The notes under the pieces were generated by a model. It was not told the DNA's origin, made no database searches, and saw nothing but the letters and a program-made list of their open reading frames with translations. A stretch of 64,000 nucleotides of DNA from Enteractinococcus coprophilus. GTDB taxonomy: Bacteria > Actinomycetota > Actinomycetes > Actinomycetales > Micrococcaceae. The stretch lies in assembly GCF_006716305.1 (NCBI RefSeq), contig NZ_VFOU01000002.1:434001-498000 (forward strand), in the 5' to 3' direction. The position numbers and the translations under genes were made by a program. Below, piece after piece: positions 1-64,000 of the stretch. How positions within the stretch are numbered: position 1 is the first letter of the stretch; every line of letters begins with the position of its first letter.

Positions 1-990
1 ATACCGAGCAATAGCTCGGACTGCAGACATTGTCGATGGATAGTCCATTCGTGTAGGCCCGACGACTCCAATCTTTGCGACGTCGCCGGGCCCATAGCCA
101 GCAGCGACCACCGAGGTGTCGCCCAGTGAACCGAAGTTTTCATCACCGATACGAACTGACAGACCGTGCGCGTCGTTTTCCATCTCGGTTAAGAGTTTCA
201 GCAGCACGACCTGTTCTTCGAGAGTCTCAAGTATTGGCCCGATCGAATGACTAAAGTCCTGAGGGGAACGAGCCAAATTCGCGGTTCCGGCCATGAGAAT
301 GCGGTCCCGGTGCCCAGCTTCTGCTAGCAGTTCCAAAGCCTTCCCCAGGGATTTGGCCAGTGCTTGATGCTCTTGAGGGATAGCGGCGTGGACATCCATC
401 AGGGCCCGCGTCAGATTGTACGGGCTCACGTTGTCCAAATACTTCATGAACACTTGGGCCAAGACGTCCAAGGTTGGTTGGTCTACGGTCTGACCTAAAT
501 AAACGACCCGCTGGTCAACTCGGCCGGTCGACAAAATCAGTACGGCCAGCATCCGGTCTTCTGAAAGCAGCACGAACTCGACACGGCGAATGACCGACGA
601 ATCCATGTGAGGGTATTGAATGACCGCAACCTGGCGGGTCAGTTGTGATAGGACTTGCACCGTGGCGGCCATCATGTCGTCGATGTCGTCGGAATTATCT
701 AGCAGCGCTTGGACGGCGCGTTTCTCCGCGGCCGATAATGGACGGACCTCTGAAATTCGATCAACGAAATATCGATAGCCTTTGTCGGTTGGGATTCGAC
801 CTGACGACGTATGTGGGGCTGCAATAAGACCTTCGTCTTCGAGGTCCGCCATGTCGTTGCGCACGGTCGCAGAAGACACTCCAAGATTGTGGCGTTCCAC
901 CAGCGCTTTTGAACCGACAGGCTCGCGGGAGGCCACGTAGTCTTCCACAATGGCTTGCAGAACTTTCATTCGACGCGGTTGATCAGTCAT
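1..990 (-). CDS. hrcA: Heat-inducible transcription repressor HrcA (3' end outside window)
   Basis: Repressor of class I heat-shock genes that binds CIRCE operators and is kept active by GroEL. The first ~85 residues form the winged-helix domain (MTDQPRRMKVLQAIVEDYV, then the SSATVRNDMADLEDEGL recognition region and SGRIPTDKGYR wing); the rest is the GAF-like dimerisation region. The reading frame is open to base 1 and ends there in STMSAVRAIARY, a typical near-C-terminal HrcA segment, so only the last few residues are missing. The ATG at 988-990 has a strong GAGGGAGG Shine-Dalgarno sequence. A CIRCE element lies just upstream, so autoregulation is likely. In relatives dnaJ follows hrcA; that region is off the window. 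Confidence 0.95.
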   Translation of the reverse strand, partial: MTDQPRRMKVLQAIVEDYVASREPVGSKALVERHNLGVSSATVRNDMADLEDEGLIAAPHTSSGRIPTDKGYRYFVDRISEVRPLSAAEKRAVQALLDNSDDIDDMMAATVQVLSQLTRQVAVIQYPHMDSSVIRRVEFVLLSEDRMLAVLILSTGRVDQRVVYLGQTVDQPTLDVLAQVFMKYLDNVSPYNLTRALMDVHAAIPQEHQALAKSLGKALELLAEAGHRDRILMAGTANLARSPQDFSHSIGPILETLEEQVVLLKLLTEMENDAHGLSVRIGDENFGSLGDTSVVAAGYGPGDVAKIGVVGPTRMDYPSTMSAVRAIARY

Positions 991-1008
991 ATACCCTCCC
1001 TCAAAAAG

Positions 1009-1035
1009 TTAGCACTGTCTAAAGCCTAGTGCTAA
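1009..1035. promoter_or_regulatory. CIRCE operator of hrcA
   Basis: Inverted repeat TTAGCACTG - 9 nt - TAGTGCTAA. It matches the CIRCE consensus (TTAGCACTC-N9-GAGTGCTAA) except at the innermost base of each arm. It lies 19 nt upstream of the hrcA ATG, where HrcA would block its own promoter. Confidence 0.93.
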
Positions 1036-1147
1036 TGTTAGCTGGGTTTTTTAGACGTCGATATCAGGCAACGGCTGTTCTTCGCTGTGGACTGATCAAG
1101 TTTTGGTAGCCTCAGAGGGCCAGTAGAGAAGAAAGAGAACCGCAATC

Positions 1148-1996
1148 ATGAACTGGGACCACTGGGGGCCTTCCGAGATGACCCGCAAGGCGCAACGCCC
1201 CACCCCTAAGCAAGTCGCCGCCACTCGAGGGTTAGTCGTTGAAGATGCTGCGACCGGCTTTACCGGCGCGGTGGTGCGCGTGGAAAAATCTGGCGGGGTA
1301 CACCTGGTGGTTTTAGAAGGCCGCAAGGGTGTAACCCGGGCTTTCCCATTGGGATTGGGCTTCATGATCGATGGCGCTGCCGTCAACCTTGTTGTCCCCA
1401 CTGAACAGCGAGCCTCACGACCGGCTCGTACTGCTTCAGGGTCCCGCGTTGTGGCGCCGCGCCGCGCTGCGGTCGCCAAAGCTTCCAGAATCTGGGTTGA
1501 GGGAATTCATGACGCTGAACTGGTGGAGAAAATCTGGGGTGATGATCTTCGCGTCGAAGGCATCGTTGTGGAACCATTGCACGGTATTGATGATCTTGCC
1601 GGTGCGGTGCAGCAGTTTCAGCCCGGCCCACGACGTCGTCTTGCGGTGTTACTAGACCACCTGGTCGATGGATCGAAAGAACAGCGGATAGCAGCAGAGA
1701 CTATGAAGTCGGACGGCGCACAAGACAATGTCTTGATCGTGGGGCACCCCTATGTTGATATTTGGCAAGCGGTTAAACCTGAAGTTATTGGTATTCGAGC
1801 CTGGCCAAAGATTCCTCGCAACGAAGACTGGAAAACCGGTATGCTTGCCCGGCTGGGGTTACCCCACCAAACAGCAGCTGATATTGGTCTGGGCTGGAAG
1901 AAGATTCTGTCTCGAGTCAATAGCTTTAAAGATCTTGAACCCGATCTGCTGGGCAGAGTAGAACATATGATCGATTTCGTTACCGTCCACGATTAG
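1148..1996 (+). CDS. DUF3097 family protein
   Basis: A 282-residue protein I recognise as the actinobacterial DUF3097 family, which usually lies beside hrcA/hemW as it does here. The N-terminal third carries the basic stretch RPTPKQVAATRGLVVEDAATG and a small beta-rich segment. The C-terminal two thirds (WVEGIHDAELVEKIWGDDLR, then RRLAVLLDHLVDGSKEQRI) resembles a TOPRIM-like alpha/beta fold with conserved acidic residues; that reading is inference. No signal peptide or membrane segment is visible, so it is probably cytosolic. The ATG follows a purine-rich GAGAAGAAAGAGAA tract serving as ribosome binding site. Function is unknown. It is divergent from hrcA, with 157 bp between the two starts. 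Confidence 0.85.
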   Translation: MNWDHWGPSEMTRKAQRPTPKQVAATRGLVVEDAATGFTGAVVRVEKSGGVHLVVLEGRKGVTRAFPLGLGFMIDGAAVNLVVPTEQRASRPARTASGSRVVAPRRAAVAKASRIWVEGIHDAELVEKIWGDDLRVEGIVVEPLHGIDDLAGAVQQFQPGPRRRLAVLLDHLVDGSKEQRIAAETMKSDGAQDNVLIVGHPYVDIWQAVKPEVIGIRAWPKIPRNEDWKTGMLARLGLPHQTAADIGLGWKKILSRVNSFKDLEPDLLGRVEHMIDFVTVHD

Positions 1997-2119
1997 CAGA
2001 ATTCTGCCTGCTCGGTGTTGTTGGGCCGGGTGTCGAGCAAAACAGCATTAGACTGTTGTTAGCTTCTCACCTTCTGCCGCATGAATATCAGCTAAACAAC
2101 GATGTAAAGGATACCCGCC

Positions 2120-2509
2120 GTGTCACAAAACCCTGGCACCTCAGGTTATGGCCGCAACACCACGACGCGTGGTCCACTTACACCATCTGAAGACCGTCAA
2201 TGGGCGACCGTAGCGCATTTCGGGGCGTTTTTGGGCTTTGTCCCCTCGTTGGTGATATTCGTGGTGTTTCGCTCGCGCGGACCGTTTTGTGAACAAGAAT
2301 CCAAAGAGGCACTGAACTTCACCCTGCCGTTGACCATTGTTGCTCTTGCCATGAATATTTTGGCTTTCTTACCGGTCATGGGCGCAATCTTCGGTGTCCT
2401 AGCGGTGTTGTTGTGGCTATTTATGACCATTTCAGGTGTCATAGCTGGTATCGAGGTCAATAAGGGCCGCCCCTACCGTTACCCCTTCAACCTGCGGATC
2501 ATCCGTTAA
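2120..2509 (+). CDS. DUF4870 domain membrane protein
   Basis: Small membrane protein of 129 residues with a GTG start preceded by AAAGG. The polar N-terminus (~28 residues) is followed by the DUF4870 signature: a first membrane segment at about 32-50, a loop containing the typical QESKEALNF motif at about 60-68, and two hydrophobic helices at about 70-112 forming a hairpin. The C-terminus ends in the family-typical NKGRPYRYPFNLRIIR. The role of DUF4870 proteins is not established. It stands alone on the plus strand and converges with hemW, whose stop is 10 bp away; I see no terminator hairpin between them. Confidence 0.88.
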   Translation: MSQNPGTSGYGRNTTTRGPLTPSEDRQWATVAHFGAFLGFVPSLVIFVVFRSRGPFCEQESKEALNFTLPLTIVALAMNILAFLPVMGAIFGVLAVLLWLFMTISGVIAGIEVNKGRPYRYPFNLRIIR

Positions 2510-2519
2510 TCACTCGATG

Positions 2520-3776
2520 CTAGAACCCGGCGAGCTGTCGGGTTATCGCATCATCTAAGAGTCGTCCTTTGAGCGTCGGTACAATTCTGCCGTCTTCAAG
2601 AGCAGCTGGTTCAATCAAACCTTGGTCTGCTAGTCGACGAGTTTCGGCTAATGCTATCTGCGCATCCGGCTCAGGCTGGGACCTCAACACCGATACTTCG
2701 AGTCCTTCAGAGAGACGAACCCCGAGCATGATCTTTTCCAGTAACCGTGCTTCGTCGTCGGGAACCTCACGCCCTATTGCTGGCGATATATTGTCGAGAA
2801 CTCGTGAAGCGTACGCGGCAGGATGCTTAGCGTTCCACCAACGCACACCAGCCATGTGCGAATGCGCTCCTGGACCGATCCCCCACCAATCTTGGTCACG
2901 CCAGTAGGCCAGATTGTGTTGAGAGCGATGAATACCCTGATGGTGTGGGTCGTAGGCCCAGTTGGATATTTCATACCAGCGATACCCAGCTGCGGCGAGC
3001 CGTTCCTCGGTGGCTAAATATTTATCAGCTTGGTCGTCTGGATCAGTATTCGGGTAAACTCCCCGACGGATTTGCGCTGCGAGCTTGGTACCCGCCTCCA
3101 CAATCAGCCCGTAGGCTGAAACGTGATCTGGCCGAACCTCCAGCACTGCATCCAGGGACCGATGCCAGTCAGCAACTGACTCCCCCGGCGTACCAAAGAT
3201 CAAATCCAGTGATAAATCCAAACTGGCATCCCGTATCCATTGCGCAGCTGCACTGACATTATCTGGATTGTGAGTTCGCTCTAAAACCTGGAGGACATGG
3301 GAGACAGACGATTGCATACCCATGGAAATTCTATTGAATCCTCCCTCCGCCAGAAGTCCCACAGCTTCGAAAGAAAGCGAGTCAGGGTTAGCTTCCGTGG
3401 TGATCTCGGCACCGGGAGCTATGCCAAATAACTCTCGGGCTCGTTGCAGAATGCGATTGAGGTCGTGGGCTGCCAGCAGCGTGGGGGTGCCTCCACCATA
3501 AAACACCGAATGCAGCGGTTTCGGGTCCACACCGGATTGTTCTAATGCCTCGGCCGCAAATTCCAGTTCTTTGATCGCGGTGTCGGCATAGCTTTCATGC
3601 GAGGCACCGGGCCCAAGATCAGGCGAGATATACGTATTGAAGTCGCAGTAGCCGCAACGGCTGACACAGAACGGTACATGCACGTACAGTGAAAATGTCC
3701 GATCTGTGCCATTGACAGCCGGTGCAACGAATTCCGGGAGCACCCCGGAGGTAGGTGGTGTATCGGTTGGACTCAA
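2520..3776 (-). CDS. hemW: Radical SAM heme chaperone HemW
   Basis: HemW proteins resemble oxygen-independent coproporphyrinogen III oxidase (HemN) but act as heme-transfer chaperones; true HemN activity is not expected. The radical SAM cluster motif CxxxCxxC is at residues 37-44 (FCVSRCGYC), followed by the SAM-binding GGGTPTL at 94-100 and a C-terminal HemN_C domain. Length 418 residues is normal. The start is a TTG that lies 3 nt after the lepA stop codon, so translation is probably coupled with lepA. The lepA-hemW pair is conserved in actinobacteria. Confidence 0.93.
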   Translation of the reverse strand: MSPTDTPPTSGVLPEFVAPAVNGTDRTFSLYVHVPFCVSRCGYCDFNTYISPDLGPGASHESYADTAIKELEFAAEALEQSGVDPKPLHSVFYGGGTPTLLAAHDLNRILQRARELFGIAPGAEITTEANPDSLSFEAVGLLAEGGFNRISMGMQSSVSHVLQVLERTHNPDNVSAAAQWIRDASLDLSLDLIFGTPGESVADWHRSLDAVLEVRPDHVSAYGLIVEAGTKLAAQIRRGVYPNTDPDDQADKYLATEERLAAAGYRWYEISNWAYDPHHQGIHRSQHNLAYWRDQDWWGIGPGAHSHMAGVRWWNAKHPAAYASRVLDNISPAIGREVPDDEARLLEKIMLGVRLSEGLEVSVLRSQPEPDAQIALAETRRLADQGLIEPAALEDGRIVPTLKGRLLDDAITRQLAGF

Positions 3777-3779
3777 GGT

Positions 3780-5621
3780 CTATTTACTATCCGTATCTGT
3801 GGAGAGAGCAGCAATGAAGGCTTCTTGGGGTACCTCCACGGTGCCGACCATCTTCATGCGCTTTTTGCCTTCCTTTTGTTTCTCGAGCAATTTGCGTTTA
3901 CGCGAGATGTCACCGCCATAACACTTCGAAAGCACGTCCTTACGGATCGCCCGGATGTTCTCTCGAGCGATGATGCGTGATCCAATGGCGGCCTGGATGG
4001 GCACTTCGAATTGTTGTCGTGGGATGAGCTCTTTGAGCTTCGAGGTCATCTTGACACCGTAGGAGTAGGCGTGATCGCGGTGCGTAATCGCCGAGAACGC
4101 ATCCACTGTGTCGCCCTGCAATAGGATATCGACCTTGACCAGGTCGGCGACCTGTGAGCCATCGCGTTGCCAGTTTAGGGAGGCATACCCCTTGGTGCGT
4201 GACTTCAAGAGATCGAAGTAATCAAAAACGATTTCAGCCAAGGGGATCCAATACCGAATCTCGACGCGTTCTTCAGACAGGTAATCCATGCCATCGAGCT
4301 GACCGCGTTTGCTCTGCGATAATTCCATGACAGCCCCGATGAATTCCGATGGGACAATAATGGTCGCCATCGCCATCGGCTCTTCAACTTCCATGATCTT
4401 GCCTTCAGGAAATTCCGAAGGGTTCGTCACACGCACGACCGTGCCGTCTTCGGTGGTGACGTTGTAGATGACGTTGGGTGCAGTAGAGATCAGATCAAGG
4501 TTATATTCTCGTTCGAGCCGTTCACGAACGATCTCCAAGTGCAGCAGGCCCAAAAAGCCCACACGGAAGCCGAAACCAAGGGCTACCGAGGTTTCTGGTT
4601 CATAACTTAGCGCAGCATCATTGAGCTGAAGTTTCTCTAATGCTTCGCGTAATGCTGGATAATCGGATCCATCAATCGGATACAGGCCAGAGAAGACCAT
4701 CGGTTGGGGTTCACTGTAACCACCGATCGCTTCTTCGGCCGGATGGTTCTTCGTGGTGACGGTGTCACCGACCTTGGATTCCGAGACGTCCTTGACACCT
4801 GTGATGAGGTAACCGACTTCGCCGACGCCGAGGCCTTTTCCAGGGATGGCATCCGGCGAATAAACTCCGGTTTCTTGGAGCTCGTATTCAGCACCTGTTG
4901 CCATCATCCGGATGCCTTCACGCGGGCTCAGCTTCCCGTCAACCATCCGGACATAGGTAATGACCCCTCGGTAGGTGTCATAGATCGAGTCAAAGATCAT
5001 AGCTCGAGCAGGGGCGTCCACGGTGCCGGACGGCGCTGGTACAACGCTAACCACGCGATCAAGCAGGGCTTCAACGCCTTCACCGGTTTTACCAGAGACT
5101 TTCAACACGTCGTCTGGATCGACGCCAATCAGGTTAGAAATCTCGAGTGCGTAGCGCTCCGGGTCGGCAGCAGGCAGGTCGATCTTGTTGAGAACCGGGA
5201 TGATCTCAAGATCGTGTTCCATCGCCATGTACAGGTTCGCGAGAGTCTGAGCTTCAATACCTTGTGCTGCGTCGACTAGTAATATGGCCCCTTCGCAGGC
5301 GGCCAACGATCGCGATACTTCATATGCGAAGTCCACGTGCCCGGGCGTATCAATCATGTTGAGGATGTAATCTTGGCCATCGACCTGCCAGGGCATCCGC
5401 ACAGCTTGCGATTTGATGGTGATCCCGCGTTCGCGTTCGATGTCCATAGAATCTAGGAATTGGTTTTGCATGTCGCGAGACGCCACCACGTTGGTGTTCT
5501 GCAGCATACGATCTGCAAGCGTAGATTTACCGTGGTCAATATGCGCGACGATACAAAAGTTCCGGATGACCGATGGATCAGTAGAACCGGGCTGAGGCGG
5601 GTTGGACGCCACTGGCGACAC
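3780..5621 (-). CDS. lepA: Elongation factor 4 (LepA) GTPase
   Basis: Ribosome-associated translational GTPase that back-translocates or remodels ribosomes during initiation and stress. G motifs are clear: AHIDHGKST (P-loop), DTPGHVDF (G3) and NKIDLP (G4), followed by EF-Tu-like domain II, EF-G-like domains III and V, and the LepA-specific C-terminus rich in basic residues ([18 protein letters not shown]). I prefer the GTG start at 5621 (613 residues) because GAAGG lies 9 nt upstream and the product then begins close to family norms. The reading frame stays open to a TTG at 5654. It is followed immediately by hemW. Confidence 0.95.
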
Positions 5622-5818
5622 GTGCACCATCCTTCTCATGTCCATTGGCTGCAAGTCAAGCAGGTTTGCAGCACAACTAAATTTTCTTGTTGCACTATTG
5701 TTTCACGTTTCATAGCTTCCAGCGACAACATATCCGGCATGGTCTGCCGTCCTGTGCTGAACGTACAAGGGAAATCCATTAGTAGACCTTGCAGTTCGCC
5801 CTCTGAGGTAGAGTTTGG

Positions 5819-5824
5819 TAGAAT
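5819..5824 (+). promoter_or_regulatory. Probable extended -10 promoter of rpsT
   Basis: TGG-TAGAAT forms an extended -10 element (TGN-TANNNT) ahead of rpsT. No good -35 box is visible at 16-18 nt. If used, transcription would start near 5831, giving a leader of about 125 nt. Confidence 0.5.
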
Positions 5825-5852
5825 TATGCGCTGTGTGTCCGCGCAGGTCGAC

Positions 5853-5908
5853 GGGCACTCTTGTCGAAGTTTTCCAACGTGCCCCCACGCTGCTCAGTCA
5901 CTTCGACA
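5853..5908 (+). promoter_or_regulatory. Structured rpsT leader with interleaved inverted repeats
   Basis: Two inverted repeats are interleaved between the proposed promoter and the start codon: GGGCAC (5853-5858) with GTGCCC (5879-5884), and TGTCGAAGT (5862-5870) with ACTTCGACA (5900-5908). The order A1-B1-A2-B2 allows an H-type pseudoknot or two alternative hairpins. A ribosomal protein leader of this kind could bind S20 for autoregulation; that role is inference. The remainder of the 336-bp gap between lepA and rpsT shows no gene. Confidence 0.5.
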
Positions 5909-5957
5909 GGAATACCCCTCAACGACCCACATTTTTCGAATGGAATAGGACCAGTAA

Positions 5958-6224
5958 TTGGCTAATCTGAAATCTTCAAAAAAGCGCGCGATCACGAACG
6001 AAAAACGTCGTGAACGCAACACTGCTATTAAGTCTGAACTGAAAACTTTGCTTCGCAAAGTAAACAAGGCTGTTGACTCCGGCGATAAAGCCGCTGCTGA
6101 GCAAGCTTTGGCAGTTGCCGGCCGCAAGCTGGATAAGGCTGTTAGCAAGGGGGCTATCCACCGTAACAACGCTGCAAACCGCAAATCCGGTGCCGCAGCG
6201 CGTGTTAACGCCATGGATGCCTAA
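5958..6224 (+). CDS. rpsT: 30S ribosomal protein S20
   Basis: Primary 16S rRNA-binding protein of the small subunit body. The 88-residue, lysine/arginine-rich helical sequence begins MANLKSSKKRAITNEKRRERNTA, the family hallmark, and continues through the three-helix bundle to the AARVNAMDA C-terminus. The start codon is TTG, with AGGA upstream. E. coli rpsT also uses the rare UUG start, which is tied to its translational autoregulation, so the weak start may be meaningful here too. It is divergent from lepA and ends in a strong palindromic terminator. Confidence 0.97.
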   Translation: MANLKSSKKRAITNEKRRERNTAIKSELKTLLRKVNKAVDSGDKAAAEQALAVAGRKLDKAVSKGAIHRNNAANRKSGAAARVNAMDA

Positions 6225-6246
6225 GTTCCAAGAGAACTCACACGCG

Positions 6247-6285
6247 TCGAGGCCGTGATGATCATTATGATCATCACGGCCTCGA
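6247..6285. terminator. Perfect 39-nt palindrome, bidirectional terminator between rpsT and holA
   Basis: A 19-bp perfect inverted repeat centred on base 6266 lies 22 nt after the rpsT stop and 16 nt after the holA stop. The two genes converge on it, so it can terminate both. There is no long T-run on either side. Confidence 0.75.
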
Positions 6286-6301
6286 GTCGTTAATCTAGCT
6301 T

Positions 6302-7300
6302 TCAGCGTCGCTTGGCAAGCCCTGCGACCTTGGTGACCATCCGTTCAACGGCGAAGTCTGCATCCCGTGCCAGTCCTTTGGCTTCAGCATCTGCCCGAGC
6401 AATAAGTTCGATAGCACCGGCGATATTGACCGGCGTCCAGTGTCGAGCGGTAGCGGTAACTCGTTGAGCTTGCCACGGTGCCATACCAAGAGCCGAAGCT
6501 ACTTGTCCGGGTGGCATTTTCGCGTCAATGATTCGGGCTACCTGGCGGGCTTTCAAAGCAAAAGAGGCACTGATGGCGACTGGTTGAACACCGGTTGCTA
6601 ACGCATGGCGCAAGAGTGCTATTGCTGAACCGAGTTGGCCGTCGAGGGCCGCGTCAGCTACTCGGAACGCGGTGGCTTGGACTCGACCGCCGTAATATTT
6701 TTCGACGATCTCTACGGTGATGGTGCCATCGGTATCGGCAGTCAGTTGGTTGGCGGCTGCGGCGAGCTCACCAAGATCTTGCCCGATGGCATCTGCTAAC
6801 GAACGAAGAGCTTCAGCATCGATCTTTCGTCGAGCGCTTCGAAATTCAGCTTGTAGGAACTCTATCCGGTCCCGGTCTGATTTGATCGGTTTAGCCTCGA
6901 TGAACTGCCCGGATTTTTTCAAAGCATCTAGCAGTCGTTTGCCTCGGGTGCCGCCACCGTGCAAGCCTAAGAAAGTCACATCGGGGTTGGGGTCTTGGAC
7001 ATAGACCAACCCGTCTGTTAAAAAGGCATCGGTCATCTTGTGCATATGCGCAAAGACCAGCAGCTTCTTTTCGCCAAACAACGAGGGACTCGCTAGTACT
7101 TGCAGTTCGCCAGCTTGATACTCGGCTGCTGATAACTGATGAATTTCGGTGTCGGGTTCATCTTTTTTCAACTGCGACTTCACCGATTCCGTCACGGCCG
7201 TGTGAATATATTCTTCACCACCCTGGACAAAGATCAGCGGGCTTACCGTTACGTTGCGCCAGGATGTTTCAGAAGTTTTTGTGCGTCGAGGTGCGGCCAT
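6302..7300 (-). CDS. holA: DNA polymerase III delta subunit
   Basis: Clamp-loader subunit that opens the beta sliding clamp. The 332-residue protein has the usual HolA layout: an N-terminal RecA-like domain without Walker A (PLIFVQGGEEYIHTAVTESV near residues 22-41 and VLASPSLFGEKKLLVFAHMHK near 68-88), a middle lid domain and the C-terminal collar helices (FALKARQVARIIDAKMPPGQVASAL region near 245-270). It follows comEC by 10 nt on the same strand and is the last gene of the comEA-comEC-holA group, an order common in actinobacteria and firmicutes. It ends at the shared palindromic terminator. Confidence 0.94.
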   Translation of the reverse strand: MAAPRRTKTSETSWRNVTVSPLIFVQGGEEYIHTAVTESVKSQLKKDEPDTEIHQLSAAEYQAGELQVLASPSLFGEKKLLVFAHMHKMTDAFLTDGLVYVQDPNPDVTFLGLHGGGTRGKRLLDALKKSGQFIEAKPIKSDRDRIEFLQAEFRSARRKIDAEALRSLADAIGQDLGELAAAANQLTADTDGTITVEIVEKYYGGRVQATAFRVADAALDGQLGSAIALLRHALATGVQPVAISASFALKARQVARIIDAKMPPGQVASALGMAPWQAQRVTATARHWTPVNIAGAIELIARADAEAKGLARDADFAVERMVTKVAGLAKRR

Positions 7301-7310
7301 GAAATCGAGT

Positions 7311-9800
7311 CTAGCGTTCCATCGCGATAAAAGCGGGACTGTGCTGGAACGTCACTGCAAAGGTTCCATCCACATCGGTGCGACGAAGCTGGATCCTGGG
7401 TCCTAAGGCTTCTAATATCTCGGCGTGCGGATGCCCATAGGTGTTGTCCTCCCCCACCCCGATGAGAGCCATGGTCGGTGCCGTGTGTTCAATCAATGCG
7501 GTTCCTCCATTTTTCGCTCCGTGGTGTGAGAGCTTTAGAATATCAATGGGAGCCGGGATACGCTGGTCGGCAAGGAGCATTCCGGCATAGTCTTCTTCAA
7601 GATCGCCGGTAAAGAGTGCGGTCACGACACCACCGTGACGGTAAATCTCCAAAAACAGCACAATCGAGGCGTTATTTTCATTACTTGCCATGCTATCCGC
7701 GCTAAGAATCGACCAGCGCAATTGCACCGGGTGCTCCGGGTCGTCTTGTGCGTGATCGATGATGCCGACTACCGGTTGGTCAATTTGGCGGGCGGTGTCT
7801 GGCAGGTCCGTTGCTGCTGGGTCGTAAGTAGGATCAGAGCCGGTTGAATAGATCATCTCCTGCGGGGTGGCGACATCGACTACCCCCTGTAGCCCTCCTA
7901 CATGATCCGCATGGAGGTGAGTGACGACTAACAAATCGACTTGGCGTATTCGTGCTGCCTCAAGACATTGTCGTGCCAGCGGGGGATCCGGTCCGGTATC
8001 GATGACCATGGCCGAGTCAGTTCCGGTACGGACGAGAAACATGTCGCCCTGACCTACATCGCAGCCCACGATGTCCCAGTTGGCATCCACCATTGTGGGG
8101 CGAAGGGGCCAGAAGACGACTCCATGGGCGACTACTGCTGCGAGCACTACGACGAGCTGGACGACGTTGGCCGCGGTGAGTCCGCGTTCTGCGGTGATAA
8201 CTATGCCTGTCCATCGTGAGCGGGGCGCATCGATCTTGACGGCGGGTTTTGAACGTCGTTGTCGGCGCAACAGTTTCAGCAACACAATGCTACTGGCGGC
8301 CCAATGCAGCACAATCAATAGGGTCCCGCCAGGTCCTTCGGGCCATGGCAACATCGATCCGGGCAGTTCCGCGACTCTGGTTGCGATCCAGCCGACGGCT
8401 GCGGTCGGTAGCGCAACAATGTGCAATATCCCCTGAGCTATGCCTGGTGCGACAACACAGATTCCGGCGGCTACGGTGCCAGGCACTGTAATGAGTGGCA
8501 ACAACGGAGTCGCCAGAAGATTGGCGAGCAATGAATATGCGCTGACATAGTCGATGAAGGTCAAAAGCAGCGGTTGGCATGCCAGTTGTGCAGTAGCAGA
8601 GATCGCAAAGGATGAGCTGAGCATGGTGGCCCAGAAATTTGGCAGGAATTTCTCCAGTAGCGGTCGAAACCAAGCTTCTAGGGGTTGGGCTCCCAACACG
8701 ATTCCTGCAGTAGCGGCCACAGATAGCTGAAATCCCACCTCATGTATGAGTTCAGGAGAGACCGTTAGGATCACGATGGTAGATAGTGCCAAGATGGGTA
8801 GCGCCTGTGAGCCTCGTCCGAAGAACAGCGCCCAGGCTCCAATTGCTCCCATGGTTGCCGCACGGATAATGGATGGCTGCATTCCAACGATTTGAACGAA
8901 CAGCAGTAGCGTCGCTAGAAACGCAGCAATCACGACAGATCGTGGCAACCGAAGGCTGCGAAACAGTATGGTTGCTGCCGAAGCGATCAGTGACGTGTGG
9001 GCTCCAGAAACCGCCGAGAGGTGGCTCAGACCAGAAACTTTCATTGCGTGATCCACATGTTCGGACTGTTGGGATCGATCTCCCAAGATGAGTCCTGGTA
9101 ACAACTCAGGGGCATAGCTGATGGTGCGGCTAGCCTGGGCTCGCAGCGTTGCTCGCATCGTGTCACGGCCTGTTGTACTTGGCTTAGCACTTCCGTCCGC
9201 ACAGGTTCCCGGTTGTATCGTCGCGGTGGCTTGAACAAACACCGAAGATTCATTGTCTGTGACCCGGCCGAAGAAACACGCTTGGTCTTCGGCGCCGAGA
9301 TCGACCAAACTGGTGTCGCCGGAAATAACAATTTTTGCGGGGTGGGGTGTTGGCGTGAGATCTTTGCCAAACGCCTCTACCTCAGCGGTCACGAACCAGT
9401 TGTTCCCAAATGGTCCTTCCCGTTCGACGGGATCTGTCACTAATCGCACCGACATCCGTGCCGTGTCGAGCGCGCTGACAAAGTTCACCCATCCTGAAGC
9501 TTCCGCTGCAGTTCTTTGAGATTGCACAACCACTGCTGCTGGCGTGGTAACCCAGCACGCGATGGACAGCACAAGTACGCCATATAGGACGCGTTTTCGA
9601 CGCGTATGCCGCAAACAGATATAACCGAGAATAGTCATTACGCCGATGCCGGCCAGGATCCATGGAAGACGCTGTACCCATTCAAAGGGCAGACCAGGGC
9701 TGACAAAACATACGGCAGCCGTGAGAGCTGCAGCAGGAATTAGTCGTATGTCAATAGGGGCGGCAATGTCATCAGGTTTAATATGTTCCTGAGGCATCAC
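7311..9800 (-). CDS. comEC: ComEC/Rec2 family DNA-uptake channel protein
   Basis: Large polytopic membrane protein (829 residues) that forms the channel for single-stranded DNA import in natural transformation. Layout: N-terminal membrane helices (about 18-110), an OB-like extracellular region, the hydrophobic Competence domain (about 230-500, including GLSHLSAVSGAHTSL), and a C-terminal metallo-beta-lactamase domain with the metal motif HLHADHVGG at 628-636, the GDLE segment and the SHHG motif near 758. All domains look intact. The start overlaps the comEA stop by 4 bp (ATGA), so the two are translationally coupled. Whether the organism is transformable cannot be judged from this window. Confidence 0.94.
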   Translation of the reverse strand: MMPQEHIKPDDIAAPIDIRLIPAAALTAAVCFVSPGLPFEWVQRLPWILAGIGVMTILGYICLRHTRRKRVLYGVLVLSIACWVTTPAAVVVQSQRTAAEASGWVNFVSALDTARMSVRLVTDPVEREGPFGNNWFVTAEVEAFGKDLTPTPHPAKIVISGDTSLVDLGAEDQACFFGRVTDNESSVFVQATATIQPGTCADGSAKPSTTGRDTMRATLRAQASRTISYAPELLPGLILGDRSQQSEHVDHAMKVSGLSHLSAVSGAHTSLIASAATILFRSLRLPRSVVIAAFLATLLLFVQIVGMQPSIIRAATMGAIGAWALFFGRGSQALPILALSTIVILTVSPELIHEVGFQLSVAATAGIVLGAQPLEAWFRPLLEKFLPNFWATMLSSSFAISATAQLACQPLLLTFIDYVSAYSLLANLLATPLLPLITVPGTVAAGICVVAPGIAQGILHIVALPTAAVGWIATRVAELPGSMLPWPEGPGGTLLIVLHWAASSIVLLKLLRRQRRSKPAVKIDAPRSRWTGIVITAERGLTAANVVQLVVVLAAVVAHGVVFWPLRPTMVDANWDIVGCDVGQGDMFLVRTGTDSAMVIDTGPDPPLARQCLEAARIRQVDLLVVTHLHADHVGGLQGVVDVATPQEMIYSTGSDPTYDPAATDLPDTARQIDQPVVGIIDHAQDDPEHPVQLRWSILSADSMASNENNASIVLFLEIYRHGGVVTALFTGDLEEDYAGMLLADQRIPAPIDILKLSHHGAKNGGTALIEHTAPTMALIGVGEDNTYGHPHAEILEALGPRIQLRRTDVDGTFAVTFQHSPAFIAMER

Positions 9801-10477
9801 CAGGTCACAAGCCCATCAAGTCGTTCCAGAGTGGCCGGACCGATCCCGGAAACGGCTTCCAGGTCCGCTAATTGTGCAAAAGAACCGTGCTGTTCTCTGT
9901 GTGCGATAATCTTTTCAGCAGTGGCGGGACCGACACCCGGTAATGTCTCCAGTGCTGCAGAATCGGCCGTGTTGATATTGACGGTGGTAGAACCATCCAC
10001 TGCTCCGCTCCCGCCAGCAGCCGGGGGGTTCGGCTGTGCAGTATCGGCGGTTTGCCGATCTGGAACCAGAATGTATTCGCCGTCGTTGACGATCGCCGCG
10101 AGATTCAGTGCGTCCAGCTGTGCATCGTCGGTTGGCCCGCCGGCGCTCTCAATGGCGTCGACGACCCGAGCCGAGGGTTCCAGCTCGACGATACCGGGCT
10201 GTTGTACTTCGCCTGCGACGTGTACGACGAGGAGTTCACCAGATGTTTCATCAGGCAACGAGGCACTGTCTACTGAATTGTCAAATGGTTCCGGTTCAAT
10301 ATTGTTGACGGTAAACGTCGAGTCTGGCGTGGCACTCTGGTCGGTGGTAAGCCAGCGAAAACCGAGGATCGTCAGAATCGTAACGATTACCATGAGCACG
10401 GCCGAGAGAGCAATCTTGGTGCGCCATATCGGCGGTTGCTTTGTGTCCTCTACAGGTTCGACCAGATGTTTTCCCAT
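9797..10477 (-). CDS. comEA: ComEA family helix-hairpin-helix DNA-binding protein
   Basis: Membrane-anchored DNA receptor for transformation. One N-terminal membrane helix (about 22-43) is followed by a low-complexity acidic linker, an SLBB domain (about 82-139, starting VVHVAGEVQQPG), a proline/glycine linker, and two helix-hairpin-helix motifs at 166-226 (NINTADSAALETLPGVGPA and AVSGIGPATLERL). It lies directly upstream of comEC with a 4-bp overlap. All elements expected of an actinobacterial ComEA are present. Confidence 0.93.
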   Translation of the reverse strand: MGKHLVEPVEDTKQPPIWRTKIALSAVLMVIVTILTILGFRWLTTDQSATPDSTFTVNNIEPEPFDNSVDSASLPDETSGELLVVHVAGEVQQPGIVELEPSARVVDAIESAGGPTDDAQLDALNLAAIVNDGEYILVPDRQTADTAQPNPPAAGGSGAVDGSTTVNINTADSAALETLPGVGPATAEKIIAHREQHGSFAQLADLEAVSGIGPATLERLDGLVTW

Positions 10478-10573
10478 ACCGCCCAGCGTGCCGCCATTTT
10501 AGGGAGTGTCGGAGCACGGATTTAGGTATTGTGGAGAGGTCCAGAAGTGCCCGGTGGTCTGTGGATAACCTAT

Positions 10574-11539
10574 CTAGGCGGTGCCGTAACTGGCATAGTC
10601 AAGATCTGGGCTGATGGAGACTCCAAGAGCTCCCAGACCCAAGTGTGCTGCCAATACAGCCGGTAAACGCACGACCGGGACGGGCATCGAAGAGTGGTCT
10701 TGCAACTCTGCAGCGAGCTGGTAGGCGGTGTCGAAGTCACCGTAGGCTTGCACACCGAGTCGAACTGGTGGGGATGCCGACGTGGCAATCTCGGTGATGA
10801 TAGAAAGTGCCTTGGCTTCACTGCGTGGCCGGTCGAGAAGTTCTATGGCCCCATCGTTGAGTTGCATCACGGGTCGTACCTGAAGTAGTTGCCCGAGGAT
10901 ACCGGTCAACGCAGAGATGCGGCCCCCTTTGCGGAGGGTTTCCAAATTGGGGACGGTAAAGATCGTTTGGCTGACACTCGACTGCCTGGTGGCGATATTT
11001 GCCAGAAAATGGGGTGATAGGCCTAGTCGCGTCCGGATCAGCACGTCAAGCACGGCATTGCCCAGTGATAGGCCGGCGTTATATGAGTCCAAGACCGTCA
11101 CGGGTACCGACGAGGTTTGAGCAGCGACGCGTGCGGCATCTGCGGTGCCCGACAACTTGGAGGACAGGTGGATCGATAAGATGTGTCCGTAGCCTTGTTC
11201 CGCAACGTGTTTATACAGCGCAGAAAATTGGCCAGGAGAGGGGCGCGAAGTCCGCAGCGCAGTACCCGCGGCCAAAGCGATGGACAGGTCGTGATGGAGG
11301 GTGTCGTCGTCCTCGTTGTAGATCTGGTCGCCAATCATCACCGGGATCGGGATAATGAACAGCTCCGAACTGTTTGGCAGTTTATATACCTCATCGGGCA
11401 AGGCTGCCGACGTGTCGGTAACGATGGCGACTCGGTCGCGTCGCTGCGGCTTAATGTAGCGCGCCCAACCGACCGCTTCGCTGCGGACATCACGCGAGCG
11501 AACGGCCAGTCGGGCGATCCACGGGGCGATCTCGGTCAT
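10574..11539 (-). CDS. DegV family fatty-acid-binding protein
   Basis: DegV/FakB-fold protein of 321 residues that probably binds a fatty acid, and in FakB-type members presents it to a fatty acid kinase. Visible family motifs are VTDTSAALP (40-48), TSRPSPGQF (97-105) and SSKLSGT (126-132), which line the carboxylate pocket. The extra ~30 N-terminal residues are typical of actinobacterial members next to leuS and comEA. It starts 7 nt after the leuS stop, so it is likely cotranscribed with leuS. No FakA kinase gene is in the window, so the FakB role is inference. Confidence 0.9.
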   Translation of the reverse strand: MTEIAPWIARLAVRSRDVRSEAVGWARYIKPQRRDRVAIVTDTSAALPDEVYKLPNSSELFIIPIPVMIGDQIYNEDDDTLHHDLSIALAAGTALRTSRPSPGQFSALYKHVAEQGYGHILSIHLSSKLSGTADAARVAAQTSSVPVTVLDSYNAGLSLGNAVLDVLIRTRLGLSPHFLANIATRQSSVSQTIFTVPNLETLRKGGRISALTGILGQLLQVRPVMQLNDGAIELLDRPRSEAKALSIITEIATSASPPVRLGVQAYGDFDTAYQLAAELQDHSSMPVPVVRLPAVLAAHLGLGALGVSISPDLDYASYGTA

Positions 11540-11546
11540 AGTGGGG

Positions 11547-14039
11547 TTAGCCCACCACGAAGTTCACGAGCTTGCCTTTGACGACGATGACTTTGCGAAT
11601 CTGTTGATCGCCGATGGCGCGCTGCACGTTCTGGGAGTCTCGGGCTAGCGCTTCAAGTTCATCATCAGAGATGTCGGCTGGGGCCTCGAAACGGTCGCGG
11701 AGTTTTCCTTGGACCTGGGCGATGACGGTGATCTTGTCTTCGACCAGTAAGGACTCATCGACTTCAAGCCAAGACGAGCGAGACACGGATGGTTCGTGCC
11801 CCAGCATGGCCCACATATCTTCTGCCGTGTACGGCGCCACCAGGGACAACAGTTGGGCCACGACTTCGGTGGCTTCACGCACCGCGGGGTCGGCTGCGCC
11901 AGCGCCGTTGTCGATTTCTTTGCGGGTTGCGTTGACCAGTTCCATGGTACGGGCGATGACCACGTTGAATTTCTGGTCGTCCAACAAGCTCTCGGCCTCG
12001 TGGACTACCTTATGGGTGGTCTGACGCAAGTTCAGCGACCCTGTCGAAGGGTCGGCACCTGGAGCAGAGTCTGAGTATTGGACGTCTTGGGCTAGTCGCC
12101 AAGCGCGGGCCAGGAATTTCAGCGAGGCTGCGGGTGCGACGTCGGCCCAGTCAATATCGTCTTCTGGCGGGGAGGCAAACACCATGGTCAATCGGATGGC
12201 ATCTACTCCGAACGCATCGAGTTGCACACCTAGATCAACCCCGTTGCCTAAGGATTTAGACATTGCTTTACCACCGTTGAGCACCTGGCCCTGGTTGAGC
12301 AGTCTCGCGAAGGGTTCGGTGAAGCTGACCAGGCCCATGTCGTAGAGCGCTTTAGTAAAGAAACGTGAATACAGCAGGTGCAAGATCGCGTGTTCCACAC
12401 CGCCGACGTACTGATCTACCGGAGCCCAGCGATCCAGCCGGTCACGATCCCAAATCTCTTCGTCGTTGTTGGAATCGGTAAAGCGCATGTAGTACCACGA
12501 CGAGTCCACGAAGGTATCCATGGTGTCGGTATCGCGCTTGGCAGCTCCCCCGCAGGTTGGGCATTCGACGTTGACCCAGTCTTCAGCAGCTTCTAGGGGC
12601 GATTTACCTTTAGGCGCCAGCTGTTGGCCGTGCAGATCCGTTGGGAGTTGTACGGGCAGTTGGTCAGCCGGAACGGGCACCAGACCACAGTCAGCACAGT
12701 GGATGATCGGGATCGGGGTGCCCCAGAAGCGCTGGCGGGAGAGCAACCAGTCGCGCAGCCGGTAGTTGACCGATTTTTCACCGGTGCCTTTGGCAGCCAG
12801 CAGGTCGATGGCTTTATCGATGGCCTCCTGGCCGGAAAGCCCATTGAGGTTACCAGAGTTGACGTTGGTGCCAGGATCGGTCGTAGCGATGCCGGTGTCT
12901 TCGGGATTGTCTTCGCCAGTATCAACAACCATGCGCACGGGCAGATCCATGGCGCGAGCGAAATCCATATCACGTTGATCATGCGCCGGCACAGCCATGA
13001 TCGCCCCGGTTCCGTAGTCGGCCAGGACGTAATCAGAAGCCCAAACGGGAACTCGTTCACCCGACAGCGGGTTGATCCCATAGCGACCCAGGTACACACC
13101 GGTCTTTGGACGATCGGCGGACTGGCGATCGATATCGGAAACGTGTTTGAGTTCTTCGCGGTACGCGGCCAGGTCTTTGGCCTGGTCGTCGGTGACCAGC
13201 TGTTCAGCCAGATCGGCGTCGGCAGCTACGACCATGAAAGTCGCCCCATAGAGCGTGTCCGGACGGGTCGTGTAGACCTCGATCTCAGGACCGTCTTCGA
13301 TCGCAAACGTCACGGTGGCACCGGTGGATTTGCCAATCCAGTTGCGCTGCATGTTCAGCACACGCTCAGGCCAGTGGCCTTCCAGCGCGTCCATGTCTTC
13401 TAACAAACGTTCGGCGTAGTCGGTGATCTTGAAGTACCACTGCTCCAGGGCCTTCTTGGTGACCTCGGTGCCACAGCGTTCACAGGCGCCGTCGACGACT
13501 TGCTCATTGGCCAGCACGGTTTGGTCTTTCGGGCACCAGTTGACCTGGGATTTCTTCCGGTAGGTCAGGCCGCGTTCATAAAACTTCAGAAATAGCCACT
13601 GGGTCCACTTGTAGTACTCAGGATCCGAGGTGTGCAGCACGGTGTCCCAGTCCACCGAAATCGCATAACGTTCGAACGAGGAGCGCTGGGTGGCAATGTT
13701 GTTGTAGGTCCACTCGGCAGGGTGAGCATCGCGGGCAATCGCGGCATTTTCTGCGGGTAGCCCGAAGGAGTCCCAGCCAATGGGGTGGAGCACATCGTAG
13801 CCGCGAAGCATCCAGTAGCGAGAGACGACGTCACCCATGGCAAAGGCCTCGGCGTGACCCATGTGCAGGTCACCAGACGGGTAGGGGAACATATCCAGCA
13901 CGTAGCGGCGGGGGCGTGTGTCGTCGTCGGCGGCTTTGAAGGTCTTGTTGTTTTCCCAATAGCCGGCCCAGCGCTTCTCGATGGCTGCAAACGAATATTC
14001 TTCACGCTCGGTTGGGGCTTGCTTCGATGTGTTCGTCAC
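11547..14039 (-). CDS. leuS: Leucyl-tRNA synthetase
   Basis: Class I aminoacyl-tRNA synthetase that charges tRNA-Leu. The HIGH-class motif is HMGH (about residue 59-62 from this start) after FPYPSGDL; the KMSKS motif near residue 600 reads AMSKS within [12 protein letters not shown], the usual actinobacterial form. The CP1 editing domain, a zinc-like CADCGLVP...[10 protein letters not shown] segment and the C-terminal anticodon domain are present. I place the start at GTG 14039 (about 830 residues); AGGA lies 4 nt upstream, and the frame stays open to a TTG at 14063. It heads the run leuS-degV-comEA-comEC-holA. Confidence 0.95.
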
Positions 14040-14073
14040 GATGTCCTGTCTACACTCGGTCAAAAGGTCAAAT

Positions 14074-14088
14074 CTAGTCTAAGACTAG
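14074..14088. repeat. Short palindrome between glpK and leuS
   Basis: CTAGTC-TAA-GACTAG, two 6-bp arms around 3 nt. It lies between the glpK stop and the leuS start, where on the minus strand it contains a -10-like TAGACT. It could be an operator or a weak hairpin; function unknown. Confidence 0.4.
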
Positions 14089-14092
14089 TATT

Positions 14093-15625
14093 CTAACCCG
14101 TTTGTTCAACGGGCCACCCAATCGCGTGCTCAATTGCAGCATGCCAACCGGCCACTAACCGGGCGCGTTTTTCCGGGACAATATCTGGTGTCCAGTGCCC
14201 GCCAGCATGCCATAGCGCTCGTAGCTCGTTGGTGGATGCCCAGATCCCGGCACCCAGCCCGGCCGCGTAGGCGGCGCCGCGAGCGGTGGTCTCTACATCA
14301 GCGCTGCGATGGATGTCCACGTCAAGGATATCGGCTTGAAATTGCATCAGCTGATCGTTGACGCTCATGCCACCATCAACGTTGAGTCGGCGCAGTTTTT
14401 GCCCGGTATCAGCTTCAACAGCCTTGACGACGTCGAGGGTTTGGTAAGCGGTGGCGTCCAGTGCGGCTCGAGCAATGTGGCCGGCGGTGGCATAACTGGT
14501 CAGTCCAATGATGGTTCCGGAAGCGTCAGCGCGCCACCACGGCGCAAAAAGGCCCGAGAACGCCGGAACGAAGTACACGCCCCCGTGATCTTCGACGCTG
14601 TTGGCCAGAGCTTCGATATCCTGCGAGTTTTGGATGATACCGAATTGATCGCGGAGCCATTGGACCACCGAACCGGCCTGTGCTACCGAGCCCTCCAGCG
14701 CGTAGACGGGGTCTTCATTCGGCAGCTGATACGCCACCGTAGTGAGTAATCCGGATGACGAGAACACCGGTTCGGCCCCGGTGTTGTACAGCAAAAAGCA
14801 ACCGGTACCGTAGGTGTTCTTGGCCTCCCCCGCTGCGAAGATGGTCTGACCAAAGCTTGCCGCCTGTTGGTCGCCTAACACGCCGGTAATTGGTACCCCA
14901 GCAACGGCCAAGCCCTGGGCGACGGTGCCATAGTCATACACCGACGGGTAGATCTGCGGCAACGAGGACTCCAGCACTTTCGGGTCGATACCGAATACGT
15001 GGCCCAGCTCGTAGTCCCAGGACCCGGTGCGGATGTTCATCAGCGAGGTCCGCGACCCATTGGTGATGTCCGTGGCATGGACGGCCCCACCGGTCAGGTT
15101 CCAGATGATCCAGGAGTCGATCGTGCCAAAGCGCAGGCTCCCGGATGCGGCCAGCCGGGCGGCGTCGTCATTATTTGCCAGTAACCAGGTCATTTTGGAC
15201 GCGGAGAAATACGCGGACAAGTTCAACCCGGTGGTTTGCTGTATTGCGGTGTTGTGGCCATTGGAGATCAGATGTTCGATGATCGCATCGGTGCGGGCAT
15301 CTTGCCACACGATCGCTCGGTGTACCGGTTGGGAGGTGGTGGCGTCCCAGGCAACGGTTGTTTCGCGCTGATTGGTGATACCGATCGCGGCGATGTCGGT
15401 GGCCGTGAGCTGCGCCCGGGCTAATGCGAGCGCAGACAGTTCGCGGATATTCGCCCATATTTCGGTGGCGTCGTGTTCCACCCATCCGGGCTGCGGGAAA
15501 TACTGTTGGTGTTCGCGGGCCACGATTGTGACGGTGTTGCCCTCGGCGTCATACAGGGCCACCCGGGTGGAGGTTGTGCCTAGGTCAAGGGCCATGATGA
15601 TTTGCGGTGTTGATGTTGCAACCAT
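14093..15625 (-). CDS. glpK: Glycerol kinase
   Basis: FGGY-family kinase that converts glycerol to glycerol 3-phosphate with ATP in the cytosol. At 510 residues it is full length. Seen motifs: the N-terminal phosphate-binding ALDLGTTSTRVALYD (12-26), the FGGY signature region NTYGTGCFLLYN, and the adenosine-binding LNVDGGMSVNDQLMQFQADIL near 400. No Shine-Dalgarno sequence is evident before the ATG. No glpF transporter or glpD dehydrogenase neighbours it, so it appears as a lone glycerol gene inserted between leuS and an accessory stretch. Confidence 0.95.
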   Translation of the reverse strand: MVATSTPQIIMALDLGTTSTRVALYDAEGNTVTIVAREHQQYFPQPGWVEHDATEIWANIRELSALALARAQLTATDIAAIGITNQRETTVAWDATTSQPVHRAIVWQDARTDAIIEHLISNGHNTAIQQTTGLNLSAYFSASKMTWLLANNDDAARLAASGSLRFGTIDSWIIWNLTGGAVHATDITNGSRTSLMNIRTGSWDYELGHVFGIDPKVLESSLPQIYPSVYDYGTVAQGLAVAGVPITGVLGDQQAASFGQTIFAAGEAKNTYGTGCFLLYNTGAEPVFSSSGLLTTVAYQLPNEDPVYALEGSVAQAGSVVQWLRDQFGIIQNSQDIEALANSVEDHGGVYFVPAFSGLFAPWWRADASGTIIGLTSYATAGHIARAALDATAYQTLDVVKAVEADTGQKLRRLNVDGGMSVNDQLMQFQADILDVDIHRSADVETTARGAAYAAGLGAGIWASTNELRALWHAGGHWTPDIVPEKRARLVAGWHAAIEHAIGWPVEQTG

Positions 15626-15686
15626 AAGCGTTACTTAACCACATGGTTGTGGAGTCGGTCACCCCGGGCTGCTGATTGCGGACCGA

Positions 15687-15692
15687 TAGACT
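15687..15692 (+). promoter_or_regulatory. -10 box of a probable leaderless alpha/beta hydrolase mRNA
   Basis: TAGACT ends 7 nt before the ATG at 15700, which puts the expected transcription start at the start codon. No Shine-Dalgarno sequence and no clear -35 are seen. Confidence 0.5.
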
Positions 15693-15699
15693 GGTCGCT

Positions 15700-16656
15700 A
15701 TGCCTTATGGAATTGCTGCCCGATTGCGACCGCGCTTTCTCGTGCGGGACCGAGCGGTGTTAACGGGACATCAACAACGCGATCCTCAACGGTTTGGGAT
15801 CTGCATTACAGATCCGGTCACCGGTGCACCATTCGAAATCGCGGTGTTCAAATATCTCGGGCCGCCGAATGCCCGACAGATTCTTGCGGTCCATGGGTTC
15901 CGCGGGGACCATCACGGGCTGGAGCTCATCGTGGATGGCCTGGCGCCATATGAGGTGTGGGTGCCGGATCTTCCGGGGTTCGGCGTCTCTGGTGCGATGC
16001 CGGATGCTGAACATACCGTGGAGCATTACGCCCACGTGATCAACCAGATAGCTCAGCACATGCAACGCCCCATCCTGGTGGGGCATTCCTTTGGCTCGGT
16101 CGTAGCCGCAGCCGCGGTGGCCGCCGAAGCAGTCGACTACCCGCACCTCGTGTTATTGAATCCGATTGCCAAACCAGCCCTAGACGCCGGGACACCGGTG
16201 GATCGTGCCGCCACGCTGGTGACCGACGGGTTTTATCGGTTGTGTGCGGCCCTGCCGACAGCCCTAGGGCGTCGCCTGCTCGGAAATACACTCATTGTGT
16301 GGGCCACGGGCGCGTTCATGACCAAAACCGATGACCCTCGTGTGTTGGCTTATACCCATGATCAACACCAGACCTACTTCTCCGGCTTTGATTCCCCCGC
16401 CACATTGCTCGAGGCCTACCAGGCGTCCATCACGCACACGGTGGCTGATTTCGCGGATCGACTGGGTATACCGGTGACCATGATTGGTGGTGCCGACGAC
16501 GAGCTGTCATCTCCAGAGGATATATCAGCCCTGGCAGAGGTTTTGGCGACCGATGACGTCGAAACCTACGTGTTACAGCACACGGGACACCTGATGCATT
16601 ATGAGCGATCGGGAGCGGTCGCCGTCTTGATGATGTCTCGCCTGGAGGAAGCTTAA
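15700..16656 (+). CDS. Alpha/beta-fold hydrolase
   Basis: Cytosolic serine hydrolase of 318 residues and unknown substrate. The nucleophile elbow GHSFGS has Ser at residue 130; the acid is in GGADDELSSPED (Asp about 266-267) and the base in QHTGHLMHYE (His about 297). An oxyanion-hole HGFRGDHHG segment lies near residue 65-73. The ATG at 15700 is preferred over an upstream TTG at 15676, since a -10 box lies 7 nt before it and the upstream extension would overlap that box. It converges with the MDR oxidoreductase gene. It belongs to the accessory stretch between glpK and priA. Confidence 0.88.
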   Translation: MPYGIAARLRPRFLVRDRAVLTGHQQRDPQRFGICITDPVTGAPFEIAVFKYLGPPNARQILAVHGFRGDHHGLELIVDGLAPYEVWVPDLPGFGVSGAMPDAEHTVEHYAHVINQIAQHMQRPILVGHSFGSVVAAAAVAAEAVDYPHLVLLNPIAKPALDAGTPVDRAATLVTDGFYRLCAALPTALGRRLLGNTLIVWATGAFMTKTDDPRVLAYTHDQHQTYFSGFDSPATLLEAYQASITHTVADFADRLGIPVTMIGGADDELSSPEDISALAEVLATDDVETYVLQHTGHLMHYERSGAVAVLMMSRLEEA

Positions 16657-16694
16657 CGGTTCACCGTTCGTACCACCCAAATCCCATCGTCGCG

Positions 16695-17750
16695 CTATGG
16701 CCACGGATGCATCACGATCTTGCCAACGTGGTCCCGGCGTTCCAGCGTCTGTTGAGCTTCACGCACGTCGTCAAGCGAAAACACTTCTGCAATCACCGGC
16801 TCGATGTCACCACGACGAGCCATCTCCATCAATGATGCAAAGTGTGTTGGTGTATGCATGGAGGATCCAATGAGCTGTGCGTTGTGTAAATACAGACGAC
16901 GCACATCAAAGTGCACATCGTAGCCGCCTAGTGCTCCCGCCACGACCCACCGACCGCTTTCACTCAGCAGCGGCAAAGCATCTTGCAACAGCTCCCCGGC
17001 AACCACGTCAAGTCCCACATCAATGCCCCGTGGGACAACACTGTGTACCTGTTCGACGATGCTATAAGCCCGGTCGAGCACTTCATGGGCACCGGCCTGT
17101 TCTACGGCCTCACGTTTCGAACCACTGCTGATGGCTAGGACATGTGCACCGCGAGCGCGAGCCAGTTGTACCAGCCCCAGTCCTACACCTCCAGAAGCGC
17201 CCGACACTAAGACGGTCTCCCCCGCTTGTACCCGTCCACGCTCGATCATGCCCAGGGCCGTGCCGTATGCGGTAGGTAGCGTGGCCAGCTGGTCATCGGT
17301 CAATGGAGCATCCGTCAAATCGTGGACTCGCTCGGTTGGTGCGGTGACATATTGGGCATATCCGCCATCGCGCTCGCTGCCCATCAGGCCAACAGGGTTC
17401 GCATCTGGGCTGTCAGTGTCATACATTGCCGGATCAATGACCACTCTGCGTCCGATCAGTTGCTCATCTTGAGCGCTGCCGACTGCAATGACTCGTCCGG
17501 CGACATCGGCGCCTTGAATGCGTGGGAAGGTTATGGGTCCCCGCCAGCCTGACAAGGCGCTCGGGTCATCTGGGCTGCCGTATGCACCTTGCCTGGTCCA
17601 CAGGTCGGTATTATTCAACGCGGCAGAACGAACTTCGACTAGGACCTCGCCGGGAGCAACGGATGGCACGTCGACGTCTGTGACCTCAAGGGCTTCAATC
17701 CCGCCATGATCTTGGATCAAGGCTGCTCGCATCGTCGTCGCAATCCTCAT
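16695..17750 (-). CDS. MDR-superfamily (quinone oxidoreductase/zinc-type) alcohol dehydrogenase
   Basis: Medium-chain dehydrogenase/reductase of 351 residues, NAD(P)H dependent. The N-terminal GroES-like domain carries ALNNTDLWTRQGAYG and FPRIQGADVAGRVIAVG. The Rossmann fold is marked by LVSGASGGVGLGLVQLARARGA near 172-193. There is no four-cysteine structural zinc cluster and the catalytic Cys position is not evident, so it is closer to the zinc-free quinone oxidoreductase branch; substrate unknown. ATG 17750 is supported by CGGAGG 5 nt upstream, and TATAGT farther up could be its -10. It is divergent from the DapA-like gene. Confidence 0.88.
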   Translation of the reverse strand: MRIATTMRAALIQDHGGIEALEVTDVDVPSVAPGEVLVEVRSAALNNTDLWTRQGAYGSPDDPSALSGWRGPITFPRIQGADVAGRVIAVGSAQDEQLIGRRVVIDPAMYDTDSPDANPVGLMGSERDGGYAQYVTAPTERVHDLTDAPLTDDQLATLPTAYGTALGMIERGRVQAGETVLVSGASGGVGLGLVQLARARGAHVLAISSGSKREAVEQAGAHEVLDRAYSIVEQVHSVVPRGIDVGLDVVAGELLQDALPLLSESGRWVVAGALGGYDVHFDVRRLYLHNAQLIGSSMHTPTHFASLMEMARRGDIEPVIAEVFSLDDVREAQQTLERRDHVGKIVMHPWP

Positions 17751-17912
17751 AGAACCTCCGGTGATTGCACTATAGATCAGTCAGCACCACGATATGCAAC
17801 GGCTCGGCAGAGCAGAACCCTACAAACCCGTAGCGACTGGCTGTGAGTACCCATGGAACCGGTAGATTAAGTCGACACAACTTCTTAAGCTCGACCTCAT
17901 TAGGAAAGTCGC

Positions 17913-18815
17913 ATGTCTTTATTTACTGGTCTCAGCGCATTCCCCCTCACACCACTGGCATATGACCAGATCGACGAGGCTGCTTTTATCGGTTTGATGC
18001 AGCGACTGACTACCGCAGGCGTTGATTCCATTACCGTCCTTGGGTCCACCGGTTCCTACGCCTATCTCACGGCCGGTGAACGTGATCGTATCGCGCACTT
18101 GGCAGTCGAACATGCAGGGACCACTCCGGTGTTTGTTGGCATTGGGGCGCTTCGGACATCCCAGATCCTGGCGAATATTGACAGCGCACAGCGTGCCGGG
18201 GCATCCGGTCTGCTGCTGGCTCCCATGACCTACCAGCCCCTGACCGAAGACGATGTCTTTGCGCTCTTTCGCACCGTGACACAACATGCGGATTTGCCCA
18301 TCATCGTCTACGACAACCCCGGGACGACGCATTTCACGTTCAACACCGAGCTCTATGCCCGTATCTCAGCATTACCTGGCATCGCATCACTGAAGATTCC
18401 TGGAGTGCCCGCCGAACCGGTCAAAGCACGGGAGCATATTGCAGCGATACGGGCCATCATTCCTAATCACGTGACCATCGGGGTGTCAGGCGATGCGTTT
18501 GCAGCCACGGGTCTGCGTGCTGGCGGCGATGCTTGGTATTCAGTGATTGGCGGAACCCTACCCCATTCTGCACTGGCCATCACACGGGCCATACAACAAC
18601 ACCGGGACGGCGACGCGCTGCAAGAATCTCAACGTCTAGCACCGTTGTGGGACCTCTTTACAGCATTCGGCGGAAGCCTGCGGGTGACCGCGGCAATCGC
18701 CGAATATCTGGGTCTCGTGCCGTATCAGAGTCTGCCATTGCCAATTCAGGGCTTATCCACCAGTCAACGAGCACGTGTAGCAGAGGTTGTTGAGGCACTT
18801 GAGCTAGCCAAGTAA
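17913..18815 (+). CDS. Dihydrodipicolinate synthase/N-acetylneuraminate lyase family aldolase (not classical DapA)
   Basis: TIM-barrel class I aldolase of 300 residues. The Schiff-base lysine is Lys161 in SLKIPGVP and the catalytic tyrosine is Tyr133 in VYDNPG. The pyruvate-binding motif reads GSTGSY (44-49) rather than GTTGE, and the position equivalent to DapA Arg138, which binds the aspartate semialdehyde carboxylate, is Thr. It is therefore probably a pyruvate-dependent lyase acting on another aldehyde rather than the lysine-pathway enzyme; substrate unknown. AGGAAAG precedes the ATG. The upstream neighbour is a divergent oxidoreductase, which could share a catabolic pathway. Confidence 0.85.
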   Translation: MSLFTGLSAFPLTPLAYDQIDEAAFIGLMQRLTTAGVDSITVLGSTGSYAYLTAGERDRIAHLAVEHAGTTPVFVGIGALRTSQILANIDSAQRAGASGLLLAPMTYQPLTEDDVFALFRTVTQHADLPIIVYDNPGTTHFTFNTELYARISALPGIASLKIPGVPAEPVKAREHIAAIRAIIPNHVTIGVSGDAFAATGLRAGGDAWYSVIGGTLPHSALAITRAIQQHRDGDALQESQRLAPLWDLFTAFGGSLRVTAAIAEYLGLVPYQSLPLPIQGLSTSQRARVAEVVEALELAK

Positions 18816-19004
18816 GTAGCTGTCGCCCTAACACACTTGACGGCCTCGGCGGATCTGGTCTGATCCGTCCTTCCAGTTCAACCACACATTACATAGGTGC
18901 TAGGAACTGCCTTCTGCGAGCGCTCACGCTATCCCATTGGGCACAAAGACTACTGCGCTCGAAGAAAATTCCCTCTCGCTCTAGCCGCCCTTAACCACGC
19001 GTAA

Positions 19005-19010
19005 TAGAAT
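19005..19010 (+). promoter_or_regulatory. -10 box of a probable leaderless TetR mRNA
   Basis: TAGAAT ends 6 nt before the ATG at 19017. No Shine-Dalgarno sequence lies between them, so the mRNA probably begins at the start codon. Confidence 0.55.
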
Positions 19011-19016
19011 TTGACC

Positions 19017-19637
19017 ATGCGGTCAGAATCGCCAGATAAAGCACCGACGTTCACTGAATCAGCCCGACGATCACAGATCATTGGCTGTGCTATCGCGACG
19101 TTGTCAGAGGTGGGTTACTCGGGAGCGTCCCTGGCAGAAATTGCTCGCCGGGCCCAAGTGAGCAAAGGGGTCGTGCTCTACTACTTCGATAGCAAAGACG
19201 ATCTGTTACAACAAGTAGTTATTGACGTCTACACCCGAGCAGGTGAAGCCATCGAAACCCGACTAGCTGCTGCATCAACAGCCGGTGCTAAGGTGACCGG
19301 GTATCTAGAAGCCAATCTGCAATTCGTTGGTACCCACACCGCTGATGTCCGGGCCGTTGTGGAAATCGTGACAAATGCCCGTCGGCCAGATGGTGGTCTG
19401 AAATTTTCCCCGGAGGGTGAAGATCCGGTTCTGGCCCACTTCGAACAACTCTTACGCGACGGTCAAGCCTCAAACGAGTTCGGCAGCTTTGATGCTCACA
19501 ACCTTGCGGTCATGATCCGAGGCGCAGTAGACACCGCCTCCGGCAGGCTCATCGCAGACCCATCCTTTGACCTTGAGTCATACACGCGGGAACTTATGAC
19601 CGTCGTAGAACTTGCTGTCCATCGACGAAGCCCCTAG
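19017..19637 (+). CDS. TetR/AcrR family transcriptional regulator
   Basis: Dimeric repressor-type regulator, 206 residues. The N-terminal HTH is clear: RRSQIIGCAIATLSEVGYSG, then ASLAEIARRAQVSKGVVLYY and the FDSKDDLLQQVV end of helix 4. The C-terminal ligand-binding domain is helical and ends ELMTVVELAVHRRSP. ATG 19017 is preferred to the TTG at 19011 because the TAGAAT -10 box places the transcript start at that ATG. The next gene, a membrane protein, starts 8 nt downstream with GGAG overlapping the tetR stop region, so the two form an operon and the membrane protein is the likely target. Ligand unknown. Confidence 0.92.
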   Translation: MRSESPDKAPTFTESARRSQIIGCAIATLSEVGYSGASLAEIARRAQVSKGVVLYYFDSKDDLLQQVVIDVYTRAGEAIETRLAAASTAGAKVTGYLEANLQFVGTHTADVRAVVEIVTNARRPDGGLKFSPEGEDPVLAHFEQLLRDGQASNEFGSFDAHNLAVMIRGAVDTASGRLIADPSFDLESYTRELMTVVELAVHRRSP

Positions 19638-19645
19638 GAGTCGAG

Positions 19646-20344
19646 ATGAATTTCCATGATTCCACCCTTCCACCCCATTCCACCGCCATAGCGCACGTCA
19701 CGACCCAACCGCCTGTGGATAATCGAGGCAAGGTCCTCGGCGTCATCGGCATCGACCTGGTGCTGCCCTTTGCCACCTACTACGGTCTGCGGCTATTTGG
19801 TGCAGACCCGTGGTTGGCCTTGATGCTTGGTGCCGTTGGACCACTGATTCGCATCATGGTCAGTGCAATCCGTACCCGACGTCTCGAGCGGTTGAGTATC
19901 TTTACTCTAAGCATTCTGACCGTGGGCACTCTGGCCGGGTTCCTGGGTGGGGATGCACGACTGTTAATGGCCCGAGAAAGCTGGCTGACCGCCGCCATTG
20001 GCGTGTGGCTGCTCGTGTCGCTGATGAGCCCCCGACCAGTTCTGTTCACCGCGACCCTGGCCGTCCTGCCACCGCAGACTGCCCAAGAGTGGCAGCGCAA
20101 TTGGCAAACGGACCCAACGTTTTCTCGGGCCTTTAGATGGCTTACCATCGGTTGGGGCAGCGCGTTCATCCTGGATGCTATCGCACGCATCGTCATGGCA
20201 TATACCCTTCCGCTTGATCTGGTCCCGATAGCCAGTGTGGGCTTGCTCATCGGCATGCTGGTCCTGATAAATGAAGCTGTGAAGCTCTATGGCAGACGAG
20301 CCAAGAGGGGCACTGCGGAGCAACCTCTTGAATCTGACGAGTAG
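19646..20344 (+). CDS. VC0807-like integral membrane protein
   Basis: Membrane protein of 232 residues with about six hydrophobic helices (near 32-52, 55-72, 82-102, 110-130, 168-190 and 195-215). The sequence pattern (DLVLPFATYYGLRLFGADPWLAL, SAIRTRRLERLSIFTLSILTVGTLAGFLGGDARLLM, ESWLTAAIGVWLLVSL) resembles the VC0807 family, seen after tetR genes in many actinobacteria. The function is not known; a role in membrane homeostasis or drug response is inference from the tetR partner. It is translationally close to tetR (GGAG ribosome site, 8-nt spacing). Confidence 0.82.
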   Translation: MNFHDSTLPPHSTAIAHVTTQPPVDNRGKVLGVIGIDLVLPFATYYGLRLFGADPWLALMLGAVGPLIRIMVSAIRTRRLERLSIFTLSILTVGTLAGFLGGDARLLMARESWLTAAIGVWLLVSLMSPRPVLFTATLAVLPPQTAQEWQRNWQTDPTFSRAFRWLTIGWGSAFILDAIARIVMAYTLPLDLVPIASVGLLIGMLVLINEAVKLYGRRAKRGTAEQPLESDE

Positions 20345-20416
20345 TTCAGCGGTCGTGCTCCCGTGGGTTCATGGTCGGCCCAGGCATGATCAAGAACCAT
20401 ACAATGACATACGCGG

Positions 20417-21490
20417 GTGGACGACAAGCCCAGGTTGGACAATAAGAACATGTCTTCTGCAGATCTTGCCCTTCCCAATGACTACCGCCAGACCCTTGAA
20501 ACGCTCAAACAGCGTGTACATCAAGCTCAGCTCGAAGCCCGGCGTACCATTAATACCGAACTGATCCAGTTGTACTGGTCTATCGGCAAAGAGATCCTGG
20601 TACGGCAAGAACAACAAGGCTGGGGCAGCAAGATCATCGCTCGTCTAGCCGAAGATCTACGGGCCGAGTTCCCCGAAATGCGGGGCTTTTCACCTCGAAA
20701 CCTGCAGTACATGACCACATTTGCTCGGCATTGGAATGTCGAGCAAATTGCGCCACAACCTGTGGCGCAATTACCCTGGGGCCACATTCGGACCCTACTA
20801 GACAAGCCTTTGAACCATGAAGCACGACTCTGGTATGCGGCTGCAGCCGTGGAATACGGGTGGTCACGCAATGTGCTGCTGAACATGATCAAGAACAACA
20901 CGATCGAACGCACCGGTGCCGCACCATCGAACTTTCCCCAGCGCCTACCCGCTGCCGAATCAGAACTGACACAGCAGGTGGCTAAAGACCCATACGCTTT
21001 CGAGTTTCTGGGATTGTCTGGCGAAGTGGCCGAACGGGACGTGGAACAAGCCCTGACCGATCGAATCGTTGAGACGTTGCGTGAGCTGGGACCGGGCTTC
21101 GCGTTTGTCGGACGCCAAGTCCACATCGAAGTCGGTGGGGACGACTACTACATCGATTTGTTGTTCTTCCACGTTGAGCAGCTGCGCTACTTCGTCGTCG
21201 AACTCAAAACCGGGAAATTCCAGCCCGAATATGCGGGCAAGCTGAACTTCTACGTAGCGGTCGTTGATGATCAGCTCAAACGTGAAGCGCATAATCAGAC
21301 GGTTGGCATCCTGATTTGTGGCAGCAAAAACGACCACAGTGTGCGCTATGCCCTCAGCAGATCAGACTCGCCCATGGCCGTGTCCACCTACACCTATGAA
21401 TCCTTACCAACGGATGAGAAAAAGGCGTTACCTGCTGAGGACGAGCTCTCAGCAGCGTTCCAACAGATTGAGACGACCGAAAACTCTTGA
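20417..21490 (+). CDS. DUF1016 (YhcG-type) PDDEXK nuclease domain protein
   Basis: A 357-residue protein with an N-terminal DUF1016 helical domain (about 20-170; LIQLYWSIGKEILVRQEQQGWG, FSPRNLQYM, QLPWGHIRTLLDK) and a C-terminal PDDEXK nuclease fold. The active-site residues are visible: Asp247 in YYIDLLFFH and Glu262/Lys264 in VVELKTG, followed by the family's PEYAGKLNFY. Such genes are scattered by horizontal transfer and often lie near restriction or toxin loci; their role is not settled. An ATG at 20450 is an alternative start. A TACAAT -10 box lies about 11 nt before the GTG. It faces a decayed acetyltransferase gene that runs into its 3' end from the opposite strand. Confidence 0.9.
   Translation: MDDKPRLDNKNMSSADLALPNDYRQTLETLKQRVHQAQLEARRTINTELIQLYWSIGKEILVRQEQQGWGSKIIARLAEDLRAEFPEMRGFSPRNLQYMTTFARHWNVEQIAPQPVAQLPWGHIRTLLDKPLNHEARLWYAAAAVEYGWSRNVLLNMIKNNTIERTGAAPSNFPQRLPAAESELTQQVAKDPYAFEFLGLSGEVAERDVEQALTDRIVETLRELGPGFAFVGRQVHIEVGGDDYYIDLLFFHVEQLRYFVVELKTGKFQPEYAGKLNFYVAVVDDQLKREAHNQTVGILICGSKNDHSVRYALSRSDSPMAVSTYTYESLPTDEKKALPAEDELSAAFQQIETTENS
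20746..20772. repeat. 12-bp inverted repeat inside the DUF1016 gene
   Basis: AATTGCGCCACA - ACC - TGTGGCGCAATT, a perfect 12-bp inverted repeat with a 3-nt loop, coding for QIAPQPVAQL in the linker before the conserved PWGH motif. It is strong enough to form an RNA or cruciform hairpin within the coding sequence. Confidence 0.7.
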
Positions 21491-21684
21491 CCCCCTCGGG
21501 CCTGCTTGGGCTCGTAATGGTCTTGGACCTGGTCGAGGAGTGTAGCGAGATCATCATTGTCTTGATAGGTATACTCACCGACCTCGATCAGCGACGACGG
21601 CACCAGCGGTTTAAGAAAAACCACGTTCGTCAGGTCAGTCCGGGTCGTGGGGTGTATATGGCTGGGATCTGGAATGGTATTCAT
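21394..21684 (-). pseudogene. Truncated Vat/CatB-like xenobiotic acetyltransferase remnant
   Basis: The first ~60 codons from the ATG at 21684 match the N-terminus of hexapeptide xenobiotic acetyltransferases (streptogramin A or chloramphenicol types): [12 protein letters not shown], then VVFLKPLV, IEVGEYTYQDNDD and DHYE. The left-handed beta-helix with the active-site histidine, which should follow, is missing; after about base 21505 the frame simply reads antisense through the end of the DUF1016 gene and stops at 21394. A good GAGGGGGA ribosome site precedes the ATG. It lies directly downstream of the ABC-F remnant, so the two were probably one resistance-like operon. The family call rests on about 60 residues. 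Confidence 0.6.
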
Positions 21685-22066
21685 GGTCCCCCTCAATCGG
21701 AAACGGTGGCTTGCTGCGGTGTAGGCCGTCGCGGGTCAAGGTGACCCAGGTGTCGATGTGGAGACGCGCTAAGAACATGTCATCATGACTGACCACAACG
21801 AGTGCCCCTCCGTAGGATTCAAGCGCATCGACGAGAACATCGACGCTGACCAGATCGAGGTTATTGGTCGGTTCATCGAGCAGCACGATCGGGTGAGCCG
21901 CAAGACGAAGAGACATCAAATAGGGCTGGACTTGTCGCGCCGTCCTCAATGGCACCAAGTGCTTCAAGCTGGCTCCGTAAGCCCAAGAGATCAGCAACGG
22001 TGTGTCATTTGGCTAGGCAAAGGTGATGTCCGTGAGCACGACGGGTCCAGTGTTTACAGATAACAT
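21635..22066 (-). pseudogene. ABC-F type ATP-binding protein, remnant with two internal deletions
   Basis: Three pieces of one ABC-F ATPase can be read in different frames. (1) From ATG 22066: MLSVNTGPVVLTDITFA, a stop (TAG where Trp is expected), then PNDTPLL: the start of the first ABC domain. (2) In another frame: [20 protein letters not shown] and GATSPALFD, the segment that follows the first Walker A region. (3) From about 21915: [18 protein letters not shown] and [23 protein letters not shown], the Walker B and H-loop of the second ABC domain. Both Walker A motifs, the first signature and the interdomain linker are gone. Intact members protect ribosomes from antibiotics or act in translation. 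The fragment cannot encode a working ATPase. Confidence 0.8.
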
Positions 22067-22261
22067 AGGGCTCTCGATCCGTCAGCGAAAGCACTGACTT
22101 CGGAGCCACTTGGATAGGGCTATCTACAAACGTCAGCGCACAATTGATGCGATGGCACGTTTGAAGATGAGCATTGGAACATTGCCTATCCTGAGGGAAA
22201 AGTGGTCTCCAACCTAGCAGCATGGGCCGTGGCCGAACCAGTATGCCTAGTGAGAGGTGTA

Positions 22262-24346
22262 TTAGAGCACGTCGGTGGGGTCAATTCGTAACCGCACCGA
22301 GGTGGTCTCACCGCGGGCAGAGAGCTGGGCGCGAGTCGTTTTGAGTGCACCGACGACCTGTTCGGCGACATAGTCAGGAAAGAACAACAGCGCTCGATGC
22401 GTGGTTTCATCGACCGGCACCGGGCCAATCCACGGGGAATCTTCGGACTGATACGGCAGCGGAGTATGCCGAATGGTTTTCTGCACCTCATGGGACGGCC
22501 CGATTAGCTCTGCCACGCGCATGGCAGGTGGCAGGCCAAGCTGTTGCCGTTGGGCTAATTGGCGAGTCGCCCACGCAATAGGGTTCATCTGAACCAAGGC
22601 CGCAACGGCGTCATTATATTCAGCGGTCACCACGACGGTGCCCCCATACGCTGCCGGGCGTACCAGGGTCGCGGCGCGCATCCAATGGCCCAGCACCTGT
22701 TCGGGCACGTTCAGGCCCTCCCGCTGCAGCTGGGCATCGCCGTCTAAGAGTAGAGCGGCTGCGTATCCTTCGGTGGCAATAGGCTCAGCACCTGGGGTGG
22801 CGATCACAATGGCAGGTTGCTCCCCTACGGTGACTAGCATGTGCTCTGCCGAAGACGACATGACGGGTGTCATCGGGAATGCTCGTCCGAGTTCGTCGGC
22901 GGTGCGTCGCACACCTCGAGCGCCGGCACGTAGTTGGCGGCCACCGCAGTTTGGACAGGCGAAATGGCGTTCTTTCACACCGCACCACCGACATGTTGCT
23001 TCATGGCGTTCAACCGCCAGCCGATCGGTATATCCCAGCGGGCCGGTACAGTTCCGGCATCGCGCGGATTCACCGCAGGTTGCACAAAATAGCCCGGGAA
23101 TGAATCCGGCGCGGGCCACTTGCACTAACACCGGTCCGGGTCGGCCGTGTTTGCCCTCAAGCGCTTCGCGCGCTGTGACATGGGCCAGGTGCGGGATCCG
23201 AGCGATCTGTGCTAGCGGGTCACGTTCGGCATGAAAGGAGTCGGCTGTTGCCACCACCCGAGGAGCCAGGGACTTGCGGGTCGACCGATCCGCACCGATT
23301 TGAGCAAGCGTGCCGGTGGAGACCAGATGCTGGATTTCCAGTGCGCGGGACGTCGAGGCCAACACAAGGCGTGCCCTATGTTGGGTGGCTCGCAAGCGCG
23401 CAACCGTGTGAATATGAAAGTACGGGGTGCGCGGCTCGATGAGATGCTCGCTGGTGGGCTCCCACACGATGATTGCGTCGAGCTGTTCTAGCGGGGCCCA
23501 GATGGCAGATCGGGTACCGATAACGATACGGTGCTGCCCGGTTAATATATTCAGGAACGAGCGATACCGTGCAGTGTCGCCTTGTTCCCCGCTCAGCATG
23601 GCGAATGCGCGAGCACCGATGCGATCTTCGAGCTGGCGCTGAAGCCGAGCAAGATGTTTGTGATCAGGGACGACAATGAGCGTATTTTGTTCGGTAGCGG
23701 CCATGCGCTGTGCCGCGTCGGCCAAAATACCCATCGCGTCCCAGCTACCGTGAGCGCTGGGCAGCGTCAGAGCATAGTGCCCATCGTGCCCGGGTTCAAA
23801 CAGGTGTTCGGTCCCCTCCAATAGATCCCAGCTAAAACCCGGTGCGCTTGTCCCGGTTAGTGACGCTTGAGTTGACGGGGGGATAACCGGCGGGGCGGGG
23901 ATGGCGTGGTCTGCGACTCGTTCAGCAATGTCACGTTCAACTCCTGCGACCCGGCGCGGTACGACGGCGCGCAACACATCGGAGGTGATCGACCCGTAGT
24001 GTTGAGCAACCTGCTGAGCAAGTTCGAAAACCTTGGGCTCCAACACGGGAAGAGCCGAGACGATTTTGCGGATCGTGGTCAGCCGTGCTGTGGTGTCGAT
24101 GGTATCGGTCCGCCGAACCAGCCAACCGAAGAGCTGTTGGTGCCCAAACCGAACCTTGACTCGTACGCCCGGCTGGGCTGCCGCATCGAGGTCTTTGGGG
24201 ATGAGGTAGTCGAAGTGTCGGTCCAGATGCAGCACCGGTGCTTCGAGCAGGACCTTGGCTACCGGTTGTTGTGGCCACCCATCGGGCGCCGGCGGAAGGG
24301 TCGCGCGGCGTTCCGGGAGGTCAAATAGAGCATCTGTTTGTGGCAC
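22262..24346 (-). CDS. priA: Primosomal protein N' (PriA), actinobacterial type without a helicase Walker A
   Basis: Replication-restart protein of 694 residues. The N-terminal DNA-binding domain (about 20-110) and the C-terminal domain are present, as is the zinc-binding cysteine region (CATCGESARCRNCTG and CRWCGVKERHFACPNCGG, about 405-450). The Walker A motif expected near residue 200 (GxTGSGKT in E. coli PriA) is replaced by AHGSWDAMGIL and the DEEH box by WEPTSEH, so ATP-driven helicase activity is not expected. This loss is shared by actinobacterial PriA proteins, where the protein may act only as a loading platform. It starts 2 nt after the metK stop. Confidence 0.92.
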   Translation of the reverse strand: MPQTDALFDLPERRATLPPAPDGWPQQPVAKVLLEAPVLHLDRHFDYLIPKDLDAAAQPGVRVKVRFGHQQLFGWLVRRTDTIDTTARLTTIRKIVSALPVLEPKVFELAQQVAQHYGSITSDVLRAVVPRRVAGVERDIAERVADHAIPAPPVIPPSTQASLTGTSAPGFSWDLLEGTEHLFEPGHDGHYALTLPSAHGSWDAMGILADAAQRMAATEQNTLIVVPDHKHLARLQRQLEDRIGARAFAMLSGEQGDTARYRSFLNILTGQHRIVIGTRSAIWAPLEQLDAIIVWEPTSEHLIEPRTPYFHIHTVARLRATQHRARLVLASTSRALEIQHLVSTGTLAQIGADRSTRKSLAPRVVATADSFHAERDPLAQIARIPHLAHVTAREALEGKHGRPGPVLVQVARAGFIPGLFCATCGESARCRNCTGPLGYTDRLAVERHEATCRWCGVKERHFACPNCGGRQLRAGARGVRRTADELGRAFPMTPVMSSSAEHMLVTVGEQPAIVIATPGAEPIATEGYAAALLLDGDAQLQREGLNVPEQVLGHWMRAATLVRPAAYGGTVVVTAEYNDAVAALVQMNPIAWATRQLAQRQQLGLPPAMRVAELIGPSHEVQKTIRHTPLPYQSEDSPWIGPVPVDETTHRALLFFPDYVAEQVVGALKTTRAQLSARGETTSVRLRIDPTDVL

Positions 24347-24347
24347 A

Positions 24348-25598
24348 TCACCAGCCTACCGCGGCGCGCAACTGGTCGACTTTGTCGGTGCGTTCCCAGG
24401 TGAAATCTGGCAGTTCGCGTCCAAAGTGACCGTTGGCGGCGGTGGCTTGATAGATGGGACGCAACAACTGGAGGTCTTGGACGATGGCCGCTGGCCGCAG
24501 GTCAAAGACCTCATTGATTGCGTTGATGATGCGTTCGTGGCTGACTTTTTCAGTGCCGAAAGTATCCACATACAGGCCAACTGGACGAGCCTTACCGATT
24601 GCGTAGGCTACCTGGACTTCAGCACGCTCGGCGAGTTCTGCTGCAACGATGTTCTTGGCAACCCACCGAGTGGCATAGGCAGCCGAACGGTCAACCTTTG
24701 AGGGGTCTTTACCCGAGAAGGCACCACCACCGTGGCGGGCCATACCCCCGTAAGTGTCCACGATGATCTTGCGTCCGGTGAGACCAGCGTCACCGACTGG
24801 CCCGCCGATAACAAAAGGTCCGGAGGGGTTGATGATGAATTCGGCGTTGTCGTAGTTCAAGCCAAAGTTGACCAGCACAGGCTTGACGACGTGTTCGATG
24901 ACATCGTCGTGAAGCTGTTCCTGCGTCACATCGGCCAAGTGCTGGGTAGATACGACCACGGTTTCCACAGATTGTGGCACATGGTGTTCGTCGTAGCCAA
25001 TGGTGACCTGCGTTTTGCCGTCGGGTAACAGGTATGGCATCGGCGAGTTATCTTGCTGACGCACGGTGGTCAGACGTTCCGATAGTCGGTGGGCCAAGTA
25101 GATTGGGGCGGGCATCAGTGCCGGGGTTTCATTGGAGGCATAGCCGAACATGATGCCTTGGTCGCCGGCACCTTGTTTGTCGATTTCATCGACGGACCCG
25201 TCGCGAGCTTCCAACGACGTCGAGACACCGTGATGAATGTCGGATGACTGCTGACCGATGGAAATGTTGACACCACAGGTGGCGCCATCGAAACCGTTGG
25301 CTGACGAGTCATAACCAATGTCCAAGATGGTTTGGCGCACGATATCTGGGATTTCAACGTATGCGGAGGTGTTGACCTCGCCTGCGACCTGGACCAGTCC
25401 GGTGGTCACCAGGGTCTCGACTGCAACCTTGGCGTTGGAGTCTTGAGCGATAATGGCATCGAGCACCGCATCGGAGATCTGGTCGCAAATTTTGTCGGGG
25501 TGGCCGGCGGTCACGGATTCAGACGTGAATAACCGGAGCTGGCCGTCGCCGATGCCCTCATAGGGCTCATACATGGAAGAAGTATCTTTAGCAGTCAC
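24348..25598 (-). CDS. metK: S-adenosylmethionine synthetase
   Basis: Makes S-adenosylmethionine from methionine and ATP. At 416 residues it is full length; motifs seen are [20 protein letters not shown] (28-47, with the catalytic His33), the flexible loop DQGIMFGYA, the P-loop-like [16 protein letters not shown] and C-terminal [11 protein letters not shown]. The GTG start has no Shine-Dalgarno sequence but a TAAACT box 8 nt upstream and a TTGTTG -35, suggesting a leaderless transcript. It lies between coaBC and priA, the usual actinobacterial order. Confidence 0.96.
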
Positions 25599-25606
25599 AG
25601 TATGAG

Positions 25607-25634
25607 AGTTTACCCCGTCCGACTACCTCAACAA
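25607..25634 (-). promoter_or_regulatory. metK promoter, probably leaderless
   Basis: On the minus strand TTGTTG (25629-25634) and TAAACT (25607-25612) are separated by 16 nt, and TAAACT ends 8 nt before the GTG start of metK. Transcription would begin at or next to the start codon. Confidence 0.6.
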
Positions 25635-25660
25635 GGCCCCGGTTCATGGATCGTAAAACT

Positions 25661-26881
25661 CTATGCCAACGCGAGGGCAAGCTGTTCAATAATGGCTTTT
25701 GCCACGACATCTTTACTGCCTTGAACGGAGATCTCTTCGCGCCCATTGGCAAAGAGGATGGTGACATCGTTGTCGTCTTGGCCAAAGACTTTGCCGACGC
25801 CAACCTCGTTGACGACCAGTATTTCGCAGCCCTTGCGCTGCAACTTGGCCCGTCCGTATTCCAGTGGGCTAATCTCTTCGTCACCGGTTTCGGCAGCAAA
25901 TCCTATGATGACTCGTGGAAGGGGCTGACCGGTGGCACGTCGCTCTACGCTAGTGCGCAACACATCTTCGGTTTGCTCTAACACGATAGTTGGCGCAGCA
26001 GCGTCATCTTCTTTTTTGATCTTTTCGTTAGTAACACTGGCCGGCCGGAAATCAGCAACTGCGGCAGCCATGATCAACGCGTCTTTATGTGGCGCGTGTT
26101 GCATTACGGCGTCCAGCAACTCTTGTGTGGATTCGATACGCACCACCGTGATGTTGTGATGGGTTGGCGCCTGGATATCCATGGCTCCGGCTAGAAGCGT
26201 GACGTGTGCGCCCTGTGAGGCCGCGGCCTTTGCCAGGGCCACGCCTTGTTTACCGGAAGACCGGTTGCCCAAATAGCGCACAGGGTCAAGTGCTTCACGA
26301 GTACCGCCTGCGCTGATGACCACTGATTTTCCGGCCAGCTGGTCGCCTGAGTGGAACTCGGAGACGATCTGTTGTGCCTGGGCCCAGATATGTTCAGGAT
26401 CGGGGAAGCGTCCCTTGCCGGTATCAACGCCAGTCAGACGTCCGACTGCTGGTTCGATAATGTGGACCCCGCGGGAACGCAGCGTCGTCACATTGGCTTG
26501 GGTTGCCGGATTCTCCCACATTTCGGTATGCATGGCCGGAGCCATAACCACTGGGACCGTTGCGGTCAACAAGATATTGCCTAACAGATCTTCGGCAAGT
26601 CCTGCGGCAGCTTTGGCCAGCGAATTGGCCGTGGCAGGCGCGAGAATCACCAGATCGGCCTTGCGTCCTTGGAGCACGTGGTTGACGTCTTCGACGGCTT
26701 CGAAAGTGTCGTTATAGACGGGTCTGCCCGAAAGTGCTTCCCAGGTAGGTTTACCGACGAATTTGAGGGCTGAATCGGTGGGAACCACGTGGACTTCATG
26801 GCCATCTTCGGTCATGAGCCGCAGCAAGAGTGCAGCCTTATAGGCGGCGATACCGCCGGTAACGCCTAAAACAATCCGCAT
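25661..26881 (-). CDS. coaBC: Bifunctional phosphopantothenoylcysteine decarboxylase/phosphopantothenate-cysteine ligase
   Basis: Catalyses two consecutive steps of coenzyme A synthesis. The N-terminal CoaC flavoprotein domain (1-190) begins MRIVLGVTGGIAAYKAALLLRL and carries the Asn-Pro-type APAMHTEMW substrate clamp. The C-terminal CoaB domain (about 195-406) has VISAGGTREALDPVRYLGN and the KKEDDAA lysine region that forms the CTP-dependent active site. Both halves are complete at 406 residues. AAGGGG precedes the ATG. It follows rpoZ, as in most actinobacteria. Confidence 0.95.
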   Translation of the reverse strand: MRIVLGVTGGIAAYKAALLLRLMTEDGHEVHVVPTDSALKFVGKPTWEALSGRPVYNDTFEAVEDVNHVLQGRKADLVILAPATANSLAKAAAGLAEDLLGNILLTATVPVVMAPAMHTEMWENPATQANVTTLRSRGVHIIEPAVGRLTGVDTGKGRFPDPEHIWAQAQQIVSEFHSGDQLAGKSVVISAGGTREALDPVRYLGNRSSGKQGVALAKAAASQGAHVTLLAGAMDIQAPTHHNITVVRIESTQELLDAVMQHAPHKDALIMAAAVADFRPASVTNEKIKKEDDAAAPTIVLEQTEDVLRTSVERRATGQPLPRVIIGFAAETGDEEISPLEYGRAKLQRKGCEILVVNEVGVGKVFGQDDNDVTILFANGREEISVQGSKDVVAKAIIEQLALALA

Positions 26882-26914
26882 GGATCCCCTTTTCCAGCCT
26901 CTTGGTGTGTGATG

Positions 26915-27286
26915 TTATCCTTCAGAGCCTGCGGTTGGTTCTCCTGGCAGTGCGAATGGATCGTCTTCGTTGGCTGGCAGTTCGAAGGTGGGGAACTCTT
27001 CGGCCAGTTCTTCGGCTGCTGCGGCGCGAACTTCTTCGACCGGTTTCATTTCCAGCAGGCCTTCATCGATTTCACGCAGTGCGATCGACAGCGGTTTTTC
27101 GTTGAGTTCTGTATCAACAAGTGGTCCAACGTATTCGAAGAGACCTTCGTGAAGTTGGGAGTAGTACGCGTTGATCTGGCGTGCACGTTGTGCAGCGAAG
27201 AGCACCAGGGCGTACTTGGAATCAACCTTATCGATCAGTTCATCGAGCGATGGGTTGACGATGCCTTCAATTTTTTGTTCAGTCAC
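26915..27286 (-). CDS. rpoZ: DNA-directed RNA polymerase omega subunit
   Basis: Small RNA polymerase subunit that chaperones beta-prime assembly. The 123-residue product has the conserved core [29 protein letters not shown] (11-39) and the [18 protein letters not shown] helix (about 62-79); the acidic, alanine-rich C-terminal tail after residue 85 is typical of actinobacteria. The GTG start follows GGAGAG. It sits between gmk and coaBC, the conserved order. Confidence 0.95.
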
Positions 27287-27350
27287 TGACTCTCCAATAA
27301 ATCTCTCCGGAGCGACCGGAGATTGTGGATGTATTTCTTCTGTGCCGTAG

Positions 27351-27989
27351 CTACTGCTGTGGTGTAGTCAACTGCATGACTTCTACCAGTCGCGCAGCTG
27401 CTTGTCCAACTGTATCGTTGACGATCACGGCGTCAAATTCTGGTTCGGCAGCCAGCTCTAGTTTAGCGGTTTCCAGTCTGCGTCGCTGTTCCTTGGCTGT
27501 TTCGGTGCCCCGTCCAACGAGTCGGCGCACAAGCTCTTCCCAGCTAGGTGGTGCCAAAAACACAAACGTAGCCTCTGGCATGGATTGACGTACTTGGCGT
27601 GCGCCCTGGAGATCAATTTCTAACAGGACGTGTTTCCCCTGGGCCAGTGCATTGTCGACCATGTCGCGTGGCGTGCCATATTTATTGAGACCATGCACTT
27701 GCGCCCATTCCAACATCTTGCCTTGTTCAACGAGTTCATCAAATCGTTGCGGCGAGACGAATGAGTAATGTACGCCATCGATCTCGCCGGGGCGCGGTTC
27801 CCGAGTTGTGGCTGACACCGAAAGACAAACCTGAGGGTAGTGTTCGCGGATGTACTGACTCACCGTCCCCTTGCCCACTGCTGTAGGACCTGCCAAGACA
27901 GTCACAGCGGGACGGTGTTCTGTATGTTCAGAACGCAAGGTCAAGTCTCGGGGGCCGGGAATGACCGGTCGCGTCTGATCAGGCAACAT
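27351..27989 (-). CDS. gmk: Guanylate kinase
   Basis: Phosphorylates GMP to GDP with ATP. The P-loop is [10 protein letters not shown] (33-42), followed by [22 protein letters not shown], the GMP-binding region, and the lid region [20 protein letters not shown]. The 212-residue length includes a ~25-residue N-terminal extension common in actinobacteria. It lies downstream of mihF, from which it is separated by a strong hairpin, so it may have its own promoter. Confidence 0.95.
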
Positions 27990-28048
27990 GTTCCTCGTGG
28001 TGTCTAGGTGGCTGGCACACGAATGCGATACGTGTAGATTAGCGCAAC

Positions 28049-28080
28049 AACCGGCGATCTCACAAAAGAGACCGCCGGTT
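28049..28080 (-). terminator. Hairpin terminator after mihF
   Basis: AACCGGCGGTCTC / GAGATCGCCGGTT on the minus strand gives a 13-bp stem with one G-U pair, which is a true wobble only in the minus-strand RNA, and a TTTTGT loop. It lies 16 nt after the mihF stop. The following T-tract is weak (TTGTTG). Confidence 0.6.
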
Positions 28081-28095
28081 TCGCTGAGAGTTTTT

Positions 28096-28410
28096 CTACC
28101 GGCCTAGGGCATCGATCAGTGCGTTGCGTTGCCGGTGACCAAGTCCGCGAAGCCGCCGATTCAGCGAAATCTCGCACTGCTCCATAATGCTTTGGGCACG
28201 GATCTCCCCGATACCTTTAATAGCGGTGAGAAGATCGATGGTTCGCATTCGGGCAACAGCTTCGTCGGTATCAGATCGTTCAAAAACCTCTGACAGCGAG
28301 AGCTTTCCGTCTGCGAAATCCGCTTTGACTTTGGCCCGTGTCGTCCGCGCATCGAGCGCCTTTTGCCTGGCAGCTTGACGTTCGGCGGGTGTCAAATCCT
28401 TGAGAACCAT
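28096..28410 (-). CDS. mihF: Actinobacterial integration host factor MihF
   Basis: Nucleoid-associated DNA-bending protein specific to actinobacteria, unrelated to proteobacterial IHF. The 104-residue sequence shows the family core [22 protein letters not shown], then [18 protein letters not shown] and the helix-two-turn-helix region [41 protein letters not shown] precedes the ATG. A TACACT box at 28438-28443 could be its -10. It lies between pyrF and gmk, the conserved position. Confidence 0.95.
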
Positions 28411-28437
28411 TGGTTTTGCCCTTTCGTGCCCGTTTCA

Positions 28438-28443
28438 AGTGTA
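28438..28443 (-). promoter_or_regulatory. Possible -10 box of mihF
   Basis: TACACT on the minus strand, 27 nt before the mihF ATG, with GTTACACT context. No good -35 is visible. Confidence 0.3.
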
Positions 28444-28518
28444 ACGGTGAGGACAGTCGCACCCAGAAGGTCGAGTACCGCCTGGGTCTTTGACCTGTTC
28501 TACCTAGTGAACTGTATT

Positions 28519-29361
28519 CTACTTCACAATAAGGTCTTTGCGAGCGTCCGCAATAGCTGACTTCAAATCGGCCACTTTTGGCCCGTGCTGAAGAATCCCC
28601 CGAGACGAGTTGACTAGCACGTTCTTCCAGGCCTGGCCAAAACCCTGACGGATATCAGCAGCCTGTGCGCCTTGTGCGCCATACCCGGGCGCAAGGATTG
28701 GAGCGTTTGCCCTAACCAAGTCGATGTTTAGCGATTTAGCGTCATCGGTGACTGTCGCACCGACGACTAAACCGACGGACCCCAGCGGCTCGGCTGTCGC
28801 ATTGTCGCGTGCTGCCGCATCCACAATTCGCTTGGCTACGGAGTCACCCTCGGGCCCAAGATGTTGAACAGATGCCCCTTCGGGATTCGAGGTCAACGCT
28901 AGGACGAACACTCCCCTGTTATGGGATAAGGCCAAATCGATTGCCGGACGCAACGACTCATACCCCAAGTATGCGGTCAGGGTGACCGCATCCGCCACCA
29001 GCGCTGAGCCATCGGCAAGCCACGCTTGCGCGTATCCTTCCATGGTGGATCCGATATCGCCGCGCTTAGCGTCGGCAATGGTGAGGATGCTCGCCTCGCG
29101 AGCCGACTGCAACGTGTCTTCTAGTATTGCGAAGCCGGCCGAGCCGAATCGCTCATAGAGCGCGACCTGTGGTTTCAGGGCGGCAACTCCGGTGGTTTCG
29201 GCTGCGGCTTCGACAACGGTTTGGGAAAAGGTTGCTAGCCCAGCAGTGTCGTCGTTGAGACCCCAGGCGTTCAGCAAGTGAGGGTGTGGGTCAATGCCTA
29301 AACATAGAGGACCGTGATGGTCCATGGCTTGGGCGAGACGACTTCCAAAGGGCTGAAACAT
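28519..29361 (-). CDS. pyrF: Orotidine 5'-phosphate decarboxylase (type 2)
   Basis: Last step of UMP synthesis. The catalytic lysine/aspartate motif is IADAKRGDIGSTMEGYAQAWL near 96-116, and the N-terminal LCLGIDPHP belongs to the PyrF type 2 family used by actinobacteria. Length 280 residues is normal. It starts 6 nt after the carB stop and is the last gene of the pyr operon. Confidence 0.95.
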   Translation of the reverse strand: MFQPFGSRLAQAMDHHGPLCLGIDPHPHLLNAWGLNDDTAGLATFSQTVVEAAAETTGVAALKPQVALYERFGSAGFAILEDTLQSAREASILTIADAKRGDIGSTMEGYAQAWLADGSALVADAVTLTAYLGYESLRPAIDLALSHNRGVFVLALTSNPEGASVQHLGPEGDSVAKRIVDAAARDNATAEPLGSVGLVVGATVTDDAKSLNIDLVRANAPILAPGYGAQGAQAADIRQGFGQAWKNVLVNSSRGILQHGPKVADLKSAIADARKDLIVK

Positions 29362-29367
29362 GGCTTC

Positions 29368-32300
29368 CTACTGCTGGTTCTTGATGACTTCGGCTAACCG
29401 GCGGTCGTGTTCTTGCAGGCTGGTGACGTCCCAGGAGTATTCGCGCTGGGCTTGGATGGCTTGCAGAGCGGTGCCCACGGCAGCCAGTGTGGTCACCAGT
29501 GGAACACCAAGCGAGTTCGCAGCGGCACGGATTTCATATCCGTCACCACGAGCGTCTGAGCCCGACGGGGTGTTGATCACGAGATCGACACGCCCATCTT
29601 CTAATTGATCTAGGATCGTTTCACCGCTCGTTTCCTCATCACTGGTGATTTTGTCGACGATTTCGGTTGTGATGCCATTACGGGCCAGTACATCGGCGGT
29701 ACCGCCGGTCGAGACGAGTTCGAAACCCATGTCGGTGAGGCGCTTGGCGTGGGCGACGATGCCGCGTTTATCTCGGTTGGCCACAGAGACAAAGATGCGT
29801 CCAGTGGTGGGTAGTCGGCCGCCCACTGCGTCCTGGGATTTGGCATAGGCGGTGTCGAAGTACTTATCGATCCCCATGACTTCTCCGGTCGAACGCATTT
29901 CGGGGCCCAACAGGGAGTCGACGACGCGGCCTTCGGGCGTGCGGAATCGGGTGAAGGGCAGAACCGCTTCTTTGACGGCGATTGGTGCACCCAACGGGAG
30001 CGACCAACCATCATGGGTTGCCGGGAGGTCGCCGGCTTCCCGCAGCTGCGCGATGGTTGAGCCGACACCTATCTTTGCGGCCGCTTTGGCCAGGGCTACA
30101 CCGGTGGCCTTCGAGACAAAAGGTACCGTCCGTGAGGCGCGTGGGTTGGCCTCGATCACATACAGAATATCGGCAGCCAGCGCGAATTGAATGTTGATCA
30201 GGCCGCGCACGCCCACGCCTTTAGCGATCGCTTCGGTTGCTTCACGCACCCGAGCCAGGACATTGGGGGCCAGGGTGGTCGGTGGTAAGACACATGCCGA
30301 GTCACCGGAGTGGATCCCGGCTTCTTCGATGTGTTCCATAATGCCGCCCATGAACAACTCGTAGCCGTCATAGAGGGCATCAACGTCAATCTCGATGGCA
30401 TCGTCGAGGAACCGGTCCACTAACACCGGGTGTTCGGCGGTGATTTCTGCTGTGGAGTTTTGGATGTAGGACTCCAGCTGGGCTTCGTCGTAGACGATCT
30501 CCATGCCGCGCCCGCCAAGCACATACGAGGGGCGAACCAGCACCGGGTAGCCAATTTCGTCGGCGACGGCCTTGGCATCCTCAAAGGACACTGCGGTGCC
30601 GTTTTTTGGTGCGGTCAGCCCGGCCTCCTGCAGGACTTGTGAGAACAAGCCGCGGTGCTCGGCGAGATCAATGGCTTCCGGCGACGTCCCCAGAATGGTC
30701 ACACCGGCATCAGCGAGATCTTGGGCGAGCTTCAACGGGGTCTGGCCGCCAAGCTGAACGAAGACTCCTTCAACGGGGCCGGTTTGTTCTTCGGCATGGA
30801 TGATCTCCAAGACGTCTTCCAGGGTGAGCGGCTCGAAGTAGAGCCGATCGGACATATCGGAGTCGGTAGACACCGTTTCCGGGTTGCAGTTGACCAACAC
30901 GGTGTCATACCCGGCCTGTTGCATGGCCATGGTCGCATGGACACACGAGTAATCGAATTCCACACCCTGGCCAATGCGGTTCGGGCCCGAGCCCAAGATG
31001 ATCGCGGTCGGACGGGTGTGTTCGGTGATCTCGGTTTCGGTGCCGTCGTAGGACGAGTAGTGATACGGTGCCTGGGCGACGTGTTCACCGGCTGCGGTGT
31101 CGACCGATTTATACACCGGGCGGACACCTAGCGCATGGCGCACGCCGCGAACGACGGCTTCGTCCATGTGGCGCAGCTGGCCGATTTGGTTATCCGAAAA
31201 GCCGTGGCGCTTGGCGTGGATCAGCAGGTCTTTGGTCAGCTCATCAGCATCTCGAATCTCGGTGGCGACTTCATTGATTAGGACGAGTTGGTCGATGAAC
31301 CACGGATCGATTTTGGTGATATCAAAGATCTGTTCTGGGGTCGCTCCCCCAAGAAGTGCGCGCTGGATCTGTCCTAGTCGGGAGGTCGTCGCGATCTTGG
31401 CAGCCTCCAACAATTCTGCAACCTCGGCGTCATCTGGCACTGTGAAGTCCAGTTCGGCGTCATGAGTTTGCTCCAGGGACCGCAAAGCTTTCTGCAGGGC
31501 TTCGGAGAAATTGCGGCCAAAGGACATGACCTCACCCACCGCTTTCATGGTCGTGGTCAGGGTCGCATCGGCGGCTGGGAACTTCTCAAACGCAAAGCGT
31601 GGGACTTTCACAACGACGTAGTCCAGGGCTGGCTCGAAGGCGGCAGTAGTGGTACCGGTGATGTCGTTGAGGACCTCGTCCAGGGTGTAGCCCAGCGACA
31701 GTTTCGTGGCGATCTTGGCGATCGGATACCCGGTGGCTTTGGACGCCAAAGCCGAGGACCGTGAAACGCGCGGGTTCATTTCAATGACGACGATGCGGCC
31801 GTCTTCGGGGTTCACTGCGAACTGGATGTTACAGCCACCGGTGGCCACGCCGACTTCGCGAATGATCTTGATCGAGATGTCGCGCATCTTGGCGTATTCG
31901 CGATCGGTCAGCGTCACAGCCGGGGCAACGGTGATCGCATCGCCGGTGTGCACACCGACCGGATCAAAGTTTTCAATCGAGCATAGCGCGATGACGTTAT
32001 CGGCGCTGTCGCGCATCATTTCAAATTCATATTCTTTCCATCCCAGGATGGACTCTTCCAGCAGCACTTCGGAGGTTGGCGAATACTGAATGCCGGCACC
32101 GGCGATGCGGTGCAGGTCGGCCTCATTGTAGGCCATACCCGAGCCGAGCCCTCCCATGGTGAAGGATGGGCGCACGACCATGGGGTAGCCGAGTTCGTTG
32201 GCTGCCTGGAGTGCTTCATCCATGGAGTGGACGATCACGGAGCGGGCGGATTCGGCACCGCAGCGTTCGACGACGCCTTTGAACTGTTCCCGGTCTTCGC

Positions 32301-32676
32301 CCAGCTCGATGGCCGCGATGTTGGCGCCGATCAGTTCGACGTCGTATTTTTCTAACACGCCGCGTTCGTCCAGTTGGATGGCGGTATTCAGCGCGGTCTG
32401 GCCACCCAGGGTGGGCAGGATCGCATCGGGGCGTTCGACCGCGATGATCTTTTCTACGACGTCGGCGGTGATGGGCTCAACATAGGTGGCGTCAGCCATT
32501 TCCGGGTCGGTCATGATGGTGGCCGGGTTGGAGTTGACCAGCACCACGCGGATGCCTTCTTCTTTGAGCACCCGGATGGCCTGGGTCCCCGAGTAATCGA
32601 ATTCAGCGGCCTGACCGATCACAATGGGACCGGAGCCGATAACTAATACGGATGTGAGATCTGTGCGTTTTGGCAT
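29368..32676 (-). CDS. carB: Carbamoyl-phosphate synthase large subunit
   Basis: Makes carbamoyl phosphate from ammonia, bicarbonate and two ATP; in the usual complex the ammonia comes from CarA. The 1,102-residue chain shows the two homologous ATP-grasp halves: [16 protein letters not shown], then [16 protein letters not shown] and [10 protein letters not shown] (first), and [36 protein letters not shown] and INIQFALA (second), an oligomerisation region between them, and the MGS-like allosteric domain ([18 protein letters not shown], about 955-1085). No catalytic residue appears lost. Its CarA partner has a broken glutaminase site, so this CarB may run on free ammonia (inference). It follows carA by 19 nt. 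Confidence 0.96.
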
Positions 32677-32695
32677 ATCTGATGTTTCCTAAGTC

Positions 32696-33820
32696 TTAGT
32701 TTCCGGTGGCCATCAGGCTTGCGAAGGCATCGAAGACCGGGTGTGATTCGTCTACGGCAACCGCGGTATTTTCTGGGTAGTACTGCACGGTGACGACCGG
32801 TAGTGCCTCTGGGCGCAGGGCTTCAACCGATTTGTCGTTGAGGCTGTACTGGCTCACGGTGACCTCACCATAGTGAGCGTTCGGCGCGGCCGCGGTGCCC
32901 TGTGGGGCAACGACGGCATATTCGTGGTTCTGAGTGGTCATGAGGCTCTGGCCGGAGGCGACATCATAGACCGGCTGATTCGGACCGCGCTGGGCCTGGT
33001 CGAGCAGCACGGTGTCGTAACCAAGGGCCCGGGCGATAATCTGGTGGCCCAAGCCGATGCCCAACAGCGGGGTTTTGGCGTCTAACAGGGCGGTCGCCAG
33101 TTCGATTTGTACAGTGGCTTCGGCGGGATTACCGGGGCCCGAAGAAAAGACGACACCGTCGACACCGGCAGCGGTGACATCAGCCATGGTGGCACTTGCC
33201 GGCAGGACCTTGACCGTGTTGCCCCGTTCCACCAACTGGTTGATCGTGGCGCGCCGCACACCCAGGTCGATGAGTGCGACGGTGTGCTGCGGGTGGTCTG
33301 CTGCTACTTCATATGCGGTGGCGGTTGTGACTTCGGCGAGCAGCTGTTCGGTAGCGGGTTTGGACCAAGCTCGAACCTTGGCGACCAGGTCGGCATCAGG
33401 GGCGTCGGCGTCGTCGCCGGCAAAGATACCGGCGGCTACCTGGCCGGTGCCTGCGATGTGGCGGGTCAGTGCGCGCGTGTCGATGCCAGCAATCCCTACG
33501 ACTCCGGCTGCGGTCAGCTCGGTATCCAGATCACGTTCGGACTGCCAGTTGGAGCGCACGCGGGCCGGTTCGCGGATGATGACACCGGCGGGCCAGTAGG
33601 TATCCGATTCGGCGTCGGCGGCATTGACCCCGACGTTGCCAATATGGGGGAAGGTGAACACCATCAGCGTGTGAGCGTTGGCCGGATTGGTCAGACTGTG
33701 CTGATAGCCGGTCATGGTCGTGTCAAAGACCAGTTGTCCAAAGACGCTCCCGGTTGCTGCATAGGTGGTGCCGGCGTAGATGGTGCCATCTGCCAGGACG
33801 AGTTTGGCTGATGTGCTCAT
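32696..33820 (-). CDS. carA: Carbamoyl-phosphate synthase small subunit with degenerate glutaminase triad
   Basis: Normally hydrolyses glutamine and passes ammonia to CarB. The 374-residue chain is complete: N-terminal CPSase_sm_chain domain (1-140, with FGQLVFDTTMTGYQ and HIGNVGVN) and C-terminal class I glutamine amidotransferase domain (about 178-374, SSGPGNP at 226-232). The nucleophile motif GICLG reads GIGLG: Gly256 (codon GGC at 33053-33055) replaces the essential Cys. The HPE motif reads YPE: Tyr348 (TAC at 32777-32779) replaces the catalytic His; Glu350 remains. Glutaminase activity should be abolished, while the fold needed to hold CarB may persist. The start overlaps the PH-like gene by 4 bp (ATGA). 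Confidence 0.92.
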   Translation of the reverse strand: MSTSAKLVLADGTIYAGTTYAATGSVFGQLVFDTTMTGYQHSLTNPANAHTLMVFTFPHIGNVGVNAADAESDTYWPAGVIIREPARVRSNWQSERDLDTELTAAGVVGIAGIDTRALTRHIAGTGQVAAGIFAGDDADAPDADLVAKVRAWSKPATEQLLAEVTTATAYEVAADHPQHTVALIDLGVRRATINQLVERGNTVKVLPASATMADVTAAGVDGVVFSSGPGNPAEATVQIELATALLDAKTPLLGIGLGHQIIARALGYDTVLLDQAQRGPNQPVYDVASGQSLMTTQNHEYAVVAPQGTAAAPNAHYGEVTVSQYSLNDKSVEALRPEALPVVTVQYYPENTAVAVDESHPVFDAFASLMATGN

Positions 33821-34326
33821 GCGGTCTGCCTTCCGTTCGTAAGTTGTTGAAGTGCGGTGTAAAGCTGTTGATGTGCGGTGATCGTTTCGGTGCGCAGTCC
33901 GGTGGTGACCTCGGTATCACCAAGGTTCCAGGTGATGGCCAGGATCCCGTCTTTTTCGACGAATTTGCCCGCAATGCCCGAGACCGTGGCGATGCTGACG
34001 ATGTCTGCGGCAGGGATGAAGAAGTTTGGCTCGCCGGCCCGTAGGAGTGCAACTCCGGCGGGATGGACTTCGATTTGTGCTTCGGCGCGATTCCCCAGGT
34101 GGTGGGCGGTCACGCGTTCCAAGAGTTCTTGTCCCAAGACGGTCGATACATAGGTGCCCTGCACAACGGTGCCAGGTTGTTGATCCAGCACGTCCGCTGG
34201 GATGTCGGCCGGGGCCGGTACGTAGTGTTGCCGCTTGGTGCGATTGCGGCGTCCGAAGAATAGCCCAAGCATGATCAGCACAATAATGATCGAGGTCAAA
34301 GTGACAATAAAGGTGGTCTCGTCCAA
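33817..34326 (-). CDS. Membrane-anchored PH-like domain protein of the pyr operon
   Basis: A 169-residue protein with one N-terminal membrane helix (about 7-25, IVTLTSIIIVLIMLGLFFG) followed by a basic RRNRTKR stop-transfer and a soluble domain of about 110 residues rich in beta strands (GTYVSTVLGQELLERV, AQIEVHPAGVALLRAG, FFIPAADIVSIATVSG), consistent with a PH-like fold. It is found between pyrC and carA in many Micrococcaceae. Its function is unknown; conserved placement suggests a link to the operon, but it could be a bystander. Confidence 0.75.
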   Translation of the reverse strand: MDETTFIVTLTSIIIVLIMLGLFFGRRNRTKRQHYVPAPADIPADVLDQQPGTVVQGTYVSTVLGQELLERVTAHHLGNRAEAQIEVHPAGVALLRAGEPNFFIPAADIVSIATVSGIAGKFVEKDGILAITWNLGDTEVTTGLRTETITAHQQLYTALQQLTNGRQTA

Positions 34327-34338
34327 ACTGGTGCTTCC

Positions 34339-35667
34339 TTATCGGCTGTGTTGGTACGGCGTGGTCAGCTCGGCATTAGCGACGACGCGGTGGCCGCGAT
34401 AGAACACGTCGGTCACCTGCCCAGAGAGCTCCATACCCTGATAGGGCGAGTTAGCGGACTTCGAGGCGTGGTCGGCCGGGTTCACCACAAAGGTGGGGTT
34501 TGGATCGTAGACGGAAAGATTGGCCAGTGCACCGGAAACCAGGCTGCCGGTATCAGTCAGTTGCCCCTGATCGGTGTGGCGGTAGATGCGTGCCGGATTG
34601 ACCGACATGACGCGGGCGACGCCGTGCCAATCGAGCAGGCCGGTGTCGACCATCGTGTGCTGGATAACGGGCAGTGCGGTTTCTAGACCGGTCATGCCCA
34701 TGGCTGCGACCACCCACTCGCACTGTTTTGTTTCGGCGGTATGGGGTGCATGGTCGGTGCCCACGGTGTCGATCGTGCCATCGGCTAGGCCCTCGCGAAG
34801 CGCACGGACATCGGAGTCTTTGCGCAACGGTGGGTTGACCTTGAACACCGGATCGTAGGTTTTGACGTAATCCTCGGTCAGCAGTAGGTGGTGCGGGGTG
34901 ACTTCTGCGGTGACGTTGATGCCCTGGGATTTCGCCCACCGGATCAGTTCAACCGACCCGGCGGTGGAGACGTGGCAGATGTGCACGCGGGAATCCACAT
35001 GCTGGGCCAGTAACACGTCACGGGCAATGATGGATTCTTCAGCAACGGCGGGCCAGCCGGCTAGGCCAAGTTCAGACGACAGTGCCGATTCATTCATTTG
35101 GGCGCCTTCGGTCAGGCGCGGCTCTTGAGCGTGTTGGGCGATAAATCCGTCGAAAGATTTGACGTATTCCAACGCACGGCGCATCAGCACCGGATCCCAA
35201 ACGCACATGCCATCATCGGAGAACATCGTGACATTGGCGGCTGAATCGTACATCGCTGACAACTCGGCTAGCTGTTCGCCTTTGAGTCCCACGGTCACGG
35301 CTCCAACCGGGTAGACATCGGTCCAGCCGGAGGCCCGGCCAAGCCGGTGGACTTGTTCAACCACACCGGCGGTATCGGCCACCGGATTCGAGTTGGCCAT
35401 CGCATGCACCGCGGTGAATCCGCCTTTGGCCGCAGCCCGTGTACCGGTTTCCACGGTTTCGGCGTCGTCGTTGCCGGGTTCACGCAGGTGGGTGTGAAGA
35501 TCGACCAGGCCGGGCAGGATGATCTTGCCGGTCGCATCGATCACCTCGGAGCCGTCGGTGTTGAGGTTTTGGCCGAGCTGGGCGATGGTGCCGTCGGCGG
35601 CAATAGCCATATCGGTTTGGACGCCGTCCGGGGTTGTGCCGCCGGTCATCACATAGGTATGAGTCAT
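34339..35667 (-). CDS. pyrC: Dihydroorotase
   Basis: Cyclises carbamoyl aspartate to dihydroorotate. It belongs to the amidohydrolase superfamily: the metal motif DLHTHLREPG lies near residue 55-64 (from this start), HICHVST near 230 and the catalytic GTDHAPHT near 302. About 442 residues, class I type. I chose the ATG at 35667 because AAAGG lies 7 nt upstream and MTHTYVM resembles relatives; another ATG at 35682 overlaps the pyrB stop (ATGA) and may serve coupling. Confidence 0.95.
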   Translation of the reverse strand: MTHTYVMTGGTTPDGVQTDMAIAADGTIAQLGQNLNTDGSEVIDATGKIILPGLVDLHTHLREPGNDDAETVETGTRAAAKGGFTAVHAMANSNPVADTAGVVEQVHRLGRASGWTDVYPVGAVTVGLKGEQLAELSAMYDSAANVTMFSDDGMCVWDPVLMRRALEYVKSFDGFIAQHAQEPRLTEGAQMNESALSSELGLAGWPAVAEESIIARDVLLAQHVDSRVHICHVSTAGSVELIRWAKSQGINVTAEVTPHHLLLTEDYVKTYDPVFKVNPPLRKDSDVRALREGLADGTIDTVGTDHAPHTAETKQCEWVVAAMGMTGLETALPVIQHTMVDTGLLDWHGVARVMSVNPARIYRHTDQGQLTDTGSLVSGALANLSVYDPNPTFVVNPADHASKSANSPYQGMELSGQVTDVFYRGHRVVANAELTTPYQHSR

Positions 35668-35678
35668 AATCTGGCCTT

Positions 35679-36629
35679 TCATTGCCCTGGTTGCCCTGCC
35701 AACAGCAGGTAGAGGACTGCCATGCGCACGGAGACGCCATTGGCAACTTGTTCAAGTGCGGTGTTTTGTGCCGAATCTGCTGCGGCTGCGGAAATTTCCA
35801 GGCCACGGTTCATCGGTCCCGGATGCATGATTAACGTGTCCGTGTCGGCGATCGTTTGATAGCGGTCGTTGGTCAACCCCCAGCCGCGCGTGTACTCGGC
35901 CGGCGAGGGGAAAAACGCCCCGGCCATGCGCTCCGCTTGGACGCGCAGCATCATGACGGCGTCTGGGTGTTGTGCCAAAATGCCGTCGAGATCATAGTTG
36001 ACCTCCACCGGCCAGGTGTTCACTCCCACCGGCATCAGTGTGGGCGGACCAGACAGCGTGACTTTGGCACCCAGCGTGTGTAGCAGCCAGACGTTGGAGC
36101 GTGCGACCCGGGAGTGCAAAATATCGCCCACGATCACCACATGGACCCCATTGAGGTCTTTGCCGGTGGCTTGGGTTCCGTGCAGGCGATTGCGCAGGGT
36201 GAAAGCATCCAGGAGGGCCTGGGTAGGGTGTTCGTGGGTGCCATCGCCGGCGTTAATGATAGCGGAGGACGACCAACCAAAATTGGCCAACTGTTGGGCG
36301 GCACCGGACGCCCAGTGCCGCATCACGATGGCGTCGCCACCGATGGCTTCCAGCGTTTGTACGGTGTCTTTGAGGGATTCGCCTTTGGAGACCGAGGACG
36401 TTTTGACTGCGAAATTCAACACGTCAGCCGAGAGTCGCTTGGCGGCCGCCTCAAATGAGGTGCGGGTGCGGGTGGAGTCTTCAAAGAACAGGTTCACGAC
36501 GGTCTGGCCGCGCAGAGTCGGGAGCTTTTTGATGGACCGGTCCGAGACCGTGGCCATTTCTTGAGCGGTGTCAAGGATTGCCAGTGCGTGATCGTAAGAT
36601 AGTTCTCGGGTAGCTAATAGGTGTCGCAT
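35679..36629 (-). CDS. pyrB: Aspartate carbamoyltransferase catalytic subunit
   Basis: Condenses carbamoyl phosphate and aspartate. The carbamoyl-phosphate-binding motif STRTRTSFE is at 52-60, and [16 protein letters not shown] near 128-143. At 316 residues it is full length. No pyrI regulatory subunit is present, as usual in actinobacteria. It overlaps the pyrR stop by 1 bp. Confidence 0.96.
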
Positions 36630-37213
36630 CAGTCCATCACATCCACGATTTGTACTTGGTCCGATGTGTAATAGTCTTCGTCCCCGTCGATTTCGGCCAG
36701 ATGGACCCGCACGTGTTCAGCGGATGCAGTTGGGAGATTTTTACCCACGTAGTCGGCGCGTAACGGGAGTTGACGATGCCCGCGGTCGACCAGCACGGCG
36801 AGCCGGACGGTTTGTGGCCGTCCAATAGCCGATAGCGCATCGAGCGCCGCCCGGATCGTACGTCCCGAATACAGCACGTCATCGACGAGTACGACCACCG
36901 CATCATCGACACCGGCTGAAGGAATGATAGTCGATGCAGGCACTCGTGAACCGGCACGAGCCAGATCATCTCGGTACAAGGTGATATCGAGTTGCCCGGT
37001 ACGTTCTTGAATCACGAACTCGGGATCGATCTCTGCCAGTTTGGCTGACAGTCGATTCGCCAGTGGGACACCGCGACGTGGAATGCCAAGAATGAGAAGA
37101 TTCTCAACCCCGCGGTTGCCTTCGAGGATCTCGTGGGCGATGCGAGTGAGGACCCGGTTGATATCCGATTCAGACATCACGGTGCGTGCTTTACGCACGG
37201 GTTCTTGCGCCAC
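36629..37213 (-). CDS. pyrR: Bifunctional pyr operon regulatory protein/uracil phosphoribosyltransferase PyrR
   Basis: RNA-binding regulator that represses pyr genes when UMP is plentiful and has weak uracil phosphoribosyltransferase activity. The PRPP loop [12 protein letters not shown] is at 108-119, and the basic [12 protein letters not shown] segment and SRVPAST region fit the family. Length 194 residues. GTG start with AGGAG 6 nt upstream. A PyrR-type RNA binding loop lies immediately before the ribosome site, so it probably controls its own translation and thereby the operon. Confidence 0.95.
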
Positions 37214-37218
37214 AATGG

Positions 37219-37247
37219 TCTCCTTTCCCGCCTCACAGGACGGATTT
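37219..37247 (-). promoter_or_regulatory. PyrR RNA-binding loop at the pyrR ribosome binding site
   Basis: On the minus strand, CCG-TCCTGTGAGG-CGG forms a short hairpin whose loop matches the PyrR recognition pattern (UCCnGnGAGG). The AGGAG Shine-Dalgarno sequence (37220-37224) follows within 8 nt, and GTG 6 nt later. PyrR bound here would block ribosome loading, as shown for mycobacterial pyr leaders. No intrinsic attenuator terminator is visible, so translational repression fits better than transcriptional attenuation. Confidence 0.75.
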
Positions 37248-37329
37248 TAAAGGATCTGCGGGATACGTGGTGTCCCGTCAGTTTCACTGGATGTAACTGT
37301 AGCACCGGGCCAGGTCACATCCGTGATGT

Positions 37330-37794
37330 TTACAGGAACAATGTGGGTTTCAGATCTTGGAGTCGCCCCAGGACCCCGTTGACATACCCCGGGGAGTCGT
37401 CGTTGGAGTATTCGCGGGCCATGTTGACGGCTTCGTTGACTGCTGCAGCGTCGGGCATCTCGTCGTTGAACAACAGTTCCCAGGCGCCCAAGCGCAGAAT
37501 GGACTTATCCATGGCTAACATACGCTCCATGGTCCATCCGTGCGCGTACTGAGCCAGCAGCTCATCGATCTGTTCTTGGTGGGTGATGACACCGTCAATG
37601 ATCTGGGCGGTGTATGGGTTGATCGTCTGATCGGTATATTCCCGTCGACGCTGCAAAGCAGACAACGGCGTGGTGTTTCGGTGTTCGGCTTCGAACAGGA
37701 TTTCAAGGGCACGACGTCGAGCCCTTCCCCGGGAGCCGATCTTGTGTGGCTGGTCTTTTGCGTTTTTTGTCAATGTGGTGTTACTCCGCGCCAA
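37330..37794 (-). CDS. nusB: Transcription antitermination protein NusB
   Basis: All-helical RNA-binding protein that with NusE (S10) binds boxA in rRNA antitermination. The 154-residue chain has the basic N-terminus GSRGRARRRALEILFEAEHR, central LAQYAHGWTMERMLAMDKSILRLGAWELLF and the C-terminal PDAAAVNEAVNMAREYSNDDSPGYVNGVLG signature. It starts 3 nt after the efp stop, so the two are cotranscribed. Confidence 0.95.
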   Translation of the reverse strand: MARSNTTLTKNAKDQPHKIGSRGRARRRALEILFEAEHRNTTPLSALQRRREYTDQTINPYTAQIIDGVITHQEQIDELLAQYAHGWTMERMLAMDKSILRLGAWELLFNDEMPDAAAVNEAVNMAREYSNDDSPGYVNGVLGRLQDLKPTLFL

Positions 37795-37797
37795 TGA

Positions 37798-38367
37798 TTA
37801 CTCAGTGGCCCGGCCCTGGTATTCACCATTTTTGGTGTCCACGCGGACTTTCGTGCCTTCATCGATGAACAGTGGGACCTGAATTTCCAGACCGGTTTCG
37901 ACCGTAGCCGGTTTGGTGCCACCAGAGGAACGGTCGCCCTGCAGGCCCGGTTCGGTGTAGGTAACTTCCAAGACTACGGTTGGTGGCAATTCCAGATACA
38001 GCGGGGTGCCGTCCGAGATTGCGATCTGAGCGTTGTCGTTTTCCAGCAGATAGTTCGCCGCATCACCGACAACACTCAGCGGAACCATGATCTGGTCAAA
38101 TGTCGTCAAATCCATGAACACAAAGTCATCGCCGTCGCGGTAGAGGTACTGATATTCAGAACGATCCACGGTCGCGAATTCGAGTTTGGCGCCCGCATTC
38201 CAGGTCTTGTCCACGATCTTATTCGAGGTCAGGTTTTTGATCTTGGTGCGCACAAATGCGCCACCTTTACCTGGTTTGACGTGCTGGAACTCTTGAACCT
38301 GCCAGAGCTGGCCGTCGACGACGACGACCGACCCATTTTTAATTTCATTACTGGTGAGCATGACCAT
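37798..38367 (-). CDS. efp: Translation elongation factor P
   Basis: Relieves ribosome stalling at polyproline. The three beta domains are present in 189 residues; the loop that reaches the peptidyl-transferase centre reads [13 protein letters not shown] with Lys34 at the tip. In actinobacteria this lysine is usually unmodified. It lies between aroKB and nusB; 115 bp separate it from aroKB, with a possible TACACT -10 box about 86 nt before its start. Confidence 0.96.
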
Positions 38368-38482
38368 GGTGGTAAATTCTCCGTAAAAGTCTTGAAGTTG
38401 AGTATTTAGTCTGGCAGATTACCGGCAGGTTTGCAGAACCCGGCCTTACCTAGTGTAGACGACCGAAAAAATTCGCGAGCGC

Positions 38483-40147
38483 TTACTCGGCGATCTCCTG
38501 GTAGGCCGCAAAGAGCAGGGATTCATCGGGCACATCGTATATGACTGGTTTACCCTGGGCTTCCAAAATCACGAAACGTAGTTGTTCGCCACGGTTTTTC
38601 TTGTCCCGACGAATGCCATCAAGCAGCGCTGCCCACCGGTCCCCCTGGTAGCTGGTCGGCAACCCGATGCCTTCGAGAATGGTGCGGTGACGATCCACCG
38701 TTGCGTCATCCAAACGACCCACCGAACGAGCCAGTTCGGCTGCAAAGACCATACCGACGGCGATGGCTGCCCCGTGACGATACTGGTATCGCTCCGCTAA
38801 CTCGATCGCGTGGCCCAGCGTGTGACCATAGTTGAGCATCTGTCGCAGATTGGATTCTTTGAGATCTTGGCTCACAATATCGGCTTTGACCCGGATGGCA
38901 CGTTCGATCAGTTCCCGCAGGATCGGCGCGTGCGGGTTGGAGACCTGCGACATATTGTCTTCGATCAACTCCAGAATCGTTGCATCCGCAATGAAACCGC
39001 ATTTGACGACTTCCGCTAGTCCGGAAATGAGCTCATTTTTGGGCAGTGTCAGCAGTGTGTCGAGATCAGCCAACACTCCGGCCGGTGGGTGGAATGCACC
39101 CACGAGGTTTTTCCCCTCGGCGGTGTTGATGCCGGTTTTACCACCCACGGAGGCGTCCACCATGCCCAACAGGGTGGTTGGCATGTGGATCACGCGCACG
39201 CCGCGCAGCCAGGTGGCGGCGACGAAACCTGCGAGGTCGGATACCGCTCCCCCTCCCACGGAAACGACGGCATCTGAGCGAGTAAAATCACTTTGTCCCA
39301 GTACCTGCCAGCAGAAGGAGGCCACTTCGATGTGCTTGCCTTCTTCAGAGTCGGGGATTTCGACCAGGATGGCGTTGAAGCCTGCCTCGTCGAGTGTTGA
39401 TTTCACGACATCGCCGGTTGCGCGCAGTGCACGCGGCAAGATGATTGCCACGCGGTGGGTCTGGGCTCCCAGGATGTCTGGGAGTTGGCTCAAGAGGCCA
39501 CGACCAATGACGACATCGTAGCCGCCGCTAGTCTCATGCTCGGAGCCGCCTGCGACCTTGATGATCGTTGGCTCTTCGGTGGTGGCACTTGTAGTATTTT
39601 CGGTCATAACTGCGGTCGAATCCCCTGACAAAAATGATTGATATCCTTGGATGATCTTAGTCGCCACGGCGTCAACGTCCAGTCCAGTGGTATCCACTAC
39701 TTGGTGTGCTGAGTGGGTGAAGTGATCAAGCCGCGCTGTGCGGATTCGAGACCAGTTGCGGGCTGGATCTCCCGCCAATACTGGCCGACCGCTGGCATCG
39801 CCGAGCCGATCGAGGGCTTGTTCTTCGCTGACGTCGAGGAAGACAACGTAACCACGCTCACGGATAATTTCGCGGTTAGCCAGCCGAATAACGGCTCCCC
39901 CACCCAAAGAAAGAACACCCAGATCATCGCGTGTCAGGGCCGCGGCGACGACTTCTTGTTCGTTGTCCCGAAAGACCTCTTCACCGTGGGCGGTGAAGAA
40001 CTGACCAATGTTGCCATGCTGTGCAACAAATAGCTCATCGGTATCGGTGTAGTTGGTGGCAAGACGTTGTGCAAGATGTGTCCCCACGGTGGTCTTACCC
40101 GACCCCATGGGGCCAATCAGGATGATTGGCAGGTTAGGTGCTGGCAT
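38483..40147 (-). CDS. aroKB: Fused shikimate kinase/3-dehydroquinate synthase
   Basis: A single 554-residue frame joins two shikimate-pathway enzymes that are usually separate in this group. Residues 1-175 are shikimate kinase: Walker A GPMGSGKTT (12-20), DTD (35-37), LGGGAV (81-86) and the lid Arg in SGRPVL. A ~20-residue Thr/Glu-rich linker (about 178-195) leads to 3-dehydroquinate synthase (about 197-554): VSVGGGAVSDLAGFVAATWLRG, GKTGINTAEGKNLVGAFHPP, the zinc ligands in LAEVVKCGF, NYGHTLGHAIE and HGAAIAVGM. Met181 (39607) lies at the junction, with AGGGGA about 13 nt upstream, so free AroB may also be made by internal initiation. It starts 2 nt after the aroC stop. Confidence 0.93.
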   Translation of the reverse strand: MPAPNLPIILIGPMGSGKTTVGTHLAQRLATNYTDTDELFVAQHGNIGQFFTAHGEEVFRDNEQEVVAAALTRDDLGVLSLGGGAVIRLANREIIRERGYVVFLDVSEEQALDRLGDASGRPVLAGDPARNWSRIRTARLDHFTHSAHQVVDTTGLDVDAVATKIIQGYQSFLSGDSTAVMTENTTSATTEEPTIIKVAGGSEHETSGGYDVVIGRGLLSQLPDILGAQTHRVAIILPRALRATGDVVKSTLDEAGFNAILVEIPDSEEGKHIEVASFCWQVLGQSDFTRSDAVVSVGGGAVSDLAGFVAATWLRGVRVIHMPTTLLGMVDASVGGKTGINTAEGKNLVGAFHPPAGVLADLDTLLTLPKNELISGLAEVVKCGFIADATILELIEDNMSQVSNPHAPILRELIERAIRVKADIVSQDLKESNLRQMLNYGHTLGHAIELAERYQYRHGAAIAVGMVFAAELARSVGRLDDATVDRHRTILEGIGLPTSYQGDRWAALLDGIRRDKKNRGEQLRFVILEAQGKPVIYDVPDESLLFAAYQEIAE

Positions 40148-40149
40148 GG

Positions 40150-41382
40150 TTATAGCGGGTCACCCAGATGATCCTCGTGCGCTTCCTCCGAGGACGGCTG
40201 CGGCAATCGTGGGATGTTTGCGAGGAAGTTGTCGATATTGCGTTTGGTCTCCTCAACCGAATCGCCGCCAAACTTTTCCAGTACTTCTGCAGCGATCACC
40301 AGAGCGACCATGGCTTCGGCCACGACACCTGATGCTGGCACGGCTGTGACATCGGAACGCTGGTGGTGGGCCTTCGTGGCCTGACCGGTTGCGACATCCA
40401 CAGTCTGAAGGGCCCGCGGTACAGTCGCGATGGGTTTCATGGCTGCCCGCACCCGGATGGGTTCACCGGTCGACATGCCTGCTTCAATCCCACCCGCCCG
40501 GTCAGTGGTGCGCGATACCGAACCATCCGGATTGCGCACAATTTCGTCGTGCGCGTCGGATCCGACCCGGGTTGCGATATCAAAACCATCGCCAACCTCG
40601 ACACCTTTCATGGCCTGAATACCCATGAGCGCCCCGGCCAGTTTCGAATCCAATCGACGGTCCCAGTGAATGTGTGAGCCCAAGCCAACTGGCGCGTTGT
40701 GAACGAGAACTTCTACGACTCCGCCCAGGGTTTCGCCAGATTTTTTCGTCACGTCGACAGCTTCGACCATCTTGGCTGAGATTTCGGGGTCGATACAGCG
40801 CAACGGGTCGGCATCCAGTGTCTCGACGTCGTCGGCTGTTGGGAAGTCGTATCCTTCTGGGATTGCCACATCGCCCATGCGCACAGTGTGTGACACAGTG
40901 GTGATCCCCAGTTGTGCCAAGAAATGTTGCGCGACACGCCCCAATGCAACACGAGTCGCCGTTTCGCGGGCTGAGGCACGCTCTAACAGTGGGCGGGCTT
41001 CATCAAAGCCGTACTTTTGCATCCCGGCCATATCTGCGTGGCCAGGACGGGGGCGGGTCAGTTTTGCGTTGCGTGCGAGACCTTCCAGCTCTGACGGGTC
41101 CACCGGATCAGGGTTCATGACCTTTTCCCATTTTGGCCATTCGGTGTTAGCAATGTGGATGGCTACGGGCGAGCCGAGAGTCACTCCATGACGGACACCG
41201 CCGATGATGGTGACTTCGTCTTGTTCAAATTTCATCCGGGCTCCGCGGCCGTATCCTAAGCGGCGCCGCATGAGGGCTTCTTGGATGTCAGCGGTTGTGA
41301 TTTCAATTCCCGCCGGTAGGCCTTCGATAATTCCTACAAGTCCGGAGCCGTGCGACTCCCCTGCTGTTAACCAACGCATCAT
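40150..41382 (-). CDS. aroC: Chorismate synthase
   Basis: Makes chorismate from 5-enolpyruvylshikimate 3-phosphate using reduced FMN. Family signatures are all present: [21 protein letters not shown] at the start, [37 protein letters not shown] near 110-146, and [25 protein letters not shown] near 295-319. At 410 residues it is slightly longer than average, with a polar C-terminal tail. Downstream of aroE and upstream of aroKB. Confidence 0.96.
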
Positions 41383-41450
41383 AGGCCTGATTCTTTCATG
41401 CTCTGCGCAGCTGCGCTTGCTTCGTGTCGATGTTTGTCAATGCGATGGCC

Positions 41451-42329
41451 TTAGCTCGCCTCAAGAGCTAAGGCCGCCGCCATATGTTGTGTTGCGGTGT
41501 CCCAGTCGATAGTTTCTGGGTTGACAACGATTTTTTGGGTAAAAAGTTTGGCCTGTTCTACACCCTGATATAACAGCATGTCCAGGCCAGAGGCCACTTG
41601 CGCGCCGGCCTTCAGCCAAGCGGATGCCAAAGCGGTTGGCCAGGGATCATAGATCACATCAAGCAAGGGTGGCAGTTGGGTCTGTGGTAACTCAGCGGCC
41701 AGGGCATCGGTCGCGTATGCGGGTAATGTCGCCACGACAGCCGCATGATCAGCTGCCTTATCGGCGAAAGTCTCTAAGAGTGCAACCTGAACCTGCAGGC
41801 CAAAGTTCTGGGCCACTTGGACGGCGTCCTGGGCGCGTTGCCGGTTGCGCACGTATAACACGACCTTGGTCAGGCCCATATCTGCTGCAGCCGCCACTGC
41901 TGCCGTGGCTGTCCCTCCGGCACCCAGGATTCCCATGGATCCACCCTGACCAGAGGTGAATCCGGCTTGGGCGAGGGCCAGCCGGACGCCGTCGACGTCG
42001 GTGTTATACCCGTGGGCGGCCCCGTCATCATCAAAGACCACGGTATTGAGCACGCCAAGCCGCTTGACCCGTGAGGAAACGTGATCCATATGGGCAACGA
42101 GGACGCCTTTGAGCGGCATGGTGACGGAGAACCCTGCGAGTTGACGACGTGAACCAAAACGCTGCGCTAGCGTGGCAAAAAACACTGGCGCTTGCTCTTC
42201 GGTCACTTCGTATCGGTCATAGTCGATGGGCACCGCAAGGTAGCGATACACAGCTTGGTGCATCGCCGGGGATTTAGAATGCCCGATCGGTGAGCCCAAG
42301 ACGGCCGCATGATATTTTCGGTCAGTCAC
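41451..42329 (-). CDS. aroE: Shikimate dehydrogenase
   Basis: Reduces 3-dehydroshikimate to shikimate with NADPH. The substrate motif LGSPIGHSKSPAMHQAVY (about 11-28) and the catalytic lysine in FSVTMPLKG are present, followed by the Rossmann motif GILGAGGTATAAVAAAADMG. The 292-residue length is normal. It follows mltG with 11 nt between the genes and heads the aro cluster. Confidence 0.94.
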   Translation of the reverse strand: MTDRKYHAAVLGSPIGHSKSPAMHQAVYRYLAVPIDYDRYEVTEEQAPVFFATLAQRFGSRRQLAGFSVTMPLKGVLVAHMDHVSSRVKRLGVLNTVVFDDDGAAHGYNTDVDGVRLALAQAGFTSGQGGSMGILGAGGTATAAVAAAADMGLTKVVLYVRNRQRAQDAVQVAQNFGLQVQVALLETFADKAADHAAVVATLPAYATDALAAELPQTQLPPLLDVIYDPWPTALASAWLKAGAQVASGLDMLLYQGVEQAKLFTQKIVVNPETIDWDTATQHMAAALALEAS

Positions 42330-42340
42330 GTGTGCCTTTA

Positions 42341-43909
42341 CTATCCGCGGCCACAGATCTCAGGATTGTCGTCGCAATAGGCGCGGTATTCTTGCTGATA
42401 CCCCTGGTGCTGTTCGTAGGTCGATGAGAATTTCGTTTCACCGGTCTCAATGTTCGTGGTGATCCAGTAGTAGTAGTCCGAATCTTTGGGTGCCGCTGCA
42501 GCATCGAGCGCGTCAATCGAGGGGGCGCCAATAGGGCCCGGCGGTAATCCGCGGTGAACGTAGGTGTTGTACTCGTTCGACGCATCGTGGCGATCGTCGG
42601 CACTGAACTGCAGTTGTCGGACACCCATGCCATAGATGACGGTGGCATCGATCTGTAAGAAGCCAGCAGTTTCTGGGTTCGACCGGTCAAGACGGTTTTC
42701 GATAATACCGGCAACCAGCGCAAAGTCTTCTGGGCGTGCTTCTGCTTCCAGAATCGAAGCGACCGTCACAAGTCGATGTTGTTCGGCTCCGTCAGTGACC
42801 CCGAGACGATCGAACTCTTGTATGGTCGGTTCGATCATGATCTCCAAGATCTCTTGAATTGAAGCATCCAGTGGGAAGTGGTATTCCCCGACCGCAATAT
42901 AGCCTTCCAAGGTCGCGGCTTCTGCGGGAACCTCGAAATTGGTCGGGTCAGCCGCTTCTTCAATTTCCTCAACGGTATAGTCGGTTCGCTCGGCGATATG
43001 AGCAAACACATCATCAATACGGTGGCCCGAGTTGACGTGCACGTAGTTCATACCGGGGACGCCGACACCGAGCAAGACTTCGGCGGCATCTCGTGCTGGC
43101 ATCTCGTAGCGCAGCGTGTAATCACCCGGCTGGATCTGGGCGGTCGTATCGGATGCTTCAACAGCGTCGCGGAAGGCTCTCGTGGAAGCCACGATATTTT
43201 CTTCAACTAAGCGGTTGCCAATCACGATAGGGCCTTCACCAGGTTTAACTTCGAAGGCGACCTCTTCGCCCCCTGGGCCAGGGAAGTCCTTATTATTCCA
43301 ACCCACGAGTTGGCCCACCCCGATACCTACGATCGCAAGGAGCCCTAGAAACACCGCGAAGCTGGTCAGCATGACGATAGTCCGGCGACGTTTACGAGTT
43401 TTCCGTGTTTTCACTTCTTCCTCGTCGATCTCGGGTAACGGCATACCCTCACCCACCAGCATGTAACCTAACGGGTTCTCTTCGGTAGGCGTGTCACCGC
43501 TACCGTCTTCGCTGTCAGTCTCGACAGTACCGGAAAGCTTTGGATAGGTACGAATATCTTCAGGAAATTCTGGCAGGTCGGCGGGGACACGGTCGTGACG
43601 GATGGTGTCATGCGCTCTGCTGTGAGGTTCTTCCATAGCAGAGCTCGAGGAGTAATTCACGGGGCGGCGCGGAATTTCTTGCAGTCCGCCAGGCCCGTCA
43701 GCGGCTAATGGTTGCGGCCGGAACTCTTCGTCAAGCTCTGGCGAGGGTTCTTCAGTTTCTGACGGCTCGGCCTGGATGCCTTCGTCTGTAAACGTGTCCC
43801 CTCCTGCGACCTGCCGAGCTGCTCGGCGAGATCGCTCATACTCACGACGTTCCCTACGGGAACGAAACTGTCGTTGGGAAGATTCTTCTGGCAGATCGTT
43901 ATCCGTCAA
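42341..43909 (-). CDS. mltG: Endolytic murein transglycosylase MltG
   Basis: Membrane-bound enzyme that cuts nascent peptidoglycan strands and sets glycan length. The catalytic Glu lies in VASILEAEARPEDF (about residue 390), and the family YRHGLPPGPI-like segment reads YVHRGLPPGPIGAPS. There is one membrane helix (about 178-202 from this start). The cytosolic N-terminus is unusually long (~175 residues), arginine-rich at first (RSRRERREYERSRRAARQ) and then acidic and proline-rich, probably disordered. I prefer the TTG at 43909, which has GAGGAGG 6 nt upstream; the frame opens at ATG 43924. It overlaps the end of ruvX. Confidence 0.92.
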   Translation of the reverse strand: MTDNDLPEESSQRQFRSRRERREYERSRRAARQVAGGDTFTDEGIQAEPSETEEPSPELDEEFRPQPLAADGPGGLQEIPRRPVNYSSSSAMEEPHSRAHDTIRHDRVPADLPEFPEDIRTYPKLSGTVETDSEDGSGDTPTEENPLGYMLVGEGMPLPEIDEEEVKTRKTRKRRRTIVMLTSFAVFLGLLAIVGIGVGQLVGWNNKDFPGPGGEEVAFEVKPGEGPIVIGNRLVEENIVASTRAFRDAVEASDTTAQIQPGDYTLRYEMPARDAAEVLLGVGVPGMNYVHVNSGHRIDDVFAHIAERTDYTVEEIEEAADPTNFEVPAEAATLEGYIAVGEYHFPLDASIQEILEIMIEPTIQEFDRLGVTDGAEQHRLVTVASILEAEARPEDFALVAGIIENRLDRSNPETAGFLQIDATVIYGMGVRQLQFSADDRHDASNEYNTYVHRGLPPGPIGAPSIDALDAAAAPKDSDYYYWITTNIETGETKFSSTYEQHQGYQQEYRAYCDDNPEICGRG

Positions 43910-44420
43910 CTGCATCCTCCTCATCCGAGCTGACTAGGACCCCGGTATTGACGCCGGTATTTTGCTCTAACACCATCGCGTGTTCCAGAATTGCCACAGC
44001 GGCAAGTTGGTCAATGACGGATCGTTGCTTGCGCGAGGACACCCCAGCCTGACGGAGCTGTTGTGTTGCACTGACCGTTGAGAGTCGCTCATCAATGAGT
44101 CGAACCTGGGTGGGCAACCCCGCTTCGACAAGTAGTTTTGCTAACTGCCGAGCAAAGGTATGAGCGTCCTGCGTGGACGCAGTCTTTTGGCCCTTGAGGT
44201 TAATGGGATCGCCCACGTAGGCGCGAACAGCATTGCGTTGACTGGCTTCGTCAACGATCTTGTGCAGGTCACGGAATTCCTTGGGATCTCTCGTCAACGT
44301 GGCTACCGGGCTGGCTAAGATGCCAGCCGGATCGGTTGCCGCAAGGCCCACACGGGCACGTCCGACATCCACTCCAAGACGAGAACCAATTACCGGCTCA
44401 GGGTCGCGTGTATCTGTCAT
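43899..44420 (-). CDS. ruvX: Putative pre-16S rRNA nuclease/Holliday junction resolvase RuvX (YqgF)
   Basis: RNase H-fold nuclease of 173 residues; YqgF proteins process the 5' end of 16S rRNA, and some were proposed as resolvases. The catalytic Asp lies in LGVDVGRARVGLAATDP (15-31), and YVGDPINLKGQ and RLIDERLSTVSAT follow. Upstream alaS and downstream mltG give the classical alaS-ruvX-mltG-aroE order. A TAGAAC sequence 6 nt before the ATG is an imperfect -10. Confidence 0.93.
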   Translation of the reverse strand: MTDTRDPEPVIGSRLGVDVGRARVGLAATDPAGILASPVATLTRDPKEFRDLHKIVDEASQRNAVRAYVGDPINLKGQKTASTQDAHTFARQLAKLLVEAGLPTQVRLIDERLSTVSATQQLRQAGVSSRKQRSVIDQLAAVAILEHAMVLEQNTGVNTGVLVSSDEEDAVDG

Positions 44421-44449
44421 GGGATAGTTCTAATCAACGTCTCGGTTCG

Positions 44450-47137
44450 TTATGCTGTCTCAACGGCTTGGCGTAGTGCGGTGAGCGCTTCATCGATCTT
44501 GGCAGCGTCCTGTCCCCCACCTTGGGCGAGGTCTGGTTTACCACCGCCGCCACCGCCGAGGACCTGCGATGCGGTCTTGACCAGGTTACCTGCTCTCAGA
44601 CCAAGGTCCTGTGCCCCGTCATTGACGGCAATGACTATGAGCGGACGATTATTGGCTACACCCACTAATGCCACGACGATGTTCTGGTTTCCTGCTTTAC
44701 TCAACCGGTCACGCAGATCCGTGACGGTGGAACGCAGATCGTCGGCACTGGAGATTTCACCCAGCTGCTGCGCCAATAGCGTCACATTGCCCACGGTCTC
44801 GGCTTCATTCACAAGTTTGCCTGTTTGTGCGAGCATCTGCTGGGCTTGTAAAGCAGCCAGTTCTTTTTCTAGCTCGCGCAGGCGAGCAAGCGTTTGTTCC
44901 ACTCGGCTTGGGATTTCGGTCGTCGGTACTTTCAGCATGGCCGATAGCTGATTGACCAACGTCCGTTCGGCGGCGAAATGTTCAAAAGCATCTAGGCCTA
45001 CCAAAGCTTCGACTCGTCGGTTGCCTGCGCCGACTGATTGCTCGGTAAGAAGTGCCAGGGTGCCGATCTCAGCTGTCGATGAGACGTGGGTTCCGCCGCA
45101 TAGTTCGCGAGACCAGGCCCCATCGATTTCGACGACGCGGACGCGGTCGCCGTATTTTTCTCCGAACAGGCTCATCGCACCCATGTTCTTGGCTTCTTGC
45201 AAGCTAGTTTCCACGGTGTAGACCGTGAAGTTATCTCGGATGGCGATGTTCGACAGTTCTTCAACTTCGCGACGTGCCGCATCGGATAGCGCGTCCTGCC
45301 AGCGGAAGTCAAAGCGCAGGTAGCCTTCTTTATTGAATGATCCTGCCTGAACAGCTTCTGGGCCGAGGATCTGGTGGAGTGCGGCATGAACAATATGCGT
45401 CGCGGAGTGGGCTTTCTGAGCATCCAGTCGGCGCTGCAGATCGATCGCTGCAACTGCCTCAGCACCTAGGGACGCTTCACCTTCGCGGATAATGCCCCGG
45501 TGCACAGCTAGACCCTTGATGGGCGACTGTACATCGGTAATCTCGATGACGAATCCATTGCCGGTGATTAATCCCGTGTCAGCGGCTTGACCGCCAGCTT
45601 CGGCATAAAATGGGGTCGCATCCAACACCAGCTCGATCTGCTGGCCTTGTTCCGCCACTGGTGCTTGCTGACCGTTGACCAGCAACGAGCGGATCCGCGA
45701 TTGTGTGGTGTGTTCGGTGTATCCGGTAAATACTGTGTCTTCACCGGCGTGAGCTTCATAGTAGAGACTCGTATCAGCGTGGCCCGTCTTTTTGGCTTTG
45801 GCATCTTTGCGTGCACGTTCACGCTGTTCTTGCATCAGTTCCATGAACTTGTCTTGATCTACGGCAACCCCGGCCTCCTCGGCCATCTCTAAGGTGAGGT
45901 CAATTGGGAAACCGTACGTGTCGTGCAGCTCGAATGCCGCGTCTCCCGACAGGGCACTTCCGGCTTCACGAGCTTGTGCCACTGAGGACTCCAGGCGGGT
46001 GGTGCCTGCTGCAATGGTGCGTAAGAATGCGCGTTCTTCGGCATAGGCGATCCGAGAGATCCGTTCAAAATCTTCGGCAACTTCAGGATATGACCCACGC
46101 ATAGCATCCCGCGAGATAGGCAGGAGTTCAGGCAGCACGGCACTGTCGACCCCCATTAAACGCATCGCGCGGACAGCACGACGAATCAACCGGCGGAGAA
46201 CATATCCGCCGCCTTCGTTGCCCGGGACGACCCCGTCGCTGATGAGCATCAGCGTCGAACGGATGTGGTCGGCGACATAGCGTAAGCGCATGTCGTTAGC
46301 AAAATGCGGGTCATCCGAGTTTTCGGTCGAGGTATAGGTGATACCTGCGAGTTCTGCCGCTCGATCAAGCACTGGACGGACCTGGTCGGTCTCGTACATA
46401 TTTTCGACGTCTTGCAGGATCATCGCCAGGCGTTCCATACCCAGTCCAGTATCGATATTCTTGTTGGCTAATTCGCCGACGATATCGAAGTCCGCTTGGC
46501 TTCGAACCTCACCCAGCTGGTATTGCATGAACACGAGGTTCCATATTTCTAGGTAGCGAGTATCATCTGCTGCAGGGCCACCCTCGATGCCGTATTCGGG
46601 TCCGCGATCATAGAAAATTTCCGAACATGGGCCACCGGGACCAGGTTGGCCTGTGTGCCAATAATTATCTTCCTTACCGATGCGTTGGATACGCTCCGCA
46701 GGGATCTTGACGATGTCGCGCCAGATGCCATAGGCCTCATCGTCTTCTTCATACACGGTGACCCACAGACGCTCTGGGTCTAGCCCGTAGCCGCCATCAT
46801 CCTGAGCAGTGGTCAGCAGCTCCCACGCCATCGTGATAGCGCCTTGTTTGAAGTAGTCACCGAATGAAAAGTTACCGGCCATTTGGAAAAATGTGCCGTG
46901 TCGGGCGGTTTTGCCGACCTCTTCAATATCAGCGGTACGAATACATTTTTGTACCGATACTGCACGCTGATACGGAGGGGTTTGCTGGCCAAGAAAGTAC
47001 GGGATAAACGGGACCATGCCGGCGACAGTGAACAGCAACGATGGATCAGGTGAGACCAACGACGCCGAGGGAACTACGGTGTGGGCTTTCTTTTCAAAGA
47101 ACGCAGTCCAGCGGCGGGCAATTTCATGAGTTTGCAT
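44450..47137 (-). CDS. alaS: Alanyl-tRNA synthetase
   Basis: Charges tRNA-Ala and edits misactivated serine and glycine. The 895-residue chain holds the class II catalytic core (1-~250, with GTFFQMAGNFSFGDYFKQGAI), the tRNA-recognition domain, the editing domain with zinc-binding HSATHIVHAALH (about 575) and CGGTHVSSTAEIG (about 680), and the C-Ala domain with a glycine-rich LGGGGGGKPDLAQGGG tail. All motifs are intact. A hairpin precedes the gene (47162-47181). Confidence 0.96.
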   Translation of the reverse strand: MQTHEIARRWTAFFEKKAHTVVPSASLVSPDPSLLFTVAGMVPFIPYFLGQQTPPYQRAVSVQKCIRTADIEEVGKTARHGTFFQMAGNFSFGDYFKQGAITMAWELLTTAQDDGGYGLDPERLWVTVYEEDDEAYGIWRDIVKIPAERIQRIGKEDNYWHTGQPGPGGPCSEIFYDRGPEYGIEGGPAADDTRYLEIWNLVFMQYQLGEVRSQADFDIVGELANKNIDTGLGMERLAMILQDVENMYETDQVRPVLDRAAELAGITYTSTENSDDPHFANDMRLRYVADHIRSTLMLISDGVVPGNEGGGYVLRRLIRRAVRAMRLMGVDSAVLPELLPISRDAMRGSYPEVAEDFERISRIAYAEERAFLRTIAAGTTRLESSVAQAREAGSALSGDAAFELHDTYGFPIDLTLEMAEEAGVAVDQDKFMELMQEQRERARKDAKAKKTGHADTSLYYEAHAGEDTVFTGYTEHTTQSRIRSLLVNGQQAPVAEQGQQIELVLDATPFYAEAGGQAADTGLITGNGFVIEITDVQSPIKGLAVHRGIIREGEASLGAEAVAAIDLQRRLDAQKAHSATHIVHAALHQILGPEAVQAGSFNKEGYLRFDFRWQDALSDAARREVEELSNIAIRDNFTVYTVETSLQEAKNMGAMSLFGEKYGDRVRVVEIDGAWSRELCGGTHVSSTAEIGTLALLTEQSVGAGNRRVEALVGLDAFEHFAAERTLVNQLSAMLKVPTTEIPSRVEQTLARLRELEKELAALQAQQMLAQTGKLVNEAETVGNVTLLAQQLGEISSADDLRSTVTDLRDRLSKAGNQNIVVALVGVANNRPLIVIAVNDGAQDLGLRAGNLVKTASQVLGGGGGGKPDLAQGGGQDAAKIDEALTALRQAVETA

Positions 47138-47161
47138 AACTGTTTTCCATCACGAGCTAGG

Positions 47162-47181
47162 AACCGGTGACGCTACCGGTT
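47162..47181. repeat. Hairpin between the DUF6167-like gene and alaS
   Basis: AACCGGT - 6 nt - ACCGGTT, a perfect 7-bp inverted repeat 25 nt before the alaS ATG. No T-run follows, so it is not a standard terminator; it may affect alaS translation. Confidence 0.4.
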
Positions 47182-47207
47182 GATTGAATACTACTGAGAG
47201 CTAGAGA

Positions 47208-47531
47208 TTACTCGGCCCGTACCGAGGCTACATTCGTTACTTCGCCTTGCAGCGGCTGGACCCCATTGAGGTCTTCGACAACCGGCGGGGCAGGCTCTAC
47301 TCTACTGAGCGCGGGGATCTGATCGCGCACAGTTGTGAAGAAGCCTTTCGCGGATTCCACGATGATAGAGGCAGCACCTTCACCAATGTTGCGGCCGATG
47401 TTTTCTGGTGCCAGCGAGGTGCGCAGGGCCTCTTCGGCCCGAATGGCGGCTGCGTCTCGGCCCTTGGATAATTTCGAGTGACCGTACCACCCGAGTGCCG
47501 CTCCGACTCCGACAAGTAAAACTCGTTTCAC
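47208..47531 (-). CDS. Small membrane-associated protein (DUF6167-like)
   Basis: A 107-residue protein with a short hydrophobic N-terminal helix (MKRVLLVGVGAALGWYGHSKLSKG), a helical middle (RAEEALRTSLAPENIGRNIGEGAASIIVESAKGFFTTVRDQI) and a polar tail. Position between rpsD and alaS and the sequence pattern resemble the actinobacterial DUF6167 family; function unknown. GTG start with AAAGGGAC upstream. TTGG-TAGAGT at 47566-47571 is a plausible extended -10 for this gene and alaS. Confidence 0.75.
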   Translation of the reverse strand: MKRVLLVGVGAALGWYGHSKLSKGRDAAAIRAEEALRTSLAPENIGRNIGEGAASIIVESAKGFFTTVRDQIPALSRVEPAPPVVEDLNGVQPLQGEVTNVASVRAE

Positions 47532-47565
47532 GACCGCAGTCCCTTTCTGATGCTGAATCGTCCCT

Positions 47566-47571
47566 ACTCTA
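47566..47571 (-). promoter_or_regulatory. Probable extended -10 promoter for the DUF6167-like gene and alaS
   Basis: TGG-TAGAGT on the minus strand, 34 nt before the GTG start and just after the rpsD terminator. It fits the extended -10 pattern; no clear -35. Confidence 0.45.
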
Positions 47572-47626
47572 CCAAGCTGCCAAGTCTATCGGTTTTCGAA
47601 GACATGACTTGTCGAGAAACACCACC

Positions 47627-47664
47627 GGCCCGGTGCCTTGTCAGAACGCAAGGACCACCGAGCC
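47627..47664 (-). terminator. rpsD terminator hairpin
   Basis: On the minus strand GGCTCGGTG-GT-CCTTG pairs with CAAGG-CACCGGGCC around an 8-nt loop; the one mismatch on DNA is a G-U wobble in the minus-strand RNA, which shows the direction. It lies 24 nt after the rpsD stop and is followed by a T-containing GGTGGTGTTTC. Confidence 0.7.
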
Positions 47665-47688
47665 GGGGATGTTAACGAAAAACTATGC

Positions 47689-48315
47689 TTAGCGCGAGTA
47701 GTGCTCGACGACCAGGTTTTCTTGAATTGACACTGGAATGTCAGCACGTTTTGGTTCACGGACCAGGGTAGCGCGCAGTTTGTCGATTTCGACGTCCAGG
47801 TAGCCTGGCACATCTGGCAGGACTTCCTGGTGTGCACCGGTTGCAGCGATCTGGAATGGCACCATTGATTCGCTGCGTTCCGCAACGTGAATCAGCTGGC
47901 CTTCTTTGACCTGGAATGATGGGCGGTCAACACGCTGACCATCAACCAGAATGTGCTGGTGAACAACCAGCTGACGAGCCTGTGCGATGGTGCGAGCGAA
48001 GCCGGCACGCAGCACGAGGGCGTCAAGACGAGATTCCAGCATTTCGACCAGGTTTTCACCGGCCAGACCCGAACGGCGGCGTGCTTCGTTGAAGTAACGC
48101 ACCATCTGGGCTTCACGAATGTTGTAAATGGCCCGCAGACGCTGCTTTTCCTTCAGACGAACCGAGTAGTCAGAATCCTGACGGCGACGAGCACGGCCGT
48201 GCTGTCCTGGACCGTAGGGACGACGTTCCATGTACTTTTCAGCTTTTGGAGTCAGTGCAATGCCCAGTGCACGCGAGTGGCGCACTGTGCGACGGGTACG
48301 TAGACCTTTAGCCAT
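47689..48315 (-). CDS. rpsD: 30S ribosomal protein S4
   Basis: Primary 16S rRNA-binding protein that starts assembly of the 5' domain, and a translational regulator in many bacteria. The 208 residues show RTRRTVRHSRALGIALTPKAEK, YGPGQHGRARRRQDSDYSVRLKEKQRLRAIYNI and the S4 RNA-binding domain (LESRLDALVLRAGFARTIAQARQLVVHQHILVDGQRV, about 92-128). There is no N-terminal Cys4 zinc site, so it is the zinc-free (C-minus) form. AAAAGGAAG precedes the ATG. It stands alone, away from the rpoA operon, behind a structured leader. Confidence 0.97.
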   Translation of the reverse strand: MAKGLRTRRTVRHSRALGIALTPKAEKYMERRPYGPGQHGRARRRQDSDYSVRLKEKQRLRAIYNIREAQMVRYFNEARRRSGLAGENLVEMLESRLDALVLRAGFARTIAQARQLVVHQHILVDGQRVDRPSFQVKEGQLIHVAERSESMVPFQIAATGAHQEVLPDVPGYLDVEIDKLRATLVREPKRADIPVSIQENLVVEHYSR

Positions 48316-48361
48316 GATTGTGGCTTCCTTTTCTTGTCATGCGGCATCGTTGGGTTTGTTA

Positions 48362-48402
48362 TCACTGACATGACAGAGCCGACTAGCTATTTCTGTCAGT
48401 GA
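48362..48402 (-). promoter_or_regulatory. rpsD leader with two mutually exclusive hairpins
   Basis: On the minus strand TCACTGACAGA can pair with the nearby TCTGTCA (7 bp) or with the following TGTCAGTGA (9 bp, perfect); the two pairings use the same bases. The element lies 47-87 nt before the rpsD ATG. It is a candidate S4 autoregulatory switch (inference). Confidence 0.45.
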
Positions 48403-48508
48403 ATCCTGGCCTCTGATGTCAATGTTTTCCAGAGAGGTGAGGGTTATACCGCCAACCGTCATTACTGCCGTTTCTGCAAAGCTGTAGAAACGTGCCAGAC
48501 AAGGGGTT

Positions 48509-48514
48509 AGCCTA
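48509..48514 (-). promoter_or_regulatory. Probable extended -10 promoter of rpsD
   Basis: TGC-TAGGCT on the minus strand fits the extended -10 pattern, about 194 nt before the rpsD ATG and 21 nt after the rarA stop, leaving a long leader. Confidence 0.4.
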
Positions 48515-48535
48515 GCAGATTCCGAAGCTGGGGCC

Positions 48536-50008
48536 CTAATCGTTGGCAGTGTTGTCCTGGGCAGGCTTGGGTGCCTGTTGCTTCGTGTTATTCGATTCGG
48601 CTTCAGGTTCCGGCTGAGGTTGTGGCATGGGTCGATTCCGCAACACCGCCCGCAGACGCTCGACTCGCTCCCCCAGCATGTGTTCTCGACCGTTGCCAGT
48701 GGGCTGATAATATTCTCGTCCCACAAGCTCATCGGGCAAATATTGTTGGTCGATGATCGCATGCGGGTATGAATGCGGGTACTTGTAACCCACACCGTGG
48801 CCTAGCGCTTTGGCTCCGGGATAGTGGGCATCGCGTAGCGGTTTCGGCACGTTGCCGGCACGCCCAGATTTCACATCCGCTAATGCGGCATCAATAGCCG
48901 TATACGAGGCATTCGATTTCGGGGCAGTCGCCAGATGCACCACGGCTTGTGCCAGGGGGATGCGTCCTTCGGGCATGCCAATCAGCTGGACTGCCTGAGC
49001 GGCAGCAACAGCGGTTTGTAATGCCGTGGGGTCGGCCATACCGACATCCTCCGAAGCATGCACGATGAGACGTCGTGCAATATAACGTGGATCTTCTCCG
49101 GCATGAATCATGCGAGCCAAATAATGCAAGGCAGCATCAACATCGGAGCCACGAATGGATTTAATAAACGCAGAAATCACGTCGTAGTGTTGATCGCCGT
49201 CTTTGTCATATCGCAGGACCGCCTGATCCATAGCTCGGGCGGCGTGCTCAACCGTAATTACCGCCGTGGTGCTCCCGGTCCCTAATTGATCCAGGGCAAC
49301 TCCCGCCGCAGCTTCCAGGGTCGTCAGCGCACGCCGCGCATCTCCCTGGGCCATACGAATCAGATAATCGCGTGCTTCGGTGTCGAGTTCTACGGTGTCA
49401 TTGAGTCCGCGTTCTTCGGTCAGCGCGCGATCAAGGAGCGTGCCAATATCGTCATCGGTCAAAGGTTCAAGGGTGAGCATGATGGAACGCGACAATAAGG
49501 GCGCGACCACCGAGAATGACGGGTTTTCGGTGGTCGCGGCAACCAGGATGACCCAACCATTTTCAACACCCGGTAACAGAGCATCTTGTTGTGCTTTATT
49601 GAAACGGTGAATCTCATCCAAGAAAAGGATGGTGGTCCGACCGTACAGGTCGCGATTATCGAGAGCTTGGTCCATGACCTGACGAACATCTTTCACGCCG
49701 GCTGAGATAGCCGAGAGCTCGACGAATTTGCGGTCTGGAGCCTGAGAAATGACGTGTGCCAGGGTTGTCTTACCGGTACCGGGCGGGCCGTAGAGGATGA
49801 GCGAACTGGGTCCGATATTCTTCGAACCGGTCGTTTCGGTGAGTTGGCGTAGCGGCGAACCCGGTGTGAGAAGGTGTTGCTGCCCCACGAGCTCATCCAG
49901 GGTTCGTGGACGCATTCGCACTGCTAATGGGGCACCGGCAGAGGCTCTACCGGTGGGCGCCGAACGGTCGTCGTCATCATCATGAGCCGAGGAGAACAAA
50001 TCTTGCAC
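48536..50008 (-). CDS. rarA: Replication-associated recombination protein A (RarA/MgsA)
   Basis: AAA+ ATPase that acts at stalled forks and single-strand gaps. Walker [11 protein letters not shown] is at 74-83, Walker [15 protein letters not shown] near 128-141, followed by the AAA lid and the tetramerisation domain ([27 protein letters not shown]). The polar, glutamine-rich C-terminal 40 residues are an extension. The GTG start has no usable Shine-Dalgarno spacing but TAGAGT 6 nt upstream, suggesting a leaderless mRNA. It is divergent from dtd; the starts are only 56 bp apart. Confidence 0.94.
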
Positions 50009-50014
50009 GCCTCT

Positions 50015-50020
50015 ACTCTA
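50015..50020 (-). promoter_or_regulatory. -10 box of a probable leaderless rarA mRNA
   Basis: TAGAGT on the minus strand ends 6 nt before the rarA GTG. It lies back to back with the dtd promoter. Confidence 0.5.
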
Positions 50021-50051
50021 GTGATTGTGACCAAGTTGCGATATCCGCGAC

Positions 50052-50057
50052 TACACT
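50052..50057 (+). promoter_or_regulatory. -10 box of a probable leaderless dtd mRNA
   Basis: TACACT ends 7 nt before the dtd ATG at 50065. There is no ribosome site between them. Confidence 0.5.
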
Positions 50058-50064
50058 TGGGGCC

Positions 50065-50517
50065 ATGCGTGCAGTTATACAAGTTGTTTCGTCAGCAAGT
50101 GTCACAGTTGATCAACAGACAGTCGGTAAGCTTTCAGGCCCCGGGCTGATGATTTTATTGGGCGTGCATGTCGAGGATGGCCCAGAACAAGCCGAGGCAC
50201 TCGTCGAGAAGATCGTGAACCTTCGAATTCTCGGTGACGAACAGTCAGCACTCGAACTCAACGCACCCGTTCTGGTGGTTTCACAGTTCACGTTATACGC
50301 AGATGTGCGGAAAGGACGACGCCCATCGTGGTCAAAGGCTGCCCGCCCAGAGCAGTCGGAACCATTGTATGAGTATTTCGTGGAGCAGATTCGTAATGAG
50401 GGCTTGGAAGTGGCCACCGGTGAATTTGGTGCCATGATGGACGTCTCCTTGGTGAACACCGGTCCGTTTACGTTGGTCATTGATTCAGACGACTTAGCTG
50501 CTCCCCGCCGTGGGTAA
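50065..50517 (+). CDS. dtd: D-aminoacyl-tRNA deacylase
   Basis: Removes D-amino acids and glycine mischarged on tRNA. At 150 residues it is the standard size; the two family motifs SQFTLYADVRKGRRPSW (73-89) and NTGPFT (131-136) form the chiral-proofreading site. The frame is open much farther upstream (to 49906), but MRAVIQVVSSASVTV at 50065 matches the universal DTD N-terminus and sits 7 nt after a -10 box, so I chose it. It is divergent from rarA and converges with the HIRAN gene. Confidence 0.95.
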   Translation: MRAVIQVVSSASVTVDQQTVGKLSGPGLMILLGVHVEDGPEQAEALVEKIVNLRILGDEQSALELNAPVLVVSQFTLYADVRKGRRPSWSKAARPEQSEPLYEYFVEQIRNEGLEVATGEFGAMMDVSLVNTGPFTLVIDSDDLAAPRRG

Positions 50518-50537
50518 CGTATAGCCCTGGCTTCGAT

Positions 50538-50567
50538 GCGTCAGCGCAATCAGGGATGCTGAGACGC
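50538..50567. terminator. Imperfect hairpin between dtd and the HIRAN gene
   Basis: GCGTC-AGC pairs with GCT-GA-GACGC (2-nt bulge) around a 12-nt loop, between two convergent genes. There is no T-run, so termination is uncertain. Confidence 0.35.
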
Positions 50568-50586
50568 TTGCACCGAGGTCAACAGG

Positions 50587-51132
50587 TCAGGATTTCGGGT
50601 GCCAGTATGGCGGTTGACCATCTTCTAACATTTTGCGAAGGATTGGGATATGTGGGAGGCGAAATTGATCGCCCCCATAGTAGATCTGGTCGCGGGCAAC
50701 GATGAAATCTGATCCTATTTGATCAAACAGTGGAGCATATTCTGCTGCAGCGGCAGCCTTGAGATACCCAAATTTTCGATCGCCACCGTATACCGCTACG
50801 GCGTTCGTGTCGTATTCGTTCTCTGGTTCTCTGTGTAGGAAAAAGTAGTCTGCCACGTATTTTCCCATGGTGTCGGGATCCACCCAGTGGCTAGAGCCCA
50901 CTACGCGAAACACCCGCTCGGCGTCATGCCGGAGGTCGATCGCAACGCTGGGGATTTCTCGATGGTGAATCGTTATACCAAAAGACCCCTCGTCAGGTGT
51001 CTGCCCGGCTCCTTCACGGTGTGGGCGGTCGACGGTGGTGCTCTTGCCCGCTGAATCGGCCTGTCGCTTGTTTCGGGTGCGCAGCAAGTAGATGATGACG
51101 ACGATCGCAAGCGCTAAGAAGAACAAGGTCAT
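50587..51132 (-). CDS. Single-pass membrane protein with HIRAN-like domain
   Basis: A 181-residue protein with an N-terminal membrane helix (MTLFFLALAIVVIIYLL) followed by a basic RTRNKRQ stop-transfer, a polar linker and a C-terminal domain of about 105 residues. That domain reads FRVVGSSHW, then REPENEYDTNAVAVYGGDRKFGYLKAAAAAEYAPL, the pattern of HIRAN domains, which in other proteins bind DNA 3' ends; here the membrane location makes that role uncertain. I chose ATG 51132: it lies 7 nt after TAGAAT, and the upstream part of the frame would overlap that promoter. Function unknown. Confidence 0.75.
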   Translation of the reverse strand: MTLFFLALAIVVIIYLLRTRNKRQADSAGKSTTVDRPHREGAGQTPDEGSFGITIHHREIPSVAIDLRHDAERVFRVVGSSHWVDPDTMGKYVADYFFLHREPENEYDTNAVAVYGGDRKFGYLKAAAAAEYAPLFDQIGSDFIVARDQIYYGGDQFRLPHIPILRKMLEDGQPPYWHPKS

Positions 51133-51139
51133 GCAATAA

Positions 51140-51145
51140 ATTCTA
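51140..51145 (-). promoter_or_regulatory. -10 box of a probable leaderless HIRAN-gene mRNA
   Basis: TAGAAT on the minus strand, ending 7 nt before ATG 51132, with no Shine-Dalgarno sequence between. Confidence 0.55.
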
Positions 51146-51234
51146 GGCTCAATTTCCACACAAAAGACCATGCGCGAGGAAATTTCTAGGAAGAAAAAAG
51201 TCCGATTGCCATGGCAACGAGCGTGATACTAACC

Positions 51235-51274
51235 AAAATGCCGATCAGACCGTAAACGGTCCGATCGGCATTTT
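51235..51274. terminator. aspS terminator
   Basis: A 19-bp stem with one mismatch (arms 51235-51253 and 51256-51274, beginning AAAATGCCGATC and ending GATCGGCATTTT) lies 17 nt after the aspS stop. The A/T ends give a T-tract in either direction. Confidence 0.75.
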
Positions 51275-51291
51275 GTGAAGAGTCAAAAATC

Positions 51292-53103
51292 TTAGGCGTT
51301 GACTTCTTCAGTCACGTCGTCTTCTTCCGGTACATAATCCACACCAGTCTCTGTCCGCTGCGCATCGGTGATCGGAGCCGGCGCATCGGTCAACGGGTCG
51401 TGGCCATTACCGGTCTTCGGGAAGGCAATGACTTCGCGAATGGAGTCCGTTCCAGCCAGCAGTGAGATCATACGGTCCCACCCGAAGGCGATACCACCGT
51501 GTGGTGGAGCACCGTATTGGAAGGCATCGAGCAAGAAACCAAACTTTTCTTGGGCGTCTTCTTCGGAAATCCCCATGACTTTGAAGACCCGTTTTTGAAC
51601 GTCTTGGTTGTGAATACGAATCGACCCACCACCGATCTCGTTACCATTGATGACGATATCGTAGGCGTATGCCAGCGCCTCACCGGGATTGGTATCAAAG
51701 GTGTCGAGGTATTCAGGTTTTGGCGAAGTAAATGCGTGGTGCACCGCAGTCCAGGCACCATCACCCACTGCGACGTCACCCTCAGCTTCAGCCAGGGCAG
51801 CCGGTTCGAACAGTGGCGCATCGACGACCCAAACAAAGGACCAGTCTTGTTCTTCCGCGGGTACTTCAGAGTTGTTTTTGATGAGCCCAACGCGGTGACC
51901 GATTTCCACGCGTGCGGCACCCAGCAACGCGCGTGAATCTGCAGGATCACCGGCGGCAAAGAAGATCGCATCCCCTGGGTTGGCGCCAACTTTTTCTGCC
52001 AGACCAGCAAGTTCGGTTTCCGTAATATTTTTGGAAACTGGGCCGGTCATTTCGCCGTCTTCTTTGTACAAAACATAGGCCAGGCCGTGCGCACCGCGCT
52101 GCTTGGCCCATTCTTGCCATGCATCGAGCTGACGACGAGGCTGTGCGGCGCCGCCCGGCATCACAACTGCGCCGACGTATTCATTTTGGAACACCCGGAA
52201 TGGGGTGTCTTTGAAGTATTCCGTCATGTCGGTCAGTTCCAAACCGAAGCGCATGTCGGGTTTGTCCGTGCCATATTTTTCCATGGCATCTTTATAGGTG
52301 ATCCGTGGGATTGGGGTGATCACATCGACACCGATGAGCTTCCAGATCTCAGTCAGCAGCTTTTCACCAAGTTCGATGATGTCATCTTGTTCGACGAATG
52401 ATGCTTCGATATCCAGCTGCGTAAACTCCGGCTGTCGATCTGCACGAAAATCCTCGTCACGATAACAGCGTGCGATTTGGTAGTAGCGCTCAATGCCACC
52501 GACCTGTAACAGCTGTTTGAACAGCTGGGGCGACTGTGGCAGCGCATACCAGGAACCTGGTTCTAAACGTGCTGGAACCAGGAAGTCCCGAGCACCTTCC
52601 GGCGTGGAGCGTGTGAGGGTTGGGGTTTCGACTTCGATGAAGTCATGGTCGGCCAGCAGGTTTCGTGCAATACGGTTCACTTCAGAACGCAGGCGCATAA
52701 TGCGAGCCGGTTCTGGACGACGCAAATCCAGGTAGCGATGCTTCAGGCGAACCTCTTCACCGACCTCGACGTGCTCATCAATCTGGAATGGTAGCGCAGC
52801 CGCGGTGTTCAACACCGTGACTTCGGATGCGTAGAGTTCCACGTCGCCCGAAGCAATATTGGAGTTTTCAGAGCCCTCGGGACGAGCTTTAACTTCAGCG
52901 GTGACCTGTAGAACGTACTCGTTGCGCAAATGATCGAACTGGGATTCATCGTGCACCACGATTTGTGCGATACCCGAGGCATCCCGCAGGTCGATGAAAG
53001 CTACACCACCATGGTCGCGACGGCGAGCCACCCAGCCTGCCACGGTCACGGTTTGGCCAATGTGTTCGGCGTTGAGTTTGCCGAGTTGATGGGTGCGAAG
53101 CAC
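51292..53103 (-). CDS. aspS: Aspartyl-tRNA synthetase (bacterial type)
   Basis: Class II synthetase, 603 residues. The N-terminal OB anticodon domain ([28 protein letters not shown]), motif 2 [26 protein letters not shown], the bacterial GAD insertion domain (about 285-415) and motif 3 [15 protein letters not shown] are visible. Whether it also charges tRNA-Asn depends on an asnS/gatCAB complement not seen here. GTG start with AGGGGAA. It follows hisS by 68 bp. Confidence 0.96.
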
Positions 53104-53171
53104 GTTGTGTTTCCCCTTTTGAGTTCTACGTGTGGATTAAAAACTTGTGATAGTCGAAGCTAGTCTACCGC

Positions 53172-54539
53172 TCAGCGCAATGAGTCCTTGTGCTGCGCGG
53201 TGCGGAAGATCGTGGGCTGCAGGTCTTCGGCCGGCGGCATCCACGCCGCAGGATCTGCGACGACCTGATCGCCTGAACGAATGTCCTTGACTTCGTGGAC
53301 AGCCTGACCGTTTTCGAAGTTGGTAAACCATACATATGGGATACCTCGGCGATCGGCATGCCGGATCTGTCGACCGAATTTCTCAGCCTTCGTAGCGACT
53401 TCGGTGTTGATCCCGCGACTGCGCAATTGCTGGGCCACATCCTGAGCGGCCGACCAATCTTCATCGGAAGTCAGTGCAACATAAACTGCTGTCGGAACCT
53501 TGCGCGTCGTCTCCACCATGTTTTGTGAAAACATCCGAGAAATCAATCGAGTGACACCGATCGACAGACCGACACCAGGGAAGCTGCGTTTGCCCTTGGT
53601 TGCCAGTGCGTCATAGCGGCCACCAGAACAGATCGAGCCGAGTTGTTCATGTCCCACCAGATTGGTCTCATAGACCGTGCCGGTGTAATAATCCAGGCCA
53701 CGGGCGATTGATAGGTCCGCTACTGCAGTGCCCGGAGCCCGTTTGTGTAACTGGTCAATGACTTCTGCCAGTTCTTGTAGACCCTCTTCAAGTAGTTCAT
53801 CTTCCACCCCAAGAGCACGGACCTGAGTAACGAATGAGGAATCCTCGGCACGGATTTGTGCCAGAGCCAACGCCAATTCGGCCTGTTCTGCGGTAGCGCC
53901 AAGTTCTTCTTGAAGGGCTTCTGAGACCTTTTCTGGGCCGATCTTTTCCAGCTTGTCGATATTGCGTAACACGCCGGCAGTGTCGTTCAGACCGATGCCG
54001 CGGTAGAAACCTTCAGCAAGCTTACGGTTATTAATCCGAATGATGAATTCACCAATAGGAAGCTTTGACAGGGCTTCGGCCATGACTAAAGCCACGTCGA
54101 TGTCGTGGCGGAAGTCCAGTGCGCCGTCACCTACGACGTCAATATCTGCCTGGGTGAATTCTCGTGCGCGGCCTTCTTGTGGACGTTCACCGCGCCAGAC
54201 TTTTTGTATCTGATAGCGACGGAACGGGAAATTCAGGTGGCCGGCATTCTCAATCACGTACCGTGCAAAGGGCACAGTCAGGTCAAAGTGCAGGGCCAAA
54301 CGTGATGTGTCAGACGGATCGGGTGCCTCGGTCTCGTGGATGCGGGAGACCGTGTAGACCTCTTTGTCGATATCGCCTTTGCGCAATAGGGTCCCGAGTG
54401 GTTCCACCGCACGAGTCTCAATATTGGAAAATCCATGGAGTTCGAAGACTTCTGCCAGTGTATTGAGCACATGGAGTTCGACGAGACGCTCTTCAGGCAG
54501 CCATTCGTGGAACCCAGAAAGTGAAGTCTTACGGGACAT
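53172..54539 (-). CDS. hisS: Histidyl-tRNA synthetase
   Basis: Class II synthetase, 455 residues from the preferred start. Motif 2 region VWRGERPQEGRAREFTQADIDVVG, the histidine-specific ARGLDYYTGTVYE and GGRYDAL, and the C-terminal anticodon domain (VYVALTSDEDWSAAQDVAQQLRSRGI) are all present. The frame opens at a TTG (54578), but ATG 54539 (MSRKTSLSGFHEW) matches the family start and has TTGGAG 11 nt upstream. It is divergent from the DUF349 gene. Confidence 0.95.
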   Translation of the reverse strand: MSRKTSLSGFHEWLPEERLVELHVLNTLAEVFELHGFSNIETRAVEPLGTLLRKGDIDKEVYTVSRIHETEAPDPSDTSRLALHFDLTVPFARYVIENAGHLNFPFRRYQIQKVWRGERPQEGRAREFTQADIDVVGDGALDFRHDIDVALVMAEALSKLPIGEFIIRINNRKLAEGFYRGIGLNDTAGVLRNIDKLEKIGPEKVSEALQEELGATAEQAELALALAQIRAEDSSFVTQVRALGVEDELLEEGLQELAEVIDQLHKRAPGTAVADLSIARGLDYYTGTVYETNLVGHEQLGSICSGGRYDALATKGKRSFPGVGLSIGVTRLISRMFSQNMVETTRKVPTAVYVALTSDEDWSAAQDVAQQLRSRGINTEVATKAEKFGRQIRHADRRGIPYVWFTNFENGQAVHEVKDIRSGDQVVADPAAWMPPAEDLQPTIFRTAQHKDSLR

Positions 54540-54708
54540 AGCGGTGTGATCTCCAAGAGTTCTGTCGTGGTAGTGCAATGCGCAGACTTACGCATCCTTT
54601 ATAAAGTACTCTGCCATTGTATGCCTTTCGCGTAAGCTGTCAGTGACCATCTCATCACAGTCATCCGATGGCTGACGAGATCTCCACCTACGGAAGAAAG
54701 TTATAGCG

Positions 54709-56070
54709 GTGACAACGAGTCAACAACCCGACGCCCCCAAACCAGTAGCTCCTAAACCAAGCGCTGTGACCCCAGCAGAAGTCCCCCCGGTCGCACCGGT
54801 GGCGCCTACGCCTGCCTACACCTCTGATCTTGGGCAAGCCAAGCAATTTGCTGAGGTATCGGACGACGGTGTTGTAACACTGCTCGATGGCGAAGAAAAG
54901 GTCGAGGTCGGCCAGGTGCCAGAAGCTTCCACTGAGGACGCCCTTGCCTATTACGTTCGGAAATATGATGACGTGATGACGCAGCTGCAATTGCTCAAAC
55001 AGCGTCTCGATACTGATGTATCAAACCAGGAGTTACAGAAGACTCTTGATCAGATCGACGCGACAATTGCCGCCCGACAGATGGTCGGCGATATGGCCAA
55101 GCTCCGGGACTTGTCAAAACAGCTGCGCAATGATCTTGTCGAACGCCACGCCAAAATGCAGGCGCAACGCGAACAGGCCATCGCCGAACAGCAGGCTGCC
55201 CGTCAAAAGATTGTGGATGAAGCAGAACAAGTCTCTGCTCAGGACCCAGAGAAGACCCAGTGGAAACAATCAACCGCGAGAATGCGTGAATTGTTTGACC
55301 AGTGGCGCACAACCCAGAAATCTGGTCCGCGTTTACCTCGAGCAACTGAAGACGAGTTATGGAAACGTTTCCGTTCAGCTCGTAATACATTTGAAAAGAA
55401 CCGGCGCGCCTTCTTTTCTCAATTGGATGCACGAAACGCTGAAGCGAAAAAGACTAAAGAAGAGCTGATTGCTCGTGCTGAGGCTCTGCAGGATTCCACT
55501 GATTGGGGTCCCACAACGGTCAAGTACCGTGAATTGATGAATGAGTGGAAAAAGTCTCCGCGTGCTTCGCGGAAGGACGATGATGCACTGTGGGCGCGCT
55601 TCCGCGCGGCGCAGGATGTCTTCTTTAACGCTCGCGATGCCGCCAATGCTGAATTAGACCGTGAGTACGAAGCCAACTTGGCGGTCAAAGAGCAGATTCT
55701 GAAAGACGCTGAACAGCATCTGCCGTTCAAAAGTCTCGAGTCAGCCCGGACCGTTATGAAGGATATTCGTGCACGCTGGGACGAAGCTGGTCGTGTTCCG
55801 CGCAAGGACATGAGTCGGATGGAAACGGCGATGACCAAGCTTGAGCGTGCGCTATCGGATTTAGAAGACGAACACTGGCGCAAGACCGATCCTGAGACCA
55901 AGGCACGCACGGATTCTGCCTTGACACAGCTGGAAGATACGATAGCTCAGTTGGAAGCAGACCTTGCTGCTGCCGAGCAAGCTGGAGATCAAAAGAAGGT
56001 CGCTGCTGTGCAAGAAGCTCTCAAAGCTCGCCGGCAATGGCTAGAAGTTGTTCAAGCTGCTGGTGAATAG
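54709..56070 (+). CDS. DUF349 domain protein
   Basis: A 453-residue, mostly coiled-coil protein. The N-terminus is proline/alanine-rich and probably disordered (1-45). Several DUF349 repeats follow; each carries a KxxW-type helix pair: QWKQSTARMRELFDQWRTTQKSG, LWKRFRSARNTFEKNRRAFFSQ, TVKYRELMNEWKKSPRASRKDDDALWARFRAAQDVFF. The last 60 residues are a Gln/Ala coiled coil. Distant relatives include proteins linked to SOS-independent filamentation, but the function is not known. GTG start with GGAAGAAAG. Position between hisS and rsh is conserved in actinobacteria. Confidence 0.9.
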   Translation: MTTSQQPDAPKPVAPKPSAVTPAEVPPVAPVAPTPAYTSDLGQAKQFAEVSDDGVVTLLDGEEKVEVGQVPEASTEDALAYYVRKYDDVMTQLQLLKQRLDTDVSNQELQKTLDQIDATIAARQMVGDMAKLRDLSKQLRNDLVERHAKMQAQREQAIAEQQAARQKIVDEAEQVSAQDPEKTQWKQSTARMRELFDQWRTTQKSGPRLPRATEDELWKRFRSARNTFEKNRRAFFSQLDARNAEAKKTKEELIARAEALQDSTDWGPTTVKYRELMNEWKKSPRASRKDDDALWARFRAAQDVFFNARDAANAELDREYEANLAVKEQILKDAEQHLPFKSLESARTVMKDIRARWDEAGRVPRKDMSRMETAMTKLERALSDLEDEHWRKTDPETKARTDSALTQLEDTIAQLEADLAAAEQAGDQKKVAAVQEALKARRQWLEVVQAAGE

Positions 56071-56101
56071 GTCCTCTTAACCAGCCAACGCGAAGTTATC
56101 C

Positions 56102-56141
56102 ACAGCTCCGGTCGACAGTCCGTCGGCCGGAGCTGTTTTTT
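56102..56141 (+). terminator. Rho-independent terminator of the DUF349 gene
   Basis: ACAGCTCCGG - 15 nt - CCGGAGCTGT followed by a T6 run (56136-56141), 31 nt after the stop codon. It is a classical intrinsic terminator. Confidence 0.9.
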
Positions 56142-56156
56142 GTCATCATAAGATGC

Positions 56157-56789
56157 ATGACTACTTCGCATAGTGCTTCACCATTCTTGATGACCAATGA
56201 ATATCACTTATACGTCCCGAACAATCCATTCAACGCCTCCGAGCTGTCTGCGATGACCTATCATGGGATGCTCCGGCCGCAATTTGGTCCATTCTATGTT
56301 GACATCGACCTACCAGATACGGCATCACAACGAGCTAAAAGCGTGCGTATGGTGGGTGAACGTCTCATCTCTGGCAGTTGGACTGCAACCTTGCTCACCG
56401 CAGCGTGGATTCACTTAGGTGGACAAGCGCCCGAAATCTTCGAAGCTGCGACCGCCTCTATCCCGCGTAAGAGGCGTAGATCTAGGATTATGCCTTCGGC
56501 CATTCGCCAGTCAGACTATTTGGACCGCGCGGAGGTATCAGAAGATGACTTACAAGTCATTGGTGGCGTAGTTGTCACAGCGCCAGAATTGACCATCGTA
56601 GATCTGCTGAGGGTCGGCGGCGTCCAACGATATCAGGCTCGCGTCTATGAGCTATTCAACCGAATTGATCTCAACGCGATGAGGCAACGTCTCCAGGACC
56701 AGAGTTCCTTGCCTGGGATGAGCACTGCCCAACAACTCTTCGAGTCATTAGTCAAGGACTACAGCGGCGCCAAGCAACACGTAGCCTAG
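56157..56789 (+). CDS. AbiEi antitoxin-like protein, orphan
   Basis: A 210-residue protein resembling the actinobacterial proteins annotated as type IV toxin-antitoxin AbiEi family: an N-terminal half with LLTAAWIHLGGQAP and a C-terminal region VVTAPELTIVDLLRVGG and ARVYELFNRIDLNAMRQRL. No AbiEii nucleotidyltransferase toxin is adjacent; the next gene is rsh on the opposite strand, so it is not a complete toxin-antitoxin pair. No Shine-Dalgarno sequence precedes the ATG; CATCAT at the leaderless distance is a poor -10. It overlaps the rsh stop by 4 bp. Function is not known. Confidence 0.65.
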   Translation: MTTSHSASPFLMTNEYHLYVPNNPFNASELSAMTYHGMLRPQFGPFYVDIDLPDTASQRAKSVRMVGERLISGSWTATLLTAAWIHLGGQAPEIFEAATASIPRKRRRSRIMPSAIRQSDYLDRAEVSEDDLQVIGGVVVTAPELTIVDLLRVGGVQRYQARVYELFNRIDLNAMRQRLQDQSSLPGMSTAQQLFESLVKDYSGAKQHVA

Positions 56790-59086
56790 GTGGCCGCAGA
56801 ATTCTTACTTCGATCTGAACGACGGTAGACATCATACACACCGTCTACTTGACGGACCGCATTCATCAGATGTTCAAGATGATCGGTGTCACCCATTTCA
56901 AAAACGAAGCTGGTTTCAGCCACGCGATCCCGACGAGTTTTCACATTCGCGCTGAGGATATTTACATGATGGTCAGACAGCACCGCTGTCAGGTCTGACA
57001 AGAGTTGCTTACGGTCCAATGCGAGCACCAGAATGTCGACGTTAAACGTAGCGTCGGACGTTGGCGCCCACTCTACCTTAATGAGTCGGTCCTCTTCAGT
57101 CGTATTGACGATGTTTAGACAGTCTTTGCGATGGACTGAGATCCCCGAGCCTCTTGTGACAAACCCGATGATGCTGTCCGGCGGTACGGGCGCACAACAA
57201 CGTGCCAGTTTCGCCATCACATCGCCTGCCCCGGGAACCACGATGCCAGAGTCGGCATGCCGCGAGGGCTGGGGAATAGCAGGTATCGCGACCGTGTCCG
57301 GTTCTGGTTCGGGCTTTTCGTCTTCGGGAGACAGTAAGCGTTCTATTCGGTCTAAGACGTTGGTTAACGACAAGGATCCATCGCCGATACTCGCATAGAG
57401 CCCTTGAATGTCTTCGTGGTTGAGTTGTTCGGCAACTTGGGTGAGGGTATCGGTACTGAGCATTTGCTGCAAAGGAAGGGTGCGCTTGCGTGCCTCTTTG
57501 GTTAATAACTCTTTACCACGCTCAATAACCTCGTCTCTGCGTTCTTTAGAGAACCAGTGACGTATGCGGTTCCGGGCACGACCCGACCGAACGAAGCCGA
57601 GCCAGTCTTGTGAGGGCCCAGCGTTCTCGCCTTTATCAGTAAAGATCTCGATAGTGTCGCCGTGATTTAGCACGGTATTTAGTGGCACGAGACGGTCATT
57701 AACGCGTGCGCCCACCGTTCGGTGGCCGACCTGGGTGTGCACACTGTAGGCGAAGTCCACTGGAGTAGACCCGGATGGAAGCGCTTTGATCTCGCCTTTC
57801 GGCGTGAAAACATAAACTTCTGCTGAGCCGATTTCGGTGCGCAATGAGTCAAGAAAATCATTGGGATCCGCAGCGTCTTGTTGCCAGTCGAGAACAGTTT
57901 TCAGCCACCCTGGAGTTTCTGCATCAGCGGTTCCGCCACGCTTATAAACCCAGTGGGCAGCGACACCATATTCTGCTCGATGATGCATCTCATGGGTCCG
58001 TATCTGGATTTCAACACGTTTGCCGCCGGGGCCGATCACTGTGGTGTGCAATGACTGGTACATGTTGAACTTCGGCATTGCGATGTAATCTTTGAATCGT
58101 CCAGGTATTGGTGACCACCGGGCGTGTAGGGCACCTAAAACTGCATAACAGTCCCGGACCGAATCGACAAGAACCCTGATGCCCAGCAGGTCATAGATCT
58201 CATTGAACTCTTTGTCCTGTTCCTGCATCTTTTGGTAGATCGAGTAATAATGTTTCGATCGACCCGTCACCGTGGCCCTAATCTTTACGGAACGAAGCTC
58301 TTTATCGACTTGCTCTGTCAGGTTCGCCACAATCTTCTGGCGCTGTGGAGTGCGCTCCCCCACGAGCCGAACAATCTCTGCATAAACTTTCGGTGACAGC
58401 GCTGCGAATGATAGATCCTCAAGTTCCCACTTGATGGTGTTCAAGCCGAGACGATGAGCAAGCGCGGCGTAGATTTCTAGGGTTTCTTTGGCTTTGCGTG
58501 CAGAGGATTCAGGGGCAACGTAACGCCAAGTACGAGCGTTGTGCAGCCGATCAGCAAGTTTGATCATCAACACGCGAACATCTTTGGCCATCGCAATGAT
58601 CATCTTGCGAACGGTTTCTGCTTCTGCAGCGGACCCGAACTCAACCCGATCCAGCTTGGTGACACCATCAACCAGCAACGCAACGTCAGGGCCAAAGTCC
58701 TTGGTTAACTGTTCAAGAGTGTATTCAGTATCTTCAACAGTATCGTGCAAAAGTGCAGCAATGAGCGTTTCACCGGTCAGACCGAGTTCTGCAAGGATTG
58801 TGGCTACCGCTACCGGATGCGTGATGTAGGGATCGCCAGACTTTCGGTACTGCTCACGATGATGGTAATTAGCCACGTTAAAAGCTCGAATAATTGGACC
58901 GATGTCGTCCTTGGGGTTCCGAACTTTCAGAGTACGAACCAGAGGTTCGAGTAGCGGGGAATACCCTCGGCCGGTGAGCCGGGCGAAGCGACCAAAACCT
59001 CGTGCCGGTGTCAGGGCATCAGGGCCCTTATGTCCACCATGAGGTGATGTTGGTTGTGATGAAGCCACAAACCCTCCCCTTGCCAC
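56786..59086 (-). CDS. Bifunctional (p)ppGpp synthetase/hydrolase (RelA/SpoT homologue)
   Basis: Long RSH protein of 766 residues controlling the stringent response (rel). The HD hydrolase domain is intact: YITHPVAVA (His90), LLHDTVEDT (114-119) and ADRLHNART. The synthetase domain has YDLLGIRVLVD and GRFKDYIAMPK; the RFKD form is the bifunctional type. TGS (EVYVFTPKGEIKALPSGSTPVDFAY), helical and zinc-finger-like regions follow, with a C-terminal ACT domain. Both activities are therefore expected. It lies downstream of secF, after a terminator. Confidence 0.95.
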   Translation of the reverse strand: MARGGFVASSQPTSPHGGHKGPDALTPARGFGRFARLTGRGYSPLLEPLVRTLKVRNPKDDIGPIIRAFNVANYHHREQYRKSGDPYITHPVAVATILAELGLTGETLIAALLHDTVEDTEYTLEQLTKDFGPDVALLVDGVTKLDRVEFGSAAEAETVRKMIIAMAKDVRVLMIKLADRLHNARTWRYVAPESSARKAKETLEIYAALAHRLGLNTIKWELEDLSFAALSPKVYAEIVRLVGERTPQRQKIVANLTEQVDKELRSVKIRATVTGRSKHYYSIYQKMQEQDKEFNEIYDLLGIRVLVDSVRDCYAVLGALHARWSPIPGRFKDYIAMPKFNMYQSLHTTVIGPGGKRVEIQIRTHEMHHRAEYGVAAHWVYKRGGTADAETPGWLKTVLDWQQDAADPNDFLDSLRTEIGSAEVYVFTPKGEIKALPSGSTPVDFAYSVHTQVGHRTVGARVNDRLVPLNTVLNHGDTIEIFTDKGENAGPSQDWLGFVRSGRARNRIRHWFSKERRDEVIERGKELLTKEARKRTLPLQQMLSTDTLTQVAEQLNHEDIQGLYASIGDGSLSLTNVLDRIERLLSPEDEKPEPEPDTVAIPAIPQPSRHADSGIVVPGAGDVMAKLARCCAPVPPDSIIGFVTRGSGISVHRKDCLNIVNTTEEDRLIKVEWAPTSDATFNVDILVLALDRKQLLSDLTAVLSDHHVNILSANVKTRRDRVAETSFVFEMGDTDHLEHLMNAVRQVDGVYDVYRRSDRSKNSAAT

Positions 59087-59170
59087 GAAATTCGATCTAG
59101 TGACCTAGTTTAGTGCGTCACAAACCTTTGGTGACAATTATTTGCTGGATTCGAACATATCAGCTTAAAA

Positions 59171-59216
59171 CACAGCGATCCTAACGCCCAGACTCAAGGC
59201 TATAGGACCGCTGTTT
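59171..59216 (-). terminator. secF terminator
   Basis: On the minus strand CAGCGGTCCTA-type arms (59203-59213 with 59173-59183) form an 11-bp stem; the single DNA mismatch becomes a G-U pair in the minus-strand RNA. A TTTT tract follows near 59166-59170. It lies about 20 nt after the secF stop. Confidence 0.65.
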
Positions 59217-59232
59217 ATGATGCGTAGAAGTA

Positions 59233-60258
59233 CTACGTATTTGACGCATCTGCCGTTACGGAGTTCTCGTCCTTCGATTCAAGCGAGCCGCGACGACGTA
59301 GGATTTTCGCATCGCGGTCTTTGAGACCCTCTTCGTTTCTCCGGAAGAGTGCGTATAGCGGGGCTTGAATAAACAGTGTGGCCACAGTACCAACGATGAT
59401 GCCCACAAAAATCGACAGTGAAATGTCTCGCAGCGTTCCGGCACCGAGTAAACCCGCACCAATGAACAAGATTGACCCTACCGGCAAAATGCCCACGATG
59501 GAGGTCGTGATCGAGCGTACCAATGTTTGGTTTACCGCCAGGTTGACTAACTCATCAAAGGTTCGTCTCCGGTCTTCTTCGAGATTCTGTGTATTTTCGC
59601 GGATCTTATCGAATACCACGACGGTGTCATAGAGCGAATAAGACAAGATCAACAGGAAACCAATGATGGCTGGTGGGGTGACCTCGAAACCTATTGCGCC
59701 ATAGATACCAACGGTCAGCGCGACGACATACATCAAACCCACGATCGCTGCCGCCGACATTTTCCATGTGCGGAAATAGATCGCTAGGTATAGTGCGACG
59801 AGCACCAGGAACACGATCAGACCGATTAACATTTGTTGTGAGACAGCCGCACCCCACGTTGGACCCACAAAGTTGGAAGTCACTTGTTCCTGAGCCACGC
59901 CATAACCTTCCTGGAGGTTAGTGGCGACTTGTAGGGTCTGATCATCAGAGAGTTCTGCGGTTTGGACCCGGACTGTTCCAGGCGCGATATTGGTAGCTGT
60001 CGCTTCCACCTCGGGTACAACTGCCGTTACGGCTTGTTCACCAATCGATGGATCCGTATTTTCTACTGCGGAGACGGTAAATTCGGAACCTCCCCGAAAT
60101 TCAATACCGAGGTTGAATCCTCCGCGGAGCGCCGTAATTCCTCCGGCTACCACCAGGAGGATCAACGCGACAACAAACCAGGTCTTCCATTTCTGAACGA
60201 ATTGGTAGGATTTTTTGCCCGCATAGAGTTCGTTACCCCAGGTTGCTAAGCGACTCAT
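59233..60258 (-). CDS. secF: Protein translocase subunit SecF
   Basis: Partner of SecD that uses the proton motive force to drive late steps of Sec export. The 341-residue chain has a first membrane helix (about 27-45), a periplasmic domain beginning GFNLGIEFRGGSEFTVSAVE, and five further helices (from about 145), with the conserved ILSYSLYDTVVVFDKIREN motif near 205-222. It overlaps secD by 4 bp (ATGA). Confidence 0.95.
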   Translation of the reverse strand: MSRLATWGNELYAGKKSYQFVQKWKTWFVVALILLVVAGGITALRGGFNLGIEFRGGSEFTVSAVENTDPSIGEQAVTAVVPEVEATATNIAPGTVRVQTAELSDDQTLQVATNLQEGYGVAQEQVTSNFVGPTWGAAVSQQMLIGLIVFLVLVALYLAIYFRTWKMSAAAIVGLMYVVALTVGIYGAIGFEVTPPAIIGFLLILSYSLYDTVVVFDKIRENTQNLEEDRRRTFDELVNLAVNQTLVRSITTSIVGILPVGSILFIGAGLLGAGTLRDISLSIFVGIIVGTVATLFIQAPLYALFRRNEEGLKDRDAKILRRRGSLESKDENSVTADASNT

Positions 60259-61994
60259 GAGTCCTCCTGTGCAGGCTCGCGATCGGATGTGCTGGATGAC
60301 TGCAGGGCTGCGGCGCGTTCTGCTGCCCGGCGTTCTGCAATGGTCTGGCGCCGCGCCGCTTCTTTGCCAGAGCGTTTATTTTTCTTCGACCGGACCTCAA
60401 CGACCTCTTCTTCGGGACGGAACTCGCGAATGCGCCCTGCTCCCTGGTAGAGAGGTTTTTGTCCCAAGAGCGACGGATCCATGCCTGACATTGGGTGACC
60501 CGAAGCGAAGAATCTTGTCTTTGCCAACAGTTGCATAACCGGATGGGTAAACATGTAAACAACAATGAGGTCGGCAATAGAGGTCAACCCTAACGTGAAT
60601 GCAAAGCCTCTCACGTTGCCGACGGCAACGAAGAACAGCACCACCGAAGCAAGTATGTTCACCAGCTTTGAAACCGTAATAGTGCGTTTGGCCCGGTCCC
60701 ACCCATAATTCACGGCAGCTTCGAAAGGACGGCCGTTGCGCATTTCATCTTTAATACGTTCGAAGTACACAATGAACGAGTCAGCTGTCAGGCCAATCGA
60801 GACGATAATACCCGCGATGCCCGCCAGCGATAAACGGTAGTTATCAGACCAACCGAGCAACACGATAGCTTGATAGGTCAAAATACCCATAATCAAAATC
60901 GATGTCAGAGTAACGAGACCAAGTGCCCGATACTGGAAGAACTGATAGACCGCAACGAGAGCTAGACCAATGAGACCTGCTACGAGTCCCCAAAACAGCT
61001 GATCTTGACCAAGGGTGGCCGAAATCTGCTGTTCCGATTCAACTTCGAAGGAGATCGGCAGTGAACCGTATTGCAGCTGCTCGGCAAGCTGTGCCGCGCT
61101 TTCTTCGTCAAAGTTTCCAGAGATCTGCGCTTGACCATCAAGAATGACGGCCTGCGAAGCGGGCGCCGAGACGATCTGGCCATCGAGCAGGATCGCAAAC
61201 TGATCTTGTGGTGAGGTCATGCCAGTCAGACGCTGAGTGATTTCGCGGAATTTCTCAGCACCCTCGGATTCAAACCGGATGTTGACGACCCACTGGTTCG
61301 CTGACACTCCGGTGGGCGTCGATGCCATGCCGTGGTCGGCGGACTCGATCTGATCGCCAGAGATTTCAAGGGGTCCCAGAATGTATTTGACTTGGGTGTC
61401 GAAATCACACGCTACGACGGCCTCATCGGCTGGTAAATCGTCGCGAATCTGCGAGGCTTCAGGTGCCGCGCAATCAGTGCGCTGGAACTCGTCATAAACT
61501 TCCGTGGTAATCCAGTTCGGATCGGAGCCGTTCTCAGGGGTAGCTTCAGGTTCGGGAATTTCAGAAACATCCAGGCGTTCTTCTTCCGGAGTGGCCTGGA
61601 ACGAACCAGCAGTAAGAACTGACCGGAATTCCATGTTGGCGGATGCTTGGATCAATTCGCGCGTCTGGGCGTCTGGGGTACCCGGCATGGAAACAACCAC
61701 GTTGTCGTCACCTTGGGTGTTGATCTCAGCCTCTGAAACACCAGATCCGTCCACGCGTTGACGGATAATCTCAACGGCCTGGTTCATCTGCTCGGCAGTA
61801 ACAGCTTCGCCCGTTGTGGTTTCTGGAGACAGCACCATCTGGGTACCGCCCTCAAGGTCAAGAGCTAGCAGCGGGAGACCGTTGGAATTATTGGTAGCAA
61901 TGCCAATGCCCATGATGACACCCAAACCAACAATAATAGCTGTCAGCCATGCCAGCGCACGTCGCGCACGGGATTGAGAGTTCTTAGACGCCAT
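60255..61994 (-). CDS. secD: Protein translocase subunit SecD
   Basis: Six-helix membrane protein of 579 residues. The N-terminal helix (about 11-31) leads to GLPLLALDLEGGTQMVL, then the large P1 periplasmic domain (about 60-325), here with an acidic insertion (about 135-160). The transmembrane block (about 330-500) carries AGIAGIIVSIGLTADSFIVYFERIKDEMRNG. The C-terminal tail is cytosolic and basic. It lies between yajC and secF, forming the auxiliary Sec operon. Confidence 0.95.
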   Translation of the reverse strand: MASKNSQSRARRALAWLTAIIVGLGVIMGIGIATNNSNGLPLLALDLEGGTQMVLSPETTTGEAVTAEQMNQAVEIIRQRVDGSGVSEAEINTQGDDNVVVSMPGTPDAQTRELIQASANMEFRSVLTAGSFQATPEEERLDVSEIPEPEATPENGSDPNWITTEVYDEFQRTDCAAPEASQIRDDLPADEAVVACDFDTQVKYILGPLEISGDQIESADHGMASTPTGVSANQWVVNIRFESEGAEKFREITQRLTGMTSPQDQFAILLDGQIVSAPASQAVILDGQAQISGNFDEESAAQLAEQLQYGSLPISFEVESEQQISATLGQDQLFWGLVAGLIGLALVAVYQFFQYRALGLVTLTSILIMGILTYQAIVLLGWSDNYRLSLAGIAGIIVSIGLTADSFIVYFERIKDEMRNGRPFEAAVNYGWDRAKRTITVSKLVNILASVVLFFVAVGNVRGFAFTLGLTSIADLIVVYMFTHPVMQLLAKTRFFASGHPMSGMDPSLLGQKPLYQGAGRIREFRPEEEVVEVRSKKNKRSGKEAARRQTIAERRAAERAAALQSSSTSDREPAQEDS

Positions 61995-62050
61995 GAATAT
62001 AACAGGCTTTCAATATGGTTTTCGACAAAAAGGAACTGCGGCCGGAGCGT

Positions 62051-62509
62051 CTAGCGATCCCGGTCGTCGCGTGGGTCTTTGTATTCTGAACCGTATTCGC
62101 TATCGGAGGTCTCAGGCGACGTCTGTTCTGGGTAATCGGGGATGTCATCGACCGTGATACCGGATTCAGGAAGCTCTTCGGCAGCGCTTTCTTCAACGAC
62201 TTGGCCCACAGCTTGCAAGTGAACAGTGGCAAAGTGTCCTGGCGATAATTCCAACACGACTTTATTATCATCACGATCGAGTTCGATAATGGTGCCGTAG
62301 AGGCCAAACGTCGTCATGACTTGCATTCCGGGTTGCAGTGAAGCGCGCTGTTCTTGCTGCGTTTTCATTGCTTTACGGCTGCGACGGATCATCATGAAGA
62401 ACAGCAAACCAAGCACTGCCAACATCAAGAGCATAAACATGCTCGAACCGCCTTCTTGGCCGCCTTCGGCTTGTGCGATAACGGTGGCGATTTCAGCGTT
62501 ATAGGTCAT
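62051..62509 (-). CDS. yajC: Preprotein translocase subunit YajC
   Basis: Small Sec accessory protein of 152 residues. A single membrane helix (about 22-40, SSMFMLLMLAVLGLLFFMMIR) is followed by the YajC core RRSRKAMKTQQEQRASLQPGMQVMTTFGLYGTIIELDRDDNKVVLELSPG, then an acidic tail typical of actinobacteria. It sits between ruvB and secD, the conserved order. Confidence 0.94.
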   Translation of the reverse strand: MTYNAEIATVIAQAEGGQEGGSSMFMLLMLAVLGLLFFMMIRRSRKAMKTQQEQRASLQPGMQVMTTFGLYGTIIELDRDDNKVVLELSPGHFATVHLQAVGQVVEESAAEELPESGITVDDIPDYPEQTSPETSDSEYGSEYKDPRDDRDR

Positions 62510-62677
62510 TTAGTCTTCTACCAACTATCTTGTTGTCATACAGTGCACAGCAATGCACCCACGGAAACTGCCGGTTTTGCGGCATTTACACAATGTCTGA
62601 GCCTATCCTAATGGCCCGACTTAAATAGCGTGAATTTCATGTCGTGGGCCAGCGGCAGCCATGAGGTCTGATATCAG

Positions 62678-63841
62678 TCAGTCTTGGTCATCAAAAAACA
62701 GCATGCCTTCCGTATCTTCTTGCGGCATGTAACTTCCTTGTGGGTCATGCTGATGGGCAGTTTCTACGGTGCCAGCACCTTCCGGCAAGAGCGACCACAA
62801 CCCATCCGAGGAGGGGTCTTCGGGTGGTTTGAGCCCTAGATGTTCCCATGCGGCTGGCATGGCAATCCTGCCTCGGGGTGTGCGGCCCAGCAAGCCTTCT
62901 CGCACCAAATACGGCTCAGCTACTGTCTCGACGGTTTCTATTTCTTCCCCGACGGCGATGGCCAGCGTCGAGAGACCTACCGGTCCCCCGTTGAACTTCG
63001 TACACAATGCCTCAAGCACTGATCGGTCCAGTCGATCCAGCCCACGTGAATCTACTTCATACATTTCCAAAGCAGAAGCAGCAGCACCGGCGTCCACTGA
63101 GGCCAAACCATTGACCAGCGCCCAGTCACGAACTCGACGTAATAACCGGTTAGCAATCCTCGGGGTGCCCCGCGAGCGAGAAGCAATCTCCGAGAAAGCC
63201 TCGTTCGTTAGGTTCATGTCAAGCATTGCTGCCGACCGACGAATCACCATTTCAAGTTCTTCAGTTGCATAGAAGTCGAGATGGCCGGTAAAACCAAACC
63301 GATCGCGTAAGGGACCCGGCAGCAGTCCGGCACGGGTGGTAGCCCCGACAATAGTAAAGGGCGGTAGTTCAAGCGGGATCGCGGTCGCGCCTGCCCCTTT
63401 ACCGACGACAATATCGACCCTGAAATCTTCCATTGCCATATACAGCATCTCTTCAGCCGGCCGCGACATGCGATGAATCTCATCGAGAAAAAGCACTTCG
63501 CCTTCGGTTAACGAAGACAGGATGGCGGCTAAATCACCGGAATGTTGGATCGCAGGTCCCGAAGATATCCGCAAAGGTGCACCCATTTCCTCTGCCACGA
63601 TCATCGACAGTGTCGTTTTTCCTAACCCCGGAGGCCCAGATAGCAAGATGTGGTCGGCGGTCGCACCCCTGAGCTTGGCTGCTTCAAGTACGAGCGCTAG
63701 TTGCTTTCTGACGCGGTGCTGACCAACAAAATCAGCAAGGTTTTTAGGTCGCAGGGCGGCTTCGACTTCGCGCTCCTCGGTGGAGGCTCCGCCGGTCACA
63801 AGTCGATCGTCGCTGTGCGGGGTGAAACTTGGGTCTGTCAT
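62678..63841 (-). CDS. ruvB: Holliday junction branch migration helicase RuvB
   Basis: Hexameric AAA+ motor that moves Holliday junctions with RuvA. Walker A GPPGLGKT is at 69-76, Walker B LDEIHR at 119-124, sensor [18 protein letters not shown] near 168-185, and the winged-helix DNA-binding domain ends the chain. At 387 residues it carries a ~35-residue polar C-terminal extension. It starts 3 nt after the ruvA stop. Confidence 0.96.
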
Positions 63842-63844
63842 AAA

Positions 63845-64000
63845 TTAGAGCCGTTGCCTTCTTTGGCCTTCGCCAAGATTTTGTAGGGTTGCGCGCAAGG
63901 CCGCTGAAACGTCATGAGAGTCGGCAAGCTCCGGCTGTATCTCCAGAGCATTGCCAATGCCCTTCAGCGCATCTTTTTCATTCCAGCCCAGACCGATGAG
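63845..64000 (-). CDS. ruvA: Holliday junction branch migration protein RuvA (C-terminal 51 residues)
   Basis: Only domain III and the linker are inside the window; the rest is beyond base 64000. The visible residues, LIGLGWNEKDALKGIGNALE and ADSHDVSAALRATLQNLGEG, form the three-helix UBA-like domain that contacts RuvB. The TAA stop at 63845-63847 is 3 nt before the ruvB ATG, so the two are coupled. Confidence 0.9.
   Translation of the reverse strand, partial: LIGLGWNEKDALKGIGNALEIQPELADSHDVSAALRATLQNLGEGQRRQRL

Follow-up and report, generated by a model that had tools for sequence, protein, structure and literature searches.

A CarA lacking the catalytic cysteine and histidine in Enteractinococcus: a probably ammonia-dependent carbamoyl-phosphate synthetase

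Can a carbamoyl-phosphate synthetase (CPS) still work when its small subunit has lost the nucleophile and the catalytic histidine of the glutaminase, and from where would it take its nitrogen? This question is raised by a pyrimidine gene cluster of Enteractinococcus coprophilus, located in a stretch of 64,000 nucleotides (contig NZ_VFOU01000002.1, positions 434,001 to 498,000) that is called the window below. The cluster order is pyrR, pyrB, pyrC, a PH-like protein, carA, carB, and pyrF (Table 1). In the outgroup locus L055, a similar-looking ORF, judged by inspection, occupies the place of the PH-like protein.

Table 1. Genes of the pyrimidine cluster and triad codons of carA, in window coordinates.
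Feature	Position	Strand	Remark
pyrF-like ORF, downstream of carB	28519..29361	-	name from translation
carB, large (synthetase) subunit, 1102 aa	29368..32676	-	intact, conserved
carA, CPS small subunit, 374 aa	32696..33820	-	triad Cys and His replaced
CarA codon 350, GAA = Glu	32771..32773	-	third triad residue retained (E. coli Glu355)
CarA codon 348, TAC = Tyr	32777..32779	-	catalytic His position (E. coli His353)
CarA codon 256, GGC = Gly	33053..33055	-	nucleophile position (E. coli Cys269)
small protein, bacterial PH-like domain PF25362	33817..34326	-	between pyrC and carA
pyrC-like ORF	34339..35682	-	name from translation
pyrB-like ORF	35679..36629	-	name from translation
pyrR-like ORF	36629..37213	-	name from translation

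The initial annotation had reported that Gly and Tyr replace the catalytic Cys and His of CarA while Glu350 is kept, and its residues and coordinates proved to be exact. In the phmmer alignment with E. coli CarA (PDB 1c30_B, the structure of a C269S mutant), Gly256 falls on position 269, Tyr348 on His353, and Glu350 on Glu355, the E. coli triad being Cys269/His353/Glu355. The change of the QNHGFAV motif to QNHEYAV had also been described correctly, though the His of this motif (His299, encoded by CAC) is kept. The protein belongs to the CarA homology family, since it contains both domains (CPSase_sm_chain PF00988, 134.6 bits; class I amidotransferase PF00117, 102 bits), adjoins carB, and presents the CarA fold. 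However, it lacks the Cys-His-Glu triad of glutamine-hydrolysing CPS (CPS II), having Gly256/Tyr348/Glu350 instead. With the glutaminase nucleophile lost and the synthetase part intact, it matches by sequence what is expected of an ammonia-dependent CPS, and carA and carB are separate ORFs, not the single fused chain of CPS1 proper. The match to TIGR01368 reaches 326 bits (cut-off 307.35), and by passing the NCBI cut-off for a 'glutamine-hydrolyzing' CPS small subunit this CarA sets a trap for annotation.

No second carA that could replace it was found, PF00988 having a single match in the genome (2,879,712 bases in 6 contigs, rated 100% complete). A nucleophilic Cys relocated within the protein is ruled out because CarA of the window contains no cysteine at all; Cys-free CarA was counted in 6 of 7 genus proteins, the seventh having one Cys at residue 150. 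Lacking the nucleophile, the catalytic His, and any spare Cys, and with further conserved residues changed, CarA should not hydrolyse glutamine, and its glutaminase is almost certainly dead. Concerning the structure, an AlphaFold2 model built from 37 sequences showed a mean pLDDT of 90.7. Its closest fold is that of E. coli CarA (1cs0_B, E 1.5e-42, TM 0.91/0.90), followed by human CPS1 (TM 0.85-0.86 by model length). In the model, residue 256 lies between strand 252-255 and helix 257-265, where the nucleophile normally sits.

CarB had been described as apparently intact, and this was borne out by its match to NCBIfam NF003671 (1570 bits, residues 1-1088) and its alignment with E. coli CarB over residues 1-1077. 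Its residues C232, A251, and A314, presumably the E. coli CarB counterparts of the CPS1 gate residues Cys648, Ala667, and Ala729, are kept in 7/7 genus and 17/17 outgroup proteins. These CPS1 residues are named as the gate in a CPS1 study (PMC4655335). Taken together, CarA would keep its fold without glutaminase activity and stay as the structural partner of CarB, which would make carbamoyl phosphate from bicarbonate, two ATP, and free ammonia entering the complex from the cytosol. With a probability of about 0.86, CarAB would thus act as an ammonia-dependent CPS in the cell, and the initial reading of CarA as a structural partner only is supported by these comparisons. Because synthetases of the E. 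coli type work poorly with ammonia, this reading would require either abundant ammonia in the cell or a CarB adapted to it. One hint of the latter is CarB residue 247, four residues from the gate Ala251, which is Ala in 7/7 genus proteins and Ser in 17/17 outgroup proteins; this S247A change is a possible adaptation to free ammonia and is offered as a lead only.

The loss of the triad residues affects the entire genus. Nine genomes of this genus (Yaniella/Enteractinococcus, Micrococcaceae) were searched, among them Enteractinococcus helveticum UASWS1574 (G006), Yaniella halotolerans DSM 15476 (G005), Candidatus Yaniella excrementavium (G001), Candidatus Y. excrementigallinarum (G002), an Enteractinococcus MAG (G007), a Yaniella MAG (G008), and a Micrococcaceae MAG (G003). 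Gly256 was found, as GIGLGHQ, in 8/8 genomes covering the site and Tyr348, as QYYPE, in 9/9; CarA of G007 consists of two fragments, and only the C-terminal piece covers a site. Seven complete genus relatives show 69-87% CarA identity to the window. Outside the genus, GICFGNQ, QNHGFAV, and HPE are present in 22/22 CarA loci of family outgroups, and Cys and His are kept in the 17/17 outgroup CarAs of the carAB comparison, a set that overlaps with the 22. Among 43 named CarA rows from outside the genus, retrieved with a genus-built query and hence not a random sample, 37 present both Cys and His. Of the six exceptions, L159 and L170 read Gly/His and L162 and L163 read Ser/His; L192, with Gly/Arg, is partial and degenerate, and L184 shows the Cys but does not extend as far as the His. 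In the CarA tree the genus members group in a single clade (100/100) whose long stem measures 1.33 changes per column; the tree tool warned that long branches may attract.

To characterize the drift, carAB of 17 outgroup and 7 genus pairs were compared. The mean identity of CarA residues 1-145 is 0.80 within the genus, 0.73 within the outgroups, and 0.52 between them; for the amidotransferase domain (residues 178-374) the values are 0.73, 0.73, and 0.45, and for CarB 0.93, 0.81, and 0.76. Of the columns invariant in the outgroups (n = 17), those changed in all 7 genus members amount to 22/87 in the amidotransferase domain, 7/52 in the N-domain of CarA, and 15/628 in CarB, with two further ones in the CarA linker. 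The changed set includes C256G, H348Y, K189R, N227S, G276A, G300E/Q/A, and F301Y. The mean dN of the amidotransferase domain versus CarB is 0.197 versus 0.043 in the genus and 0.221 versus 0.149 in the outgroups. In six genus pairs, dN/dS was 0.05-0.16 for the CarA amidotransferase domain, 0.08-0.18 for the CarA N-domain, and 0.013-0.034 for CarB, where dS exceeds 1 and is near saturation for the distant pairs. Moreover, both genes have open frames in each of the 7 genus pairs. Since dN/dS is well below 1 and the frames are open, the drift, which is specific to CarA, proceeds under continuing purifying selection: CarA is relaxed yet kept. The relaxation of the CarA N-domain is not obviously predicted by the loss of the glutaminase alone and counts against the explanation. 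Residues 251-262 around the nucleophile site present 9/12 invariant columns in eight genus proteins versus 96/197 for the domain.

CarA is not the only amidotransferase changed in this genus. CarA, GuaA, PurQ, PabA, TrpG, HisH, PurF, GlmS, GltB, PyrG, and glutamine synthetase were surveyed. The genome of the window encodes five PF00117 matches (CarA, HisH, the Peptidase_C26/PuuD-like L067, GuaA, and a PabA-PabB fusion, which the PabB models match below their cut-offs), and three of them, CarA, GuaA, and PabA, are dead. In GuaA of 8/8 genus genomes, Cys is replaced by Gly (7) or Ser (1) and His by Asn (7) or Asp (1), whereas GuaA is intact in 2/2 outgroups. Identity within the genus is 69% in the amidotransferase part of GuaA and 91% in the synthetase part; the N-terminal model reaches 95 bits, below its cut-off of 172, while the C-terminal and whole-length models pass. 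PurQ presents Gly for Cys and Ser or Asn for His in the 7/7 genomes read (G008, with its locus at a contig edge, is left out of the count) and is intact in 2/2 outgroups. PabA could be read in 5/8 genus genomes, G001, G004, and G008 giving no PabA match in the PF00117 search; in an alignment with seven TrpG/PabA proteins from outgroups, all five show Gly for Cys, Asp (4) or Glu (1) for His, and Ala for Glu. On the other hand, the HisH triad of Cys, His, and Glu is intact in 8/8 genus genomes, and eight further class I matches in the genus, mostly Peptidase_C26/PuuD-like, keep Cys and HPE (GICRG in seven, GICLG in one). Judging from these residues, the losses fall on biosynthetic class I members other than HisH, and the sites of CarA, GuaA, PurQ, and PabA are lost while the synthetase partners examined (CarB and the GuaA synthetase domain) are conserved.

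As a control, one genome from each other genus sampled was searched, and three strong PF00117 matches, taken from frame length and place to be CarA (139-159 bits), GuaA (142-167 bits), and TrpG/PabA (165-197 bits), were present in 31/31. In the 8 genus genomes, the best PF00117 match has 128 bits and the GuaA matches have 41-60 bits. Regarding TrpG, no genus PF00117 match is as strong as outgroup TrpG/PabA. The weaker class I loci read, leaving aside those of G004, G005, and G006 for which no locus was retrieved, are PuuD-like or encode an intact-looking amidotransferase-fold protein. The latter is an accessory class I protein with Cys and HPE found at L075 (G002:C44) and L047 (G006:C19); L075 is split over two frames and lies beside an ORF that its translation suggests is flavin-monooxygenase-like.

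Among the remaining families, PurF keeps the catalytic Cys in 8/8 genus genomes, while its RYxTxG and HNGNL motifs have drifted in 8/8 (L138:1279-2700, L132-L135, L139, L140, and L143). GlmS above the cut-off was found in 0/8 genus genomes versus 2/2 outgroups; a deaminase run backwards could supply a bypass. Full-length GltB was likewise found in 0/8 versus 2/2. The GltB-like matches above 200 bits in the genus have frames of 382-592 aa, the one of 382 aa starting at a contig end, and in the one GltB-like locus read (L227) no amidotransferase part was seen. Glutamine synthetase family matches number 3-5 per genus genome and, like the triads kept in the further class I proteins, weigh against the ammonia explanation. 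L227 belongs to a cluster on contig C1 of G000 (about 248846-257642; L227, L129, L111, L237) with glutamine synthetase-like, class II amidotransferase-like, and GltB-like ORFs, similar neighbours being present in outgroup G041; we presume that it resembles N-methylglutamate/GMAS-type clusters. PyrG (PF06418) was found in 0/8 genus genomes and, in the family-wide search, was absent from 9/9. However, 31/395 Micrococcaceae genomes lack a PF06418 match, including some high-quality genomes of other genera; among the 20 of these 31 that are listed, 9 belong to this genus and 11 do not (g12, g17, g29, and some of g3, g4, and g15). As the three of the 11 that were read (G019, G024, and G074) have an intact CarA, the absence of PyrG was rejected as part of the genus pattern.

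The change in CarA, reported from one locus, is the visible corner of a larger genus-wide change. On balance, it is somewhat probable that the genus has abandoned glutamine as a general amide donor, free ammonia being the nitrogen source of carbamoyl phosphate, GMP, FGAM, aminodeoxychorismate, glucosamine 6-phosphate, and glutamate, while protein, HisH, and a few further users would still draw on glutamine; CarA would be the clearest fossil of this shift. The claim is held back by the intact HisH, which indicates that biosynthetic glutamine hydrolysis is not wholly gone, by the Cys kept in PurF, and by the restriction of the survey to the families named above.

Other explanations were considered for the state of CarA. 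The losses could have been selected by a glutamine-analogue antibiotic, with the same CarA mechanism and ammonia use as a consequence, so that only the cause would differ. Antibiotics of one such kind alkylate the nucleophile Cys, and it is the Cys itself that is lost in CarA, GuaA, PurQ, and PabA, all class I amidotransferases. This cause is nevertheless improbable, given that the Cys is kept in 8/8 HisH and 8/8 PurF and that His and other conserved residues, whose loss inhibitor resistance does not require, have been lost too. It is more improbable still that another glutaminase acts in trans, docking on the dead CarA and supplying CarB with ammonia. Although the conserved segments flanking the site in the genus and the intact amidotransferase-fold proteins of the genome (HisH, the PuuD-like protein, and class II members) would suit such docking, HisH and L067 are the only intact ones among the five PF00117 matches, HisH is located among other his genes, no further amidotransferase was seen among the ORFs around carA, and no reason was found for any of them to bind CarA.

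The drift of CarA could also be that of a relic, if CarAB were no longer used and carbamoyl phosphate came from carbamate kinase, arginine breakdown, or uptake. The strong constraint on CarB, with its low dN/dS in all six pairs and few changed columns, and the open frames of both genes make this a shade less probable than docking. A sequencing error had been argued against from the start, and the genus-wide fixation of Gly256 and Tyr348, in isolates and MAGs alike, refutes it; together with the open frames and the purifying selection, it leaves an error or a pseudogene with a negligible probability. An ammonia-dependent CarAB in the living cell thus remains the preferred reading.

Ammonia-tunnel glutamine amidotransferases are usually explained as an answer to low ammonia in the cell. 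An alkaline, ammonia-rich life could let free ammonia replace glutamine, and the glutaminases would then decay one by one. The likely setting would be ammonia-rich, alkaline places such as faeces or sludge. Animal faeces and soil are the main sources of Enteractinococcus, whose growth range is pH 7-11 with an optimum of 8, and a selection for high ammonia tolerance yielded one species of the genus (PMC4966478). Papers listed for Yaniella and Enteractinococcus concern broiler litter, compost, cheese, and tobacco. With its culturable members, this genus offers a natural experiment on the purpose of the glutaminase, in which the work of bacterial synthetases on free ammonia, the ammonia level of the cell, and the role left to the dead subunits become testable.

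Compared with known systems, CarAB of the window shares with that of E. coli the subunit layout, the fold of CarA, and the gate residues of CarB. The E. coli enzyme is, however, glutamine-dependent. Its C269 mutants lose the glutamine-dependent activity and keep the ammonia-dependent one, and the natural state of the window resembles theirs, going beyond it with the His and further conserved residues changed. Human CPS1 chains are likewise among the sequence and fold matches of the window's CarA. As in the window, CPS1 keeps an inactive glutaminase-like domain with the Cys replaced (human Ser294) and uses ammonia as substrate (PMC4655335). According to that study, CPS1 takes ammonia from outside, for which an alternative entry path is proposed, and the Cys replacement is the cause named for the human protein (PMC4655335). 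Unlike the window's enzyme, CPS1 is a single chain; it is activated by N-acetylglutamate. The window has two separate bacterial subunits in a pyrimidine cluster and has lost both Cys and His. CarAB of the window would therefore appear to work like CPS1 without being CPS1, CarA being assigned as such by descent and fold.

Single-domain NAD synthetases (NadE) are amidoligases reported to use free ammonia in vivo, but there glutamine use is described as gained by recruiting a glutaminase (PMC3376133), whereas that of the window is kept but dead. Blattabacterium had been expected as a precedent; the passages of PMC2768785 consulted state none and describe reliance on host glutamine. The titles and abstract beginnings listed for open-licence PMC articles showed neither a bacterial CarA devoid of glutaminase nor a loss of amidotransferases in Yaniella or Enteractinococcus.

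Outside this genus, four CarAs from Chloroflexota/Dehalococcoidia MAGs also lack the nucleophile Cys, with Gly in L159:6001-7116 and L170:889-2004 and Ser in L162:6001-7128 and L163:6001-7131. They resemble the genus in this replacement in a natural bacterial CarA and differ in keeping His and Glu in all four and in their distant tree position. Hence, the CarA nucleophile has been lost independently at least twice in bacteria. One residue of GHRGGN is deleted in all four, which speaks for a common origin of their losses, but on the tree the two Gly proteins and the two Ser proteins fall into separate clades, with rows that carry the Cys in between. These proteins could possibly belong to further ammonia-dependent synthetases. 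Finally, the CarA-like partial row from an Oscillospiraceae MAG (L192:6001-6936) presents Gly, Arg, and Asp at the triad positions and may be degenerate or have a different function.
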